From NCBI GenBank assembly GCA_904396155.1, contig CAJFOI010000048.1:30396-94395 (forward strand): 64,000 nt of DNA. The letters are read 5' to 3'. The translations under genes were made by a program, and so were the position numbers. The DNA comes from Candidatus Avispirillum faecium. GTDB lineage: Bacteria > Bacillota > Clostridia > Oscillospirales > CAG-272. The notes below the pieces were generated by a model. The model had not been told where the DNA came from. It ran no database searches and saw only the letters and a program-made list of their open reading frames with translations. Positions 1 through 64,000 of the stretch are shown here, in pieces; the first letter of the stretch is position 1; every line of letters begins with the position of its first letter.

Positions 1-1
1 G

Positions 2-82
2 ATGGACGAGCGGCTGAACGAGCAAAAATACATCGTTCCCGGGCTGGGGGATGCCGGCGACAGACTGTTCGGTACAAAATAA
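2..82 (+). CDS. upp: Uracil phosphoribosyltransferase, C-terminal end only (gene starts before the window)
   Basis: Open frame from base 2 gives MDERLNEQKYIVPGLGDAGDRLFGTK*, the characteristic C-terminus of Upp (YIVPGLGDAGDRLFGTK). Confidence 0.85.
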   Translation: MDERLNEQKYIVPGLGDAGDRLFGTK

Positions 83-84
83 GC

Positions 85-111
85 AAAGCCACCGGTTTGC
101 CCGGTGGCTTT
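85..111 (+). terminator. Rho-independent terminator after upp
   Basis: AAAGCCACCGG-tttgc-CCGGTGGCTTT perfect hairpin directly after the upp stop. Confidence 0.75.
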
Positions 112-142
112 CACTTACAAAACCTGCTGGAAAGGAACATAT

Positions 143-1138
143 ATGCTCCGCATTACCCTAAACCAAAACGACGGCGGCCAGCGACTGGACAAATTTCTGC
201 AAAAAGCCCTGAAGGGGCTGCCCCCCGCGCTCATGTACAAATATATCCGCAAAAAGCGGATCAAGGTAAACGGCAAACGGGCGAAGGAAAACCAGATCCT
301 CTGCGCAGGAGACTGCATTGAACTGTATATCCCCGATGCGTTTTCCAAAAATGAAGGAGACCTGGCAGAGCTGGAACGGATCTGCACAATGCCGCGCATC
401 CTATACGAGGACAAAAACATTCTGATCTGCGACAAACCTGCCGGCGTCCTCTCCCATACGGGAGATAAAAACGAGCAAAAAGCCGGCACCATTCCGGAGC
501 GGGAAACGCTGATTTTCATCCTCCAGGCATACCTGTATCGCCGCGGGGAATATAATCCGAAGGAAGAGACTTCCTTCGCGCCCGCCCTGTGCAACCGGAT
601 CGACCGAAACACCGGCGGCATCGTGATCGCCGCAAAAAATGCCGTCGCCCTGCGGGAAATGAACCGGCTGATCCGGGAAGGATGCTTGGACAAACGCTAC
701 CTCTGTGCCGTCCACGGCAGACCCGCGCCGGCACAGGCAGTGCTGGAAGGGTATCTTTTCAAAAATGCAAAAACCAAAACGGTATCCGTTGCATCCTCTC
801 CCACCCCGGGAGCAAAACGAATCGTCACGGGATACCGCACTCTGTCCTATAACAGGGAACACGACCTTTCCCTTTTGGAGATCCGCCTGGAAACCGGACG
901 CACCCATCAGATCCGCGCCCATATGGCCTGGGCGGGCTATCCCCTGCTGGGGGAAGGAAAATACGGACAAAACAGGCAGGACCGCGCCCTGGGATATGCC
1001 CACCAGGCCCTGTACGCCTATCGGATTGCTTTCACTGTACCGGATGGCCCTCTGGCCTATCTGAATGGTCAAACCTTTTCTGTGGACAGCGAAAACATCC
1101 GCTTTTTGAAATTATTTTCATGGAGAGAACAGCCTTGA
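143..1138 (+). CDS. RluA family pseudouridine synthase
   Basis: N-terminal S4-like region (GGQRLDKFLQKAL), catalytic NRIDRNTGGIVIAAK, and ETGRTHQIRAHMAWAGYPLLGEGKYG. Start moved to ATG 143 from the ORF-track start at 104. Confidence 0.9.
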   Translation: MLRITLNQNDGGQRLDKFLQKALKGLPPALMYKYIRKKRIKVNGKRAKENQILCAGDCIELYIPDAFSKNEGDLAELERICTMPRILYEDKNILICDKPAGVLSHTGDKNEQKAGTIPERETLIFILQAYLYRRGEYNPKEETSFAPALCNRIDRNTGGIVIAAKNAVALREMNRLIREGCLDKRYLCAVHGRPAPAQAVLEGYLFKNAKTKTVSVASSPTPGAKRIVTGYRTLSYNREHDLSLLEIRLETGRTHQIRAHMAWAGYPLLGEGKYGQNRQDRALGYAHQALYAYRIAFTVPDGPLAYLNGQTFSVDSENIRFLKLFSWREQP

Positions 1139-2778
1139 AACCACCGAAAGACAACAACCCAATGCAAAAAACACGGTCCCGTCCCGTGTTTTTGCTGTAC
1201 GCTCTCTGCGGAGCATTTACCGCTCTGCCTATGGTGTTCTCTCCCCTGTGGATTCTCAGCTGGATTGCACCTGCAGGCGCCTTTGTTATCTCCTTTTTTG
1301 CGCCTGCACAAAATAAACATCCCCTGCGCCGTGCCTGGGGCAGAGGACTCTCCTTTTTCTATTGCTACGGGCTGGTGGTCTTTTACTGGTTTGTCGAACT
1401 CTATCCCTTGGACTTTGCCGGATTGGACAAGTGGGGATCTCTCGCTGTTATATTGGTGGCCTGGTTTGGCCTTCCTCTGCTTCAAGGGGTGTTCGCCGCG
1501 CTCCAATTCCCGCTTCTGCACCTTTTGTCCCGCAAATGCACCCGGCACCAAGTCCCGGGCAGCCCGGTGCTTTTGTCCCTTGCTGCCGCCAGCCTTTGGG
1601 TCTTCTTCGAATGGATGCAGACCCTCACCTGGGCGGGCGTTCCCTGGGGCAAGCTGGCGCTGACCCAGACCGGATGGCTGCCGCTGATTCAAAGCGCCTC
1701 CCTGCTGGGCTCCTATCTAATCAGTTTCTTTATCATTTTCTGCTCGTCACTTCTGGCCTTCGCCATATATTATCTGAAAAAATCAGGGTTCCGGCGCACG
1801 GCCGCCTTCGCCGGAGCAGCGCTGTGCGTATTCGGCGGAAACCTTCTTTACGGTGTGCTTCGCTGCCATCTGTACCAGCCCGAGGGAGAGGCCGTCACGG
1901 TAGCTGCCATACAGGGGAATATTGCTTCCTCTGAAAAATGGGAAGGGAAAACCAACAGTACCCTGGATATACACGAGAAACTGACGCTGGATGCCGCCGC
2001 AGACGGTGCAGATCTGATTCTGTGGCCGGAAACTGCTCTTCCTTACGTGTACAGTGCAGGCGGCAGGCTGGACGAATATCTCACAGATCTGGCGCAGGAA
2101 GCAGGTGTTCCCATTCTGGCAGGCTTTTTTATCCAGGATGAGGAACAAAAGCTGTACAACGTGATCGGAAAAGTAGACCCGGACACGGGCATGGGCGACA
2201 CCTTTTATAAAAAGCGCCGCCTGGTCCCCTTCGGAGAATTTGTTCCCATGCGGGATGTGGTGATGTTTTTGATCCCGCCCCTCTCTCAGCTCTCCGCGCT
2301 GGACAGCGACATCACACCGGGCACCGACCCGGAGCTGTTTGACACAGCGTGGGGAAAGATCGGCTCCATCATCTGCTTTGACTCCATTTACGAAACGCTG
2401 ATTTTGGACAGCGTCCGAGAAGGCGCAAACCTCATTTGCATTTCCACAAACGACTCCTGGTTTAAGGATTCAGCCGCCGTTTACGAGCACAATGCCCATG
2501 CGAAACTGCGGGCGGTGGAGACCGGACGGTACGTGGTGCGCGCCGCCAACACGGGCATTTCCTCCATTATCACGCCTACCGGTGAAGTCACGGAGAGTCT
2601 GCCGCCCCTGGTGGAAGGATACATTCTGGATGAAGTATACATGATTTCCGACAATACGCTCTATACGATGGCAGGCAATATTCTGATTCTTGCCGCTGGT
2701 GTGTACGTCATCGCATTGTTTTTGTGGCCGGGATCCGGCAAGAAATCCCGGGAGGCAGTCCATGACGATTCAAATTGA
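1120..2778 (+). CDS. lnt: Apolipoprotein N-acyltransferase
   Basis: N-terminal multi-TM region followed by a nitrilase-type domain (ILWPETALPYVY, KRRLVPFGEFVP, IICFDSIYE, NDSWFKDSAAVYEHNAHAKLRAVETGRYVVRAANTGIS). Confidence 0.9.
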   Translation: MERTALKPPKDNNPMQKTRSRPVFLLYALCGAFTALPMVFSPLWILSWIAPAGAFVISFFAPAQNKHPLRRAWGRGLSFFYCYGLVVFYWFVELYPLDFAGLDKWGSLAVILVAWFGLPLLQGVFAALQFPLLHLLSRKCTRHQVPGSPVLLSLAAASLWVFFEWMQTLTWAGVPWGKLALTQTGWLPLIQSASLLGSYLISFFIIFCSSLLAFAIYYLKKSGFRRTAAFAGAALCVFGGNLLYGVLRCHLYQPEGEAVTVAAIQGNIASSEKWEGKTNSTLDIHEKLTLDAAADGADLILWPETALPYVYSAGGRLDEYLTDLAQEAGVPILAGFFIQDEEQKLYNVIGKVDPDTGMGDTFYKKRRLVPFGEFVPMRDVVMFLIPPLSQLSALDSDITPGTDPELFDTAWGKIGSIICFDSIYETLILDSVREGANLICISTNDSWFKDSAAVYEHNAHAKLRAVETGRYVVRAANTGISSIITPTGEVTESLPPLVEGYILDEVYMISDNTLYTMAGNILILAAGVYVIALFLWPGSGKKSREAVHDDSN

Positions 2779-3730
2779 CAAGACCATCGCCGGAAAAACC
2801 ATCCGGGAATACCTGCGGGAAGATCTGGGGTACTCTGTAGGCATGCTGAAGCGGCTGAAATTCATGGAAGGCGGGATCACGATAAACGGCGCGTTTGTCA
2901 CTGTGCGATATGTGCTGCAGGAGGGAGACTTGCTGCAGCTTTCCACGGAAGACCGTGAGGAAGACACGTGTCCCTATATGATTCCCGTGGACCTCCCTGT
3001 ACCGATCGTATATGAGGACGCATATCTCACCGCAGTGGACAAGCCTCCCGCCATGCCGGCACACCCCTCCAGCGGACACAGACTGGATACCGTGGCCAAT
3101 GCGCTTGCCTTTCGATATGCAGACACACCCTTTGTTTTCCGCCCCGTAAACCGGCTGGACCGGGATACCAGCGGACTGATGCTCACCTCCCGCAGCCGGC
3201 TGGCCGCCTTTAAGATGTATCAACACATGACCACGGGAAAGATTCGAAAGCTGTATATCGCCATTCTCTGCGGGACCCCGAAAGAGACGGCGGGAAAGAT
3301 CCGGCTTCCCGTCTGCCGCGTGCCGGGCAGCGTGATCCTGCGCCGCGTGGCGGCTCCCGGGGAAGCGGGAGCCAAAGACGCGTGCACCCTATACCGTGTA
3401 TTGTCCGTCGGTGAGAAATACACTGTTGTGATCGCAGCGCCTCTCACTGGACGCACCCATCAGCTGCGGGTACATTTTTCCGCGGTAGGCTGTCCCATTG
3501 CGGGAGATACTATGTACGGCGGAGAAGCTGCCGATATCGGACGGCACGCGCTGCACGCAGTATATCTCTCTTTTCCCCACCCGCAAAGCGGCAATCTTAT
3601 CTCTCTATATGCACCGCTGCCCGCCGACATGGCCGCGCTCTGTCCCCTGAGCGAGGCCGCACTGAAGGAAACCGTGCAAACAGAAGCCCTCCGGTATTTT
3701 GCAGATATAAGGACAGACGATGATACGTAA
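2762..3730 (+). CDS. RluA family pseudouridine synthase (second, non-adjacent paralog)
   Basis: NRLDRDTSGLMLTSRS catalytic motif and LTGRTHQLRVHFSAVGCPIAGDTMYGG. Confidence 0.9.
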   Translation: MTIQIDKTIAGKTIREYLREDLGYSVGMLKRLKFMEGGITINGAFVTVRYVLQEGDLLQLSTEDREEDTCPYMIPVDLPVPIVYEDAYLTAVDKPPAMPAHPSSGHRLDTVANALAFRYADTPFVFRPVNRLDRDTSGLMLTSRSRLAAFKMYQHMTTGKIRKLYIAILCGTPKETAGKIRLPVCRVPGSVILRRVAAPGEAGAKDACTLYRVLSVGEKYTVVIAAPLTGRTHQLRVHFSAVGCPIAGDTMYGGEAADIGRHALHAVYLSFPHPQSGNLISLYAPLPADMAALCPLSEAALKETVQTEALRYFADIRTDDDT

Positions 3731-4826
3731 AAAAATCCGCGTTTTTTGTGAAAAGTATATTCCCGTACTGTCAACAGGCATTTTTATCCTGTTCTTTTTC
3801 TGTGTCCTGCTTCAAGTCGCCTTTCGTCTCTCTCCTACCTTCTCCGATTTTTACAACCGACATATCGGCAGCATTTTGCGCGCCATCCTGGCCTGGGCGA
3901 CCAACTGGATTCCTTTCTCTCTGGCAGAAGCGCTCCTATATTTTGCCCCGGTGCCTTTTGTTTTATTTTGCGTCAAGCTGTTTCGAAATATCCGGGGAGA
4001 GAGCCGGTATTTTGTTCGCTGTATTTTCGGTGTGCTGTCTGTACTGGCCGCGGCAAACAGCATCTTTGCACTCAACTTTGCCGCCGGCTATCACGGCACT
4101 TCCCTCGCAGACAAACTTGAGCTGGAAGACCGGACAGTAACGGCGCAGGAACTATATGAAACTTTTACCATTGTCATCGATAAGGTGAATGCAGCGGCAG
4201 AGCAAATAGACTTTGAGGCAGACGGATCTTCCCGTATGCCCTGGGATTTTTTCACGCTGTCCGATGTGCTCTGTGACGCTTACGAACCTCTATATGAAGC
4301 GTACACCTTTCTCTCCCCGCTGCGCAGCAACATCAAACCTCTTGTGATCAGCCCGTGGATGACCTACACCCATATCTCCGGCGTATATTCCTTTTACACA
4401 GGAGAAGCCAACCTGAACACCAACTATCCAGACTATGTGTGCGTGTATTCCGCTGCCCATGAGCTGGCTCATCAGCGCGGCATCGCCCGGGAGGATGAAG
4501 CCAACTTTATCGCCTTTCTGGTATGCACCGGCGCAGAAGATCCATACCTTCAGTACAGCGGTTATCTTTCTATGTACAATTACCTCGCTTCTGCCCTGTA
4601 TTACGCGGACCCCGGATTGTATCAGGAGGCAGTCTCTGCGCTGGGACAACCGGCAAGAGGAGAGCTTGCCGCTTACAGCCGCTTTTTTGACAAATACCGG
4701 GACAGCACAGCCTCCAAGGTGTCCGATGCAATGAATGACACATACCTCCAAATTCAGGGAACCGAAGGAGCAGCCAGCTACGGCATGGTGGTAGATCTGG
4801 CGGTGTCTTATTATCTGGATCCGTAG
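3720..4826 (+). CDS. DUF3810-type membrane-anchored putative zinc metalloprotease
   Basis: N-terminal TM segments, HELAHQRGIAREDEANFIAFLVC (HExxH plus downstream E), ANLNTNYPDYVCVYSAAHELAHQ. Confidence 0.7.
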   Translation: MIRKKIRVFCEKYIPVLSTGIFILFFFCVLLQVAFRLSPTFSDFYNRHIGSILRAILAWATNWIPFSLAEALLYFAPVPFVLFCVKLFRNIRGESRYFVRCIFGVLSVLAAANSIFALNFAAGYHGTSLADKLELEDRTVTAQELYETFTIVIDKVNAAAEQIDFEADGSSRMPWDFFTLSDVLCDAYEPLYEAYTFLSPLRSNIKPLVISPWMTYTHISGVYSFYTGEANLNTNYPDYVCVYSAAHELAHQRGIAREDEANFIAFLVCTGAEDPYLQYSGYLSMYNYLASALYYADPGLYQEAVSALGQPARGELAAYSRFFDKYRDSTASKVSDAMNDTYLQIQGTEGAASYGMVVDLAVSYYLDP

Positions 4827-5189
4827 TTTGACAAAATACCTTTTGATTCTACCTGTGCCCCCTGCAAAATATGTAAAATGCAGGGCACCTTTCGGTGTCC
4901 GATAGCATAAACTGTCTATGAAAGAGCGCTTGACCGATTTGCGCAAATTTTATGCATTTTACATATTTTTAGCCGGAATGTGCCGCGTATAATTTATACC
5001 TTGTGCACAACAATAAAGGTAGATTGTAAATTCTCCGGAAAAGCCCTTCCCTTTTATGGGCTTTTCTGGTATAATGATTAATAATTGAATTTTCCATGTT
5101 CTCACATTTGTGATATAATCTCCGGCACAATATCGGTCCGGTGCCGAAAATGAGCCCCCGGGGCTTCTCATGAAAGGAACTTACCTTCA

Positions 5190-6488
5190 ATGGATAAAAT
5201 AATAATTAACGGAGGCGTACCGCTGCGCGGAACCGTAGAAGTGAGCGGTATGAAAAACGCTGCGCTCCCGATCATATATGCATGCGTTTTGGTAAAAGAT
5301 AAATGTATCATCGAAAATATCCCCAATGTGCGCGATGTCTCTCTTTCCCTGGATATCTTGCGGGACATGGGAGCCTCGGTGCGGACGATCAACAAAAACA
5401 CGGTGGAAATTGACTGCACTGCGCTGCGGCAGGGAACCTCCAAAGTAGAGCAGGTGCAAAAAATCCGGGCTTCTTATTATCTTTTGGGCTCTGAATTGGG
5501 ACGCTTCGGAAAGGCACATGTAGCTTTCCCCGGCGGATGTGATTTCGGCGGAAGGCCTATTGACCAGCACATCAAGGGCTTTGAAGCGCTGGGCGGTATT
5601 GTAAGTACAGAAAGCGGCTACGTAGACATCGCTACGGAAAACGGGCCGGTAGGGGGCAATATTTTCTTTGATGTGGTCACTGTGGGCGCTACCATCAATG
5701 TGATGCTGGCAGCCGTACTGGCAGAAGGCACAACGATTATTGACAACCCGGCAAGAGAACCGCATATTGTCGATCTTGCAAACTTTTTGAATACCTGCGG
5801 CGCAAAGATCACCGGCGCCGGCACGGATATGATCAAAATCAAAGGTGTAAACCAGCTCCACGGCTGCAGTTACGCCATTATTCCGGATATGATTGAAGCC
5901 GGCACCTTTATGGTAGCGGCAGCAGCTACCGGTGGCTGCGTAAAAATTACCAATGTGATCCCTAAGCACCTGGAATCCGTTTCCGCAAAACTGGAGGAAG
6001 CGGGTGCCACGGTAGATGAATACGACGATGCGGTCGTAGTGACAGGCAGGCCTGTCGTCCGAAAAGCAAATTTGAAAACCCATCCTTATCCGGGATTTCC
6101 CACCGATATGCAGCCGCAGATGGCTGTACTCCTTTGCCTGGCAAATGGTGTCAGCTACGTGTCTGAGGGCGTTTACGAAAAGCGCTTCCGTTACGTGGAA
6201 GAACTGATCAAAATGGGCGCCACCATCAAGGTAGACGGCCGCACCGCCGTCATTGAAGGCGGAAAGCCGTTGAGCGGCGCGCCGGTGATCGCCGTAGATC
6301 TGCGTGCAGGCGTTGCAATGGTAATTGCCGGGTTGGTGGCCCAAGGGACCACCGAAATTTCCGATATCCATTTGATTGAACGGGGCTACGACGATGTGGT
6401 AGGCAAGCTGCACAATCTGGGCGCGGACATCAAAAAAGTGAGCGTTCCCGACCCGGAGGAAGCAGAGCTTATGAAAAAAGCAAATTGA
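5190..6488 (+). CDS. murA: UDP-N-acetylglucosamine 1-carboxyvinyltransferase
   Basis: MDKIIINGGVPLRGTVEVSGMKNAALPIIYA..., RASYYLLGSELGRFGKAHVAFPGGCDFGGRPIDQHIKGFEALG, DLRAGVAMVIAGLVAQGTTEISDIHLIERGYDD. Confidence 0.95.
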   Translation: MDKIIINGGVPLRGTVEVSGMKNAALPIIYACVLVKDKCIIENIPNVRDVSLSLDILRDMGASVRTINKNTVEIDCTALRQGTSKVEQVQKIRASYYLLGSELGRFGKAHVAFPGGCDFGGRPIDQHIKGFEALGGIVSTESGYVDIATENGPVGGNIFFDVVTVGATINVMLAAVLAEGTTIIDNPAREPHIVDLANFLNTCGAKITGAGTDMIKIKGVNQLHGCSYAIIPDMIEAGTFMVAAAATGGCVKITNVIPKHLESVSAKLEEAGATVDEYDDAVVVTGRPVVRKANLKTHPYPGFPTDMQPQMAVLLCLANGVSYVSEGVYEKRFRYVEELIKMGATIKVDGRTAVIEGGKPLSGAPVIAVDLRAGVAMVIAGLVAQGTTEISDIHLIERGYDDVVGKLHNLGADIKKVSVPDPEEAELMKKAN

Positions 6489-6578
6489 AATTGCATTTGT
6501 ATAAACACGATCTATGTTAACACTGCGGCAAAGCCGCTACACCATACAAGAACTTACAAAAGAAAGGAAATAAAAATC

Positions 6579-6785
6579 ATGGAAGTAACAAGAGAAACGG
6601 TAATCGGCGACGTTCTCGATTACGATATCGAAACTGCGCAGTTTTTCCTGGAGATCGGTATGCACTGTCTGGGCTGCCCACACTCCAGAGGGGAAAGCAT
6701 CGAGGATGCCTGCTCCGTTCACGGAACCGACCCCGACGAGCTGGTGGAAAAGATCAACAGCTATCTTGCCGGAAAACAGGCATAA
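6579..6785 (+). CDS. DUF1858 domain-containing small protein
   Basis: MEVTRETVIGDVLDYDIETAQFFLEIGMHCLGCPHSRGESIEDACSVHGTDPDELVEKINSYLAGK matches the DUF1858 pattern (GMHCLGCP..GESIEDACxxHG). Confidence 0.8.
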   Translation: MEVTRETVIGDVLDYDIETAQFFLEIGMHCLGCPHSRGESIEDACSVHGTDPDELVEKINSYLAGKQA

Positions 6786-6844
6786 GGACAAAAGGAAACA
6801 GGGCAGCGGAGTATCCGCCGCCCTGTTTGCATGAGGAAGCAATT

Positions 6845-7564
6845 ATGAATGACATGCAAAAAACGCCCCAATTAGACGACCGCATGGCTAAAGCAGCTTC
6901 CCTTGTGCGGGAAGGTGCCACGATCGCCGACGTCGGAACAGATCACGGATACCTGCCTATTTCTTTGCTTCGGGCGGGGAAAATCCGGCGCGCCGCCGCA
7001 TCGGATATACACAGGGGGCCCCTTATGCACGCCATGGCCAATGCAAAAAAGTACGGGGTCGCAGACCAAATCCGCTTTTTTCTTTCAGATGGGCTGCAAA
7101 ACATTCCCCTGCAGGATATGGGAATTACCGATATTGTGATCTGCGGTATGGGGGGAGAGGGGATCGCTCGGATTTTATCAGAGAGCGCGTATGTGCGAAA
7201 TGCAAAAATCAGCCTGATCCTGCAGCCCATGTCAGCAACGGAAAAACTGCGGGTATATCTTGCCGGCGCAGGATTTGCAATCGCGGAGGAACGAATTGCA
7301 GCATCCAAGGGAAAACTGTATCAATGCATTTGTGCACAGTACGACGGCATCCCCAAAAACTGCACCCCCGCAGAACTTCTCCTGGGCAAGCAAATTTTGC
7401 AGCGGGGAGCGGCAGATCCTCTTTTCTCTCCTCTGCTGCAAAAATATATTCAGAAGACGAGACAGGAGTACACAGGAAAGCTGCAGGGGGGCGCTGCAGA
7501 CGGAAAGCAAACGCGCTTCCTTCTGGAAGAACTTCTGCAAATTGCAAAAGACAAAGGCATTTGA
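6845..7564 (+). CDS. trmK: Class I SAM-dependent tRNA (adenine22-N1)-methyltransferase
   Basis: LDDRMAKAASLVREGATIADVGTDHGYLPISLLRAGKIRRAAASDIHRGPL, DIVICGMGGEGIARIL. Confidence 0.85.
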   Translation: MNDMQKTPQLDDRMAKAASLVREGATIADVGTDHGYLPISLLRAGKIRRAAASDIHRGPLMHAMANAKKYGVADQIRFFLSDGLQNIPLQDMGITDIVICGMGGEGIARILSESAYVRNAKISLILQPMSATEKLRVYLAGAGFAIAEERIAASKGKLYQCICAQYDGIPKNCTPAELLLGKQILQRGAADPLFSPLLQKYIQKTRQEYTGKLQGGAADGKQTRFLLEELLQIAKDKGI

Positions 7565-7600
7565 AACACACCGCCGAAAACAGGAGAGGAACAGAAAAAA

Positions 7601-8368
7601 ATGAATGTTTTGCGCTTCTATCTGGAATTGGACAAGCTGTATCCCAAGTCGCTGGCCTGTCCCTGGGACAATGACGGCCTCATGTGCTGCACGGATCCGG
7701 ACGCCCCGGTGCAAAAAGTGCTGGTAGCACTGGATGCCACAAGAAAAGTATTGAGCTACGCTGCTGAAAACGGGTTTGACACAGTGCTGACCCATCACCC
7801 CCTTTTGTTTAAGGGTCCCAAAGCCATTGCCCCCGACACTGCCACCGGCGGACGCATCATCGCCGCGCTGCAAAACAAGATCGCCGTTGTGTCCCTGCAC
7901 ACGCGGCTGGATGCAGGAGCCGGCGGGGTAAATGACTGTCTTGCCGCCGCGCTGGACCTCAAGGGGCCCCTGAACACATTTGGAGATGCGGAAAGTCCCG
8001 CACTGGGACGCATGGGTACAACGGACATCACAGACGGCGCCACCTTTGCCGCACATGTGAAGACCGCTCTGCACGCGCCGGCTGTGAATGCATATCTGTG
8101 CCGCCCAGTAAAGCGTGTCGCCGTCTGCGGGGGAAGCGGAGGAGATCTGGTGCTGCCGGCTCTTACGGCAGGCGCAGACACCATCGTCACCGGTGAATGC
8201 GGATACAACCTGTGCATTGACAGTGCGGATCAGGGGATCAATGTGATCACTGCCGGCCACTTCCACACAGAGCATCCGGTATGCCGGCGGCTGGCACAGC
8301 TGGCAGAAGAGATCGCCGGCGCGCAGACAGAAATTATCTGCAGTGACATGGCGCTGCCGCTTTCCTGA
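7601..8368 (+). CDS. Nif3-like dinuclear metal centre hexameric protein
   Basis: CPWDNDGLMCC..., VLTHHPLLFKGPKAI, VVSLHTRLDAGAGGVNDCLAAALDL, GHFHTEHPVCRRLA. Confidence 0.88.
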   Translation: MNVLRFYLELDKLYPKSLACPWDNDGLMCCTDPDAPVQKVLVALDATRKVLSYAAENGFDTVLTHHPLLFKGPKAIAPDTATGGRIIAALQNKIAVVSLHTRLDAGAGGVNDCLAAALDLKGPLNTFGDAESPALGRMGTTDITDGATFAAHVKTALHAPAVNAYLCRPVKRVAVCGGSGGDLVLPALTAGADTIVTGECGYNLCIDSADQGINVITAGHFHTEHPVCRRLAQLAEEIAGAQTEIICSDMALPLS

Positions 8369-8387
8369 AAGCTTTTGTCAACAAAAT

Positions 8388-8415
8388 AAAAAGGAAGGGA
8401 ATTCCCTTCCTTTTT
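8388..8415. terminator. Bidirectional terminator between convergent genes
   Basis: AAAAAGGAAGGGAATTCCCTTCCTTTTT, 28-nt perfect palindrome. Confidence 0.7.
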
Positions 8416-8446
8416 CCTTTTACAGCTGCAAACGGCGAAAAGTTTC

Positions 8447-9202
8447 TCAAACATCCGTCCATCCGTCAATGTGCCCCCGCTCCATCGCACCCAGAATGCG
8501 CCGATACAATCCCCTGTGCCCTCGGTCAAAGGCGTGAAGGTACTCCTTTATGTACGCCCTCTGGGAATCCTTGTCCGCCGGACAAGGACTTTCCTCCACC
8601 GGCAGTCCTGCACTGCGCACAAAGCGGCCAATCTCCTTTTCTTCTGTCAGCACCAGGGGACGGATCACCGTGAGGTCCTTTCTGGACAAATACGTCACAG
8701 GGGAAAAGCATCCCACCCGTCCCTCAAAGAACAAATTCAGCATAAAGGTCTCTACTGCGTCGTCATAGTGATGTCCCAAGGCCACTTTATTGCAGCCCTG
8801 CTCCAGCGCCAGATCATGCAGCAGGCCCCGGCGCATACGGGCACAGAGAGAGCAGGGATTGGACTCACGGCGCACGTCAAAAATAATCCGCGCCAGCTCC
8901 GTCTCTCTTACAATATATGGCACATGCAGACGGCTGCAAAGCTCTCGAACCTGACGATGGTCGCTTTTCTCCGCCCGCACGCGATCGGACTTTTCAAAGC
9001 CCATATCTGCCGTCACCGCAACCAGTGCAAACGAGCGGGGCAAAAATCGGCGCAATTCCGCCAGCGCACAAAGCAGCGTCAGGGAATCCTTTCCCCCGGA
9101 CACGCCTACGGCGATCCGGTCCCCGTCGCAGATCATATCATATCGTTCCACCGCCAGCCGCACGCGGCTGAGGATCTTCTGCAAATTTTTCATGTCGCAC
9201 AT
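8447..9202 (-). CDS. ttcA: tRNA 2-thiocytidine biosynthesis TtcA-like PP-loop ATPase
   Basis: AVGVSGGKDSLTLLCALAELR (PP-loop SGGKDS), CSLCARMRRGLLHDLALEQGCNKVALGHHYDDAVETFMLNLFFEG. Confidence 0.85.
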   Translation of the reverse strand: MCDMKNLQKILSRVRLAVERYDMICDGDRIAVGVSGGKDSLTLLCALAELRRFLPRSFALVAVTADMGFEKSDRVRAEKSDHRQVRELCSRLHVPYIVRETELARIIFDVRRESNPCSLCARMRRGLLHDLALEQGCNKVALGHHYDDAVETFMLNLFFEGRVGCFSPVTYLSRKDLTVIRPLVLTEEKEIGRFVRSAGLPVEESPCPADKDSQRAYIKEYLHAFDRGHRGLYRRILGAMERGHIDGWTDV

Positions 9203-9320
9203 CTCATCCTTTGCATATACTGTATCAAAGAAGCACGGGCATCTCCGCCTGCCTCTTGTACGCAGGCTGCAGCATGGAAGCTGCGCCGCCGAAATTTTTT
9301 GGAAAGGCATGGTTTATACG

Positions 9321-9881
9321 ATGGCAAAAATCTACATAGACCAGGGACACAACCCTGTAAATCCCAACTCCGGCGCTGAAGGAAACGGATACCGGGAGCA
9401 GGATCTCGTCTACGAGATCGGCGTACGCACTGCGGAGATTCTCCGCGCAGCCGGACAGGACGTGCGCCTGTCCCGTCCCACACCCCAGACACAGCTTGGT
9501 ACTTCCAACGCATCATCCCTGGCGGCACGGGTCAACGACGCCAACGCCTGGGGCGCAGATTATTTCATCAGCCTCCACGCAAATGCGTCGGAGATTTCCA
9601 CAGCGTCCGGCTCGGAAGCGTTCGTTTACCAGCTGGGAACAACAGCGGAGGCCCTGGCGGAAAACATCCTGACTCAACTTGCACGCTCCACCGGGCTACC
9701 CAACCGGGGCGTATTTGCACGTCCTACACTGTATGTGCTCCGCCGCACCAGAATGCCCGCCACACTCATAGAATTGGGATTCATCACCAACACATACGAC
9801 GCCGCACTCATGGCAAACCAACCGGAGCTGTTTGCCCAGGGAGTAGCAAACGGCGTGCTGGCCTTTCTGGGAGAACTGTAA
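9321..9881 (+). CDS. N-acetylmuramoyl-L-alanine amidase (amidase_3 type)
   Basis: MAKIYIDQGHNPVNPNSGAEGNGYREQDLVYEIG, FISLHANASE, ATLIELGFITNTYDAALM. Confidence 0.88.
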   Translation: MAKIYIDQGHNPVNPNSGAEGNGYREQDLVYEIGVRTAEILRAAGQDVRLSRPTPQTQLGTSNASSLAARVNDANAWGADYFISLHANASEISTASGSEAFVYQLGTTAEALAENILTQLARSTGLPNRGVFARPTLYVLRRTRMPATLIELGFITNTYDAALMANQPELFAQGVANGVLAFLGEL

Positions 9882-9904
9882 AGAGATACGTACTTTTTTC
9901 AACC

Positions 9905-10380
9905 CTTTCGCCGCAACACAGTTGCGGCACCACCCCGGCATCTCCTGTGGAGCTGCACCACAGGGGAGGCTAAGGAGCGAAAGTCCCCCTTGTGCAAAGG
10001 GGGATGTTTTTGCGTATGCAAAAACAGGGGGATTGTTTCCCTTATACAGCCCCTCCGTCAGCTGCACTGACACCTCCCCTTCATTACGAACAGGAGGCAT
10101 TAAGTTAAAATGGCCCACTTGGAGGAGAGTGGCAGGGCAACTGCGCACAGGGGGAAGCGTGAGGGTGGATAAGGTCCCCTTGTGGGGAACTGCGCAGCAG
10201 CTCCGGGGGCATACTGGCGAAACAGTCCAAGAAAAGGCCCCCTTGTGTAAAGGGGGCTGTCTCCGCTTTTGCGGAGACCGGGGGATTGATCTCTTTTACA
10301 ACCCCTCTCTGACACCACCCCGGGACTTGCTGCGCAAGTCCTCCACAAGGGAGGCTTTGCCAGGCAACCCCAAAATTTTG
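9905..10380. repeat. Intergenic cluster of GC-rich palindromic repeat units, mosaic family also at 18112-18262 and 28265-28470
   Basis: Units such as CCGCAACACAGTTGCGG, CTGTGGAGCTGCACCACAG, CCGTCAGCTGCACTGACACC, CCCCCTTGTGTAAAGGGGG, CTCCGCTTTTGCGGAG. Variants recur in the other two loci. Confidence 0.8.
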
Positions 10381-10406
10381 TTAGATGAAACCTCAAGCGA
10401 TAGTTA

Positions 10407-11873
10407 TTACTCTTCCCCGGATATTCGGGCGATCTGTAATTCAAACCAAAAGGTACTGCCCTCTCCCTTCCTGCTGGAGACGCCAAAGGGCGCATTGTGC
10501 AGCACCAGGGCGTTCTTCACAATGGAAAGTCCCAAACCGGTCCCAGCGACCCCGCGCTTGTGAAAATCGCCTCCCCGGTAGTACCGATCCCAGATAAGTG
10601 GGAGCTTTTCCTCCGCAATCCCCTCTCCCGTGTCTGTCACAGAGATGCGGCAATTCTCTCCCTCCCGGGTCTGCCGCACGATCACCCGCTTATCCGCACC
10701 GGTATAGTTCACCGCATTGCAGATCAGATTGTACAACACCTGCAAAATGAGCACCTGATCCGCCTTCACACAGATCTCTTCCTGCGCCTCAAAGACAAAA
10801 CAGTATCCATCCCGTTCCCGCAGGTGACTGAACCGTTCCAGCGTATCCCGCACACACTGGGTGAGAGAAAACAGCGTCTTGTTGGGCTGCCTGCTGCCGG
10901 AGGTAATCCGGGAAAGATCCAGCATATCGTTTACCAAAGAGGACAGCCGCCGGGTCTCATCGATGATAATTTGCATATTTTCCGGCGTGACCTCACCGGG
11001 AATGTCCCGCATCACCTCGCTATAGCCGGATATCATCGTAAGAGGGGTGCGCAGGTCGTGGGAAATATTTGCAATCAGCTCCTTTTGCAGGGCGTCCAGC
11101 TTAGAGAGCTCCTGTGCCGCGTAATTGAGGGTGCGGCCCAGCTCTGCAGTTTCCCGGAATTCGCCTCCCTGAAAATTCACATCGTAATCGCCCCGCGCCA
11201 GCTTTTTCGCTTCCCGATTCATGGCGGCCACGGGGCGCGTCACCTTACTGGAGATCACATAGGCCATCACAGCCGAGACCACCAGCAGAATTCCTGTAAT
11301 CATAATCAACTGATACCGGAGAGTAGACACGGTGGCAGTTACGGGTTGGATCTCCGCATTCAGTATAATCAAAAGCTTTCCGGTCCCATTCCCCTCCGCC
11401 AGTTTGGCACAAATCATACTCTCCAGTCCCTCTTTTGTATCCATCTGATACACGGAAGTATACAGATTCCGGTTCAACGCACCGGCATATATGGCGTTGA
11501 GAGTGGCGTCCGTCATAAGAGAGGAATGGATCATGCAGTACGTCTGCGTATGTGCCTCCAGCAGGAGCGAACCTGTGCTTCCGGAAATCTGATACACACT
11601 CACACAGGTGTTGTATCGGGAGGCCATATCATAGACAGCTTTTTCAAAAGTGTCCTTTCCCGCTGCCGCAGCCACCCGGCCGGTGGCGATTTTTATTTCA
11701 TGCTTTTTGGTCGCCCGGTATATGTCATCCAAAAACACCACCTGCAAAAGCCAGATCACCACCAATACGATCACAGTAAATATTGTCAGGTATCCGAACA
11801 TTTTGATCCGCATACCCTCCGGCCGCCTGGCCGTTTTCTTTGCAGGCGCCTTTTTTTTATGCTCCTGTGTCAA
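10407..11873 (-). CDS. Sensor histidine kinase with HAMP domain
   Basis: ELIANISHDLRTPLTMISGYSEVMRD H-box, HAMP-like region after second TM, GTGLGLSIVKNALVLHNAPFGVSSRKGEGSTFWFEL. Confidence 0.93.
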   Translation of the reverse strand: MTQEHKKKAPAKKTARRPEGMRIKMFGYLTIFTVIVLVVIWLLQVVFLDDIYRATKKHEIKIATGRVAAAAGKDTFEKAVYDMASRYNTCVSVYQISGSTGSLLLEAHTQTYCMIHSSLMTDATLNAIYAGALNRNLYTSVYQMDTKEGLESMICAKLAEGNGTGKLLIILNAEIQPVTATVSTLRYQLIMITGILLVVSAVMAYVISSKVTRPVAAMNREAKKLARGDYDVNFQGGEFRETAELGRTLNYAAQELSKLDALQKELIANISHDLRTPLTMISGYSEVMRDIPGEVTPENMQIIIDETRRLSSLVNDMLDLSRITSGSRQPNKTLFSLTQCVRDTLERFSHLRERDGYCFVFEAQEEICVKADQVLILQVLYNLICNAVNYTGADKRVIVRQTREGENCRISVTDTGEGIAEEKLPLIWDRYYRGGDFHKRGVAGTGLGLSIVKNALVLHNAPFGVSSRKGEGSTFWFELQIARISGEE

Positions 11874-12582
11874 AACGATATCCCACTCCTCTCAGAGTAA
11901 CGATAAATTTTGCATACGGACCCAAACTTTTGCGCAGCAGCTTAATGTGGGTGTCCAGCGTGCGGTCGTCTCCATAATAATCGTATCCCCACACCTGGGT
12001 GATCAACTGTTCCCTGGACAGGGCAATATTTTTATTTTTCAGCATATAAAACAGCAGATCATATTCCTTGGGAGACAATTCCACCCGTACCCCGTCCACA
12101 TATACGATGCGCGCAGCCAGATCTACACGCAGCCCCTCCAGCTCAAAAATTTGGTCGGACGCTTTGTCTCTCTCCTGAGGCGCAGCGGCGGCGTGATAGC
12201 GGTGGAGCACTGCCTCCACCCGCAGCATCAGTTCCTTGGGAGAAAAGGGCTTTACCACATAGTCGTCGATCCCCAAACCAAAGCCGTTGATCTTGTCATA
12301 TTCCTCCCCTCTGGCGGAAAGCATGATGATGGGAATATTGGAAAATTTGCGAATTTCCCTGCACGCGGAAAACCCATCCAGTTCCGGCATCATAATGTCG
12401 CAGATCATCAAATCAAACGCCTGCTGCCGGCACATTTGTATCGCCTGCATCCCGTCGGCGGCCTCCGCCACGGTATATCCTTCAAACTCCGCGTACTTCG
12501 CAATCAGCCGCCGGATCATCTCCTCATCGTCTACAATCAAAAGCTTGTACATGGCGCGCTGCCCTCCCTTCGCCTTTTTCAA
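11857..12582 (-). CDS. OmpR/PhoB-family response regulator (partner of the upstream kinase)
   Basis: YKLLIVDDEEMIRRLIAKYAEFEGYTVAEAADG..., MICDIMMPELDGFSACREIR, winged-helix C-terminus VWGYDYYGDDRTLDTHIKLLRKSLG. Confidence 0.93.
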   Translation of the reverse strand: MKKAKGGQRAMYKLLIVDDEEMIRRLIAKYAEFEGYTVAEAADGMQAIQMCRQQAFDLMICDIMMPELDGFSACREIRKFSNIPIIMLSARGEEYDKINGFGLGIDDYVVKPFSPKELMLRVEAVLHRYHAAAAPQERDKASDQIFELEGLRVDLAARIVYVDGVRVELSPKEYDLLFYMLKNKNIALSREQLITQVWGYDYYGDDRTLDTHIKLLRKSLGPYAKFIVTLRGVGYRFDTGA

Positions 12583-12735
12583 AATCCCTTTTTTACCTTA
12601 TATTATACTACAGAAACTGGATAAATCAACGACTCTCCATTTTCAAAATTGTAAAAAAATGAAATATTGCAATTTTCTGAGAAAAAACGCGAAAGTAGCA
12701 GTTTTTTTGCATCGCATCCGTTAAAATCAGCCATT

Positions 12736-12781
12736 TTTGACTTTATTTGACTTTGACTTTCTTTGACTTTTAATTTATAAT
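12736..12781 (+). promoter_or_regulatory. Autoregulated ctsR operon promoter with two overlapping CtsR boxes
   Basis: TTTGACT heptads at 12736, 12746, 12752, 12762. Pairs TTTGACT-TTA-TTTGACT and TTTGACT-TTC-TTTGACT match the complement of the CtsR consensus RGTCAAANANRGTCAAA. -35 TTGACT (12753-12758), 17-bp spacer, -10 TATAAT (12776-12781). Confidence 0.88.
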
Positions 12782-12813
12782 ACATCCAGTACGAAAAAGA
12801 GAGGGGCAGAAAT

Positions 12814-12876
12814 ATGAAAAAGCAGCAAAAAAGGCGGCAGATTTTTTTAGATGCCACGAAAAGATACAGAAAATAG
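12814..12876 (+). CDS. Possible 20-codon basic upstream ORF (leader peptide) between promoter and ctsR
   Basis: GAGAGGGG then ATG...TAG encoding MKKQQKRRQIFLDATKRYRK; not in the supplied ORF track because of length. Confidence 0.35.
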   Translation: MKKQQKRRQIFLDATKRYRK

Positions 12877-12889
12877 AAGGTGAGATCCC

Positions 12890-13342
12890 ATGTTATTATC
12901 GGAACATATTGCAAAACTGATCGAGCAAATGATCGACGAAGGGAAAGGTACTGCCAGTGTAAAACGCAATGATCTGGCTGCGAAGCTGGGCTGCGTACCC
13001 AGTCAGGTGAGTTATGTGATTTCCTCCCGGTTTACTCCCCAGAAAGGGTACATCACCGAAAGCCGGCGCGGGGGTGGCGGATACATTCGGATCATCCGGG
13101 TGCCCATGTCCAAAAACCAGTATCTGACCCATTTCTTCCACGCGCTGGGAGACAGTGTTTCTGAAGAAGAAGCGCGTGCATATATTCGAAATCTTGTGGA
13201 CAGCAATATCCTGTCAAAGCAGGAAGCAGATATTGTTACGGCAGCGGCATGTGCATCCGCTTTGGACAGAGTGCCCGCGGAGGTCAGAAACATGGTGCGC
13301 TCCGACATATTGCGTCATATTCTCATGTGCCTGATGCAGTAA
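12890..13342 (+). CDS. ctsR: CtsR heat-shock transcriptional repressor
   Basis: LLSEHIAKLIEQMIDE...RNDLAAKLGCVPSQVSYVISSRFTPQKGYITESRRGGGGYIRI; first gene of ctsR-mcsA-mcsB-clpC. Confidence 0.93.
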   Translation: MLLSEHIAKLIEQMIDEGKGTASVKRNDLAAKLGCVPSQVSYVISSRFTPQKGYITESRRGGGGYIRIIRVPMSKNQYLTHFFHALGDSVSEEEARAYIRNLVDSNILSKQEADIVTAAACASALDRVPAEVRNMVRSDILRHILMCLMQ

Positions 13343-13387
13343 GATATACAAGATAGAAAAACAAGTCATAAGAAAGGAAGAACCCCT

Positions 13388-13885
13388 ATGAAATGCACAA
13401 GATGCAATGCAAAGGAAGCAACGGTATTCTACAGAGAAATCGTCAACGGGAAAGAAACCAAATACGCCTTGTGCAGTGATTGCGCAAACGCGATGGAAAA
13501 GGAAAATGGAAGCTTTTTTGCAGATCCCTTCGGGGGAAATCTGCTGGGAAGCCTGTTCTCCGGCATTTCCCCAAAGATACAGCAAAGAAAGGAAGAAAAG
13601 AAATGTTCCCTGTGCGGCGCTACTTTCCGCCAGCTGGCGGAAAGCGGCAAGGTAGGATGTCCTGCGTGCTATGCGTCTTTCCGGGAAGAACTGGCGCCGA
13701 CCTTGAAACGACTGCACGGATCCGCCGTGCACAGAGGCCGTGCACCCAGAGCATTTGAAGCCAAACGCTCTGCTGCAGAAAAGCTGGCATCACTGGAGAG
13801 CGCCCTGAAGCAGGCCATCCAGGCGGAAGAATATGAAGAGGCGGCGCGGCTGCGGGATCAGATTCGAGATCTGCGCGCCCAGTAA
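13388..13885 (+). CDS. mcsA: McsA, UvrB/UvrC motif zinc-binding protein, activator of McsB
   Basis: CxxC pairs (MKCTRCNAKEAT, CSDCANAM, CSLCGATF, GCPACY) and C-terminal UVR motif (LKQAIQAEEYEEAARLRDQIRDL). Confidence 0.9.
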   Translation: MKCTRCNAKEATVFYREIVNGKETKYALCSDCANAMEKENGSFFADPFGGNLLGSLFSGISPKIQQRKEEKKCSLCGATFRQLAESGKVGCPACYASFREELAPTLKRLHGSAVHRGRAPRAFEAKRSAAEKLASLESALKQAIQAEEYEEAARLRDQIRDLRAQ

Positions 13886-13918
13886 TGTCCACACTACACA
13901 TAGAAAGGAAGGATCCAT

Positions 13919-14974
13919 ATGCTCTGGTATGAAACAGAAGGACCGGAGAGAGACGTCTTCGTATCCACCCGGGTACGGCTTGCCCGAAATCTGGTAGATT
14001 ACCCTTTTGAACCCCGCCTCAGTGAGGCAGGCGCAAAGGAAATCATTGAAAAAGCAAAGTCGGCTCTGGGAGAAGACCAGGGATATACCTGCCGGGATCT
14101 CTCCGCTGCAGGGGACAATGAAAAGCTGGCCCTGGTGGAAAAACATCTCATCAGTCCCGAATTTGCAAGAAAAAACACACCCTGTGCCCTGATAGAAAAT
14201 GAAGAAAAGCAGGTATACGTAATGGTGTGCGAGGAAGACCATCTCCGGATCCAGTGTATCCGCCCCGGTTTTGATCCCAAGGAAGCCATGGACGCTGCAC
14301 TGGAAGCAGATGCCGCCATAGATGCCCATTTGCACATCGCTTTCGACGAAAAGCTGGGATACCTCACCCATTGCCCCACCAATCTGGGGACAGGCCTGCG
14401 TATCTCCGTGATGATGTTTCTCCCTGCCCTGACTATGACCGGCAGGATAAAGAGCATTCAGGGACAGCTTTCCAAAATCGGGCTCACCGTTCGGGGTACC
14501 ACTGGAGAGGGCAGCGCGGCAAAGGGATGCCTCTATCAGTTTTCCAACTGCGTGACCCAGGGTGTCACGGAAGAAGAAATTCTAAGCAACCTCCGGGAAG
14601 CCGCCGGCAGTATCGCCAGAGCGGAGCGGGAAACCCGAAAGCAGCTTCTGGAAAACAACGAGGATGCGCTTCGCGACCGGGTGATGCGCGCCATGGGAAC
14701 CATGCGCAGCGCCTATATGATAGATACGGAGGAATTATACCGGCTGTATGCAGACGTACGGCTGGGAATCGCCCTGGGAATTTGCGAGGGTGTGTCCTAC
14801 ACGCAGCTGGATGCCCTGCTCATTCGTTGTATGCCGGCCACACTCACCTCCCAATTTGGAAAGGATCTGTCCTCCACCCAGCGCGACAAGGCGCGGGCTG
14901 AAATTCTGCGAACCAGTATGCGGCAGGCTGCGCAAGAAGTTATAAACAGTGAAAAGAAAGGAAGGATCGTATGA
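13919..14974 (+). CDS. mcsB: Protein arginine kinase McsB
   Basis: VSTRVRLARNLVDYPFEPRLS, GYLTHCPTNLGTGLRISVMMFLPALT (guanido phosphotransferase active-site region). Confidence 0.93.
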   Translation: MLWYETEGPERDVFVSTRVRLARNLVDYPFEPRLSEAGAKEIIEKAKSALGEDQGYTCRDLSAAGDNEKLALVEKHLISPEFARKNTPCALIENEEKQVYVMVCEEDHLRIQCIRPGFDPKEAMDAALEADAAIDAHLHIAFDEKLGYLTHCPTNLGTGLRISVMMFLPALTMTGRIKSIQGQLSKIGLTVRGTTGEGSAAKGCLYQFSNCVTQGVTEEEILSNLREAAGSIARAERETRKQLLENNEDALRDRVMRAMGTMRSAYMIDTEELYRLYADVRLGIALGICEGVSYTQLDALLIRCMPATLTSQFGKDLSSTQRDKARAEILRTSMRQAAQEVINSEKKGRIV

Positions 14975-17430
14975 TGATCAACAGATTTACCCAAAAAGCC
15001 CAGCACGCCCTCACAAAGGCGCTGGCCACCGCCCAGGAAATGGGGCACACCTATGTGGGAACTGAGCACATTCTCATGGGACTGCTCCTGACAGATGACA
15101 GCATCGCCAGACGGATTCTTACAGAACGGGGCGTAAGTGCGGAAGCAACGCGGGAACTGATCGCCTCCTCTGTGGGAACGGGGACGCCTTCTTCCGTTTC
15201 TTCGGCAGACATGACACCTATGACCAAAAAAATCATTGAAGAAAGCGCCTTTGCCTCCAGCCGTATGTCTCACAACTATATCGGAACGGAACATCTTCTC
15301 CTGGCCATTGTCAGTGAAGAAGACAGCTTTGCCAACAAGCTGATCCGCGCCCAAAATGCATCCATTACGGATATCAAAAACGATCTGTTTGAGTATTTTG
15401 GCGCAGGCTTTGAAGAACAGCGGGGAGAGCCCTCACAAAAATCCGGTGGCAAAGGAGACAAGAACGCCGTTCCCGGTGCACCTACCCTGTCCAAGTACGG
15501 CACCAATCTGTGCAAGGCGGCAAAGGAGGGACGAATCGATCCCATCATTGGACGGGACAAGGAAACAGAGCGTGTGATCCAGATTCTGTCCCGAAGGACA
15601 AAAAACAACCCCTGCCTGATTGGGGAGCCCGGCGTGGGCAAGACCGCCGTGGTAGAGGGACTGGCTCAGCGGATCGTCGACGGCGCCGTACCGGAGAATC
15701 TGCGGGACAAGATCATTGTAACTTTGGACATCTCCTCCATGGTGGCCGGTGCAAAATACCGGGGAGAATTTGAGGAACGAATGAAAGGCGTCATGGAAGA
15801 GGTGGCAAAGGATCCCCGGATCATCCTCTTTGTGGATGAAATCCACACCATCATCGGCGCCGGCGGTGCGGAAGGCGCCGTAGACGCGGCGAACATCATC
15901 AAACCGGCACTGGCACGAGGCACCATGCAGCTCATCGGCGCCACTACCATCGACGAATACCGCAAGCACATTGAAAAAGACGCCGCGCTGGAGCGTCGGT
16001 TCCAGGCCGTTATGGTGGGCGAACCCACTCCGGAAGAGGCAGTACAGATTTTGAAAGGCCTGCGGGACAAATATGAAGCGCACCACAAGCTGAAGATCTC
16101 CGATGAAGCCATCGAGGCAGCCGTACAGTTGTCCGTTCGGTATATCGGCGACCGATTCCTGCCGGACAAGGCCATCGACTTGATTGACGAAGCGGCTTCC
16201 CGCCTGCGGATCAAGGGCTTTACCCCCACGCCGGAAGTAAAAGAACTGGAGGAAAAGCTGCGCAGCGTCACTGCGGAAAAGGAGGAAGCGATCCTGGGAG
16301 AGGACTATGAGCGGGCCGCCAGACTCCGGGACGATGAAAAGAAGCTGCAGGACGAGATTGCAGCTTCCCGCAAGGATCCCGGGCAGGCAACGGATGCCGT
16401 AGTAGGACGCAGCGATATTGAAGACATTGTCACCGCATGGACAGGGATCCCCGTGAAAAAGCTGGCCGGTGAGGAAAGCGAACGGCTGCTTCATTTGGAC
16501 CAGCTGCTGAAAGAGCGGATCATCGGTCAGGACGCCGCAGTGGAGGCAGTGGCCAAAGCGATCCGCAGGGGCCGTACAGGTCTGAAGGATCCCAACCGTC
16601 CGGTAGGCTCCTTCATTTTCCTGGGTCCCACAGGCGTGGGAAAAACGGAGCTGAGCAAAGCCCTTGCCGAAGTGATGTTCGGCGATGAAAACGCCATGAT
16701 CCGGATTGACATGTCCGAATACATGGAAAAACACAGCACTTCCAAGATGATCGGTTCCCCTCCTGGATATGTGGGGTACGACGAAGGCGGCCAGCTGACG
16801 GAAAAAATCCGCCGCCATCCTTATTCTGTCGTTTTGTTCGACGAGATCGAGAAGGCCCATCCGGATGTGTTCAATATCCTGCTGCAGATCCTGGAAGACG
16901 GCATTCTCACAGACGCACAGGGCAGACGGGTGGACTTCAAAAACACCGTCATCATCATGACCTCCAACGTAGGCGCCGGCAGCATTGTAGAGCCGAAAAA
17001 GCTGGGCTTTGCCCCGGACTCGGACAACGGAGACGACGACATGCGCCGAAACGTGATGGACGCACTGAAGCGGACCTTCCGCCCGGAGTTTTTGAACCGT
17101 GTGGATGAGATCGTTATCTTCAACAAGCTCTCGGACGAAGACATTCAAAAAATCGCCGGCCTCATGCTTCGGGAGGTCGCAGGGCGTATCGAAGCTCAGG
17201 GGATCCATATCACCTTCGACGACGATGTGACGGCTATGCTGGCAAAGGAAGGCTTTGATCCGGTATATGGTGCAAGGCCCCTGCGCCGGGAGATCGTGCG
17301 GAAGATAGAGGACAGTTTCTCGGAGGAAATGCTTTCCGGAAACATCAAGGAGGGCGATCGGGTACGTGCCGTTCTCCGGGACGGCGCCATCGTCTACGAA
17401 AAAGAACCTGTACCATCCAAACAGGCTTAA
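14971..17430 (+). CDS. clpC: ATP-dependent Clp protease ATP-binding subunit ClpC
   Basis: Double Clp N domain, Walker [10 protein letters not shown] and [12 protein letters not shown] motif [27 protein letters not shown]. Confidence 0.97.
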
Positions 17431-17436
17431 ATGCCA

Positions 17437-17472
17437 AAAACAGGACGCTTGCCCATGCAAGCGTCCTGTTTT
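17437..17472. terminator. Terminator after clpC
   Basis: AAAACAGGACGCTTG-cccatg-CAAGCGTCCTGTTTT hairpin. Confidence 0.75.
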
Positions 17473-17482
17473 CATCTGCAGT

Positions 17483-17772
17483 TCAGTCCACATACTTCAC
17501 AATGGTTATGTGCGAATACATGCCATCTCCGAAATTTACCAAATCCTCCATGTTTTCCTTGAAAATATTTGCGTTCCACGCTGACAGCTTCTCAAGATCT
17601 GCAAACCCATGGATTTCTACATACATGGGATCTCCTACCATATCTGTCATGCAATCCCAGAACGCACTCCAGTTTTCCCCGTAATAGTCGGAAAATCAAA
17701 TACCCGCTTAAATTGTGCGTGTATCTCGTCCAGATTTTTGCACCCTGTAAAGTCGATGATATATTTCTCCAT
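17483..17772 (-). pseudogene. Frameshifted barstar-family ribonuclease inhibitor
   Basis: Minus strand: MEKYIIDFTGCKNLDEIHAQFKRVFDFP, then after a 1-nt shift near 17690, DYYGENWSAFWDCMTDMVGDPMYVEIHGFADLEKLSAWNANIFKENMEDLVNFGDGMYSHITIVKYVD*, together a full barstar-like protein. Confidence 0.8.
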
Positions 17773-17784
17773 TTTGTACCCTTC

Positions 17785-18111
17785 TTAAGGCAAAACCTCA
17801 AAAAATGTTTTATAGTGATCCTCTGTAAAAAAGATCAATCCGTCGTTGGAATATACGATGCGCTTGGTGTTTCTGTACCCGGTGGTGTAGTCCACGTCGC
17901 ACGCATACCACCTACGGACGCTTTTCACCGGCAAATGCAAGTCCTCATTGTCATATACATCTCCCCCGATCATCTTTCCCGGCGCCACCATCGCCAAATT
18001 TCCTTTCTTCTGTTTCCATCCCAATGATTTTGCTTCATCTCTTGTCAAATAGTAGTCCGGCAGCCGGCCGTACACGGCCAGATACCGCCCCGGTCCGTTC
18101 AACACATCTTG
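17785..18111 (-). pseudogene. N-terminally truncated barnase-family ribonuclease with altered active-site position
   Basis: QDVLNGPGRYLAVYGRLPDYYLTRDEAKSLGWKQKKGNLAMVAPGKMIGGDVYDNEDLHLP...RRWYACDVDYTTGYRNTKRIVYSNDGLIFFTEDHYKTFFEV aligns by eye with barnase. No signal peptide remains; the frame runs into the palindromic repeat. Confidence 0.75.
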
Positions 18112-18262
18112 ACAATCCCCCTGTCAGCGAAGCTGACATCCCCCCTTACACAAGGGGGACTTATTTATATGGAATCTTCCCTACAATAACAAAAGCCTCC
18201 CCTGTGGTGCAGCTCCACAGGAGAGGCCGGGGTGGTGCCGCAACAATGCTGCGGCGGAGGGG
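18112..18262. repeat. Palindromic mosaic repeat element with imperfect terminal inverted repeats
   Basis: ACAATCCCCC... at the left and ...GGGGTTGTT at the right are approximate inverted ends. Internal palindromes TGTCAGCGAAGCTGACA, CCCCCTTACACAAGGGGG, CCTGTGGTGCAGCTCCACAGG, GCCGCAACAATGCTGCGGC. Confidence 0.75.
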
Positions 18263-18265
18263 TTG

Positions 18266-18883
18266 TTATTTCTTATAATAAATATGGTCAAACGCGTTGG
18301 CATACAGGGTCCCGATCAGCTTGCAGCTGTTCAGCGTGGGATGCACCCCATCCTCCGACCAATACTGCACATCCCGTTCCACGCAGGCCGCTGCAAAGAT
18401 CCCGTCCAGGGGAATAAACGCATCCGCGTACTGGCGGGCCAGCTTGCGGGTGATCAATATTTTCGGGAAGACATCCTCCCGGAAGAATTCCTTATCCTGG
18501 ACCGGAAGCAAAAACTGCTCCAACATGAGAATTTTCGCATTTGTCTTTCTTTTGATCTCTTCCAAAATATACTGATAGTTTTCTTCAAATTTTTGATTGG
18601 GAAGCCACTCCCGCTTTTCTGCACGGTGCCACGTGTCATTTACCCCGATTAAAACAGAAACAAAATCCGGCTGAAGATCCGTGCACTGTTCCTTCCAGCA
18701 GGCGACTAAATCCCCGCTTTGCCTGCCGCTGAGTCCGTAATTCATAAATTCCAGTTCCAGATACGGATGACGGCTCTGGATCTCTCTTGCCGCATAATAG
18801 GCGTATCCGCCTCCCAGATGATGGCAGTCGCTGCGGTCCCGGCCGCCGTCTGTAATGGAATCTCCCTGAAACAAAATTCTCAT
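18266..18883 (-). CDS. SGNH/GDSL hydrolase
   Basis: ILFQGDSITDGGRDR (block I), NYGLSGRQSGDL, VLIGVNDTWH (GxND), EDGVHPTLNSCKLIG (DxxHP). Confidence 0.88.
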   Translation of the reverse strand: MRILFQGDSITDGGRDRSDCHHLGGGYAYYAAREIQSRHPYLELEFMNYGLSGRQSGDLVACWKEQCTDLQPDFVSVLIGVNDTWHRAEKREWLPNQKFEENYQYILEEIKRKTNAKILMLEQFLLPVQDKEFFREDVFPKILITRKLARQYADAFIPLDGIFAAACVERDVQYWSEDGVHPTLNSCKLIGTLYANAFDHIYYKK

Positions 18884-18912
18884 AATCGTCTCCTCTTTAT
18901 ATAAATGATTGC

Positions 18913-19407
18913 CTAATTTTCATCCCCCGGAATCCGGCCGGTACACTGCAGCCCGGCAAAGTCCCGCTGACGCAGCACCTCATAAACGCCTATCGCCACA
19001 GAATTGGACAAATTTAAGCTTCGCTGCCCCTCCCGCATGGGCAGGCGCACACAACGCGCATAATGCCGCCGGAGAAAATCCTCCGGAAGCCCCTTCGTCT
19101 CTTTACCGAACATCAAATATACGTTATCCGGATAATGTATTTCGGTATACTTTTTTTCGGCTTTTGTAGAAAAACAGAAAAATTCCGCGTCTGGATGCTT
19201 TGCAAAGAAATCCGAAAGGCCCTTATAATAATAAATATCCAGGCTGTGCCAGTAGTCCAGTCCCGCACGCTTGAGCTTTGCGTCGTCGATGCGAAATCCA
19301 AGGGGTTCGATCAAATGGAGAGACGCGCCGGTGGCTGCACAGGTGCGGGCAATATTCCCCGTATTCTGGGGAATCTCCGGCTCCACCAAAACAATATGGA
19401 TGTGCAT
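18913..19407 (-). CDS. trmL: tRNA (cytidine(34)-2'-O)-methyltransferase
   Basis: HIVLVEPEIPQNTGNIARTCAATGASLHLIEPLGFRIDDAKLKRAGLDYW, LMFGKETKGLPEDFLR, SLNLSNSVAIGVYEVLRQ (SPOUT knot). Confidence 0.93.
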   Translation of the reverse strand: MHIHIVLVEPEIPQNTGNIARTCAATGASLHLIEPLGFRIDDAKLKRAGLDYWHSLDIYYYKGLSDFFAKHPDAEFFCFSTKAEKKYTEIHYPDNVYLMFGKETKGLPEDFLRRHYARCVRLPMREGQRSLNLSNSVAIGVYEVLRQRDFAGLQCTGRIPGDEN

Positions 19408-19647
19408 ACTTTGTATCCTGTCTTTTCATCTTCTACTTAGTAGGATTATAGCATCCCGCACTTTGTTTGTCTATAGGAAACAATGTAAATTTTTTCTTTT
19501 TTTCTTTACAATCCGTCCTGGTTGTTGTAAAATAATTATGATTGGTGTATTTTATTTGTCTGGCCGGCAGAAATGCAGCAAGGCTGCAAATTCAGATTTC
19601 TGGGCCGCGCCGCACCGACAGGTGGGCGAAAGAAAGCGTGTTGGAAA

Positions 19648-22410
19648 ATGAGCCTTATTACAAAAATCTTCGGCACTTACAGTGACCATCAAATCAAAAA
19701 AATCCTTCCTATTGTGGATAAAATAGAAGCCCTGGCGCCAAAATACAAAGAGATGTCCGATGCAGATATGCGCGCCACTACCGACGCCCTGCGGGAAACG
19801 CTGCAAAAGGGACACACGCTGGACGAGATCCTGCCGGACGCCTACGCCCTGGTACGGGAGGCGGCCGACCGGGTGTTGGGCAAGCGTCCCTTCCGGGTAC
19901 AGCTCATGTGCGGCATTCTGCTCCATCAGGGAAGAGTGGCCGAAATGAAGACCGGTGAAGGAAAAACGCTGGTGGCAGCCCTGCCCGCTTACCTGAATGC
20001 CCTCACTGGCAAAGGAGTGCACATCGTCACCGTCAACGAATATCTTGCGAAGATGGGCCAGGAGGAAATCGGGCGCATCCATGAGTTTTTGGGACTGACC
20101 ACCGGCCTCATCGTTCACGATCAGACAAAGGAGGAAAAGAAGGCCGCCTATAACTGCGACATCACCTACGGCACCAACAATGAATTTGGGTTCGACTATC
20201 TGCGGGACAATATGGCCACCTATAAAGAAAATCAGACCCAGCGGGGGCATTCTTTTGCCATCGTGGACGAGGTGGACTCCATTCTTATCGACGAAGCCCG
20301 CACGCCGCTGATCATATCCGGCCACGGTACCAAAACAGATGAGCTGTATCAGCGGGCAGAGGCCCTGGCCCGCACCATGACCAAGTTTGTCATCAAAGAA
20401 CTGGATACCAAGGTGGAAAACGACCAGATTGAACAGGACTATATCGTAGATGAAAAGGCCCGTTCCTGTACCCTCACCGCAAACGGTATCAAAAAAGCGG
20501 AAGCCTTTTTCGGAATTGAAAACCTGTCTGATCCGGAAAATGCGGATATCTCCCACCACATTTATCAGGCCATCCGTGCCCACGGCATCATGAAGCGGGA
20601 CACGGACTATGTGGTGAACAACAACGAAGTGATGATCGTAGATACCTTTACCGGACGAATCATGCCCGGCCGCCGGTACTCCGACGGACTGCATCAGGCC
20701 ATTGAGGCAAAAGAGGGCGTGGAGATTCAAAGGGAAAACCGCACCATCGCTACCATCACCTTCCAAAACTACTTCAGAATGTACGATAAATTGTCCGGCA
20801 TGACCGGTACCGCACTTTCTGAAGAAAATGAATTTCGGGAGATCTATAATCTGGACGTAGTGGAGGTGCCCACCAATAAACCTATGATCCGGATAGACCA
20901 CAGCGACGTGGTCTATACTACCGTAGCAGGAAAGGACCGCGCCGTTATCCGTCAGATCGTGGAATGCCACAAGAAAGGGCAGCCCGTTCTGGTGGGTACC
21001 GTGTCCGTGGAAAAATCGGAAAGGCTTTCCCAAAAACTGAAGGCTGCCGGAATCCCCCATAATGTGCTCAATGCAAAATATCATGAAAAAGAAGCGGAAA
21101 TCGTGGCCCAGGCCGGAAAGCTGGGGGCCGTGACCATCTCCACCAACATGGCAGGACGCGGTACCGACATCCTGCTGGGCGGCAACGCGGAGTATCTTGC
21201 CAAGCAGCAGCTGCGCAAGGAAGGATATGAGGAAGAGATCGTCATGCTGGCCACCGGCTCCTCTCAGTCCGTTTCAGAGGAAGCGCTGGAGGCGAGAAAG
21301 CACTACCGCGAGCTTTACGGCAAATATAAGGAAGAAATCAAACCGGAGGCGGAAAAAGTCGTCGCGGCCGGGGGACTGTTCGTCATTGGTACGGAGCGGC
21401 ACGATGCACGCCGCATCGACAACCAGCTGCGTGGCCGAAGCGGACGGCAGGGCGACCCGGGGGAATCCCGCTTCTACCTGTCCCTGGAGGACGATTTGAT
21501 GCGTCTGTTCGGCAGCGAGAGGATCCTGGGGCTTGTATCCCGGCTGGGCATTACCGAGGACGACCCCATCGACGCCAGAATCCTTTCCAACTCTATTGAA
21601 AGCGCACAAAAGCGCCTGGAAGACCAGAACTTTGAGCGCAGAAAGAACGTCCTCGCCTACGACGATGTCATGAACCAGCAGCGCAAGGTGATCTATCAGC
21701 AACGGCAGGAGGTGCTGGAGGGTGGTTCCCTGCGGGAGAAAATGCTGGCCATGATCCAGTCTACCATCTCCGATTCCATTTCCCAGTTTCTGCATGAAGA
21801 CGATATGGCCCTCTGGGATATCGCCGCTCTGAAAAACAAATATATGGGGCTGCTCTGCCAGGAAAGCGATTTCAACGATCTGTCCGGCAAGCCGGAAGAG
21901 GTGCGGGAGCGTATCCGCACCCAGCTGTTGGACCGGGCCATGAAGCTCTACGAGGAAAAGGAGCAAAAGATCTTCGGAGAAGAGGTCTTCCGGGAAGTAG
22001 AGCGGGTGGTACTCCTGCGAAACGTGGACTCCAAATGGATGGATCATCTGGAGGCGATGGATTCTCTCATGGATTCCATCGGACTGCAGGCATATGCCCA
22101 GCGCAACCCTATCAGCGAATACAGAATTGCCGGAGCAGATCTCTTCGATGAAATGATCACCATGATCCGGGACGATACCGTTCGCATGCTCCTGTCCGTC
22201 ATGCCCCGCCCGCAGACCATGAAGCGGGAACAGATCATTCAGCCGGTATCGGCCGGATTTGCCGGCGCAGGAGACGGAACGCTCAAGAAAAAACCTGTGG
22301 TAAAAAAGGCTGCCGAGAAAATAGGGCGCAACGACCCCTGTCCCTGCGGCAGCGGCAAAAAATATAAAAAATGCTGCGGAGCAGGTACCAAAACCAATGA
22401 AAACACATAA
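19648..22410 (+). CDS. secA: Preprotein translocase subunit SecA
   Basis: MKTGEGKTLVAALPAYLNALTGKGVHIVTVNEYLAKM, DEVDSILIDEARTPLIISG, NMAGRGTDILLGGN, C-terminal NDPCPCGSGKKYKKCCG. ATG at 19648 fits the known N-terminus better than the track start at 19573. Confidence 0.97.
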   Translation: MSLITKIFGTYSDHQIKKILPIVDKIEALAPKYKEMSDADMRATTDALRETLQKGHTLDEILPDAYALVREAADRVLGKRPFRVQLMCGILLHQGRVAEMKTGEGKTLVAALPAYLNALTGKGVHIVTVNEYLAKMGQEEIGRIHEFLGLTTGLIVHDQTKEEKKAAYNCDITYGTNNEFGFDYLRDNMATYKENQTQRGHSFAIVDEVDSILIDEARTPLIISGHGTKTDELYQRAEALARTMTKFVIKELDTKVENDQIEQDYIVDEKARSCTLTANGIKKAEAFFGIENLSDPENADISHHIYQAIRAHGIMKRDTDYVVNNNEVMIVDTFTGRIMPGRRYSDGLHQAIEAKEGVEIQRENRTIATITFQNYFRMYDKLSGMTGTALSEENEFREIYNLDVVEVPTNKPMIRIDHSDVVYTTVAGKDRAVIRQIVECHKKGQPVLVGTVSVEKSERLSQKLKAAGIPHNVLNAKYHEKEAEIVAQAGKLGAVTISTNMAGRGTDILLGGNAEYLAKQQLRKEGYEEEIVMLATGSSQSVSEEALEARKHYRELYGKYKEEIKPEAEKVVAAGGLFVIGTERHDARRIDNQLRGRSGRQGDPGESRFYLSLEDDLMRLFGSERILGLVSRLGITEDDPIDARILSNSIESAQKRLEDQNFERRKNVLAYDDVMNQQRKVIYQQRQEVLEGGSLREKMLAMIQSTISDSISQFLHEDDMALWDIAALKNKYMGLLCQESDFNDLSGKPEEVRERIRTQLLDRAMKLYEEKEQKIFGEEVFREVERVVLLRNVDSKWMDHLEAMDSLMDSIGLQAYAQRNPISEYRIAGADLFDEMITMIRDDTVRMLLSVMPRPQTMKREQIIQPVSAGFAGAGDGTLKKKPVVKKAAEKIGRNDPCPCGSGKKYKKCCGAGTKTNENT

Positions 22411-23800
22411 ACAAAAAAAAGACCCCCTGGGTCTTTCCTGGATCGGCGCCGGCATGATCTTTCTGTTCAATCCACTCATCAACGTAGTGGACGTGCTGCC
22501 GGACTTTATCGGACTGTTTATGATCATGCACGGTCTGTCTAAAGTCGCGGAAGTGACCGATCATCTGGGAGACGCCCGGGACGGCTTTGCCAAGCTGGCC
22601 ATTGTCAGCCTGATACAGACAGGGATTGTTTTTACGCTTCCCTTCAATTCCGATTCCTATACCATGCTGATGGCCTTTTCCGTCAGTATCGTAAGTGCGA
22701 TTTACTTTGTACCAGCTGTCTCCCACTTGTTTGAAGGTTTTTCCTATATTTCCCTGCGCACCGGCGCCGCCTCCCCCAATGCCGTCCCCTCCAGAGGGGC
22801 TCTGCGGGGGAAAAATCAAAAGCATTCCAGCGTGACGGCCCTCCAAGTGCTCACCTACGCAGCGTTTTTTATACGCGCCGGAGGGGCTGTGCTGCCCCTT
22901 GTCCCAGGAATCTTTGTCAATGACTATGTGGGCGCGCCGGGTGTAAACTGGGCGCAGTACAGCGGCGTATTGTATGCGTTTGCCTGGGTCGCCGGATTTG
23001 CAGTGGGCATCCCCTGGCTGCTCCGTTTTCGTCGGTACATCAAGGGGATGTGCGCGGATCCGGTGCTCACTGAAACACTTTGGCAAAGATACAAAGAGGA
23101 AGTTTTGCCCAACAAGGGTTATCTTGCTGCAAAAAGGACCCGCATCCTGTTGATTCTGGCAATCGTCGCCTGCGGACTTACCTTTTGTATGTATGTGGAC
23201 TACGTAAATATCGTGCCCAATGCGTTTTCCGCGGCGTTTCTGATCGCTGTTTTTGCATTCCTGAAAAGGGAGGATAAAAAGCACGCGCTTTGGGGCATCG
23301 TACTGTCTGTTCTCCTGATCATAGCGTCCATTGTCACAGAGGTCCTCCTTGTAAACTATACCGGCGGGATCAACAATTACACGCCTGCATCCTTTGCAAT
23401 CGGCGTACAACGAGCCCGGGAGCTCTATCCTTGGATCATGGTCTCCTCCCTGGTCGAGGCAGTGCTGGCCCTCTCCGCATTCGCCGTATTGCTGTACCTG
23501 CTGCGGGGATTGCTTCGATCCCATATCGCCGCATACGCAGGCCGCTTTTACAGGACAGAGGAACAGGCAGCCGCAGAAATTGCCCGTTTGACGGGAGAAG
23601 TGCAAAGCCGGCTGCGGTTTACCGCTGTGGCAGGCGGCGCGGCGTTGCTTCTCAACGGGGTGTACGCATGCATCGCACCCTGGGCGCCGGTAATTTGGAT
23701 TTTGAACGCGATGGTCGTGGCTCTATTTACCTATGGGATGTACAAGGTATACGCATATATGCAGGAAAATCTGTACACGCGTATTTTGCGAAATTATTAA
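22397..23800 (+). CDS. Polytopic membrane protein of unknown function, start overlaps secA stop
   Basis: Long ORF with multiple hydrophobic segments; starts 14 nt before the end of secA. Confidence 0.7.
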   Translation: MKTHKQKKDPLGLSWIGAGMIFLFNPLINVVDVLPDFIGLFMIMHGLSKVAEVTDHLGDARDGFAKLAIVSLIQTGIVFTLPFNSDSYTMLMAFSVSIVSAIYFVPAVSHLFEGFSYISLRTGAASPNAVPSRGALRGKNQKHSSVTALQVLTYAAFFIRAGGAVLPLVPGIFVNDYVGAPGVNWAQYSGVLYAFAWVAGFAVGIPWLLRFRRYIKGMCADPVLTETLWQRYKEEVLPNKGYLAAKRTRILLILAIVACGLTFCMYVDYVNIVPNAFSAAFLIAVFAFLKREDKKHALWGIVLSVLLIIASIVTEVLLVNYTGGINNYTPASFAIGVQRARELYPWIMVSSLVEAVLALSAFAVLLYLLRGLLRSHIAAYAGRFYRTEEQAAAEIARLTGEVQSRLRFTAVAGGAALLLNGVYACIAPWAPVIWILNAMVVALFTYGMYKVYAYMQENLYTRILRNY

Positions 23801-23803
23801 AAC

Positions 23804-23833
23804 ACGGGGCACAGCCAGCAGGCTGTGCCCCGT
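23804..23833. terminator. Bidirectional terminator
   Basis: ACGGGGCACAGCC-agca-GGCTGTGCCCCGT between convergent genes. Confidence 0.75.
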
Positions 23834-23843
23834 AGTATTTTTA

Positions 23844-24689
23844 TCAAAGCCATTTTTTGCGCTTGAACAGCAGAATGAGAATCACACTGATCAAAATACT
23901 GACAACGATCACCGCCGGATATCCCAGCTTCCAATGAAGCTCCGGCATACCGACAAAGTTCATTCCATACCAGCCGGCGATCAGCGTCAGCGGCAAAAAC
24001 AAAACTGTCACAATGGTAAACACCCGCATGAGATCGTTTTGCCGTATGGAAAGCTGCGACTGATATTCTTCCCGCATCTGATTGACAATCTCCTGCAAAT
24101 TCTGCACGGCACGCAGATACCGGTCCGTCCGTGCACCCAAAATGGCAATACGCTTCAGCGTTTGTTTGGAAAGCAGTCGGTTGTCATTGGCATCCATCTC
24201 ATCGAAAATGGAATCCAGCTGTTCATAATAGCGTTTCAGGCGCAACAGTTCTTTGCGCCAGTTGCAAATCTGCGCAAGCACACCTCGTCCGCTGCCGGAA
24301 AGGACCCTTGCTTCCTCTTCACTGATCTGTGCCTCAAACCGATGCAGATATTCCATATCCCCCCTGAGCAGTCTAACAAAAAATGCATAGAGCAACTGTT
24401 CGTTCTGTGTGGCGTCGGGCGCTTCCAAATCTTCCAAGATACGATGGACGCACATTTCACCGGCCCGGTCCCTGCAGAAGAAAAACAAATCCTCCTTGTC
24501 CATATAGATGAGGATCTTGGAACTTTCTGTCCGCTCGCTGTGGACATCGTAGTAGTCAAAGGCCAGAAGATCAAAAACGTCATGACATTCAAAGCTCTCA
24601 CTCTCACATTCGTTTATGTAGTCAAAAACCTTCGGGTCCATATACGCTGCAGCTTTGTGCAGCTGCGCGTAGGTAAAAACCTGTCGCAT
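23844..24689 (-). CDS. corA: CorA-family divalent cation transporter
   Basis: C-terminal two-TM region with LTLIAGWYGMNFVGMPELHWKLGYPAV (GMN motif variant YGMNF). Confidence 0.9.
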   Translation of the reverse strand: MRQVFTYAQLHKAAAYMDPKVFDYINECESESFECHDVFDLLAFDYYDVHSERTESSKILIYMDKEDLFFFCRDRAGEMCVHRILEDLEAPDATQNEQLLYAFFVRLLRGDMEYLHRFEAQISEEEARVLSGSGRGVLAQICNWRKELLRLKRYYEQLDSIFDEMDANDNRLLSKQTLKRIAILGARTDRYLRAVQNLQEIVNQMREEYQSQLSIRQNDLMRVFTIVTVLFLPLTLIAGWYGMNFVGMPELHWKLGYPAVIVVSILISVILILLFKRKKWL

Positions 24690-24763
24690 GTTTCTCCTCC
24701 TAATTCTTTCCTTTGCTCCCGCTTTCGGAAAAAGGCGAAGCATCGCTTCGCCCGGTCCGTATG

Positions 24764-25696
24764 TCACTGCGCGAAGAGCTCTCCCGACAAATACCGCTCT
24801 CCAGTATCCGGAAGCAGTACTACGACACGCTTTCCGGCATACGCGCTCTGCCGGGATAATTCCATCGCTGCCCACAGTGCCGCACCGGAGGAGATCCCCA
24901 CAAGGATCCCTTCCTCCCTGGCCGCAGCACGTGCAGCCCCAAAGGCATTTTCAGCAGACACCTGCACCACCTGATCATATACCGATGTATGCAAAACCCG
25001 GGGCACAAACCCCGCACCAATACCTTGCAGCTTATGCGGTCCCGCGGCACCTCCCGACAATACCGGGGATGCGTCCGGCTCCACAGCAACAATCTGAATA
25101 TCGGGGTTCTTTGACTTCAAATATTCCCCTGCCCCGGTAATGGTCCCGCCGGTACCCACACCGGCCACGAACACATCTACGCTGCCGTCCGTATCCTCCC
25201 AGATCTCCGGACCGGTGGTGCGCCGGTGGGCATCTGCATTGGCGGGATTGTCAAACTGTCCGGGAATAAAGCTGTCCGGATACTGTTTTGCCAGTTCTCC
25301 GGCCTTTGCAATGGCCCCCTGCATTCCCAACTTTCCATCCGTAAGCACGAGCCGGGCGCCGTATGCCTGCACAAGCCGCCTCCGCTCCAGAGACATGGTG
25401 TCCGGCATGACAATGATAACCCGATATCCCCGTGCGGCAGCTACCGCCGCAAGCCCGATCCCCGTATTTCCGGAAGTGGGCTCGATAATCACCGTTTCCG
25501 GCCCCAGAACTCCCTGCCTCTCGGCGTCGTCCAGCATGGCCAGCGCCACCCGGTCCTTTACGCTGCCCGCCGGATTGAAATACTCCAGCTTTGCCAGCAG
25601 CTCCGCCCGCAGACCATACCGTCGTGCAAGCCGCTCCAGCCGCAGCAGAGGCGTTTTCCCAATCAACTGCTCTACAGAAGTATAGATGTTCGCCAT
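24764..25696 (-). CDS. cysK: Cysteine synthase
   Basis: [34 protein letters not shown] (PLP lysine), [42 protein letters not shown]. Confidence 0.95.
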
Positions 25697-25714
25697 TTTT
25701 CTTCCCTCCATTCG

Positions 25715-26530
25715 TCAAAACTGAGGCACTACGGCACCCTCGTATTTCTCCTCCATAAAGGCCCGCACTTCTTCACTGCACACGGCCTTTACCAGCGCCT
25801 GGATCTTTTCCGTGTTTTCATTTCCCTCTTTCACTACGACCGCGTTGGTGTAGGTCCTTGCCATATCGGAATCCGCCGTCTCCGCAGCCAGCGCATCCTC
25901 GATCTGCAGCCCGCCGCCGATGGCGTAATTGCCGTTGATCACCGCGATATCCACATCCTCCAGAGAACGCACCTGCTGCGCCGCTTCGATCTCCCGGATC
26001 TGCAGATTTTTCTCATTTTTTTCGATATCCAGCACAGTCGCCTCCAGCCCCGCATCCTCGCGCAGCGTGATCAGCCCCTGGGCCTCCAGCAAAAACAGCG
26101 CTCTCGCCTCGTTGGTGGTATCGTTGGGGACGGTCACAGTTGCCCCCTCCGGAAGGGCGTCCAGAGAATCACATTTGCCGGCATATATGCCCATGGGTTC
26201 GTAGTGTACATCGGCAACGGAAACCAGGTGCGTCCCATTTTCCTCGTTGAAATCATCCAAATATTTCAGATGCTGGAAGTAGTTCGCATCCAACTCTCCG
26301 CTTTCCGTAGCCGTGTTGGGCAATACGTAATCGTTAAACTCCCGGATCTCCAGGGTGTACCCTTCCTTCTCCAAGACCTCTTTTGCCACCTCCAAAATTT
26401 CCGCATGGGGTGCAGGAGATGCGCCGACGACAATGGTCTTTTCATCCTTTGCACCGCCGCAGGCCGCAAGGCCGAAAACAGAAACTGCCGCAAGCGACAG
26501 AGCCGTGATGAGCGAAACAATCTTTTTCAT
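25715..26530 (-). CDS. metQ: MetQ/NlpA family substrate-binding lipoprotein
   Basis: Lipobox SVFGLAACGG, VVGASPAPHAEILEVAKEVLEKEGYTLEIREFNDYVLPNTA. Confidence 0.92.
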   Translation of the reverse strand: MKKIVSLITALSLAAVSVFGLAACGGAKDEKTIVVGASPAPHAEILEVAKEVLEKEGYTLEIREFNDYVLPNTATESGELDANYFQHLKYLDDFNEENGTHLVSVADVHYEPMGIYAGKCDSLDALPEGATVTVPNDTTNEARALFLLEAQGLITLREDAGLEATVLDIEKNEKNLQIREIEAAQQVRSLEDVDIAVINGNYAIGGGLQIEDALAAETADSDMARTYTNAVVVKEGNENTEKIQALVKAVCSEEVRAFMEEKYEGAVVPQF

Positions 26531-26575
26531 AATATCATACCTTCTTTCTGATTTTATACATTATTAAATTTCTTT

Positions 26576-27247
26576 CTATCTTCTGATCCGCTTATCTGTT
26601 TTGAAGGCGACACGCATGCCCACCTCCTGAAAAATCTGCACAATCACAACCAAAATCAATACCGTGACCAGCATCACATCGTCCTCATAGCGGTAATACC
26701 CATAGTTGATGGCAATGGACCCCAATCCCCCGCCGCCGGTAAATCCGGCCATGGCTGAATACCCCAAAATCGTAGTGATAGCAATGGCACTGCCCACAAT
26801 GAGGGAAGGCTTTGCCTCCGGCAACAGTACCTTGCATACAATCTGGAAGGGGGAGGAACCCATCGATGCCGCCGCTTCGATAACTCCACCGTCCACTTCC
26901 TTCAGGGAAGACTCCACCATCCGCGCTACAAAGGGCGCTGCCGCCACCACCAGCGGCACAATGGTCGCCGTAGACCCGATGGTAGTCCCCGCGATCGCCC
27001 GGGTAAAAGGGATGATGGCAACCAGCAGCACGATAAAGGGAACAGATCGCAAAAGATTTACAACAGCACCCAGGATCTTGTTCAGTGGCTTATTTCGGCA
27101 AATGCCGTTTTCGTCCGTGATATATAGAATCACGCCCACCGGAATGCCGATGACATACGACGCCGCTGTGGAGACCACAACCATATACAATGTCTCAAGA
27201 ATCCCTGTCAGAAGGGTATCGATCATCCCGCTGTCCCACATATGCAT
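26576..27247 (-). CDS. metI: Methionine ABC transporter permease MetI
   Basis: LLRSVPFIVLLVAIIPFTRAIAGTTIGSTATIVPLVVAAAPFVARMVESSLKEVDGGVIEAAASMGSSPFQIV. Confidence 0.92.
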   Translation of the reverse strand: MHMWDSGMIDTLLTGILETLYMVVVSTAASYVIGIPVGVILYITDENGICRNKPLNKILGAVVNLLRSVPFIVLLVAIIPFTRAIAGTTIGSTATIVPLVVAAAPFVARMVESSLKEVDGGVIEAAASMGSSPFQIVCKVLLPEAKPSLIVGSAIAITTILGYSAMAGFTGGGGLGSIAINYGYYRYEDDVMLVTVLILVVIVQIFQEVGMRVAFKTDKRIRR

Positions 27248-28253
27248 CCTCCTCGCTGTATTGTATTTCGTGCTCTGCAAGATATGCCCGCACACGGGCC
27301 GCCGCAGCCGGGTCTTTCGGCAATTGCAGAACCATTTGCCCAAACGCCTTTTCCCGGATTTTCTTTGTATCTGCCCGCAGAATATTCACCGGTACCCTGC
27401 ATTCTAAAATCAAGTTGGAAAGCACCGGCGCATAAGCGGACTGTCCGTCAAATACCAAACGGAAGATCTGCCCGCCGTCTACCACTTCCATGGGCCGCGT
27501 CTTAGGGAGAATCAGATTTTTGGCCATGTCGGACTGGGGATGTAAAAATACCTCCTGCACGGGACCGCTTTCCACCACGCTGCCCGCTTCCATTACGGCC
27601 ACTTTGTTACAGATCTGCTCCACCACCTGCATCTCGTGGGTGATGACAACGATCGTAACACCCAACTTTTCATTGATGTCCCGCAGAAGCTTCAAAATGG
27701 AACGGGTAGTATTGGGATCCAGTGCGCTGGTCGCCTCGTCGCACAACAGCACCTTAGGATCTGTCGCCAGCGCCCGGGCAATGGCCACCCGCTGTTGCTG
27801 TCCGCCGGACAACTGAGAGGGATATGCTCCCGCTCGATCCGACAGTCCAACCAATTCCAAAAGCCGCTGCGCCTTTTGGAGTGCCTGCTCTTTGGGAACC
27901 TTACTGATTTCCAGAGGATAACAGACATTTTTCAAAGCCGTTCGCTGAGACAGCAAATTAAATGACTGAAAAATCATAGATATAGCCTTGCGCGTCTGCC
28001 GCAGTTCTTTCGCACGCAGAGTTGCAAGATCCACTCCCGCAAAATACACCTCCCCGCTGGAGGGCCGTTCCAAAAAATTCATACAGCGCACCAGGGTGGA
28101 CTTTCCGGCTCCCGACAATCCGATAATACCATATATATCCCCTCTCTCGATCTTCAGGGACACATTCTGCACCGCTTCTACGGCGCCGCGGGCAGTTTGA
28201 AAGGTTTTGCTAACATTTTTCAGTTCAATCAAACAATCTCCCTCCTTTTTCAT
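27195..28253 (-). CDS. metN: Methionine ABC transporter ATP-binding protein MetN
   Basis: Walker A GLSGAGKSTLVRCMNFLERP, LSGGQQQRVAIARALATDPKVLLCDEATSALDP, C-terminal NIL-like extension. Confidence 0.93.
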   Translation of the reverse strand: MKKEGDCLIELKNVSKTFQTARGAVEAVQNVSLKIERGDIYGIIGLSGAGKSTLVRCMNFLERPSSGEVYFAGVDLATLRAKELRQTRKAISMIFQSFNLLSQRTALKNVCYPLEISKVPKEQALQKAQRLLELVGLSDRAGAYPSQLSGGQQQRVAIARALATDPKVLLCDEATSALDPNTTRSILKLLRDINEKLGVTIVVITHEMQVVEQICNKVAVMEAGSVVESGPVQEVFLHPQSDMAKNLILPKTRPMEVVDGGQIFRLVFDGQSAYAPVLSNLILECRVPVNILRADTKKIREKAFGQMVLQLPKDPAAAARVRAYLAEHEIQYSEEDAYVGQRDDRYPSDRDS

Positions 28254-28264
28254 TTTACAATAGG

Positions 28265-28470
28265 ACAATCTCCCACCCGCTCCGCGGGCATGGCCCCCGG
28301 AGTTGCCTTGCAACTCCCCACAAGGGGGCCTTTCTAATCCAAACATTCCTCTTCTATTCCTTTTCGCCTCCCCCGTATAAGGAGGCATTTTTTCCTTTAG
28401 CCTCCCCTGTGCGGGGGCTGCGTGGCAGACCCGGGGGTGGTGTCAGCGTAGCTGACGGAGGGGGTGTCTC
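28265..28470. repeat. Palindromic mosaic repeat between the metN leader and metN
   Basis: GACAATCTCCC...; CCCGCTCCGCGGG, GGAGTTGCCTTGCAACTCC, GGGGGTGGTGTCAGCGTAGCTGACGGAGGGGG; related to 9905-10380 and 18112-18262. Confidence 0.75.
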
Positions 28471-28496
28471 TATACACCATCCCCAAAATAAGAAAA

Positions 28497-28701
28497 GTCC
28501 GGGCGTCGATCAAACTCCCGGACACTTTTGTGCAAATATTCTTCTGCCCATGCAATACTCAGCTGCAAAAAAATGCAGAAAACGCCCGCACATCTTTCTG
28601 TGTCCGGGAGCTGAGCATTCGACCGCAGCGGAAATTCGCACGTATCCATTTTCCAAGCAAATCCTTCATACTTGCGTTTCCTCCCGCTGCTTCTGAGATT
28701 T
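28497..28701 (-). ncRNA. Candidate cis-regulatory leader (riboswitch-like) of metNIQ-cysK, class not recognised
   Basis: P1 28684-28690/28625-28631, 11-bp stem 28609-28619/28554-28564, terminator 28517-28523/28497-28503 followed by TTTTC, and an 11-bp alternative pairing CTCCCGGACAC (28600-28610) with GTGTCCGGGAG (28515-28525). Confidence 0.65.
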
Positions 28702-28707
28702 TAGGCC

Positions 28708-28736
28708 ATTTTATCATTAATTATTAAATTTGTCAA
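28708..28736 (-). promoter_or_regulatory. SigA-type promoter of the metN leader
   Basis: Minus strand TTGACA (28731-28736), 17-bp spacer, TAAAAT (28708-28713). Confidence 0.8.
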
Positions 28737-28790
28737 GGTTATTTTAATAATTCCCGCGAAAAAACCATTTCAAAAAAAGCGCGAAAAAAA

Positions 28791-29747
28791 TCAAAATATA
28801 GGGAATTCCCTCGGAATATCGGTTTTTTTGACGTAGGAGATTTCCATCGTATACTTGTAATCCAATCGAATCGGACCATAGGAAAGTTTGGAACGGCGCA
28901 GTCCCTCCAGCCCCAAATCCTCTTCCCGATTCACAAAAAGCGCACCATCAACGCTCCGCTGAAAATCCCGGGAAAGCACCTGAAACGCACCGTCCCGCTT
29001 TTTGTCAGCCTTTTCCACATGGACAAATACTGTGTCTTTGTAAATTTCTCCCATTGTGAAGCCGCAAATCTTCCCGGCTGTCCGCAGAATTACGCCGCAC
29101 ATGCCATAGATATCCCAGGCGCGGAGAACCCTGCAAACCGCTGCAAATTCCGGTCCGTCTATCGAAGATGTCGCAGAATTCTCCAATGCATACTTTTGAA
29201 AGTAGCGCACGACCTCGGATGCGTTTTTTTCATCCACCGCCTCGATGTGATATTCCGGATTTTCCCGAATAAACCGATTGATTAAATTCTTTTGCCGGTG
29301 ATGTTTTCGCCCGGCAGGATTTTCAAAATCCTTTTTATCATAAATATAATCTGCCCAGTCCCGGTCTGCATGGAGACCGCCCTGTGCAAAATTTCCCTTT
29401 TGAAAACATTCTAAAACTTGATCGGTCCGCTCTGAAGGAATCACGGACAATCTTCCCCGGCCCATTTCTTCAATATGTTCCCGCAGTCGCCGCAGGGCAA
29501 TTTGCTCTTTTGGTCCCAGGGGATATAAATAACTGCGGGATGCATCTTCTGCAAATGCCGCACTTAAATACAAATTGTCTTCCCATACGGCATATTCCAT
29601 GTCATACGCCCGATGCCACATCTTCACCGTGCCCGGTGCATAATCGCATATCCTGTGGATCCCGGTATAGATATACGGAGCATATTCCTTATAATATGCG
29701 TCGAGTTTTGCAAAGTCTGATTCCGTTATTTTTTGAAAATTCAGCAT
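28791..29747 (-). CDS. DUF2156/phosphatidylglycerol lysyltransferase C-terminal-like (GNAT-fold) protein
   Basis: MLNFQKITESDFAKLDAYYKEY...NLYLSAAF...; FENPAGRKHHRQKNLINRFIRENPEYHIE, ICGFTMGEIYKDTVFVHVEKADKKRDGAFQVLSRDF, NREEDLGLEGLRRSKLSYGP. Confidence 0.75.
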   Translation of the reverse strand: MLNFQKITESDFAKLDAYYKEYAPYIYTGIHRICDYAPGTVKMWHRAYDMEYAVWEDNLYLSAAFAEDASRSYLYPLGPKEQIALRRLREHIEEMGRGRLSVIPSERTDQVLECFQKGNFAQGGLHADRDWADYIYDKKDFENPAGRKHHRQKNLINRFIRENPEYHIEAVDEKNASEVVRYFQKYALENSATSSIDGPEFAAVCRVLRAWDIYGMCGVILRTAGKICGFTMGEIYKDTVFVHVEKADKKRDGAFQVLSRDFQRSVDGALFVNREEDLGLEGLRRSKLSYGPIRLDYKYTMEISYVKKTDIPREFPIF

Positions 29748-29815
29748 AAAGCAACCTGTCCCCCACCTGCGACAATTCCCGCTGTAATTTGCTTTTTGGG
29801 CGCAAAAACAAAGCT

Positions 29816-29923
29816 TGGTAAATATTACCAATTTATTTCCGGCAATTTTGTTAATTATTTTACATGGTAAATACTTGCAATTATTACCAATATATGGTAA
29901 AATTCAATTACCATAAATTACCA
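29816..29923. promoter_or_regulatory. Cluster of seven TGGTAA/TTACCA hexamers upstream of spo0A
   Basis: TGGTAA at 29816, 29865, 29895; TTACCA at 29825, 29884, 29908, 29918. Confidence 0.5.
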
Positions 29924-29941
29924 CTTACGGAGATAATAACC

Positions 29942-30718
29942 ATGGAGAAGATGAAAGTTTTAATTGCAGACGAAAACAGTGAAAGCAGAAAAATGTGCAA
30001 AGAAGCATTGATGCGCGCCGGCATCCGTTTTGTGGACGAAGCTTCCAACGGAGAAGAAGCGCTGACCTACATAAATCGCAATCATCCCGATGTAGTGATC
30101 GCCGACGTATGGCTGTCCCGCCTGGATGGAATCGGTCTGATTCGGCAGGCGATGTCCCTGCCCTACGGACAAGACAAAGCTCCCGCATTTATCATTGCGT
30201 CTCTCGTCACCAATCAAAACATTTTTGTAGAAGCTGCACGTGCAGGCGCAGCGCTGTGTCTGCCCAAGCCGCTGGATTATACCAGTCTTTCCGAGCATGT
30301 ACTCTCCATTTATCGAGGCAGAGCAGACGGCTCCATCTCTGTAGGCGCGGTAAGCACCACCCCGCCGGATATTGAGGCGCAAGTGACAAAGATTATCCAC
30401 CAAATCGGCGTGCCCGCACACATCAAGGGCTATCAATATCTGCGTACCGCAATCCTGCTCACCATCCGGGACAGCGATATCATCAATTCCGTTACAAAAG
30501 TACTTTACCCCTCTGTTGCAAAAAAATACTCCACGACGACCTCCAGAGTCGAACGGGCGATCCGCCACGCGATCGAAGTAGCATGGGACAGAGGAGACAT
30601 CGACACCCTCAATTCCTATTTCGGCTACACCATTCAAAACAACCGAGGCAAGCCCACCAACAGTGAATTTATCGCCATGATCGCAGATAACCTTCGTCTA
30701 AAATACAAAATTCACTGA
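29942..30718 (+). CDS. spo0A: Sporulation master regulator Spo0A
   Basis: Receiver domain [21 protein letters not shown]-terminal domain [83 protein letters not shown]. Confidence 0.95.
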
Positions 30719-31593
30719 TCTTTGAGCCACACGTCCTCCCCGTCTGTCGCAAAAACGATGGTTCCCATTTCATCGGTGCGCAGGACGGGGATTTTCAGTT
30801 CTCTGGCACGTTCCAGTGTCTGCTGATGGGGATGTCCATAAGGATTGTCCCTCCCGCAGGAAGCGACCGCCCACCTGGGACTGACAGCGGCGAGAAATGC
30901 AGATGTCGAAGATGTCTGAGACCCATGGTGCCCAAGCTTTAGTATATCCCCGTCCAGTTCACCGGACGTATATGTTTGCAGCATAAGTTCCTCTGAACCC
31001 TCTTCCGCATCTCCCGTTATGATCGCAGAAACATTTCCATATTCCACTCGAGTGACAACACTATATTCATTAAAATCGTCCAAATCGGCAAGGGGTGCCA
31101 AAATCTGCAGCGCAATGCCGCCGGCATCGTATGTATTGCCCGCCTGCGCTTCCACCACCCGGACACCGCTGTCCTCTATTACACCAATAAGACGCGAAAA
31201 CGTGATTACATCGTTGGATGCATCTGTCATAATCACATTTTCCACTTCCAGACTGTTGATGATCTTCACCGCACCGCCGATATGGTCCTCATGGGGGTGC
31301 GTCAGGATCATATAATCGATACAGTCTGTATAACGGCGGATATACCTTGCCGTGGTTTCTGCCGCATCTGTAGGGCCGGCATCAATCAAAACTGCAGCGT
31401 CCTTTGTGACAATCAGGGTACTGTCCCCTTGTCCCACATCAATAAAATGAAATTCACAGTCCGCAGACAATTCCTGTGCATCGTTACGAATCCAGACATC
31501 CCAAACAAAAAGAGCAGCAACAATGACAAAAACAGCCGTAGCTATGGGAGCAGCGGCCTTTTTTATATTTCTTTTTCCGGACCTGTATTTCAT
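30712..31593 (-). CDS. ComEC/Rec2-like metallo-beta-lactamase-fold hydrolase
   Basis: [68 protein letters not shown]. Confidence 0.9.
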
Positions 31594-31613
31594 GTAGCAG
31601 ACACCTTCCCTGC

Positions 31614-32096
31614 CTATGCCTTTTCAGACAGAAGATTTTGAAGAATACAGCACAGCTTGATCCCTGGAATACACATAAAAAACCAAACAATCGAATACAA
31701 AAGGCTCACCTGTCCCAGCAGATGAAACCGCAGCGTGGAATAATCCCACACATGCCATCCAAGCAGCAGATTGACAATACTGCCGGCAATAAATTCCAGT
31801 GCCGTGATAAGCAGACTCCCTTCCAGACATAAAAGAAGCAGCGGGCGCTTTGCGCCTTTGGAACTGATAAAAAACAATCCGAGAAAACAAGCCCCGGCAG
31901 TAATCGCCATCGTCCAGTGAGTATATCCTCTCCAAAGAAATTCCAAGAAGCAGTAATACAAACCGCCTGCAACAAACACGACGGCATATGCCTTTGCAGG
32001 CATATGGAATGACCAATTCTCGTCAAAAGATTGTGTTTCGCTTGTTACAGAAGGCTTCTGTACACCAATTATATCATATTGTTTCCATTTTTTCAA
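31614..32096 (-). CDS. Putative ABC transporter permease-like membrane protein (CmpB-type)
   Basis: Four-TM-like protein: YYCFLEFLWRGYTHW, LEFIAGSIVNLLLGWHVWDYS; N-terminal start uncertain. Confidence 0.65.
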   Translation of the reverse strand: MKKWKQYDIIGVQKPSVTSETQSFDENWSFHMPAKAYAVVFVAGGLYYCFLEFLWRGYTHWTMAITAGACFLGLFFISSKGAKRPLLLLCLEGSLLITALEFIAGSIVNLLLGWHVWDYSTLRFHLLGQVSLLYSIVWFFMCIPGIKLCCILQNLLSEKA

Positions 32097-32098
32097 AT

Positions 32099-32138
32099 AA
32101 AATCACCCTTATATGGTTTTTCCATACAAGGGTGATTT
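32099..32138. terminator. Terminator hairpin
   Basis: AAATCACCCTT...AAGGGTGATTT. Confidence 0.6.
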
Positions 32139-32159
32139 ATACCTGTCAAAATCTACAGC

Positions 32160-33449
32160 TTATTTTGCATCGGATGTTTCCGATTCTGCAGCGGCCGTTG
32201 CGTATAACGCCCGCAACTCATCTGCCACTCCGTTCGTATTGTCCCGAAGCTCCGCGTATCCGTAGAAAATGCTGCCGCTGTAAGCCTCCTTCTCTTTTGC
32301 GTAGGCCACCTGTTCAGTCATGATTCCCTGTGGATTTTCCCAGTCTGATTCATACCGGTATGCCGCATGGCAGATGAGCAGCCGCACATCGGTTCCTTCC
32401 ACCTGCTGTGCCCACCAATCGCACAAAACATCATAGGGCGCCGCGCTGTCCACCGTCCGCCAGTAAATCTGCGGCGCGATATAATCGATGTATCCTCCCT
32501 TGACCCATGCCAGCGTATCGCAGTAAATATCAGAATAAGATTGTGCTCCCCGGGTTTCGCTGCCGCTGTCTCCACCGTATCCGTTTTTCCAGATTCCAAA
32601 GGGAGCAACCCCAAACAGGCAATCTGCATCCGTTTTTTTGATTGTGTCATAGACCAGATGAATCATCTGATTTACATTGTCCCGACGCCAGTCCCCCACA
32701 TCCTCATAACCCTCTCCATACTGGGAAAACGTATCTTCATCGGCAAATGCCGCAACAACGTCCTCTCCGCTTTCATCGGTAACAGTCTGGGGATAGGGAT
32801 AAAAATAGTCGTCAAAAATGATGCCGTCCACGTCGTAATTTTTTACAATCTCCTCCACGCCGCCAGCAATCAGCTCCCGCACTTCGGGGATCCCGCAGTC
32901 AAAGTACAGCTTTCCGTCTGCGTATTCTACCACCCACTCCGGATGCTGTACCGCAGGATGGTCTTCCGAGAGAGTCTCCTCAGTGGAAACGCCGCCCGTA
33001 GTGACCCGTAAGGGGTTGACCCAGGCATGGACAGAAATCCCCGCAGCATGCGCTGTCTCTATCATATACGCTAATGTATCCAACGGGAGTTCTCCCGTTT
33101 CAGACAGGAATATGGAAACAGGAAATAGGGTGGAGTCATACAGTGCATCGGCGCAAGGGCGCACTTGAAAATAAATCGTGTTGAGTCCAAGGCTCGCCGT
33201 GTTTTCTACAATTGCATCGATTTCACTTCGCAGTGCATCCGCGTCCAGGCCCGGACTGCTGGGGAAATCGATATTGGTCACTGTTGCGATCCAAACACCG
33301 TCAATCTCCTCCGTCTCCCACGTTGTATCGGTCTTTGCACGCCGATCCACTGTGAGAAACACCAGCAGAATTGCCAGTGCAAAAACAAGGACAAATGCAC
33401 CGCAAACTGAGGTCACAATGATAAAGGTTTTTCGATCCATTTTGCTCAT
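32160..33449 (-). CDS. Family 10 glycosylhydrolase-like (GHL10/YngK-type) secreted or anchored protein
   Basis: EEIDGVWIATVTNIDFPSSPGLDADALRSEIDAIVENTASLGLNTIYFQVRPCADALYDSTLFP, VHAWVNPLRV, DGIIFDDYFYPYP; N-terminal TM. Confidence 0.88.
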   Translation of the reverse strand: MSKMDRKTFIIVTSVCGAFVLVFALAILLVFLTVDRRAKTDTTWETEEIDGVWIATVTNIDFPSSPGLDADALRSEIDAIVENTASLGLNTIYFQVRPCADALYDSTLFPVSIFLSETGELPLDTLAYMIETAHAAGISVHAWVNPLRVTTGGVSTEETLSEDHPAVQHPEWVVEYADGKLYFDCGIPEVRELIAGGVEEIVKNYDVDGIIFDDYFYPYPQTVTDESGEDVVAAFADEDTFSQYGEGYEDVGDWRRDNVNQMIHLVYDTIKKTDADCLFGVAPFGIWKNGYGGDSGSETRGAQSYSDIYCDTLAWVKGGYIDYIAPQIYWRTVDSAAPYDVLCDWWAQQVEGTDVRLLICHAAYRYESDWENPQGIMTEQVAYAKEKEAYSGSIFYGYAELRDNTNGVADELRALYATAAAESETSDAK

Positions 33450-33750
33450 AGTATCATGGTCCTTTCCTTTTGGGCTTCCTAAAGCTGTCGAGCAGCTTCT
33501 GGATCATTATACTTGTCCCATGGAAAATTTATGCCTGCCCTTTACAAAACGCTCCCTGCCGCTATTCTACAAAATACGTGCTTTTTTGTCAATATAGAAT
33601 AATACGCCTTTCCCCCTTTTCCTGTCAAACCCTGACGATCTGAAACAGACAAATGCAAACGGTCCGTCTGTGCAGATTGATATGGAAAGAATACATGAAA
33701 TGACAATTTTTCGTTACAATAAGGGCATTACCCCCAAAGGAGGATCTCTT

Positions 33751-34602
33751 ATGATCGAGAAACAATGTACCCTTACCGAGAAAAAAATTGACCGCTACGC
33801 CATATATCTGCGGGAACAGGAACGGGCAGAGCAAACCATTCAAAAATATGTTCGCGATCTCAACGCTCTTCGAAAATATCTGGCAGGGCGCCCCCTGACC
33901 AAGGAGATGCTTCTTCGCTGGAAAGAAGAACTAACTGGCGTATATGCTCCAGCATCCGTAAACACGATGCTCACAGCTGTGAACTGCTTCCTCGCATTTG
34001 CCGGCTGCCGCCAGCTTACTGTTCGCCTGCTGAAAATACAACGATCCCTGTTCTCCGACGAAAAGCGGGAACTGACTCGCGGAGAATATGCCAGACTGGT
34101 CCAAGCCGCCGAAAGGGAGGGCAACAAACGACTGTCTTTGATCATCCAAACCCTCTGCGCCACAGGAATGCGGGTGTCGGAGCTCCGTTTTATCACCGCC
34201 GCCGCCCTCTCCTGCGGCCGTGCAGAAATCACAAACAAAGGCAAGCGACGGGTTGTATTCTTACCGGACAAGCTGCGGCAAACCCTGAAAAAATACCTGC
34301 AAAAACAAAAACGCACTGCCGGAGCAGTGTTCGTTACACGGACAGGAAATCCGCTGGATCGTTCCAATATCTGGCGGGAAATGAAATCCCTGTGCCGCCT
34401 TGCCGGCGTTGCACCGGAAAAAGTGTTTCCCCACAATCTGCGCCACCTTTTTGCGCGAACTTATTATGCTATAGAAAAAGATCTGTCACGTCTGGCAGAT
34501 CTCCTGGGACACTCCAATGTAAACACCACGCGCATTTATACCGCGGAAAGCGGCCGCACCCATGCACGGCATATGGAACGGATGGGGCTCGTTATCACAT
34601 AA
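33751..34602 (+). CDS. Tyrosine recombinase (XerC/D type), predicted DNA invertase for the adjacent switch
   Basis: SAM-like N-domain plus catalytic residues: LCATGMRVSELR, HNLRHLFARTYY, LADLLGHSNVNTTRIYT. The TAA stop (34600-34602) lies inside the left inverted repeat. Confidence 0.88.
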   Translation: MIEKQCTLTEKKIDRYAIYLREQERAEQTIQKYVRDLNALRKYLAGRPLTKEMLLRWKEELTGVYAPASVNTMLTAVNCFLAFAGCRQLTVRLLKIQRSLFSDEKRELTRGEYARLVQAAEREGNKRLSLIIQTLCATGMRVSELRFITAAALSCGRAEITNKGKRRVVFLPDKLRQTLKKYLQKQKRTAGAVFVTRTGNPLDRSNIWREMKSLCRLAGVAPEKVFPHNLRHLFARTYYAIEKDLSRLADLLGHSNVNTTRIYTAESGRTHARHMERMGLVIT

Positions 34603-34618
34603 TTTTCCTTATGTTGTA
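34597..34618 (+). repeat. Left 22-bp inverted repeat of predicted invertible element
   Basis: ACATAATTTTCCTTATGTTGTA, perfect reverse complement of 34844-34865. Confidence 0.93.
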
Positions 34619-34843
34619 ATATTACATATGGTTTATAAAATGTTTTAATTAACTATATCATATTCCAGCGCAAAAAGAAAGTCTTTTTTTATTTTTTGGC
34701 GCAAAAAATCTGACTGGACAATTTTTCTAAAATTGCCCCGTCCTTTTTCACGTTGCAGAAACAGCAGATTAATGTAAAAAAACAAAATGGTTGTCTTTTT
34801 ACCACAGCTATAACATGCGTTTATATGGTGTCTCAGCACAGAC
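34619..34843. other. Predicted 225-bp invertible DNA segment upstream of the pilus operon
   Basis: Bounded by perfect 22-bp inverted repeats with palindromic arms around a 6-nt asymmetric spacer (TTTTCC), next to a tyrosine recombinase. Contains an extended -10 candidate TGATATAGT on the minus strand (TATAGT = 34652-34657). Confidence 0.75.
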
Positions 34844-34865
34844 TACAACATAAGGAAAATTATGT
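34844..34865 (-). repeat. Right 22-bp inverted repeat of predicted invertible element
   Basis: TACAACATAAGGAAAATTATGT; extended, it is TACAACATAA-ggaaaa-TTATGTTGTA with perfect 10-bp arms. Confidence 0.93.
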
Positions 34866-34881
34866 TGTATGTAAGAGGTTC

Positions 34882-37800
34882 ATGCAGATGACACATCGAC
34901 CAAAGTTCCGAAAAGACAAAGCAGGCATGTGTCTATTCAGGCGTATCACGGGCGTCTTTCTGGCCGCAACGCTTCTGTTGCCTGCCGGCGTATATCTGTC
35001 TCCAGGCAACCCGTTCGGTTTCAGCGCCCAGGCGGCTACAGAGGACGATAGCGGTCTGAACACACATGTGATCGATACCATCAGCCCTTCCCATGTAAAA
35101 TTTAACCTGTTTGACTACTGGGTTAATCAAAAAAGCAGCGGTGCAAACGACGGATGGAGCTCACAAGGAGGAATCAACGCCGATCACCCGCTGATCTTTA
35201 CCAACAACGGCTCCGGCTGCGGCGTGTGGAATTGGTGGACCGGTGCACATAATTACGGCACAGTGTCCCGGGGGCAGTACACAGGAATCGTGCAAGGCAC
35301 GCTGGGGAGCGACGGATATCCCCGCCTTGCCATTGGGAACAGCATCAGCGATGTCAATCGCGGCCAGGAATGGATTGAAGAAAACGGTCTATACGGAAAA
35401 ACCCAGGAATCTCTTGCCTATTTGTTTGATCCAGACGTACAAAATGATTTCAAAGATGTTTACGAAAACGTACAGGGACTTGTAAAATACGATGGAAACG
35501 GCGGATATGTTTACGACAGCCACGAAAACTATGCCTTCTTCCGGGAGGGGGCGGCAGGAGAACTGGGAACAAACGGAGAGCCCAGCGCAGGCTGTTTTGA
35601 AGTATACGACAGTTGGGGGCTGAAAGGCAGCTCCTCTACCAACGGTCAGTTTTTTCCCTTTGACGGTCCGGAAGATGTGTTTGTCCAAAACAGTCTTGGA
35701 GAATATGAAACCGATGCCTACGGTGCACTGGTTCCCAACGACAAAAACCCCAACGGAACAGATGCCAGTCAATTCAACCACTACCTGGGCATGTCTATGG
35801 AGGCGGTCTTTCTGCAACCGGAAGGCGGCAAAATTGACGCCGATACGCCCATGTCCTTCACCTTTTCCGGAGACGACGACGTGTGGATATTCATCGACAA
35901 TGTGCTGGTGGCAGACCTGGGCGGTATCCACGATGAGTGCTTTGCCGTCATAGACTTTGAAACCGGTGCGGTATACACCGGCAGAACACCGATCCTTCAA
36001 AATGCGGACGGAACATTTTCCGAAAATATCCCTACACTGCAGGAATTGCGAAATCCCGGGCAGACACGATTCATCTGGTACACCCGCAGCAACAATATTA
36101 ATAAAAACACAAGCGGATACTGGGCCGAATTCTCCGCAGACCATGGGATCAGGATCACCACACTGAAAGAGATTTTTGCATCCGCCGGCTACGATTCACA
36201 TCAGACTTGGGGCGACGAAAGCGGCATGAATGAGAACACCTTTGATCAAAATACCCAGCATGAGCTAAAGATGTTCTACCTGGAGCGCGGCGCAGGCGCT
36301 TCCAATCTGGTGTTGTCCTTTAACATGCTGGCGGTGCCTGCCTCCGGTGTCACCAAGACCGACCAGGACGGCCGCCCGGTGGAGGGCGCGGAGTTTGCCC
36401 TCTGGCCGGCGCAGCTGAGTGACACAGAAAGAGACGAATATGGTCATCCAGCGCCGGTGATTGGTGAAGACGGTCTGTACGTCGCTGATAAGAGTGACGG
36501 TACCCCCATCTGCACGGCGACTACAGACGAAAACGGCCATTTAAGCTTTGTGACGGATAAGCAGAAGATCATCAGCTTTCAGGAACGGGCGCAAAACGGA
36601 GATTTCTACTATGTACTGGAAGAAACACAGCAGCCTGTGGGGTATCGATCCAAAGGAGACATCTCCCTGTATTACAGCATCTACAATGAAAGTTCCAACG
36701 AAGGAGTTCTGCTTTCCTACAACTACTGGCAGACCGGTGCATACGCCCAAGCCAAACTGGACGTCACAATGACACAAAAACTCTACAAATACGAACTGGA
36801 CGCAGACGGTCGCCCTGTAGCCCAAACGCCCCTTGTGCCGAGGGACGAAAACGAAACGGAATATCTGGACGATGGAATTATCTTCGCCGTTCCCATTAAA
36901 CGGATGGACCCGGAAGGTTCACTATACGACGAATCCAATCAGCACGCCCTCTACGGCACGGCCAACACCGGCTGGACCCTAATGAGTGAGCCCATCAGCG
37001 ACAAGGCGTCGGTACTGAAAGCGGCCAGAGAAATGGAACGGGTGATGCGGGAAACCAGACAGACCGGCACCATTCTCGCCGAGCGCAACGCTCGCCAGCT
37101 TTTTCACGTGGAAATTACCAACATCCCCGGTGATGTAAAGTATACCTATCCCTATCTTATGGGGACAGGCAAAGAAGAGGAAAGCCAGTATAACATCGCC
37201 TTTTATTTTGCGCCGGATGCGCAAACACTCAACGAAATTACAGATCCCGAAACACTTGTCCGCATTGGTGCCGCAACGCCGGAAGGAGAAATGTTCCAGC
37301 GGCAGTATGCTTCCCAGTTCTATGTATCCAACACCTTCAACCGCCTGCGCGTGCAAAAGTTAGACAATCACGGCAACCGCCTGGAGGGTGCGGAATTCAG
37401 CATGTATCAAACGTACTCCACATGGCAGCGAAAAGGGTACGTCTGGGATGCAGAAAAAAAGCTTTACCGCAATCCCGATGTGGTAAACGAAGACGGAAGC
37501 CTGAAAGGCAGAGACGAAATCACTGGTACAGTCCCGTGGGACAAAGGAGTGACCAAATCCGGCGACAGTGCCGGAGCGGGAAGCATAGATCTGGATGGGG
37601 CTTTTATCTTTCCAACAGCATTCGATACATATATCTTCGGCGACGCGCATTTGACAAAAGATTATCAAATCCATCCAAACGATACCTCCACCTATATTGA
37701 GGAAGGTGAGTACGTTATTTTGGAGACCGGCGTACCATCGGATGGCTACCTCGTCAACGAGCAGCCGATCGCCGTCACGGTAAATAACGAGGGCGTATTT

Positions 37801-40458
37801 GCCGATGCGGGTGAAGTAAACGACGGTGTGCGGGTAGGCCAGTACGCCGGATGGGTCCTCAACTCCATGACCCAGTTCGCCACGGAAGGTGCAGTGGACG
37901 AAACACTGACCTTCTTAAGCAGCACACTCAAGGTACAAAATGAAGACGGCAGCCTTGCTTCCCCAATGGAGGGAGACATTACCTGGCTCAACAAATACAG
38001 CAACGAGAACAACCGCTATATCTGTCTGGCACAGGACGTTGGCCGCTATGTCACCGATGGACGTAATCTTTATCAGCTCACCGACGAGGGTACTCCGCAG
38101 CTTCACATCCGGCAGAACAGCGGCGTCACCGCCCAGGTCATCCTGCTGGATGGGTCGTATACCTCTTACAGCGGCACGGTGACAGTGAACAAAAGCAGCG
38201 AGGACGGTAATACATATCCTTTACAAGGGATCGCCACGGAAGGCACACTGGGCTTTTTTCTGCGGAAGGCTGGCGAACCCGAAGGGAAACAGACATTGGA
38301 CAGCGTGGTTATCAACGGCGTAACACTTACAGAAAATGTGGACTATCATGTCTATACCCCTCACGTTGAAGACCTGTCGGATTACGAGGATCTTTCCGAC
38401 CTGTTTTCCATTGAAACGTTGGTACAGGTATATGATCAAAGCGTGGGCGATCTGGAAGTCAGCAAGGCAACGGAAGACGTCGTTCCCGGTTCGGACGCGG
38501 ATGAAGAACTCTTTTTCTACCGGGTCTACGGCGTATGTGAGCACGCAACCCGCATTGTGCTGGCCGAGACCGACGAAAACGGAGCTGTCCTTGTGAACGA
38601 AGACGGCACACCGGTGCTAAATACGGAGTTTACCGGCACGCTGAATATACGCCTGCGGGAGAGTACAGGGGGAGAAATTCCTCAAATGACGGCCACCAAT
38701 GTAGCAGTGGATTTCCAAAACGGCGTCGGGCTGGTCTATCTGGAGCCGACCTACGCCGTAGAGCATGTCTACATCCCGGAAAACGAAAGCCATCCGGCTC
38801 ATGGCCTTGTAGGATTAGTAGAAACCCGTATCACTTTGGACGATCCCATCCGTGGTACAGCACAGGAAACCGCCCACCATATTGCCTTTGATATCGAGCT
38901 CCATCATGATATTACGTTTGATGAAGGCGTCGGTATTCTGTACCATGACCCGGCCTTTGTCATTGAAACAGTGAAGATCGACGGTATGACCTACTATGCC
39001 AACCCTGCAGAAGGACAAAAAGGGTTAGAAGCTACCAGCCGATTTAATTCTGCCAATATCGAACAGGTACAAAACCTTTCTGCAAATGCTGCGGTTTCCG
39101 TTACCTTTACCGAGACAGAAAACGGTTCCCTCAGCAGCCCGGACAGGGTAGTGACACAGGATGAGAACCGGAATGTTACGATCGTATCGGATGGCAGCGG
39201 CGGGTACAAACTAAAATACAATCTGCAATCCGAGACAAACGAGCAAGCGGTCGTAGGGCAGTTTGCCCTGTATGCAGGGCAGGAAATACATATTGGGGAT
39301 CTCTCTGGCGGTACGGTTTACTATATCTGTGAATATGCTGCCGGAAGCGGGAACGACGAAGGACGAACCGAACTTCAAAACGAATGGACAACAAAAATCG
39401 ACATTGTTCCCCAAGGTGTTAACGAAGGAACCGAACCAATAGACGACCGCTATGAAACGACAATGCCAGAATACCGGGCGGCGCGGGGTATTATCCGCCC
39501 CAACGCTACCCAAAAGGTGGAATTCACCAATATAGGCCGGGTGGGACAACTTTCCATTTCCAAAACAGTGACGGGAGCACAGGCAACAGAAAGCGATAGA
39601 CAGACAGATTTTTCCTTCACGGTAACTTTGAGAGACAAAGACGGTATGCTGCTGAAAGGCACATATCCCTATACGGGAAGCGCAATAAACGGCGTAGAAA
39701 TTCCTGCGGATGGTACCCTAACGCTCAATAACGGAACAGCGACTTTCACGCTTCGCCACGGCCAGTGCATTACCATATTGGACATTCCCCAAAATGCCAC
39801 CTATGAGGTATCTGAATCTCCAAACTCCAGTTATACCGTCACAGTTCCGGGAGACGCAGACAATGACACAAATCCGGACGGTATCGTCTTGGAAAATGAA
39901 ACGGTGCATGTTGATTTTACCAATATCAAGCGGAGCACATTTGCCTTTACCAAAGTAGCAGCGGAGGATACCGACATGCCGTTGGAGAAAGCCCGCTTCA
40001 CACTCTACTGGCTACAATGCACAGATCCGAAGCACCATGACCACACAGACGATTTGGTGAACGGCAGCACAGACTGCTGGATCCGTTTCAGCTCGGGAAT
40101 CAGTGACCGCCAGGGGAAGGTTTCGTTTTCCCGGTTATACGAAAATTCTCAGTACCGGCTGGTAGAAACCAAAGCTCCGAACGGGTATGTGCTTCCTGCC
40201 GGGCAATGGCGGATCACAACAGACGCAAACGGCCAGATCACCATTGAGGAAGTCTCAAACGGAACCCACAAGCCTCCGGCATTTAAGACAGATGACAACG
40301 GCAATTTACTTTTGCCAAACATGCGGTCGATAGACCTCCCCTCATTTGGCGGATCTGGAACAAATCCGTTTTTGATCGCAGGCACGCTGCTGATGCTGGC
40401 ATCAGCCGGAATGATTCTCGGTAGAAAGTTGTATAAAAAACATACAGCTTCTAAATAA
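34882..40458 (+). CDS. Very large SpaA/Cna-B-domain surface adhesin or pilus tip protein, sortase substrate
   Basis: Signal peptide ([20 protein letters not shown]), fibro-slime/PA14-like [22 protein letters not shown], repeated Cna-B-like [11 protein letters not shown] / [11 protein letters not shown] / [11 protein letters not shown] modules, C-terminal LPSFGGSGT + TM + KLYKKH. The track start at 34753 reads through the inverted repeat and is rejected. Confidence 0.88.
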   Translation: [1858 protein letters not shown]

Positions 40459-40477
40459 AAGAAAAAAGGAGAAAGAC

Positions 40478-42073
40478 ATGATGCAAACACACAAAACCCT
40501 ATCCAAGGTATTGGTGGTCTGTTTGACACTGGTGATGATGGTCAGTATGTTTGTCGCCAATACTTCTGCCATCGACGATACCGACAAAGGTACAATTACC
40601 GTAAGCGGCGTAGAAGACGATGTCACCGTCAGTGCCTACCGGCTCATGGATGTGACATACGATTACACGGCCGATCAGCCGGTACAGCCAGTCTATACCT
40701 GGACAAACGCAGTAGCCGGCTGGGTGCGGGAAAACAATCCCACCTATATCGGGGCAGAAAACGACAACAGCGTACAGCCTGCCTTCAGCACGGCACAAAC
40801 AGATGCAATAGCAGCGTTTTATGACGCACTGGCTGCAGCCATCAAAAGCGGAGAGTTGACCGTCCACTCTGTAGACCGTACCGGCAGCGGAGACATAGAA
40901 AATCTCCCTATGGGAAACTACCTCATCCTCATTGAAAACGGGATGCGGGTTTACCGTCCCTCCGCAGTAAATCTGATTCCGGAATGGAACGCGGAAAGCG
41001 AGGTATGGGAAATAACGTCGCCCGCTCAGGTAGAGGTCAAATCCAGTGAGCTGACGATCGAAAAAACGGTCCGGGCACCTGGAACAGAAACCGGCAAGGA
41101 ATCGGACAACGCCAATATCGGAGACACAATAACCTATGATATTCTCGTCGATGTACCCCAGTTTCCGACAAATGCACTGGTAAAAAACTATGCTGTCAGC
41201 GACATTCTTCCCGCCGGACTTACCAGAACGGAGGATCCCATTTTGGTATACGGCGTAAAATCCGGTGAACCGGAAAGTCCGCTGATACAGAATACGCACT
41301 ACACACAGGGAACCACACGTCCCAGCAGCGGCAGTATCTCCACATTTACCCTTACCTTTGATTATACACAGATCCAGACCTATGAAAAAATTCACATCCA
41401 GTACACCGCCACGTTAAACGGCAGTGCCGAACTTGGGGAAACGGGCAATGTCAACACCGCATATTTGGATTACAGCAACAACCCTTACACCGAGGAAAGC
41501 TGGAAATCCCAGGACGACAGTGCCACCATTTATACCTACGGTCTGAACATTGACAAGGTAGACGGCGACGACAACGCGGTCTTCCTCGCAGGCGCTGAAT
41601 TCTCACTTTATACCTCACAGGAGAACGCGGAAGGAAAAAATTCCCCTGTCTTATTCATCCGGGAATCCGAAGGGGTATATCGAAAAGCATTGGAAAATGA
41701 AGAAGGGACGGCCGCACTTACAGTGGGTTCCGGTGAAAATGGAAGTACAAAGGGAAACCTGGTACTCAAGGGGCTGGACGAAACAACCTGGTATCTGGTG
41801 GAAAACCGGGCGCCGGACGGATACAACCTGCTGAATGCTCCGGTATCCATTACAATTACGGACACCAAAGAAAACACACTGGACGGAAAAGTGACCGATG
41901 CCGACATTGTCACCGGCCTTGTACCGCTGACTGTGGAAAATGACAACGGATTCCAGTTGCCCGTCACCGGAGGCATGGGTACCGTTTTGTTTACCGCCGC
42001 AGGTGTGGTATTGATGGGAGCGGGCGCCGTGCTGTTCTTCATCCTTCGCAAAAAGAAAAAAGCAGAGCGCTGA
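40478..42073 (+). CDS. LPXTG-anchored SpaH/EbpB-type major pilin
   Basis: Signal peptide, isopeptide-forming pilin domains (ELTIEKTV, LAGAEFSLYTS), C-terminal LPVTGGMGTVLFTAAGVVLMGAGAVLFFILRKKKKAER. Confidence 0.92.
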   Translation: MMQTHKTLSKVLVVCLTLVMMVSMFVANTSAIDDTDKGTITVSGVEDDVTVSAYRLMDVTYDYTADQPVQPVYTWTNAVAGWVRENNPTYIGAENDNSVQPAFSTAQTDAIAAFYDALAAAIKSGELTVHSVDRTGSGDIENLPMGNYLILIENGMRVYRPSAVNLIPEWNAESEVWEITSPAQVEVKSSELTIEKTVRAPGTETGKESDNANIGDTITYDILVDVPQFPTNALVKNYAVSDILPAGLTRTEDPILVYGVKSGEPESPLIQNTHYTQGTTRPSSGSISTFTLTFDYTQIQTYEKIHIQYTATLNGSAELGETGNVNTAYLDYSNNPYTEESWKSQDDSATIYTYGLNIDKVDGDDNAVFLAGAEFSLYTSQENAEGKNSPVLFIRESEGVYRKALENEEGTAALTVGSGENGSTKGNLVLKGLDETTWYLVENRAPDGYNLLNAPVSITITDTKENTLDGKVTDADIVTGLVPLTVENDNGFQLPVTGGMGTVLFTAAGVVLMGAGAVLFFILRKKKKAER

Positions 42074-42153
42074 ACGAGTAAAACACCGGCGCATTTGGGC
42101 GGGACAACACTGTCCCGCCTCTCCATTTTTCAAATTCACAGGAGAATCATCCC

Positions 42154-43050
42154 ATGAGGCAAAAAAACACAGCCGGCAAAAACAGAGGAAATCCAGCCGT
42201 CACTGTTTTTGCCATTCTGCTTTTTTTGGCCGGCGCTGCGGTGTTTCTGTACCCCACGGTGAGCAACTGGCTGGCGGAGATCCACCAGTCCGGCGTAATA
42301 CAAGCATATGAGACACAGCTGGCCGCCGCAGATGCAGATTTTTATGGGGTGCAGTGGCAGCGTGCACGGGAATACAACGAAAGCCTCGTCGGGAATCCGG
42401 TTCGGGACCCTTTCATCCCCGGCACCGGCTATGCCCTTCCGGAAAACTATCTGGACTGTTTGAATATAAACGGCATCATGGGGTACATTGAAATTCCAAA
42501 AATATCCGTGCGGCTACCCATTTACCATGGAACCAGTGAAGCAGTTCTGGAAAAAGGAGTAGGTCACGTGGAATCCACCGCACTTCCCATTGGAGGCGAT
42601 TTTACCCATGCGGTACTTACCGGCCACCGCGGCCTTCCCAGCGCCGCTTTGTTTACCGATCTGGATCAGCTGAAAATCGGAGATCAGTTTTATATTCACG
42701 TATTGGACCAAATCCTGGCTTATACGGTGGATGAGATCCACACCGTGCTGCCGGATGACACAGAAAAGCTAAAAGCTGTAGAGGGACAGGATCTCATAAC
42801 TCTGATCACCTGCACGCCTTACGGCGTCAACACCCACCGGCTCCTGGTGCGGGGGACGCGCATTCCATATATACCAAAGGAGGCAGATGCATACCGGCAA
42901 ACAGCAGGACTTGTCTCCGTGCTGGGATGGGATGTACAGCTGCAATCTCTCGGCACGGCATCCGGTGGGCTTCTCCTGACGATCATCTTTGTCACCGTCC
43001 TGCTGGTTCGCAGAAGACGCAAAAGAAAGGAGGGACGGCGTGGAACGTAA
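42154..43050 (+). CDS. Class C (pilin-polymerising) sortase
   Basis: ISVRLPIYHGTSEAVLEKGVGHVESTALPIGG, AVLTGHRGLPSAALFTDLDQLKIGD, LITLITCTPYGVNTHRLLVRG. Confidence 0.93.
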   Translation: MRQKNTAGKNRGNPAVTVFAILLFLAGAAVFLYPTVSNWLAEIHQSGVIQAYETQLAAADADFYGVQWQRAREYNESLVGNPVRDPFIPGTGYALPENYLDCLNINGIMGYIEIPKISVRLPIYHGTSEAVLEKGVGHVESTALPIGGDFTHAVLTGHRGLPSAALFTDLDQLKIGDQFYIHVLDQILAYTVDEIHTVLPDDTEKLKAVEGQDLITLITCTPYGVNTHRLLVRGTRIPYIPKEADAYRQTAGLVSVLGWDVQLQSLGTASGGLLLTIIFVTVLLVRRRRKRKEGRRGT

Positions 43051-43780
43051 CGCAAAAAGGAAAAGCCGTTGCCGGCGGCTGACGATCGTCGCTGTCGTAC
43101 TGTCTCTTGCCGGCCTGACCATACTGCTTTTTCCCGCATGCACCGATTTTCTTTACAGGGAAGGCGTGCGGCAACAAAAAGCAAGCTTTATACGGCAAAC
43201 AGAAGAAACTTCGAAAAACACACCGAAAGAATTCGGCACTTCCCTCCCCTTTGAGGAATTGTATCAGGAACTGAAACGCCGCAACGAAACATTGTTTTTA
43301 GAAAAGCAAAAGGAATTGAAGGATCCGTTTTCCTACCAGCAGCCGGATATCGACCTGTCCGAATATGGGCTAAAGGGAGGCATCATCGGGTTTGTCTCCA
43401 TTCCCAAAATGAACGTGGAACTGCCGATTTTGCTGGGTGCCAACATGGAAAACATGCGAGCGGGCGCCGTGCATCTGACGGAAACCTCTTACCCTATCGG
43501 CGGGGAAAATACCAACTGCGTACTGGCGGCTCACCGGGGTGCCAGTCATACAGCTATGTTCCGGGATATTGAAAAACTGGAAATCGGCGACGAAATTTAC
43601 ATTGAAAACTTTCGGCAAACCCTGACCTATCGTGTAGCCCAGCTTCGGATTATTTCTCCCACCGATGTGCAGGATTTGCTGATCCAAGAAGGACGTGATC
43701 TGGTGACGCTAATCACCTGTCATCCTTACCGGCACAATTCCCAGCGGTATGTAGTTTACTGCCAGCGGGTATATCCATAA
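43040..43780 (+). CDS. Second class C sortase (GTG start overlapping the first)
   Basis: MNVELPILLGANMENMRAGAVHLTETSYPIGG, VLAAHRGASHTAMFRDIEKLEIGD, LVTLITCHPYRHNSQRYVVYCQRV. Confidence 0.9.
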   Translation: MERNAKRKSRCRRLTIVAVVLSLAGLTILLFPACTDFLYREGVRQQKASFIRQTEETSKNTPKEFGTSLPFEELYQELKRRNETLFLEKQKELKDPFSYQQPDIDLSEYGLKGGIIGFVSIPKMNVELPILLGANMENMRAGAVHLTETSYPIGGENTNCVLAAHRGASHTAMFRDIEKLEIGDEIYIENFRQTLTYRVAQLRIISPTDVQDLLIQEGRDLVTLITCHPYRHNSQRYVVYCQRVYP

Positions 43781-43925
43781 AAACAATATGGTGAACAAGA
43801 AAGAACCATTTTGAAAAACGCCTGATTTTTCAAAATTATCTTGATGCTGTACAGAGTTTCTGGCATAATATATATAAGGGAAAGGACCAGCAAAACATTT
43901 GATAGGAAGAAATGGGGAGAGCATT

Positions 43926-44438
43926 ATGCGGCTAATCGTAAGCGACAGGCCTCTAAATCTGGACGTATGCAAGCTTGCGCATACAGAATGCATCGACCTG
44001 TCCAAATTAAAGATCGCAAATTGCATCGGATGCTTTGGCTGCTGGGTAAAAACTCCCGGAAGGTGTGTCATCCGGGATGACGCTGTTCAGGTTTACCCGC
44101 GTATTGCTGAAAGCAATCAAGTGATGTATATAAGCAAAGTCAAATACGGAAGCTATGACTCCCCCATGAAAACAATGCTTGAGCGTTCCCTTCCCATCCA
44201 GCAGGCATTTATCCGCCTGGTTGACGGAGAAACGCATCATATTCAGCGAAATGTAACTTCCAAACAAGCTGTAATCATCGGATACGGAGATATATCCGAC
44301 GAGGAAAAGGCCGTTTTTTGCCAGCTCATTGCGCGCAACGCCAAAAATATGCAGTTTGAAAACTACCGTGTGATTTTTACCACAGAAGACGCTTTGGAAG
44401 AAGCGGTCCAAAACGAGGTGCTGGCATGGGGAAAGTAA
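43926..44438 (+). CDS. Flavodoxin-family/NADPH-dependent FMN reductase-like protein
   Basis: IANCIGCFGCWVKTPGRCVIRDDAVQVYPRIAESNQVMYISKVKYGSYDSPMKTMLERSLP. Confidence 0.75.
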   Translation: MRLIVSDRPLNLDVCKLAHTECIDLSKLKIANCIGCFGCWVKTPGRCVIRDDAVQVYPRIAESNQVMYISKVKYGSYDSPMKTMLERSLPIQQAFIRLVDGETHHIQRNVTSKQAVIIGYGDISDEEKAVFCQLIARNAKNMQFENYRVIFTTEDALEEAVQNEVLAWGK

Positions 44439-45034
44439 TGATAATCAATGCAAGTCCCAGAGAGGCAAAATCAAATTCCAAAAAATATGCCGCCCTGTTT
44501 GCAAAACACTGCCAATGGGATACAGAATACTATCCTGTATCCAAATCAAATCACGCAGAACTATGCCGTAAAATGGAGCAGTTTTCAGATGTTTTATTTG
44601 TTTTTCCTCTCTATGTCGACAGCATCCCCTCTCCCCTTTTACGCTTTCTAAAAACATTGGAGGAAAATGCACCTTCCCACAAACCTGTCATATCTGTTCT
44701 TATAAACTGCGGCTTTATCGAGCCGGAACAAAACGATGTCGCTGTAAAAACCGTGCGGCTATTTTGCAGAAAAAATGGGGTTCCCTTCGGCTCTGTCTTG
44801 AAAATTGGAAGCGGGGAGGCAATTCTCACAACACCTCTGCGGATTTTTATAAGCGCAAAAATCAAGAGATTTGCTGCCTCCATAACCACTGCAAAGTACA
44901 AAACCATGCAAAGCACCATGCCCATATCCAAAAAAATGTTTCTGAAAGCATCCTCTGTTTACTGGGAAAACTACGGTAAGAAAAACGGCATTACAAAAGA
45001 GCAGATGATGACAATGCAAATTGAAGGAAAATGA
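44426..45034 (+). CDS. Flavodoxin-like NAD(P)H-dependent oxidoreductase
   Basis: VMIINASPREAKSNSKKYAALFAKH, DVLFVFPLYVDSIPSPLLRFLKTLEEN; overlaps the preceding flavoprotein gene. Confidence 0.75.
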   Translation: MGKVMIINASPREAKSNSKKYAALFAKHCQWDTEYYPVSKSNHAELCRKMEQFSDVLFVFPLYVDSIPSPLLRFLKTLEENAPSHKPVISVLINCGFIEPEQNDVAVKTVRLFCRKNGVPFGSVLKIGSGEAILTTPLRIFISAKIKRFAASITTAKYKTMQSTMPISKKMFLKASSVYWENYGKKNGITKEQMMTMQIEGK

Positions 45035-45082
45035 GTGCAGACCCAAGGGGCCCCGCCTGCAAGCATTGCTGTATAAACAGTC

Positions 45083-45117
45083 AAAAAGATCCCGGCATGT
45101 TCTGCCGGGATCTTTTT
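45083..45117. terminator. Bidirectional terminator
   Basis: AAAAAGATCCCGGCA-tgttc-TGCCGGGATCTTTTT. Confidence 0.8.
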
Positions 45118-45139
45118 ACGATAAAAATGAAAATGGAAC

Positions 45140-46138
45140 TTATTTGCAAGCCTCTTCTACTGCAACGGCTACCGCAACAGTAGCTCCAACCATCGGGTTG
45201 TTGCCCATACCGATGAGACCCATCATCTCCACATGCGCCGGAACGGAGGAAGACCCTGCAAACTGTGCGTCAGAGTGCATACGGCCCATGGTATCCGTCA
45301 TACCATAGCTCGCAGGACCCGCGGCCATGTTGTCCGGATGGAGGGTTCTGCCGGTGCCGCCGCCGGAAGCAACGGAGAAATAGCGCTGACCGTTCTCCAC
45401 GCACCATTTCTTATAGGTGCCCGCCACAGGATGCTGGAAACGGGTGGGATTGGTGGAGTTTCCGGTGATGGATACGCCTACCTTCTCCAGCTTCATAATC
45501 GCAACGCCCTCCGGCACATTGTCCGCGCCATAGCACTTTACGTCAGCACGCGGTCCGTCCGAATAGGGGGTCTCACTGACCACTTTCACCTGCTCCGTAT
45601 AAGGATCAAACTCCGTCTTGACATAGGTAAATCCGTTGATCCGGGAAATAATGAAAGCAGCGTCCTTGCCCAATCCGTTCAGGATCACGCGCAGAGGCTT
45701 TTTGCGTACCTTATTTGCATTCAGCGCAATTTTGATCGCACCCTCTGCAGCGGCAAAGGACTCGTGTCCTGCCAGAAAGCAGAAACAGTCCGTCTCTTCG
45801 GAAAGAAGCATGGCACCCAGATTTCCGTGGCCCAGACCTACCTTGCGGTTTTCCGCAACACTGCCGGGAATACAGAAAGCCTGCAAACCAATGCCGATCG
45901 CGGCAGCGGCGTCAGACGCTTTTGTACAACCCTTTTTCAGTGCGATCGCAGCACCTACGGTGTAAGCCCACACCGCGTTTTCAAAGCAAATCGGCTGCGT
46001 TTCCCGCACGATTTTGTCGCAGTCGATTCCCTTTGCCAGCGTAATATCCTTGCATTCCTCAACGGAAGAAATCCCATACTCGGCCAGCACAGAGGAAATT
46101 TTGTCGATTCTTCTCTCGTAGCTTTCAAACAATGCCAT
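45140..46138 (-). CDS. GGGtGRT protein (function not established)
   Basis: Signature VASGGGTGRTLHPDNMAAGPASYGMTDTMGRMHSDAQFAGSSSVPAHVEMMGLIGMGNNPMVGATVAVAVAVEEA. Confidence 0.88.
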   Translation of the reverse strand: MALFESYERRIDKISSVLAEYGISSVEECKDITLAKGIDCDKIVRETQPICFENAVWAYTVGAAIALKKGCTKASDAAAAIGIGLQAFCIPGSVAENRKVGLGHGNLGAMLLSEETDCFCFLAGHESFAAAEGAIKIALNANKVRKKPLRVILNGLGKDAAFIISRINGFTYVKTEFDPYTEQVKVVSETPYSDGPRADVKCYGADNVPEGVAIMKLEKVGVSITGNSTNPTRFQHPVAGTYKKWCVENGQRYFSVASGGGTGRTLHPDNMAAGPASYGMTDTMGRMHSDAQFAGSSSVPAHVEMMGLIGMGNNPMVGATVAVAVAVEEACK

Positions 46139-46151
46139 TTACTTTTCCTCC

Positions 46152-46850
46152 TTACTGCTTACGGGGGTCAATGTATTTGACCGCGTCTGCAAATCTGCCG
46201 TATGTACCGATAGACTTTTCATAAGCCTCTGCAGGGCCGTCGCCCTTTTTGATAAAGTCTGTCATTTTACCCAGGGAAACAAATTCGTAACCGATCACCT
46301 GGTCGTCCTTGTCCAATGCCATGCGGGTTACATAACCCTCTGCCATTTCCAAGTAACGGACACCCTTCGCCTTGGTGCCGTACATGGTACCCACCTGAGA
46401 GCGGGCGCCTTTCCCCAGATCTTCCATTCCGGCACCCACAGGAAGGCCGTTTTCAGAAAATGCAGACTGGGTGCGGCCGTATGCGATCTGCAAAAACAGC
46501 TCCCGCATTGCGGTGTTGATGGCGTCGCATACCAGATCCGTATTCAGTGCCTCCAGCAGCGTTTTGCCGGGAAGGATCTCCGCAGCCATTGCGGCGGAGT
46601 GCGTCATGCCGGAACAGCCGATGGTCTCCACCAGCGCCTCCTCGATCACGCCGTCCTTCACATTCAGCGTCAGCTTACAGGCCCCCTGCTGGGGTGCACA
46701 CCAGCCCACACCATGGGTGAGACCGGAGATGTCTGTAATTTGTTTTGCTTTTACCCATTTCCCCTCTTCCGGCAGGGGAGAAGGACCGTGATTGGGCCCC
46801 TGGGCAACGCAGCACATGTTTGAAACTTCTTCAGAATATGCGATGCTCAT
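46152..46850 (-). CDS. NifU-like iron-sulfur cluster assembly scaffold protein
   Basis: HGVGWCAPQQGACKLTLNVKDGVIEEALVETIGCSGMTHSAAMAAEILPGKTLLEALNTDLVCDAINTAMRELF. Confidence 0.85.
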   Translation of the reverse strand: MSIAYSEEVSNMCCVAQGPNHGPSPLPEEGKWVKAKQITDISGLTHGVGWCAPQQGACKLTLNVKDGVIEEALVETIGCSGMTHSAAMAAEILPGKTLLEALNTDLVCDAINTAMRELFLQIAYGRTQSAFSENGLPVGAGMEDLGKGARSQVGTMYGTKAKGVRYLEMAEGYVTRMALDKDDQVIGYEFVSLGKMTDFIKKGDGPAEAYEKSIGTYGRFADAVKYIDPRKQ

Positions 46851-46971
46851 AAGATATATCTCCTTTGATTTATTTTTCAGCAAGTATCATTATAAAGCTT
46901 TTTTTGCCGTTTTTCAAGAAAAGAATCGAAAATTTTTCCCCCGGCCTGCCGGGTTTTCTTGTGCATCCTGA

Positions 46972-47952
46972 TCAGGAAAGCAAAATGTCCCGCACCTCGT
47001 CCAGAGTCGCAGCACGGTGCAATGCTTCCCGCATCCGGGCCGATCCCCGCAGCCCGCGGATAAAGTGGGCAGCTCTCCCCCGGGATTCCCGCACACCGCG
47101 CTCCTCACCCTTTTCCATTACGATGTCGGAAACCAGCTCTATCGCAGTGCGGCGGATTTCTTCTTCTCCGGGAGGTGTATACGGCAGCCCCGAAAGCGCC
47201 GCCCGAACGGAAGGAAAAATCCAGGGGTTGCCCAGCGCTTCTCTGCCGATCATAATCCCGTCGCAGCCGGTCTCCTCCAGCATCCGAACAGCATCCGCCC
47301 CGCTGCGCACATCTCCGTTTCCAATGACCGGCACGCTGTCCGGAAGCACTCGGCGCACCGCGCAAATGATCTCGTTATCCGAAGCGGGCGCGTACATTTG
47401 ATTTCTGGTACGTCCATGCACGGCAACCTGTGCCGCGCCGTTTTCCACACAGACCGACGCCACCTCTGCTGCATTCACATGTTCCCTGTCCCAGCCGGCC
47501 CGAATCTTCACCGTGACGGGAATATGATACGATTGTACCGCGCGGCAGACTGCGGCGACGATCTGTCCGCACAGGGCCGGGTCCCGCATCAAGGCACTTC
47601 CGTCGCCACTGCCCACGATTTTGCGCACCGGGCATCCCATATTAATATCCATAGCATAGGGCGGGTGAGCATAGAAGCAATCGGCATATTCTCCGGAGGC
47701 GAGCATGGCGGCCGCTTCTCCCATCACCCCTGGATCGTGACCAAAGATCTGAATGGCGCAGCGGTCGTCTCCCTTTGGGATCCTGGCCAGCCATGCCGTT
47801 TTCCGATCCCTGTACACCATCGCCTGGGCGGAGATCATCTCCGTCACCGTTCGATCCGCACCCAGTCTGCGGCAGAGCAGGCGGAACGGGGCGTCTGTAA
47901 ATCCGGCCATCGGCGCCAGCACCAAAGGCACACCACGTTCCATATTACTCAT
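46972..47952 (-). CDS. dusB: tRNA dihydrouridine synthase
   Basis: [108 protein letters not shown]. Confidence 0.93.
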
Positions 47953-49765
47953 CATCCAGTTTGAGCACCGCCATGAACGCTTCAGGAGACACTTGCACGC
48001 TGCCCAGCTGGCGCATTTTTTTCTTCCCTTCCTTTTGCTTTTCCAAGAGTTTCTTCTTCCTGGTGATATCGCCCCCGTAGCACTTTGCCAGCACATCCTT
48101 GCGCATGGCCTTTACCGTCTCCCGGGCGATGATTTTCGAACCGATGGCCGCCTGAATCGGGATCTCAAACAGCTGTCTGGGAATGTTTTCCTTCAACTTC
48201 TCCGTAATTTTTCGGGCCCGGCCATACGCCTTATCCTTGTGAACAATGAACGTAAGCGCATCTACGACTTCCCCGTTGAGAAGAATATCCAGCTTCACCA
48301 GTTCGCTGGGCTCATACCCCTTTACTTCATAATCCAGAGACGCATACCCCTTGCTCCTGGACTTGAGTGCATCGAAGAAGTCATAGATGATTTCATTCAA
48401 AGGGAGCGTGTAGCGGAGCTCCACCCGCTGGGGATCCAGGTACTTCATATCCAGGTACACCCCTCTGCGGTCCTGACACAGATCCATGATGCCCCCTACA
48501 TATTCTGTAGGAGTAATAATGCTGGCCGAAACCACCGGCTCCGCGGCGGACTCGATCTCCTCCGGGGGCGGGAAATTGCTGGGGTTGTCGATCTGCAGGA
48601 CTGTACCGTCCCGTTTTGTGATCTCATAAATAACACTGGGCGCAGTGGTGATCAGATCCAGATTGAATTCCCGCTCCAGCCGCTCCTCGATGATTTCCAT
48701 ATGGAGCAGCCCCAAAAATCCGCATCGAAAGCCGAAGCCCAGCGCCGCCGATGTCTCCGGCTCAAAGGTGAGCGCCGCATCGTTCAGCCGCAGTTTCTCC
48801 AGGGCATCCTTGGTCTCGTTATATTTCGCCCCGTCCGCAGGATAGATCCCCGCATACACCATGGGCTGCACGCTTTTGAATCCAGGCAGTGCCTCGCTGC
48901 ACGGACGATCCGCGTGGGTGATCGTATCTCCCACACGGGTGTCGGAAACTGTTTTGATGGACGCGGTGATATACCCCACGTCTCCCGCCTGAAGACAATC
49001 CAGCTTTTGCATTCCAAAGGGCTCCAGCGCGCCCACTTCCGTCACCTCAAACTGCGCGCCGGTGCTCATGAGAAGGATCTTGTCCCCGGGACGCACTGTG
49101 CCGTCCATGACACGGATATACACCACGACGCCCAGATAGGAGTTGTACGCGGAATCAAAAATCAGGCACCGCAGGGGCGCATTTTCGTCTCCGGACGGAC
49201 AGGGGATCTGATGAATGATCGCGTCCATCACATCCTGAATATTCTGTCCCGTTTTTGCGGACACCGCGGGACACCCCTCGGCGGGGATTCCGATCACATC
49301 TTCAATTTCCTCCCGGCATTGATCCGGCATAGCGGAAGCAAGATCGATCTTATTGATCACCGGCACGATCTCCAGATCTGCGTCGACCGCCAGGTAGGCG
49401 TTTGCCAGTGTCTGCGCTTCAATGCCCTGGGTGGCATCTACGACCAAAAGTGCTCCCTCGCAGGCGTTCAGGGAACGGGACACCTCATAGTTAAAGTCCA
49501 CATGCCCGGGTGTGTCGATCAGATTCAGAGAATACGTCTCTCCGGACGGATCGGTATAATTGATGCGGACCGCTCTGGCCTTGATGGTAATTCCCCGCTC
49601 CCGCTCCAGATCCATGTCGTCCAGCAGCTGCTCCTCCATCTCCCGGGAGGAAACTGTATTGGAAAATTCCAGGATCCGATCGGCAAGGGTAGACTTGCCG
49701 TGATCGATATGGGCAATGATGGAAAAATTGCGGATGTGCTTCTGACGCTCTGAAATCTCTGCCAT
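47945..49765 (-). CDS. lepA: Elongation factor 4 (LepA)
   Basis: [67 protein letters not shown]-terminal [25 protein letters not shown]. Confidence 0.97.
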
Positions 49766-49938
49766 AAAAAATTGCTCCGACTGCACCGGGGCGCTCCTTT
49801 CCAAGGAAACGATCTACATTCTACAACAGCTTAAGTATACCATAAAAAAATCGCTATTGCTATTGTCTGCGACAAAAAAATGTGATAAAATGGCATTGTA
49901 TTACTGGATCCTATGATATATCGAGGTGTGGAACTGTT

Positions 49939-51465
49939 ATGCTGACCACTTCCTATTCCGCCAGTCTCCAGGGAATCGACGGCTACATCGTCACCGTAGA
50001 GTGCAACGCCAGCCAGGATATTCCGGTTTTTGACATTGTCGGTCTGCCGGACGCCGCCGTAAAAGAGGCAAAACAGCGGGTTCGTGCAGCGATGACCAAT
50101 AACGATTTTGACTTCCCGGATCTGTCGATCATCGTCAATTTAGCGCCCGCAGATATAAAAAAGGAAGGCTGTGCCTTCGACCTTGCCATCTTTGTGGCGA
50201 TCCTGCAGGCAGCCGGTACGATCCCGGAAGGCTGCGACCTTTCCAGCCGGTGTTTTATCGGAGAACTCTCCTTTTCCGGCGCGCTGCGGAGTGTGCCTGG
50301 GATCCTCTCCATGGTCATCGCCGCCAAGGAGGCGGGCTTTACGGAGGTATTCGTTCCAAAAAGCTGCGCCCCGGAAGCCGCTGCTGTGGACGGCATCGAC
50401 GTGTATGCCGTAGAGGACGCATCCCAGGTGGTGCATCATCTGCTGGCGTCCCAGCCTCTCTCTCCTTTTGTGGGAGCAAAGTACGACCTGGAAAGTTTCC
50501 TGCTTACCGACTGCAACTTTTCCGATGTAAAGGGACAGGAGCGAGCAAAGCGGGCCCTGGAGATCGCCGCGGCAGGCGGACACAACGTGCTGATGATCGG
50601 CCCTCCCGGCGCGGGAAAATCCATGCTGGCCAGACGCCTGCCGACCATTCTTCCCCCCATGTGTCTGGACGAGGCAATAGAGACCACCAAGATCCATTCC
50701 GTCGCCGGAATCCTGAAAGAAGGAACCTCCCTGGTATGCCAGCGCCCCTTCCGCAGTCCCCACCACACCATGAGCATTGCCTCTCTGGTGGGCGGCGGTG
50801 CCAGACCGAAACCGGGAGAGATCTCTGCCGCTCACAATGGAGTGCTGTTTTTAGACGAACTTCCCGAATTTCCCAAAAATGTCATCGAGGGACTTCGCCA
50901 GCCGCTGGAGGACGGACAAGTCACCATTGCCCGCGCCGCCGGCAGGATCACCTATCCCAGCCGCTTCATGCTGGTCTGCGCCATGAACCCCTGCAAATGC
51001 GGATATTTCGGATCTCCCAAACGCAAGTGCACCTGCCGCAAAGAGGAGATCCAAAGATACCGGGCAAAAATCAGCGGACCACTGCTGGACCGCATCGACA
51101 TCCAAATTGAAATCCCCGCGCTGGAGTACAGTGAGATCTCCAATCCCGCTCCGGCGGAGGATTCCGCCGATATCCGCCAGAGAGTCATCGCCGCAAGAGC
51201 GTTTGCGGCAGAGCGGTTTCAGGGTGCAGTTTCCTGCAACGCAAATATGAACGCCCAGCAGGTGCGCAAGTATTGTACAGTAGACGCCGCAGGAGACACC
51301 ATCTTAAAAAATGCCTTTGAAAAGCTGGGGATGTCCGCAAGGGGACACGACCGGGTGCTGAAGGTGGCGCGCACAATTGCAGATCTGGAGAAAAGTGAAA
51401 CCATCCGAGCGCCGCATATAGCGGAGGCAGTGCAGCTGCGCAGCCTGGACCGCAAGTATTTTTAA
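49939..51465 (+). CDS. comM: YifB/ComM-family Mg-chelatase-like AAA+ ATPase
   Basis: [97 protein letters not shown]. Confidence 0.94.
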
Positions 51466-51475
51466 GGAGACAAAC

Positions 51476-51907
51476 ATGCAGAATTTCAACCGGTATTTTC
51501 TGCCGGACAGGCGGATTTTCCTGGACAATGTACAGTACGAGACACTGCAAACCGCAGAAAAGGCAGAAAAGCGAAAACTGAATTGTAAAGATACCATTTT
51601 AGCCCAACGCAGCGACAAATGGGTGAAAATCAATTTCAACCGCACCTTGAGCTTCACGCCGGAGGGGGTATTTCGCCTGTCGGTGACATTCGGGGTGCTG
51701 CTGCCCTTCAATCCGGAGACAAAGGATGAAATCGACTGGAAGGAAGTGGATCTGGCAGGCGCATTCCGGGAAAACTGCAAGCCCCTGCTGGCCGCGCTCA
51801 TGTCCCGCACGTCCCTTCTGGTGGCGCAGATCACCTCCTCCGTAGGTCAAAATCCGCTGATCACGCCGGGCGCACCGCCGGCTGCCGAACCCGGGACGCC
51901 GTCCTGA
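51476..51907 (+). CDS. Hypothetical protein downstream of comM
   Basis: 143-aa ORF preceded by AAGGAG; no family recognised. Confidence 0.55.
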   Translation: MQNFNRYFLPDRRIFLDNVQYETLQTAEKAEKRKLNCKDTILAQRSDKWVKINFNRTLSFTPEGVFRLSVTFGVLLPFNPETKDEIDWKEVDLAGAFRENCKPLLAALMSRTSLLVAQITSSVGQNPLITPGAPPAAEPGTPS

Positions 51908-51938
51908 CAAGCCCGCAGAGCAGAAAGGAAAGCGCGCT

Positions 51939-52514
51939 TTGAAAAAACCTGTTCTAAAAATCCAATATGACTCCCCCGTGATCCTCACCTTTGCTCTTCT
52001 GGGCCTGCTGGCGCTGCTGCTGAACGGCTGGACGGACGGATGGACCAACGCCCATTTGTTCAGCGTATACCGCGCTCCCCTGACGGATCCCCTCACCTAT
52101 GTGCGTATGTTCTGCCACGTATTGGGACATGCCGACTGGGCGCATTTTTTCAGCAATATCTGTTTGATCCTGGTGCTGGGGCCGGTGGTAGAAAGTCGAT
52201 ACGGCAGCGGGAATCTGCTCATCTCCATGCTGATCACCGCACTGGTTTCGGGACTTGTATACTTTCTGTTTTTTCCGGGAAATGCGCTGCTTGGCGCATC
52301 GGGCATCGTCTTTCTGTTGATTTTTCTCTCCTCCATCTCCGGAATCCGAAGCGGCAGCATCCCCGTATCTCTGATCCTGGTGGCGATCGCCTACCTGGGG
52401 CGGGAAATCTATGATATGATTTTCGTCTCAGACAGCATATCCCAGCTGACCCACATCATCGGCGGCATATGCGGGATCGTGTGCGGCGCCGCCATGGCCC
52501 GAAAAAAACGATAA
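51939..52514 (+). CDS. Rhomboid family intramembrane serine protease
   Basis: ADWAHFFSNICLILVLGPVVESRYG, GASGIVFLLIFLSS (GxSG), TM His SQLTHIIGGICG; TTG start. Confidence 0.85.
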   Translation: MKKPVLKIQYDSPVILTFALLGLLALLLNGWTDGWTNAHLFSVYRAPLTDPLTYVRMFCHVLGHADWAHFFSNICLILVLGPVVESRYGSGNLLISMLITALVSGLVYFLFFPGNALLGASGIVFLLIFLSSISGIRSGSIPVSLILVAIAYLGREIYDMIFVSDSISQLTHIIGGICGIVCGAAMARKKR

Positions 52515-52608
52515 AATTTCGCAGAAGTAAAAGATCCTCCCCAAGGCGGGTGCGCCACAGAGATTAAACCGTAATAGAATTGTACGGCACCTTCAAGTGG
52601 CAAGAATT

Positions 52609-52651
52609 GAGCCCCCAGATATGGAAAAACACCATATCTGGGGGCTCTTTT
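52609..52651 (+). terminator. Strong terminator closing the core block before the retron/R-M island
   Basis: GAGCCCCCAGATATGG-aaaaaca-CCATATCTGGGGGCTC-TTTTT, 16-bp perfect stem. Confidence 0.85.
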
Positions 52652-52661
52652 TGTACATATC

Positions 52662-52690
52662 TTGAGTTTTATATAATTTTATGCTATACT
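52662..52690 (+). promoter_or_regulatory. Promoter of the retron-like ncRNA/RT operon
   Basis: TTGAGT (52662-52667), 17-bp spacer, TATACT (52685-52690). Confidence 0.75.
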
Positions 52691-52696
52691 ATTTGA

Positions 52697-52910
52697 GTCA
52701 GTACGAGCAGTCAGATCAGACTTCGTATGGTTCGCGGCAACGCGGGCGGCATCGTGCTCTCGGGCATGGATGCATTTGTTTGCGGCACATACTCCCCGAT
52801 ATACACGTCATACACCTACACTATCACACCCGTATTAGGTCGTGAATGAGTATGTAGATGTGTACCTGTATGAGATGTAATAGTGTCGAGACGTATATGG
52901 TTTGGGAAGT
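52697..52910 (+). ncRNA. Candidate retron msr-msd non-coding RNA
   Basis: Three consecutive hairpins (52702-52727; 52733-52744 CGCG-GCAA-CGCG; 52749-52773) then a long imperfect stem (ATATACACGTC 52799-52809 / GACGTATAT 52890-52898, extended by ACTCCC/GGGAAGT), directly upstream of a retron-like RT. a1/a2 repeats not confidently identified. Confidence 0.6.
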
Positions 52911-52953
52911 CGGATTTGTGCTGGTGCGAAACGTGATACACGGCTGCATAGTT

Positions 52954-53016
52954 CCTTTGTTATTGGCGGGACGGGAAGTCCCCTCAGCTGCAGATGAGGG
53001 CCAATAATAACAAAGG
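52954..53016 (+). promoter_or_regulatory. Three-way-junction RNA element overlapping the Shine-Dalgarno of the small TM ORF
   Basis: CCTTTGTTATT(GGC) 52954-52967 pairs with (GCC)AATAACAAAGG 53000-53016. Inner hairpins GGGAC-gggaa-GTCCC and CTCA-gctgcaga-TGAG. The 3' arm ends in AAAGG of AAAGGAGGT. Confidence 0.55.
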
Positions 53017-53026
53017 AGGTGAGTTC

Positions 53027-53245
53027 GTGAAAAAGGCGGACAACCCTGTTGTCATTGTTAATGGCAACAACAACGACGTGGAAGTCAAGGTCATCGTTAC
53101 CGAGACTCCCTCAAAAACCCCTGCTGCTATCGTGATCGCTATTGCTGTGATCGTGGTAGTAGCCGTACTGGCTGTATCACTTTGCTGTCCTGAATTGCTT
53201 GCTGATTTTGTCCGTTGGATTGTCAGCGTAGCAGTTGGTAGCTAA
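53027..53245 (+). CDS. Small single-pass transmembrane protein, candidate retron-associated component
   Basis: AAAGGAGGT then GTG; MKKADNPVVIVNGNNNDVEVKVIVTETPSKTPAAIVIAIAVIVVVAVLAVSLCCPELLADFVRWIVSVAVGS. Confidence 0.7.
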   Translation: MKKADNPVVIVNGNNNDVEVKVIVTETPSKTPAAIVIAIAVIVVVAVLAVSLCCPELLADFVRWIVSVAVGS

Positions 53246-53276
53246 CACCAGCACATTTTTTAAGAATTGAGGTGTA

Positions 53277-54269
53277 ATGCCTTTGACATATACGGATTGT
53301 CCCCTGTATGGACTCAAATCAAAGAAAATGCTGAGACGCTTACTGCGTATTGAGGACAGCAAATTTTTGAAGCAGGATTACGTTGCTTCAATGGTTTCCC
53401 CTTACATAGATAAAAAAGGGAAACCTCGTCTAATAGAACCACCACGCGAAGAATTGAAAATAATTCAAAAACGGATCAAACAGATGCTGGGGCAGATTAT
53501 AGTGCCCAGCAATGTCTTTTCTGGAATAAAAGGCCGTTCCTATGCAGACAACGCGGTGATGCACACCGGCGAAAAACGAAGGAATTTATTCAAAATCGAT
53601 TTAACCGCATTCTTTCCGTCGATTAGCAGAGAAACGGTTTATCGCTTTTTCTATGAAGATTTATGTTGCTCACCCGATGTGGCAGAAATTCTTACAAATT
53701 TTGCAACTATCGACCTTGCCAAATCACAGTCAAATTGTCTGGATGAGATATATGGTTTCTTGGATTCGAAAGGCGTTTCGTGTAAGAATCATCTGATATC
53801 TGGAGCGCCTACCAGTCAGATTATGTCCTATCTTGTGAACTATCAGATGTTTGACGAAATGCAAAAGGTTGCTGATGAAAACAACGCAGTTATGACGGTT
53901 TACGTGGACGATGTGACTTTTTCCTCAGAAAACCGCATATCGAAAGATTTTAGAGACAGAATCGTTTCCATAGTTCGAAAACATGGTTATCATATATCCA
54001 AATCCAAAGTCAAAAAATACACAAAATTATATCCCAAGTTAGTTACAGGAGTCGTTATCGATTCGGAAGGCAAGCCAGTAATCAGAAATAGCATGCGCGA
54101 AAAGATTATTAAAGAGCATGATTACTTGCGTGAACATCCCGATGATACAGAGTCGCGCCAACGCTTAAGAGGCTTGTTGACCGCTGCGCGGCAGGTGACC
54201 AAACACGCATTTCCAACAATATATAAATTTGCATGCGATCAAGAGAAATATGGAGGAGCGCCATTATGA
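53277..54269 (+). CDS. Retron-type reverse transcriptase
   Basis: KPRLIEPPREELKIIQKRIKQML, FKIDLTAFFPSISRETVYRFF, ISGAPTSQIMSYLVNYQMFDEM, YVDDVTFSS, and retron-like VTG region PKLVTGVVIDSEGKPVIRN. Confidence 0.88.
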   Translation: MPLTYTDCPLYGLKSKKMLRRLLRIEDSKFLKQDYVASMVSPYIDKKGKPRLIEPPREELKIIQKRIKQMLGQIIVPSNVFSGIKGRSYADNAVMHTGEKRRNLFKIDLTAFFPSISRETVYRFFYEDLCCSPDVAEILTNFATIDLAKSQSNCLDEIYGFLDSKGVSCKNHLISGAPTSQIMSYLVNYQMFDEMQKVADENNAVMTVYVDDVTFSSENRISKDFRDRIVSIVRKHGYHISKSKVKKYTKLYPKLVTGVVIDSEGKPVIRNSMREKIIKEHDYLREHPDDTESRQRLRGLLTAARQVTKHAFPTIYKFACDQEKYGGAPL

Positions 54270-54856
54270 ATTTCACGATAAAAAACGAACAAATCGAGCA
54301 ATTTAACGAGAGCGAAAGCTATTCGTTTCCAAAATACACTTCACAGCTCATCAACTGGGCAAATCAAAACGCGCAAGGAACACGTCCTGTTGTTGTAGGA
54401 CAGATGTCAGAACTGTTTCCAGAGTTTATGGCATCAACGTCCGATATAACTATCGACGCATGGAAGGAGTGGTATCTCGAACGATATCCAGATGCCTTCG
54501 ATAAAGCAACCCAGAAAATTTATTCTCAGGTGCAGAATTTAAGAGAAGCAATTCAATACATAGACGAGGAAATGGTAAAACACTGGGTCATGGATCTCGT
54601 AATCGATAAAACTTTCAATGGCCTATATGTTCAAAAATCTATTCTCGCAGCATTGGCACAAAAGACTGGTAAAGCATACAGACTGGCAACCCCCTCGGAA
54701 GAATCCAAAGGTATCGATGGATTTGTTGGAAGCGTTCCTTACTCCATCAAACCCGATACTTACAAAACAATGGGAAGATTATCGGAAACTATCGATGTTA
54801 AGATGATTTACTACACTAAAACCAAAACAGGATTAAAGGTTGAAGTGGAGGATTAA
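54266..54856 (+). CDS. MjaI-family type II restriction endonuclease (predicted CTAG-like specificity unverified)
   Basis: FPKYTSQLINWANQNAQGTRPVVVGQMSELFPEF, WKEWYLERYPDAFDKATQKIY, RLATPSEESKGIDGFVGSVPYSIKPDTYK. ATG overlaps the RT stop as ATGA. Confidence 0.75.
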   Translation: MNFTIKNEQIEQFNESESYSFPKYTSQLINWANQNAQGTRPVVVGQMSELFPEFMASTSDITIDAWKEWYLERYPDAFDKATQKIYSQVQNLREAIQYIDEEMVKHWVMDLVIDKTFNGLYVQKSILAALAQKTGKAYRLATPSEESKGIDGFVGSVPYSIKPDTYKTMGRLSETIDVKMIYYTKTKTGLKVEVED

Positions 54857-54859
54857 CAA

Positions 54860-55459
54860 ATGCCAAGCGAAAGAGTCATGAATAAATACTACAACGAAGG
54901 AGCGTTTAATCACCCCCATCGTATTGGATATATGATGAGCATGATTCGCCAGCTGCGGCCGTTGACGATAGATGAATGGAAAACATGGTACTTTTCAAAT
55001 GTGCATGACGAGGACTTTTTACATCAGTTAGCTGTAGAAATGAATAGTACTATTCCTTCTTCGTATGGAGTGACTGTAGAAGAATGTGAAGATTACATAT
55101 ATGATGTTATGTTCCGAAGAACATTTCAAGGATACGACAAAGAAAATCAAGCATTAGCTCTTTTACGCGATGTTATTGACCCGTCGGTAGAAGAAGCGCC
55201 TAAGGAATGGGACACGGAGTATTTTATAGACTTTTACCTTCACGATGCCAGTGGTAATCTCATAGGAATACAATTGAAACCCGATACATTCTATTATGGT
55301 CACTATCAATACGTTGTTGACATACAAGGAAAGATGCGACGTTTCCGTAATGATTTCAACGCTAATGCATTTGTGCTAAAATACATATCCAATAGTAGCA
55401 GCGGCAAAATTGAATTTGAAAATCCAGAGGTAATCTCCGAGATTAAAAGCCTACTATAA
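54860..55459 (+). CDS. Second MjaI-like restriction endonuclease paralog
   Basis: Shared layout with the previous ORF: LTIDEWKTWYF, RRTFQGYDKENQALALL, EWDTEYFIDFYLHDASGNLIGIQLKPDTFYYG. Confidence 0.6.
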   Translation: MPSERVMNKYYNEGAFNHPHRIGYMMSMIRQLRPLTIDEWKTWYFSNVHDEDFLHQLAVEMNSTIPSSYGVTVEECEDYIYDVMFRRTFQGYDKENQALALLRDVIDPSVEEAPKEWDTEYFIDFYLHDASGNLIGIQLKPDTFYYGHYQYVVDIQGKMRRFRNDFNANAFVLKYISNSSSGKIEFENPEVISEIKSLL

Positions 55460-55479
55460 TAGACATCACGCTTAAAATT

Positions 55480-55517
55480 AAAGCAGCAGAGCACGACGAA
55501 TTATGCTCTGCTGCTTT
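55480..55517. terminator. Bidirectional terminator between the REase and MTase convergent genes
   Basis: AAAGCAGCAGAGCA-cgacgaatta-TGCTCTGCTGCTTT. Confidence 0.8.
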
Positions 55518-55520
55518 TAA

Positions 55521-56555
55521 TTATTGGTAGGTACAGGTAACAACATTTCCGTCAGCAGAAACATCAGCTACATGCTCAATTTGAATTTCCATTTCCTGTT
55601 TTGTTTTCACCTTGAAATCGTGGTGAACATTCAGGTAACATTTATCCTGTTTTTCGGACGGAAGTCCATCAACAAAAGAGCGATGTTTCATTAAACGATC
55701 ATCAATGATAGCGTTTAGCTGCATCGGTGATTTTTTAATATTTTCAATCGCAAGAGCAGCTATTCCTGCATCAATTTCGATGCCAATACTATTTCTGTTG
55801 GAAACCATACAAGCCAGATTAGTAGTGCCAAGTCCAACGAAGGGATCAAGAACGGTATCACCTTCTGCAGAATACATATTAACCAAACGGAAAGGAATTT
55901 CAAAAGGATAAGAGGCATTTCTATCACGTGTTATGCTGGATGCCGCAATAACCTGATTTGTTCCCTTGACTTCCCATAAATCAGAAAACCATACATTACG
56001 TTCTTCCCAAAAGTATGCGCTTTTTTGGCGTAGTTTTCGAGAAGCGCCAGAGAAAGCTCGTTTGCCTCCTTTTCGGAAAACCAAAATGTATTCATGTTCA
56101 TACGTCACATATGCGCCAGCAGGATACATGCCAGACCCCATAAACTTGTTTGGAGAATTGGATGGCTTTCTCCAATGAATATCTGGCAATACGCTGTAGC
56201 CAAGAGCTTGAAAAAAATTGATAATGTATGCGTGATTAGGATACATTTGGAAATTACCGTTGAGCGTTCTTGTGGCATCTCCAATATTAACGCAAACAAA
56301 ACCATTATCCATAAGAACACGATCGCATTCTTTCCAAACACGATTCAATATTTCGTGCATTTTAGTAAAAGCTGCAAAACCGTGTCCCTCATTTAAATCA
56401 TATGTGATAGAAGGATCTTCGTCGCAAAACAAGGAGTCCCACATCTCGATCATTGGGTACGGAGGTGACGTAACAACCAGATTGACCGAAGCGTCAGGGA
56501 CAGAAGTTAACTCAGCGCTATTAGCATTTATTATTTTATGAGTTGTCATTTTCAC
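55521..56555 (-). CDS. Site-specific DNA methyltransferase, SPPY type (probably N4-cytosine)
   Basis: VNLVVTSPPYPMIEMWDSLF catalytic motif; AdoMet motif EGDTVLDPFVGLGTTNLACMVSNRNSIGIEID; start probably MTTHK a few codons in. Confidence 0.85.
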   Translation of the reverse strand: MKMTTHKIINANSAELTSVPDASVNLVVTSPPYPMIEMWDSLFCDEDPSITYDLNEGHGFAAFTKMHEILNRVWKECDRVLMDNGFVCVNIGDATRTLNGNFQMYPNHAYIINFFQALGYSVLPDIHWRKPSNSPNKFMGSGMYPAGAYVTYEHEYILVFRKGGKRAFSGASRKLRQKSAYFWEERNVWFSDLWEVKGTNQVIAASSITRDRNASYPFEIPFRLVNMYSAEGDTVLDPFVGLGTTNLACMVSNRNSIGIEIDAGIAALAIENIKKSPMQLNAIIDDRLMKHRSFVDGLPSEKQDKCYLNVHHDFKVKTKQEMEIQIEHVADVSADGNVVTCTYQ

Positions 56556-56766
56556 TCACCTCACCGTTTCTAATTAATTCAACAACATCCTCTATATCAC
56601 AATCAAGCGCACAACAAATTTTCTCTAATGTCTCTAACGATACGGTTTCGTTGCGTCCGAGCTTTGCGACGGCGTTCGTACTTATACCGGCAGCATCACG
56701 CAATTGAGATTTATTCATGCCCTTGTCGATTAATAATTTCCACAATCGGGAATAACTAACAGCCAT
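56536..56766 (-). CDS. XRE-family HTH regulator, candidate R-M controller protein
   Basis: SYSRLWKLLIDKGMNKSQLRDAAGISTNAVAKLGRNETVSLETLEKICCALDCDIEDVVELI; overlaps the MTase start. Confidence 0.85.
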   Translation of the reverse strand: MAVSYSRLWKLLIDKGMNKSQLRDAAGISTNAVAKLGRNETVSLETLEKICCALDCDIEDVVELIRNGEVSENDNS

Positions 56767-56805
56767 ACATAGCCCCCTGATGTTTTTTATAAGTATATCA
56801 TACTT

Positions 56806-56841
56806 CTTGATAAATATCAAGATTTACTTGATGTTTATCAA
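56806..56841. promoter_or_regulatory. Candidate tandem operators for the XRE regulator
   Basis: CTTGATAAATATCAAG (7-bp arms) and TTGATGTTTATCAA (5-bp arms), 6 bp apart, just upstream of the regulator gene. Confidence 0.6.
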
Positions 56842-56948
56842 CGATTTTGTTTGAATATGTTTTGTTTGCTAATTCTCGGTTGTTTCGCTGGACTTTCGCG
56901 ATTCTTTCTGGCTTAATTGTCCTGCCAAAAAGGCAGGAGGTAATACAT

Positions 56949-57260
56949 ATGACAATCGAACAGGCGCAGAGAGATTTCGATGAGCTGATCGCAAAGAACG
57001 GCTTCACCCTTGCAGGACGCACCAGCGATACCGGCAACCCTATCTACCACAGAGTGTGGAAAAAGACGGTGCAGGTCGCATGGCATGGTGAGCAGGAGGA
57101 AACGCTGGAAGCAAGAATCCTTTTGAGCTACGGGTACCCGCTGGTGACAATCAAGCGCAATGGCAGACAGGATCCCAAATTCATCCGCGACTACAGCAGC
57201 CCCAAAAGAGCAATGAACGCCATCCGTGAAATTGTAAAGTTCGCTGGCTTCGAGTGGTAA
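56949..57260 (+). CDS. Hypothetical protein of the mobile element
   Basis: GGCAGGAGG then ATG; MTIEQAQRDFDELIAKNGFTLAGRTSDTGNPIYHRVWKK. Confidence 0.65.
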   Translation: MTIEQAQRDFDELIAKNGFTLAGRTSDTGNPIYHRVWKKTVQVAWHGEQEETLEARILLSYGYPLVTIKRNGRQDPKFIRDYSSPKRAMNAIREIVKFAGFEW

Positions 57261-57272
57261 GGGGGTGACAAA

Positions 57273-57569
57273 GTGCGGAGCATCATAGAAGAACTGTACT
57301 ACGGCAACGTCACCCCGTGCGATCGGGACATCGTCAAAGGCGGCACATATTCACATCTGCTGCATTTGGTAACGCGCAATGAGGATGATTTAACGCAAAC
57401 GTTGACGCAGGCGCAGCAGGAGACCTTTGAGAAGTTCAAGGACTGCGCATCGGAGCTGAACGATGCCAACGAGATGACGTCCTTCACGCTGGGATTCAAG
57501 CTTGGCATGCGGCTGGCGCTGGAGGCCATGATCAGCACCAGCGACATTACAGAACCCAAAATGTACTAA
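57273..57569 (+). CDS. DUF6809-like small protein
   Basis: MRSIIEELYYGNVTPCDRDIVKGGTYSHLLHLV...FTLGFKLGMRLALEAM. Confidence 0.65.
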   Translation: MRSIIEELYYGNVTPCDRDIVKGGTYSHLLHLVTRNEDDLTQTLTQAQQETFEKFKDCASELNDANEMTSFTLGFKLGMRLALEAMISTSDITEPKMY

Positions 57570-57618
57570 TGACAAAGCGCCATCACATCTGGAAACAGGT
57601 GTGGTGGCGCTTTTTGCA

Positions 57619-58683
57619 TTATTCAGATTTGTTTGCTTTATCAAGTCGATCGCGGGCACGTTTATCCTTTTGGTTTTTTGCCTTTCGAGCACTCTGACAT
57701 TCCTTGCGGCGGCAGTACATTTGGTTGCCGCGCTTACGGTAAAAGTAGCAGCCACAGTTGATGCAGACAGCAACAACACCGGTATATTCCTTTTTCTCGG
57801 TTTTCTTTTCTGGCGGCGCATCATCGACAACCATGCGTGCAAAGGTGTACCATGCTATGTCAAAGATAGAATGAACATCGGCAGAAAAGATATAGCGGTT
57901 AGATTTCGAATGGAGCTTAGGACGCATCTGGAATGACGGAATCAAGTCTACTATCTTTGCGCGTAGCTCATCGTAATCATCATACGGAGTGCGGACAATA
58001 TCATCATCCAACGGCTGCCCTTGCATTTTCGCATCAACCACCATTTCCTGCAGGAGATCACCAGCGGCAGATAAATAATCCGCGTCGGGTTGTTCCATAG
58101 GAACGTAACGGTACTTTTCAAAATACGGAACAGGATCAAAATAGCGGCCTGCTTTGCAAATATCCAGTATCAATTCTTCCTGCCCCATGCAGGCAGCATC
58201 GATGGCGGCATAGAAACGAGAGGCAAAGTAAATACGGTTTAGATCTTCCATGAATTTGGATATGGAGAAGGTCGCTTCCTTTTTTAATACTATAGCCATT
58301 TCCGCCGGTGTGAAGCTTGGGTCGCGTGCAAGAGTATTCACATCGTCGACGAAATACGGATGAACGAATTTTTTGCACCACCGGATGATCAGTTCAAACG
58401 GCTCCTGCTTTGTTTCGGGACTGTCAATAATACGCGCCAAATTACAAAGGCTGGACAGCAGCATACCACCGCTAATGTCAGAATAGCTCTTATAATCTGA
58501 TTCGGTGCCATTGATAACAGGGTACGCAACGAGATCATCATTCATATAATCCCAATCGTATTGCGCAAATTGGGTAACCTTGTAACCCAGTTGCCCAACA
58601 CCGCCAATTTTACCGAAACCTAAAACATCGGTCGCCCTGTCAATTTCATATTCAAAATCAAAGTTCTCTCTATAATAACCCAT
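57619..58683 (-). CDS. Hypothetical protein with C-terminal Cys-rich zinc-finger-like tail
   Basis: CINCGCYFYRKRGNQMYCRRKECQSARKAKNQKDKRARDRLDK at the C-terminus. Confidence 0.65.
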   Translation of the reverse strand: MGYYRENFDFEYEIDRATDVLGFGKIGGVGQLGYKVTQFAQYDWDYMNDDLVAYPVINGTESDYKSYSDISGGMLLSSLCNLARIIDSPETKQEPFELIIRWCKKFVHPYFVDDVNTLARDPSFTPAEMAIVLKKEATFSISKFMEDLNRIYFASRFYAAIDAACMGQEELILDICKAGRYFDPVPYFEKYRYVPMEQPDADYLSAAGDLLQEMVVDAKMQGQPLDDDIVRTPYDDYDELRAKIVDLIPSFQMRPKLHSKSNRYIFSADVHSIFDIAWYTFARMVVDDAPPEKKTEKKEYTGVVAVCINCGCYFYRKRGNQMYCRRKECQSARKAKNQKDKRARDRLDKANKSE

Positions 58684-58877
58684 ATCCTACTCCATACCGT
58701 CAATGTGTCACCGCAAGCGTCGCCGGCAAGAATTTGCTTCTGGTGACATTATACTGTATAATTGAGATAAAAGCAAGAGCAAACCATAGCAAATGCTTTT
58801 AGCGGATGGTGCCGATAGGCCTTCCCGCGAGACCCAAGGGGGTAGTCTATCCAAAATCAGAAGAAAGGAGTAGCCGA

Positions 58878-59054
58878 ATGAAATCCAGAAAGAAGCAGCG
58901 AGAGAATCACAGAATGAAGGCCAAAGAAGAAAGAATCGAATTCCGCAACATGTACGGATATCAAGATCCCACGCCGTACATGGCTGTACGAAACATCATG
59001 GCCGCACAGAAAACCGCATCGGTACAACACCAGCCACCTAAGGTTGCCGTCTAA
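58878..59054 (+). CDS. Small basic hypothetical protein
   Basis: AAAGGAG upstream; MKSRKKQRENHRMKAKEERIEFRNMYGYQDPTPYMAVRNIMAAQ. Confidence 0.55.
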   Translation: MKSRKKQRENHRMKAKEERIEFRNMYGYQDPTPYMAVRNIMAAQKTASVQHQPPKVAV

Positions 59055-59110
59055 GGCGAGTTGAGGGTGGCATTTTTGTGCCCATTTTTAAGAAGAAGGA
59101 GGTGAAATAC

Positions 59111-59281
59111 ATGGAAAAAGCAACGATGAGCGTGCAGGAATTATCCGCGCACATGGGAATCAGCTTGCCAAAGGCGTATGAGCTCACCAAGAGAGAGGGA
59201 TTCCCCACTATCCGTATCGGAACAAGGATTCTTGTTCCCGTAGACGCATTTAAGGAATGGTTGAAGAAAAATGCAAACTGA
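59111..59281 (+). CDS. Excisionase-type helix-turn-helix DNA-binding protein
   Basis: MEKATMSVQELSAHMGISLPKAYELTKREGFPTIRIGTRILVPVDAFKEWLKKNAN. Confidence 0.88.
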   Translation: MEKATMSVQELSAHMGISLPKAYELTKREGFPTIRIGTRILVPVDAFKEWLKKNAN

Positions 59282-59321
59282 AGTCAACACCAACCACAAC
59301 ACCGAAAGGAGGTGAAACAAA

Positions 59322-61487
59322 ATGAAAGGATTTACCATCTACACCGCAAACTGCACCGGCAACGCGAAGAATTGCATCTACCCCACCGAAGTGGAGGCAA
59401 AGGACATCGCATCGCTGGAGCGGGCGATGCAGCACGATCACGTGTGCGCCATGTACCGCGATCACAAACGCAGCGCAGCAGGTTTCGAATGGTCGGATTG
59501 TATCCCTATGGATTGCGACAACGATCACAGCGAAGATCCCTCGCAGTGGAAACAGCCGAAGGATGTACAAGCGGCATTTCCCAATGTGACATTCGCGGTG
59601 TGTTACAGCCGCAATCATATGAAAGAAAAAAACGGCCGCACAGCACGCCCCAAATTCCACTGTTACTTTCCTGTGAAGCGGGTAACGGACAGCAAGGTAT
59701 ACACCACCATGAAGCACCGAATCCAGAAACAGTTCTCGTGGTTTGATGCCAACGCGCTGGATGCAGCCAGATTCTACTTCGGTACCGAGGATCCGCAGGT
59801 CATGTTCTTCGCGGGCGATAAAACGGTGGATCAGGTGTTGCCTACAGCAATCACCGCAGGCAGCCGCAATGCGACACTGTCTCAAAAGGCCGGAAAACTC
59901 ATCAAGAGATATGGTGATACAACCAAAGCGGAACAACTGTTCAAGATAGAAGCGGAACGATGTGTACCGCCCTTGTCGGAGGATGAGCTGGCAAGCATCT
60001 GGAGCAGCGCCAAGAAGTTCGGTGAGCGGATTGCCGATCGGGATGATTACATTCCACCCGAGCAGTTCAATACACCGGCAGAAAAGCTGGAGGCTATGAG
60101 ACCGGAGAGCAATCGTAGATACGCTTGGTCAGACATTGGTGCCAGTCGTTTATTTGCAGATTACTACAAAGACATCGTCCGTTATGTGCCGGAGCGTAAA
60201 AGCTGGTACTGCTACGCAGACGGTGTATGGAGCGCAGACATTGGCAATCTCAAAGCAATGGAATATTGCAAGGAGCTGGCAGACGCCATGCTCATATATG
60301 CACTATCCATACAGGATGAGCAGAAGCGGCAGGAGTTCCTCAAGTATTGTGGCAAATGGCAAACCCGCCGCGTTCGAGACACTATTCTCCGCGATGCACA
60401 GGGCATTTACCCCATCGCCATGAGTGAGTTCGATTGCGATCCCTATGTATTCAATTGTAAGAACGGCGCCTTGCATCTGGACACCATGGAGTTCACCCAG
60501 CATCGCGCCGAGGACAGGCTGACCAAGATCAGCGATGTGGAGTATGACCCCGAAGCTCGCTGTGACAGGTTTCTCTCCTTCGTAGATGAGATTACCAGCG
60601 GCAATGCAGATACAGCAAACTTCTTACAGAAAGCGCTGGGTTACGGCATTAGCGGTGATACCCGCCATGAGTGCTTGTTTATTCTCTACGGTGCAAAGAC
60701 TCGCAACGGCAAAGGAATCTTGTGTGAGAGCGTTCTTAAGGTACTGGGCAGCTACGGCTGCACCGCAAGACCGGAGACGATCAGCATTAAGCAGAATATC
60801 AGTAGCCAGACACCCAGCGAGGATATCGCTCGGTTGGCAGGTGTGCGATTCACCAACATATCCGAGCCGGGACGCGGACTGGTGCTCAATGCAGCACAGG
60901 TTAAGAGCATGACCGGTAACGATACCCTCAACGCACGATTCCTACATGAAAACAGCTTCGATTTCAAACCCCAATTCAAGTTGTATATCAACACCAATTA
61001 CCTGCCAGTGATTAACGACATGACGCTGTTCAGCAGCGGCCGTGTGGTGATTATCCCCTTTGACCGACATTTCGAAGAATCCGAGCAGGACAGAACATTG
61101 AAATCGGAGTTTGCGAAACCGCAGAATCAAAGTGCCATTCTTAATTGGCTGGTGGAGGGATACCGACTCGCCATGCAGGAAGGTCTGACACAGCCAGCAG
61201 CCGTAATCGCAGCTACCGCTGAATACAAGAAGGACAGCGACAAGGTGATGCAGTTTGTGGAAGAAAAGCTGAAGGCAGCACCTATGGCAGAAACCCGAAC
61301 ATCCGTAATCTACGAAGCTTACCGTGGATGGTGTTCCGAAAATGGATGCTACGCTGAGAATATGAGAAATTTCAACCAAGCGCTACGCAGCATTGCAACA
61401 GTGACGCGAAAACGCCCAGCCGCAGGTGGCGGTGCAACCACACTACTGTGCGGATACAGAATCAGCGGTGTCGCACAACCGCTATGA
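59322..61487 (+). CDS. P4-type phage/plasmid primase-helicase (D5-like)
   Basis: FNCKNGALHLDTMEFTQHRAEDRLTKISDVEYDPEARCDRFLSF, LFILYGAKTRNGKGILCESVLKVLGSYG (Walker A-like), INTNYLPVINDMTLFSSGRVVIIPFDRHF. Confidence 0.9.
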   Translation: MKGFTIYTANCTGNAKNCIYPTEVEAKDIASLERAMQHDHVCAMYRDHKRSAAGFEWSDCIPMDCDNDHSEDPSQWKQPKDVQAAFPNVTFAVCYSRNHMKEKNGRTARPKFHCYFPVKRVTDSKVYTTMKHRIQKQFSWFDANALDAARFYFGTEDPQVMFFAGDKTVDQVLPTAITAGSRNATLSQKAGKLIKRYGDTTKAEQLFKIEAERCVPPLSEDELASIWSSAKKFGERIADRDDYIPPEQFNTPAEKLEAMRPESNRRYAWSDIGASRLFADYYKDIVRYVPERKSWYCYADGVWSADIGNLKAMEYCKELADAMLIYALSIQDEQKRQEFLKYCGKWQTRRVRDTILRDAQGIYPIAMSEFDCDPYVFNCKNGALHLDTMEFTQHRAEDRLTKISDVEYDPEARCDRFLSFVDEITSGNADTANFLQKALGYGISGDTRHECLFILYGAKTRNGKGILCESVLKVLGSYGCTARPETISIKQNISSQTPSEDIARLAGVRFTNISEPGRGLVLNAAQVKSMTGNDTLNARFLHENSFDFKPQFKLYINTNYLPVINDMTLFSSGRVVIIPFDRHFEESEQDRTLKSEFAKPQNQSAILNWLVEGYRLAMQEGLTQPAAVIAATAEYKKDSDKVMQFVEEKLKAAPMAETRTSVIYEAYRGWCSENGCYAENMRNFNQALRSIATVTRKRPAAGGGATTLLCGYRISGVAQPL

Positions 61488-61606
61488 ACATCATGTAGCA
61501 GCTTGTAGCAGGAAATATAGGTTGTTTTGAAAATCGTTTCTTTTATAGAAAAAACCATTTTTACTTGCTACAACCTGCTACACAGATGAAAGGAGTGAAA
61601 AAACAC

Positions 61607-61882
61607 ATGAGAGGTTACAAGTTTTACAGCACAAGAGACGGCAGGATGCCGATGACTATGCCGGACGCAACAGACTTTGGTGACAACCATAAGGATGCGG
61701 TCACCATTTACCACACCGCAGACAGCGAGCCGGTAATCCTACGCAGGAGCATCGCACTGACACCCATGCCGTGGTGTATCCACAGAGGTACCAGTACCGT
61801 ATTCTTCAGCTGCTACCGAGACGCTATCAACCACTGCCGTAGGCGCGGCTACAGACTGATCGAGGAAGGAGGAAACACATGA
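61607..61882 (+). CDS. Small hypothetical protein
   Basis: AAAGGAGTG upstream; MRGYKFYSTRDGRMPMTMPDATDFGDNHKDAVTIYH. Confidence 0.5.
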   Translation: MRGYKFYSTRDGRMPMTMPDATDFGDNHKDAVTIYHTADSEPVILRRSIALTPMPWCIHRGTSTVFFSCYRDAINHCRRRGYRLIEEGGNT

Positions 61883-62076
61883 GCTGGAAAGACAAACTGT
61901 TTGGCAGCAGAATCCTTGTCGTTGGTAGACGTAAATATACAAAGGCCGATGGTACCACGATCACTGTCACCAAAGACATCCGCTACACCGTCAAAGATGG
62001 CAGCAGCACCATCCACATGTATGATTTGGATGATGTAAAAAGCTACTGCAAGCGCAGCACTCGCCTTGGCGGGTAG
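61879..62076 (+). CDS. Small hypothetical protein, ATGA-coupled to previous
   Basis: MSWKDKLFGSRILVVGRRKYTKADGTTITVTKDIRYTVKDGSSTIHMYDLDDVKSYCKR. Confidence 0.5.
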   Translation: MSWKDKLFGSRILVVGRRKYTKADGTTITVTKDIRYTVKDGSSTIHMYDLDDVKSYCKRSTRLGG

Positions 62077-62196
62077 GGGGGATAATTATCCTCACGCCTA
62101 ATCTTCTCGAGACGGGCGTGGGGTCACACACGAAAAATAGGGAAATCAAGAAGGGGTATAGCCCCACAAATCAAGTTTTTCAAGGAGGATCCACTA

Positions 62197-62493
62197 ATGG
62201 ACAAGTTATTCAAGTATTATGCTCTCGATGGCAGAGGCATTCAGGGAGCAAACAAGCGACCTATCGACCACGTTTATGATAGCGCGGAGGCAGCGTTCAA
62301 AGTCTCCACCTATTGTCTGGAGACCGCAGTACCCGGCACCTATCGTTTGCTGGCGAAGCATCCCACCAACATTCATAAGTACCACTATTTCAACATCAAG
62401 TGCCCCAACTGTGGCGGCACACTGGAAGAAATGTTACCCACAAAAGATAAGCACGTGCTGCCTATGTATGCATGCACCTGCTGCAACCGCTAA
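62197..62493 (+). CDS. Small zinc-ribbon-like protein
   Basis: CPNCGGTLEEMLPTKDKHVLPMYACTCC; AAGGAGG upstream. Confidence 0.6.
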   Translation: MDKLFKYYALDGRGIQGANKRPIDHVYDSAEAAFKVSTYCLETAVPGTYRLLAKHPTNIHKYHYFNIKCPNCGGTLEEMLPTKDKHVLPMYACTCCNR

Positions 62494-62513
62494 TTAAAAG
62501 GAGGAATACCAAT

Positions 62514-63422
62514 ATGTACAAGACCACTGAATACAACCGCGAGTTCTGGAACGCAGCCAGAGCTAAGAGAAGAATCCCACACACCGACGTTCTGGAGAAC
62601 GGCCGCGATACCCAGAATGGCAGCTACAGACTGCCCTACGAATCCAACAAGAAGTTCGAGGCGCTTCGCCAGAAGGAAAACCTGTTCCGTCGCATCGGCA
62701 CTGTCGTCAGCGCTCCCAAAGGCGATTACACCATCTGGGCGTTTGACAACGAGCCGGAGATCACTTGGCTCACCGACAAGAATCCTACTTTCTTCGAAAA
62801 CGTGGAAACCTACGATGATTACCAGTTAACTGGCCATACTCTCGGCTGCGCCACCCGCATCTCCGAGGATTTTGCTGCCGACGCAGGCTTCGATGTGGAA
62901 GGTCAGATTACCAGAGAATTCGCCAGAAGCATTGGCCGCGCTGAGGAAGATGTCTGTATCAACGGCGATGGCATCAGTGCGCCGAAGGGATTCCTGAAGG
63001 ATGCCATGGTCGGCCATTACGCTCTCGGTATCGACTACAGCGACGTGGTTGATCTGTTCTTCGCACAGGATCCGGAGTATCGTCGTAACAGTGTGTGGAT
63101 CATGAATAATGAAACTGCCTATAATCTCCGCACCATGACCGACGGAGACGGCGGTTACCTCTGGAACCACAGCGATAACACCTTGCTCGGCAAGCCCGTG
63201 TACATCTCCGACTATATGCCCTCCGCGACGGAAGGAGCAGGCGCAAGACCCATCGCCTTCGGTGATTTCAGCTACTTCTGGATTGTCGATCGTAAGCCCT
63301 TCGCGATGCGTTCTCTCACCGAGGTGCTGGTACCCCAGCAGCAGGTTGGATACGTCGGATATGAAACTATCGACGCAAAGCTCATCCGCCCCGAAGCAGT
63401 CTGTGTAATGCAGATGAAGTAA
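62514..63422 (+). CDS. HK97-fold phage major capsid protein
   Basis: RIGTVVSAPKGDYTIWAFDNEPEITWLTDKNPTFFENVETYDDYQLTGHTLGCATRISEDFAADAGFDVEGQITREFARSIGRAEEDVCINGDG, SVWIMNNETAYNLRTMTDGDGGYLW, LLGKPVYISDYMPS. Confidence 0.88.
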   Translation: MYKTTEYNREFWNAARAKRRIPHTDVLENGRDTQNGSYRLPYESNKKFEALRQKENLFRRIGTVVSAPKGDYTIWAFDNEPEITWLTDKNPTFFENVETYDDYQLTGHTLGCATRISEDFAADAGFDVEGQITREFARSIGRAEEDVCINGDGISAPKGFLKDAMVGHYALGIDYSDVVDLFFAQDPEYRRNSVWIMNNETAYNLRTMTDGDGGYLWNHSDNTLLGKPVYISDYMPSATEGAGARPIAFGDFSYFWIVDRKPFAMRSLTEVLVPQQQVGYVGYETIDAKLIRPEAVCVMQMK

Positions 63423-63492
63423 TCCCTTAACGACAAAGCGGTCACAGCAGAAAAAGCTGTGGCCGCCTTGTCAAATTGAAAGAAGGTGCCAA

Positions 63493-63669
63493 ATGAAAGT
63501 AGTGTTACCCAGATACAACGGCCTGCTGATCGACGGTGAATGGTATGTCGTTGAGAATATTTTCAGCCGAGCAGCAAAGGAAACGCTGGAGGATAAACTC
63601 AAGCGGCTGATTATAGACAATATTCCCACCAAAAACACCGTCGAAAGTTCTCAGAAACCTAACAATTAA
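63493..63669 (+). CDS. Small hypothetical protein upstream of recombinase
   Basis: MKVVLPRYNGLLIDGEWYVVENIFSRAAKETLEDKLKRLIIDNIPTKNTVESSQKPNN; below the ORF-track length cutoff. Confidence 0.5.
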   Translation: MKVVLPRYNGLLIDGEWYVVENIFSRAAKETLEDKLKRLIIDNIPTKNTVESSQKPNN

Positions 63670-63718
63670 AGCCTCGCCTTTTAGCCGCAGTTCTGGTATA
63701 ATCCCTTCCTGCCACTAG

Positions 63719-63949
<231 letters not shown>

Positions 63950-64000
63950 CGATACTTTTTACATCTACCATGTTGCGGCGGTCATGGTTGACAACTTGCG

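Follow-up and report, generated by a model that had tools for sequence, protein, structure and literature searches.

The DNA analysed here, a stretch of 64,000 nucleotides from Candidatus Avispirillum faecium that we call the window, carries a tyrosine recombinase gene just before a set of genes with the content of a sortase pilus operon, and the question is whether the short region between them is a switch that turns the pili on and off. We consider it highly probable that the locus is a self-contained phase-variation cassette, in which the recombinase would invert a 225-bp promoter segment that controls the pilus operon. The features concerned are collected in Table 1.

Table 1 Positions of the predicted switch and of the genes on either side of it (positions of the window)
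Feature	Positions	Strand	Description
Tyrosine recombinase, presumed invertase	33751..34602	+	283 aa, ATG at 33751; Pfam Phage_integrase (4.7e-29) and SAM-like N domain
Left recombination site	34593..34618	+	26 bp, Xer-like, TATCACATAA-TTTTCC-TTATGTTGTA
Invertible segment proper	34619..34843	.	225 bp between repeats
Candidate promoter	34652..34680	-	TTTCTT-17-TATAGT, extended -10 TG; faces left and away from the pilus genes
Terminator-like hairpin followed by T5	34712..34748	+	Counterpart hairpin and T-run on the other strand
Right recombination site	34844..34869	+	26 bp, Xer-like, TACAACATAA-GGAAAA-TTATGTTGTA
Shine-Dalgarno-like AAGAGG of adhesin	34873..34878	+	Read from sequence; outside invertible segment and right site
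Giant surface adhesin / pilus tip-like protein	34882..40458	+	About 1856 aa; start ATG 34882 or 34888
Major pilin	40478..42073	+	531 aa; SpaH/EbpB-type, isopeptide D2 and SpaA domains, LPVTG anchor
Class C sortase 1	42154..43050	+	NF033745, 278.9 bits (cut-off 160)
Class C sortase 2	42989..43780	+	Open frame, true start probably about 43041; NF033745, 198 bits (cut-off 160)

The inverted repeats at this locus are far beyond chance. The two arms (34597-34618 and 34844-34865) are 22 nt each, 100% complementary and 225 nt apart, and the longest inverted repeat in 300 dinucleotide shuffles of positions 33500-36000 had a mean length of 10 nt and a maximum of 16 nt. The first-pass annotation had described perfect 22-bp repeats around 225 bp, located between a tyrosine recombinase and a giant adhesin gene, had read the right copy as a XerC/D-like core and had deduced inversion from the orientation of the spacers; all of this is borne out. 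The right site is a perfect core, with the arms TACAACATAA and TTATGTTGTA around the 6-nt GGAAAA, and it reaches position 34869, which is 4 bp past the repeat end given earlier, while the left site is imperfect in its outer left arm. The two spacers of 6 nt, TTTTCC and GGAAAA, are reverse complements of each other, and recombination between sites with such opposite spacers leads to inversion, not to deletion. The stop codon of the recombinase (TAA, 34600-34602) lies inside the left site, within ACATAA, so that a crossover in the spacer would fall 3' of it and leave the enzyme unchanged. Apart from this locus, the pattern ACATAAN6TTATGT is present in the genome as a single further inverted pair and nowhere else; a second member of the recombinase family lies next to it.

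The window recombinase is a two-domain protein for which the nearest NCBIfam models are XerA, XerC and XerD, all with scores below the cut-off; against the XerC and XerD equivalog models it obtains 110-114 bits, where the cut-offs are 330-335. Its reading frame is intact, the gene is linked to the sites, and all catalytic residues (R141, K165, H228, R231, H254, Y263) are present and invariant in 11 relatives. We infer that this enzyme acts on the two neighbouring sites. The proximity to XerA, XerC and XerD, together with a core layout that resembles dif, could also mean that it is a housekeeping XerC/XerD protein that resolves chromosome dimers and that the repeats are dif-like sites, but the chance of this is negligible in view of the distance to every Xer cut-off, the better XerD candidate at G000:C35 (209.6 versus 113.6 bits), the comparable weak matches to the window recombinase in most genomes of the genus, and the occurrence of three accessory copies in one genome, each with its own pair of sites.

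The three copies just mentioned are the window recombinase and two further members of the same family in the genome, located at C12 and C22 and 47% identical to it. Each of the three cassettes has its own enzyme and site pair, with TTTTCC as the spacer in the window and TCGGTA and TATGCA in the other two. The family is much larger: a family alignment scan of 85,488 species genomes yielded at least 586 confirmed relatives, 80 of which were kept. Eisenbergiella tayi, Oscillibacter sp. 1-3 and Fournierella massiliensis are cultured relatives that have the cassette. In most loci with enough downstream sequence, an inverted pair of sites begins no more than about 80 bp after the stop codon of the recombinase, and the upstream side, taken as a control, has almost no site pairs. 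When sites were called by scoring the arms and ignoring the spacers, the spacers were inverted in all 56 two-site loci, and only 1 of 1292 background windows contained two sites. An independent set of 28 further loci from the bacterial family, which had not contributed to the motif definition, gave the same picture, with at least one site in 28/28 loci, an inverted pair in 20 of the 24 with room for it, and a direct pair in none. The spacers are diverse between loci (48 distinct ones among 74 loci) and identical within each locus. Recombinases and their sites co-vary, significantly though too weakly to be given weight here (Mantel test; arms r=0.14, p=0.009; spacer r=0.18, p=0.0005). In ten loci (L037, L047, L053, L058, L105, L108, L128, L168, L169 and L178) a third site lies 30-80 bp from another one, in direct orientation and with the same spacer, which could allow small deletions or alternative inversions.

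Pairs of recombination sites next to a tyrosine recombinase are also expected if the enzyme is the integrase of a mobile element that integrates or excises and the repeats serve as its attachment sites. The Xer-like core of the sites would fit this, as would the presence of similar cassettes on IMG/VR contigs and the patchy distribution of the recombinase, which is carried by 51 of the 148 sampled genomes of the bacterial family, or about a third. Yet such an element is very improbable: only about 225 bp separate the sites, the recombinase lies outside the pair, and the geometry for excision, with direct repeats, had to be rejected because direct spacers were found in 0/56 two-site loci, so that excision of the segment is impossible. 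The cassettes on contigs classed as viral in IMG/VR (L128-L135, L142, L143) are either switches carried by prophages or pieces of chromosome called viral. In another case, L118 (G016:C169, a contig of 4 kb) and L049 (Oscillibacter sp. 1-3) have identical recombinases and segments in different genera, as a result of either recent transfer or a mis-binned contig.

If the segment inverts, it is of interest what it carries. In the window, the candidate promoter has an extended -10 element that ends 55 nt from the segment end, which is where the relatives keep their promoter. Its -35 element, TTTCTT, is weak, and by score alone the site is marginal (P=0.054 against shuffles). In the opposite direction, nothing comparable is found at the matching position of the window segment (P=0.62), and a generic sigma-70 scan of the segment gave only weak matches on the plus strand. 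The hairpin in the middle of the segment is more stable than expected on both strands (z -3.5 on the plus strand and -3.7 on the minus strand). Since the promoter-like site faces away from the pilus genes and the hairpin would block read-through from the recombinase gene, the window copy was most likely captured in the OFF state.

The same anatomy recurs in the relatives. In 82% of the cassettes, as compared to 16% in shuffles, the distance between the best promoter-like element and the segment end that it faces is 44-80 nt, and this element points towards the recombinase and away from the cargo in 57 cassettes and towards the cargo in 14; in other words, the same arrangement is found in mirror image. 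Terminator-like hairpins, at the strictest threshold, occur in 67% of the family segments and in 9% of shuffles. These hairpins, and the strong bidirectional one with T-runs in the window, bring up the option that the segment does invert but that control is exerted by a terminator in a read-through transcript, the operon promoter being located upstream, for example that of the recombinase. The weak promoter match in the window would agree with this, and the C. difficile cwpV switch, with its promoter outside the segment, provides a precedent (PMC2784873, PMC5903667). We nevertheless regard terminator control as unlikely, because most cassettes of the family have a good promoter within the segment at a constant position, and because the hairpin of the window, with a T-run on each strand, would terminate transcription in either orientation.

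Evidence for a promoter segment that inverts also comes from sister species. In the loci L122 (G016:C22) and L123 (G001:C87), the recombinase region is colinear at 93% and the downstream region is colinear at 85% over 2 kb, while the orthologous segments in between are reversed relative to each other and 93% identical over 308 bp. As judged from this alignment, the pair is a natural inversion in relatives of the window cassette. In the relatives, contig ends within 400 bp of the recombinase are more frequent downstream (14/38) than upstream (3/35; p=0.005, with the 400-bp bin picked after seeing the data), and such an excess would be expected if both orientations coexist. The second cassette of the genome (L005, G000:C12:145-424) is situated at the very start of its contig, and the assembly may have been broken there at the invertible segment. 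A search for the window segment in either orientation in 148 genomes of the family recovered the window itself and otherwise nothing but short AT-rich matches, and the IMG/VR copies L130 and L131 are identical and in the same orientation. With paired inverted sites 3' of the recombinase across the family, a promoter position that mirrors the orientation, and the inversion between L122 and L123, the invertible switch that was first proposed from the window holds up, and the comparative evidence for a putative invertible promoter is strong.

For the window itself, we infer that the segment flips, that both orientations are present in its population and that flipping alters pilus production. One may object that this copy could be a locked remnant in the window strain, where the sites persist and the segment no longer flips or has lost a working promoter, and the weak -35 element could be a sign of this. 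Such decay is quite unlikely, as the 22-bp repeats have remained perfect and the recombinase has kept its frame and all catalytic residues, both of which would be expected to deteriorate if unused.

The genes after the switch form, by their content, what is to be annotated as a sortase pilus operon, as had been predicted. The adhesin combines fibro-slime, DUF7601 and SpaA domains with an LPSFG-like sorting signal, and it is followed by the LPVTG-anchored pilin of the SpaH/EbpB type and by two class C sortases that score above the cut-off. In the bacterial family, the search for orthologues of the adhesin gave domain-level matches only. Between the pilin gene and the first sortase gene there is a further hairpin, GGCGGGAC-AACACT-GTCCCGCC at 42098-42119, by which sortase expression may be attenuated relative to that of the pilin.

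A working scheme for the switch can be proposed as follows. The recombinase would bind the two 26-bp sites around the 225-bp segment, and recombination at the opposed spacers would invert it, as is probable for the window and shown by comparison for the relatives. Within the segment, the promoter would lie close to one end and face outwards, and the terminator-like hairpin would occupy the middle. In the assembled orientation, the promoter would face the recombinase while the hairpin stops read-through, which would leave the pilus operon OFF; after a flip, the distance from the promoter to the outer end of the right site would be about 55 nt, and the promoter would drive the adhesin-pilin-sortase operon (ON). 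The AAGAGG motif of the adhesin gene lies outside the segment, so that the translation signals are not altered by inversion, and neither this ribosome-binding site nor the reading frame of the recombinase would differ between the two states. A more speculative extension, which we consider rather doubtful, is that the promoter in the OFF state transcribes antisense into the gene of its own recombinase, making the switching rate dependent on orientation and keeping populations mostly OFF, and that this portable switch was repeatedly recruited in front of unrelated operons of Clostridia. Antisense transcription would be most direct in cassettes like that of the window, in which stop codon and left site overlap. 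The ratio of OFF to ON cassettes in assemblies is 57:14 overall, 22:2 where site and stop codon overlap or abut and 35:12 elsewhere, which is a trend only (p=0.12).

The cargo of the cassettes varies, and in this sense the cassette is a modular switch. The first downstream genes that were checked include those for giant SpaA/DUF7601 adhesins (L039, L040), a chemoreceptor, a hybrid histidine kinase, diguanylate cyclases, a BTAD-type activator, an LRR protein, an S-layer/InlB-repeat protein, a dockerin protein, a sugar transferase and an HA-domain helicase. On the recombinase tree, the three cassettes with adhesins fall apart instead of forming one clade (3 changes), and this lack of grouping suggests that cargo has been exchanged between cassettes. 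The third cassette of the genome (L117, G000:C22:12000-31999, recombinase at about 7440-8264) precedes a set of genes for AgrB, a LytTR response regulator and a GHKL kinase, which suggests phase-variable quorum sensing of the Agr type; its promoter scores as OFF. The ON-orientation cassettes L124 and L125, as well as L120, are situated before a helicase gene, with HA domains found in L125, and further genes in L124 and L125 resemble those for surface-polysaccharide synthesis, to judge by the starts of the proteins alone.

Inversion of a promoter in front of a pilus operon is a familiar theme from the fimS element of E. coli, which is inverted by FimB and FimE and where the recombinases are encoded outside the segment, as in the window. 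The fim system involves a chaperone-usher pilus, two recombinases and accessory factors of the host. The two types of pili are unrelated, and in the window there is one recombinase, of which the gene end overlaps the left site. Closer in taxonomic terms are the switches of C. difficile, which also depend on a clostridial tyrosine recombinase, RecV. In the cwpV switch, a pair of 21-bp repeats separated by 195 bp precedes the gene for a giant surface protein, a layout similar to that of the window, but RecV acts on several distant switches, including cwpV and a flagellar one (PMC2784873, PMC5903667). Each cassette of the window type comes with an enzyme and a spacer of its own. The window cassette is probably of the same kind as inverton group 139 of Jin et al. 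2025, a group that, to judge from the text of that paper, comprises 33 invertons, 32 of them in Clostridia, and is linked to the tyrosine-type invertase group 35 (PMC11892184). Examples described there include 26-bp repeats about 205 bp apart in Clostridium sp. D5 and 14-bp repeats about 227 bp apart in Intestinimonas butyriciproducens; members of the group flip in reads, and one differs between mucin carriers and supernatant. The match is one of repeat and segment size, taxon, adjacency of the recombinase and enzyme class, and the main text of the paper makes no mention of sortases or pili. Sortase-dependent pili of another gut commensal, Bifidobacterium breve, do vary between ON and OFF, through replication slippage instead of DNA inversion (PMC9187656), and this was the only case of sortase-pilus phase variation in the literature searched, with none by promoter inversion.

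The window would thus offer a concrete and testable example, from an uncultured gut Clostridium, of sortase pili that are controlled by an inverting promoter. It also provides a rule by which such switches may be found from assembled genomes alone, namely inverted pairs of ACATAA-N6-TTATGT that are about 120-350 bp apart and located just 3' of the stop codon of a recombinase of this family. With cargo that ranges from adhesins, chemoreceptors and c-di-GMP enzymes to polysaccharide and quorum-sensing genes, such functions should often be expressed heterogeneously in gut Clostridia.
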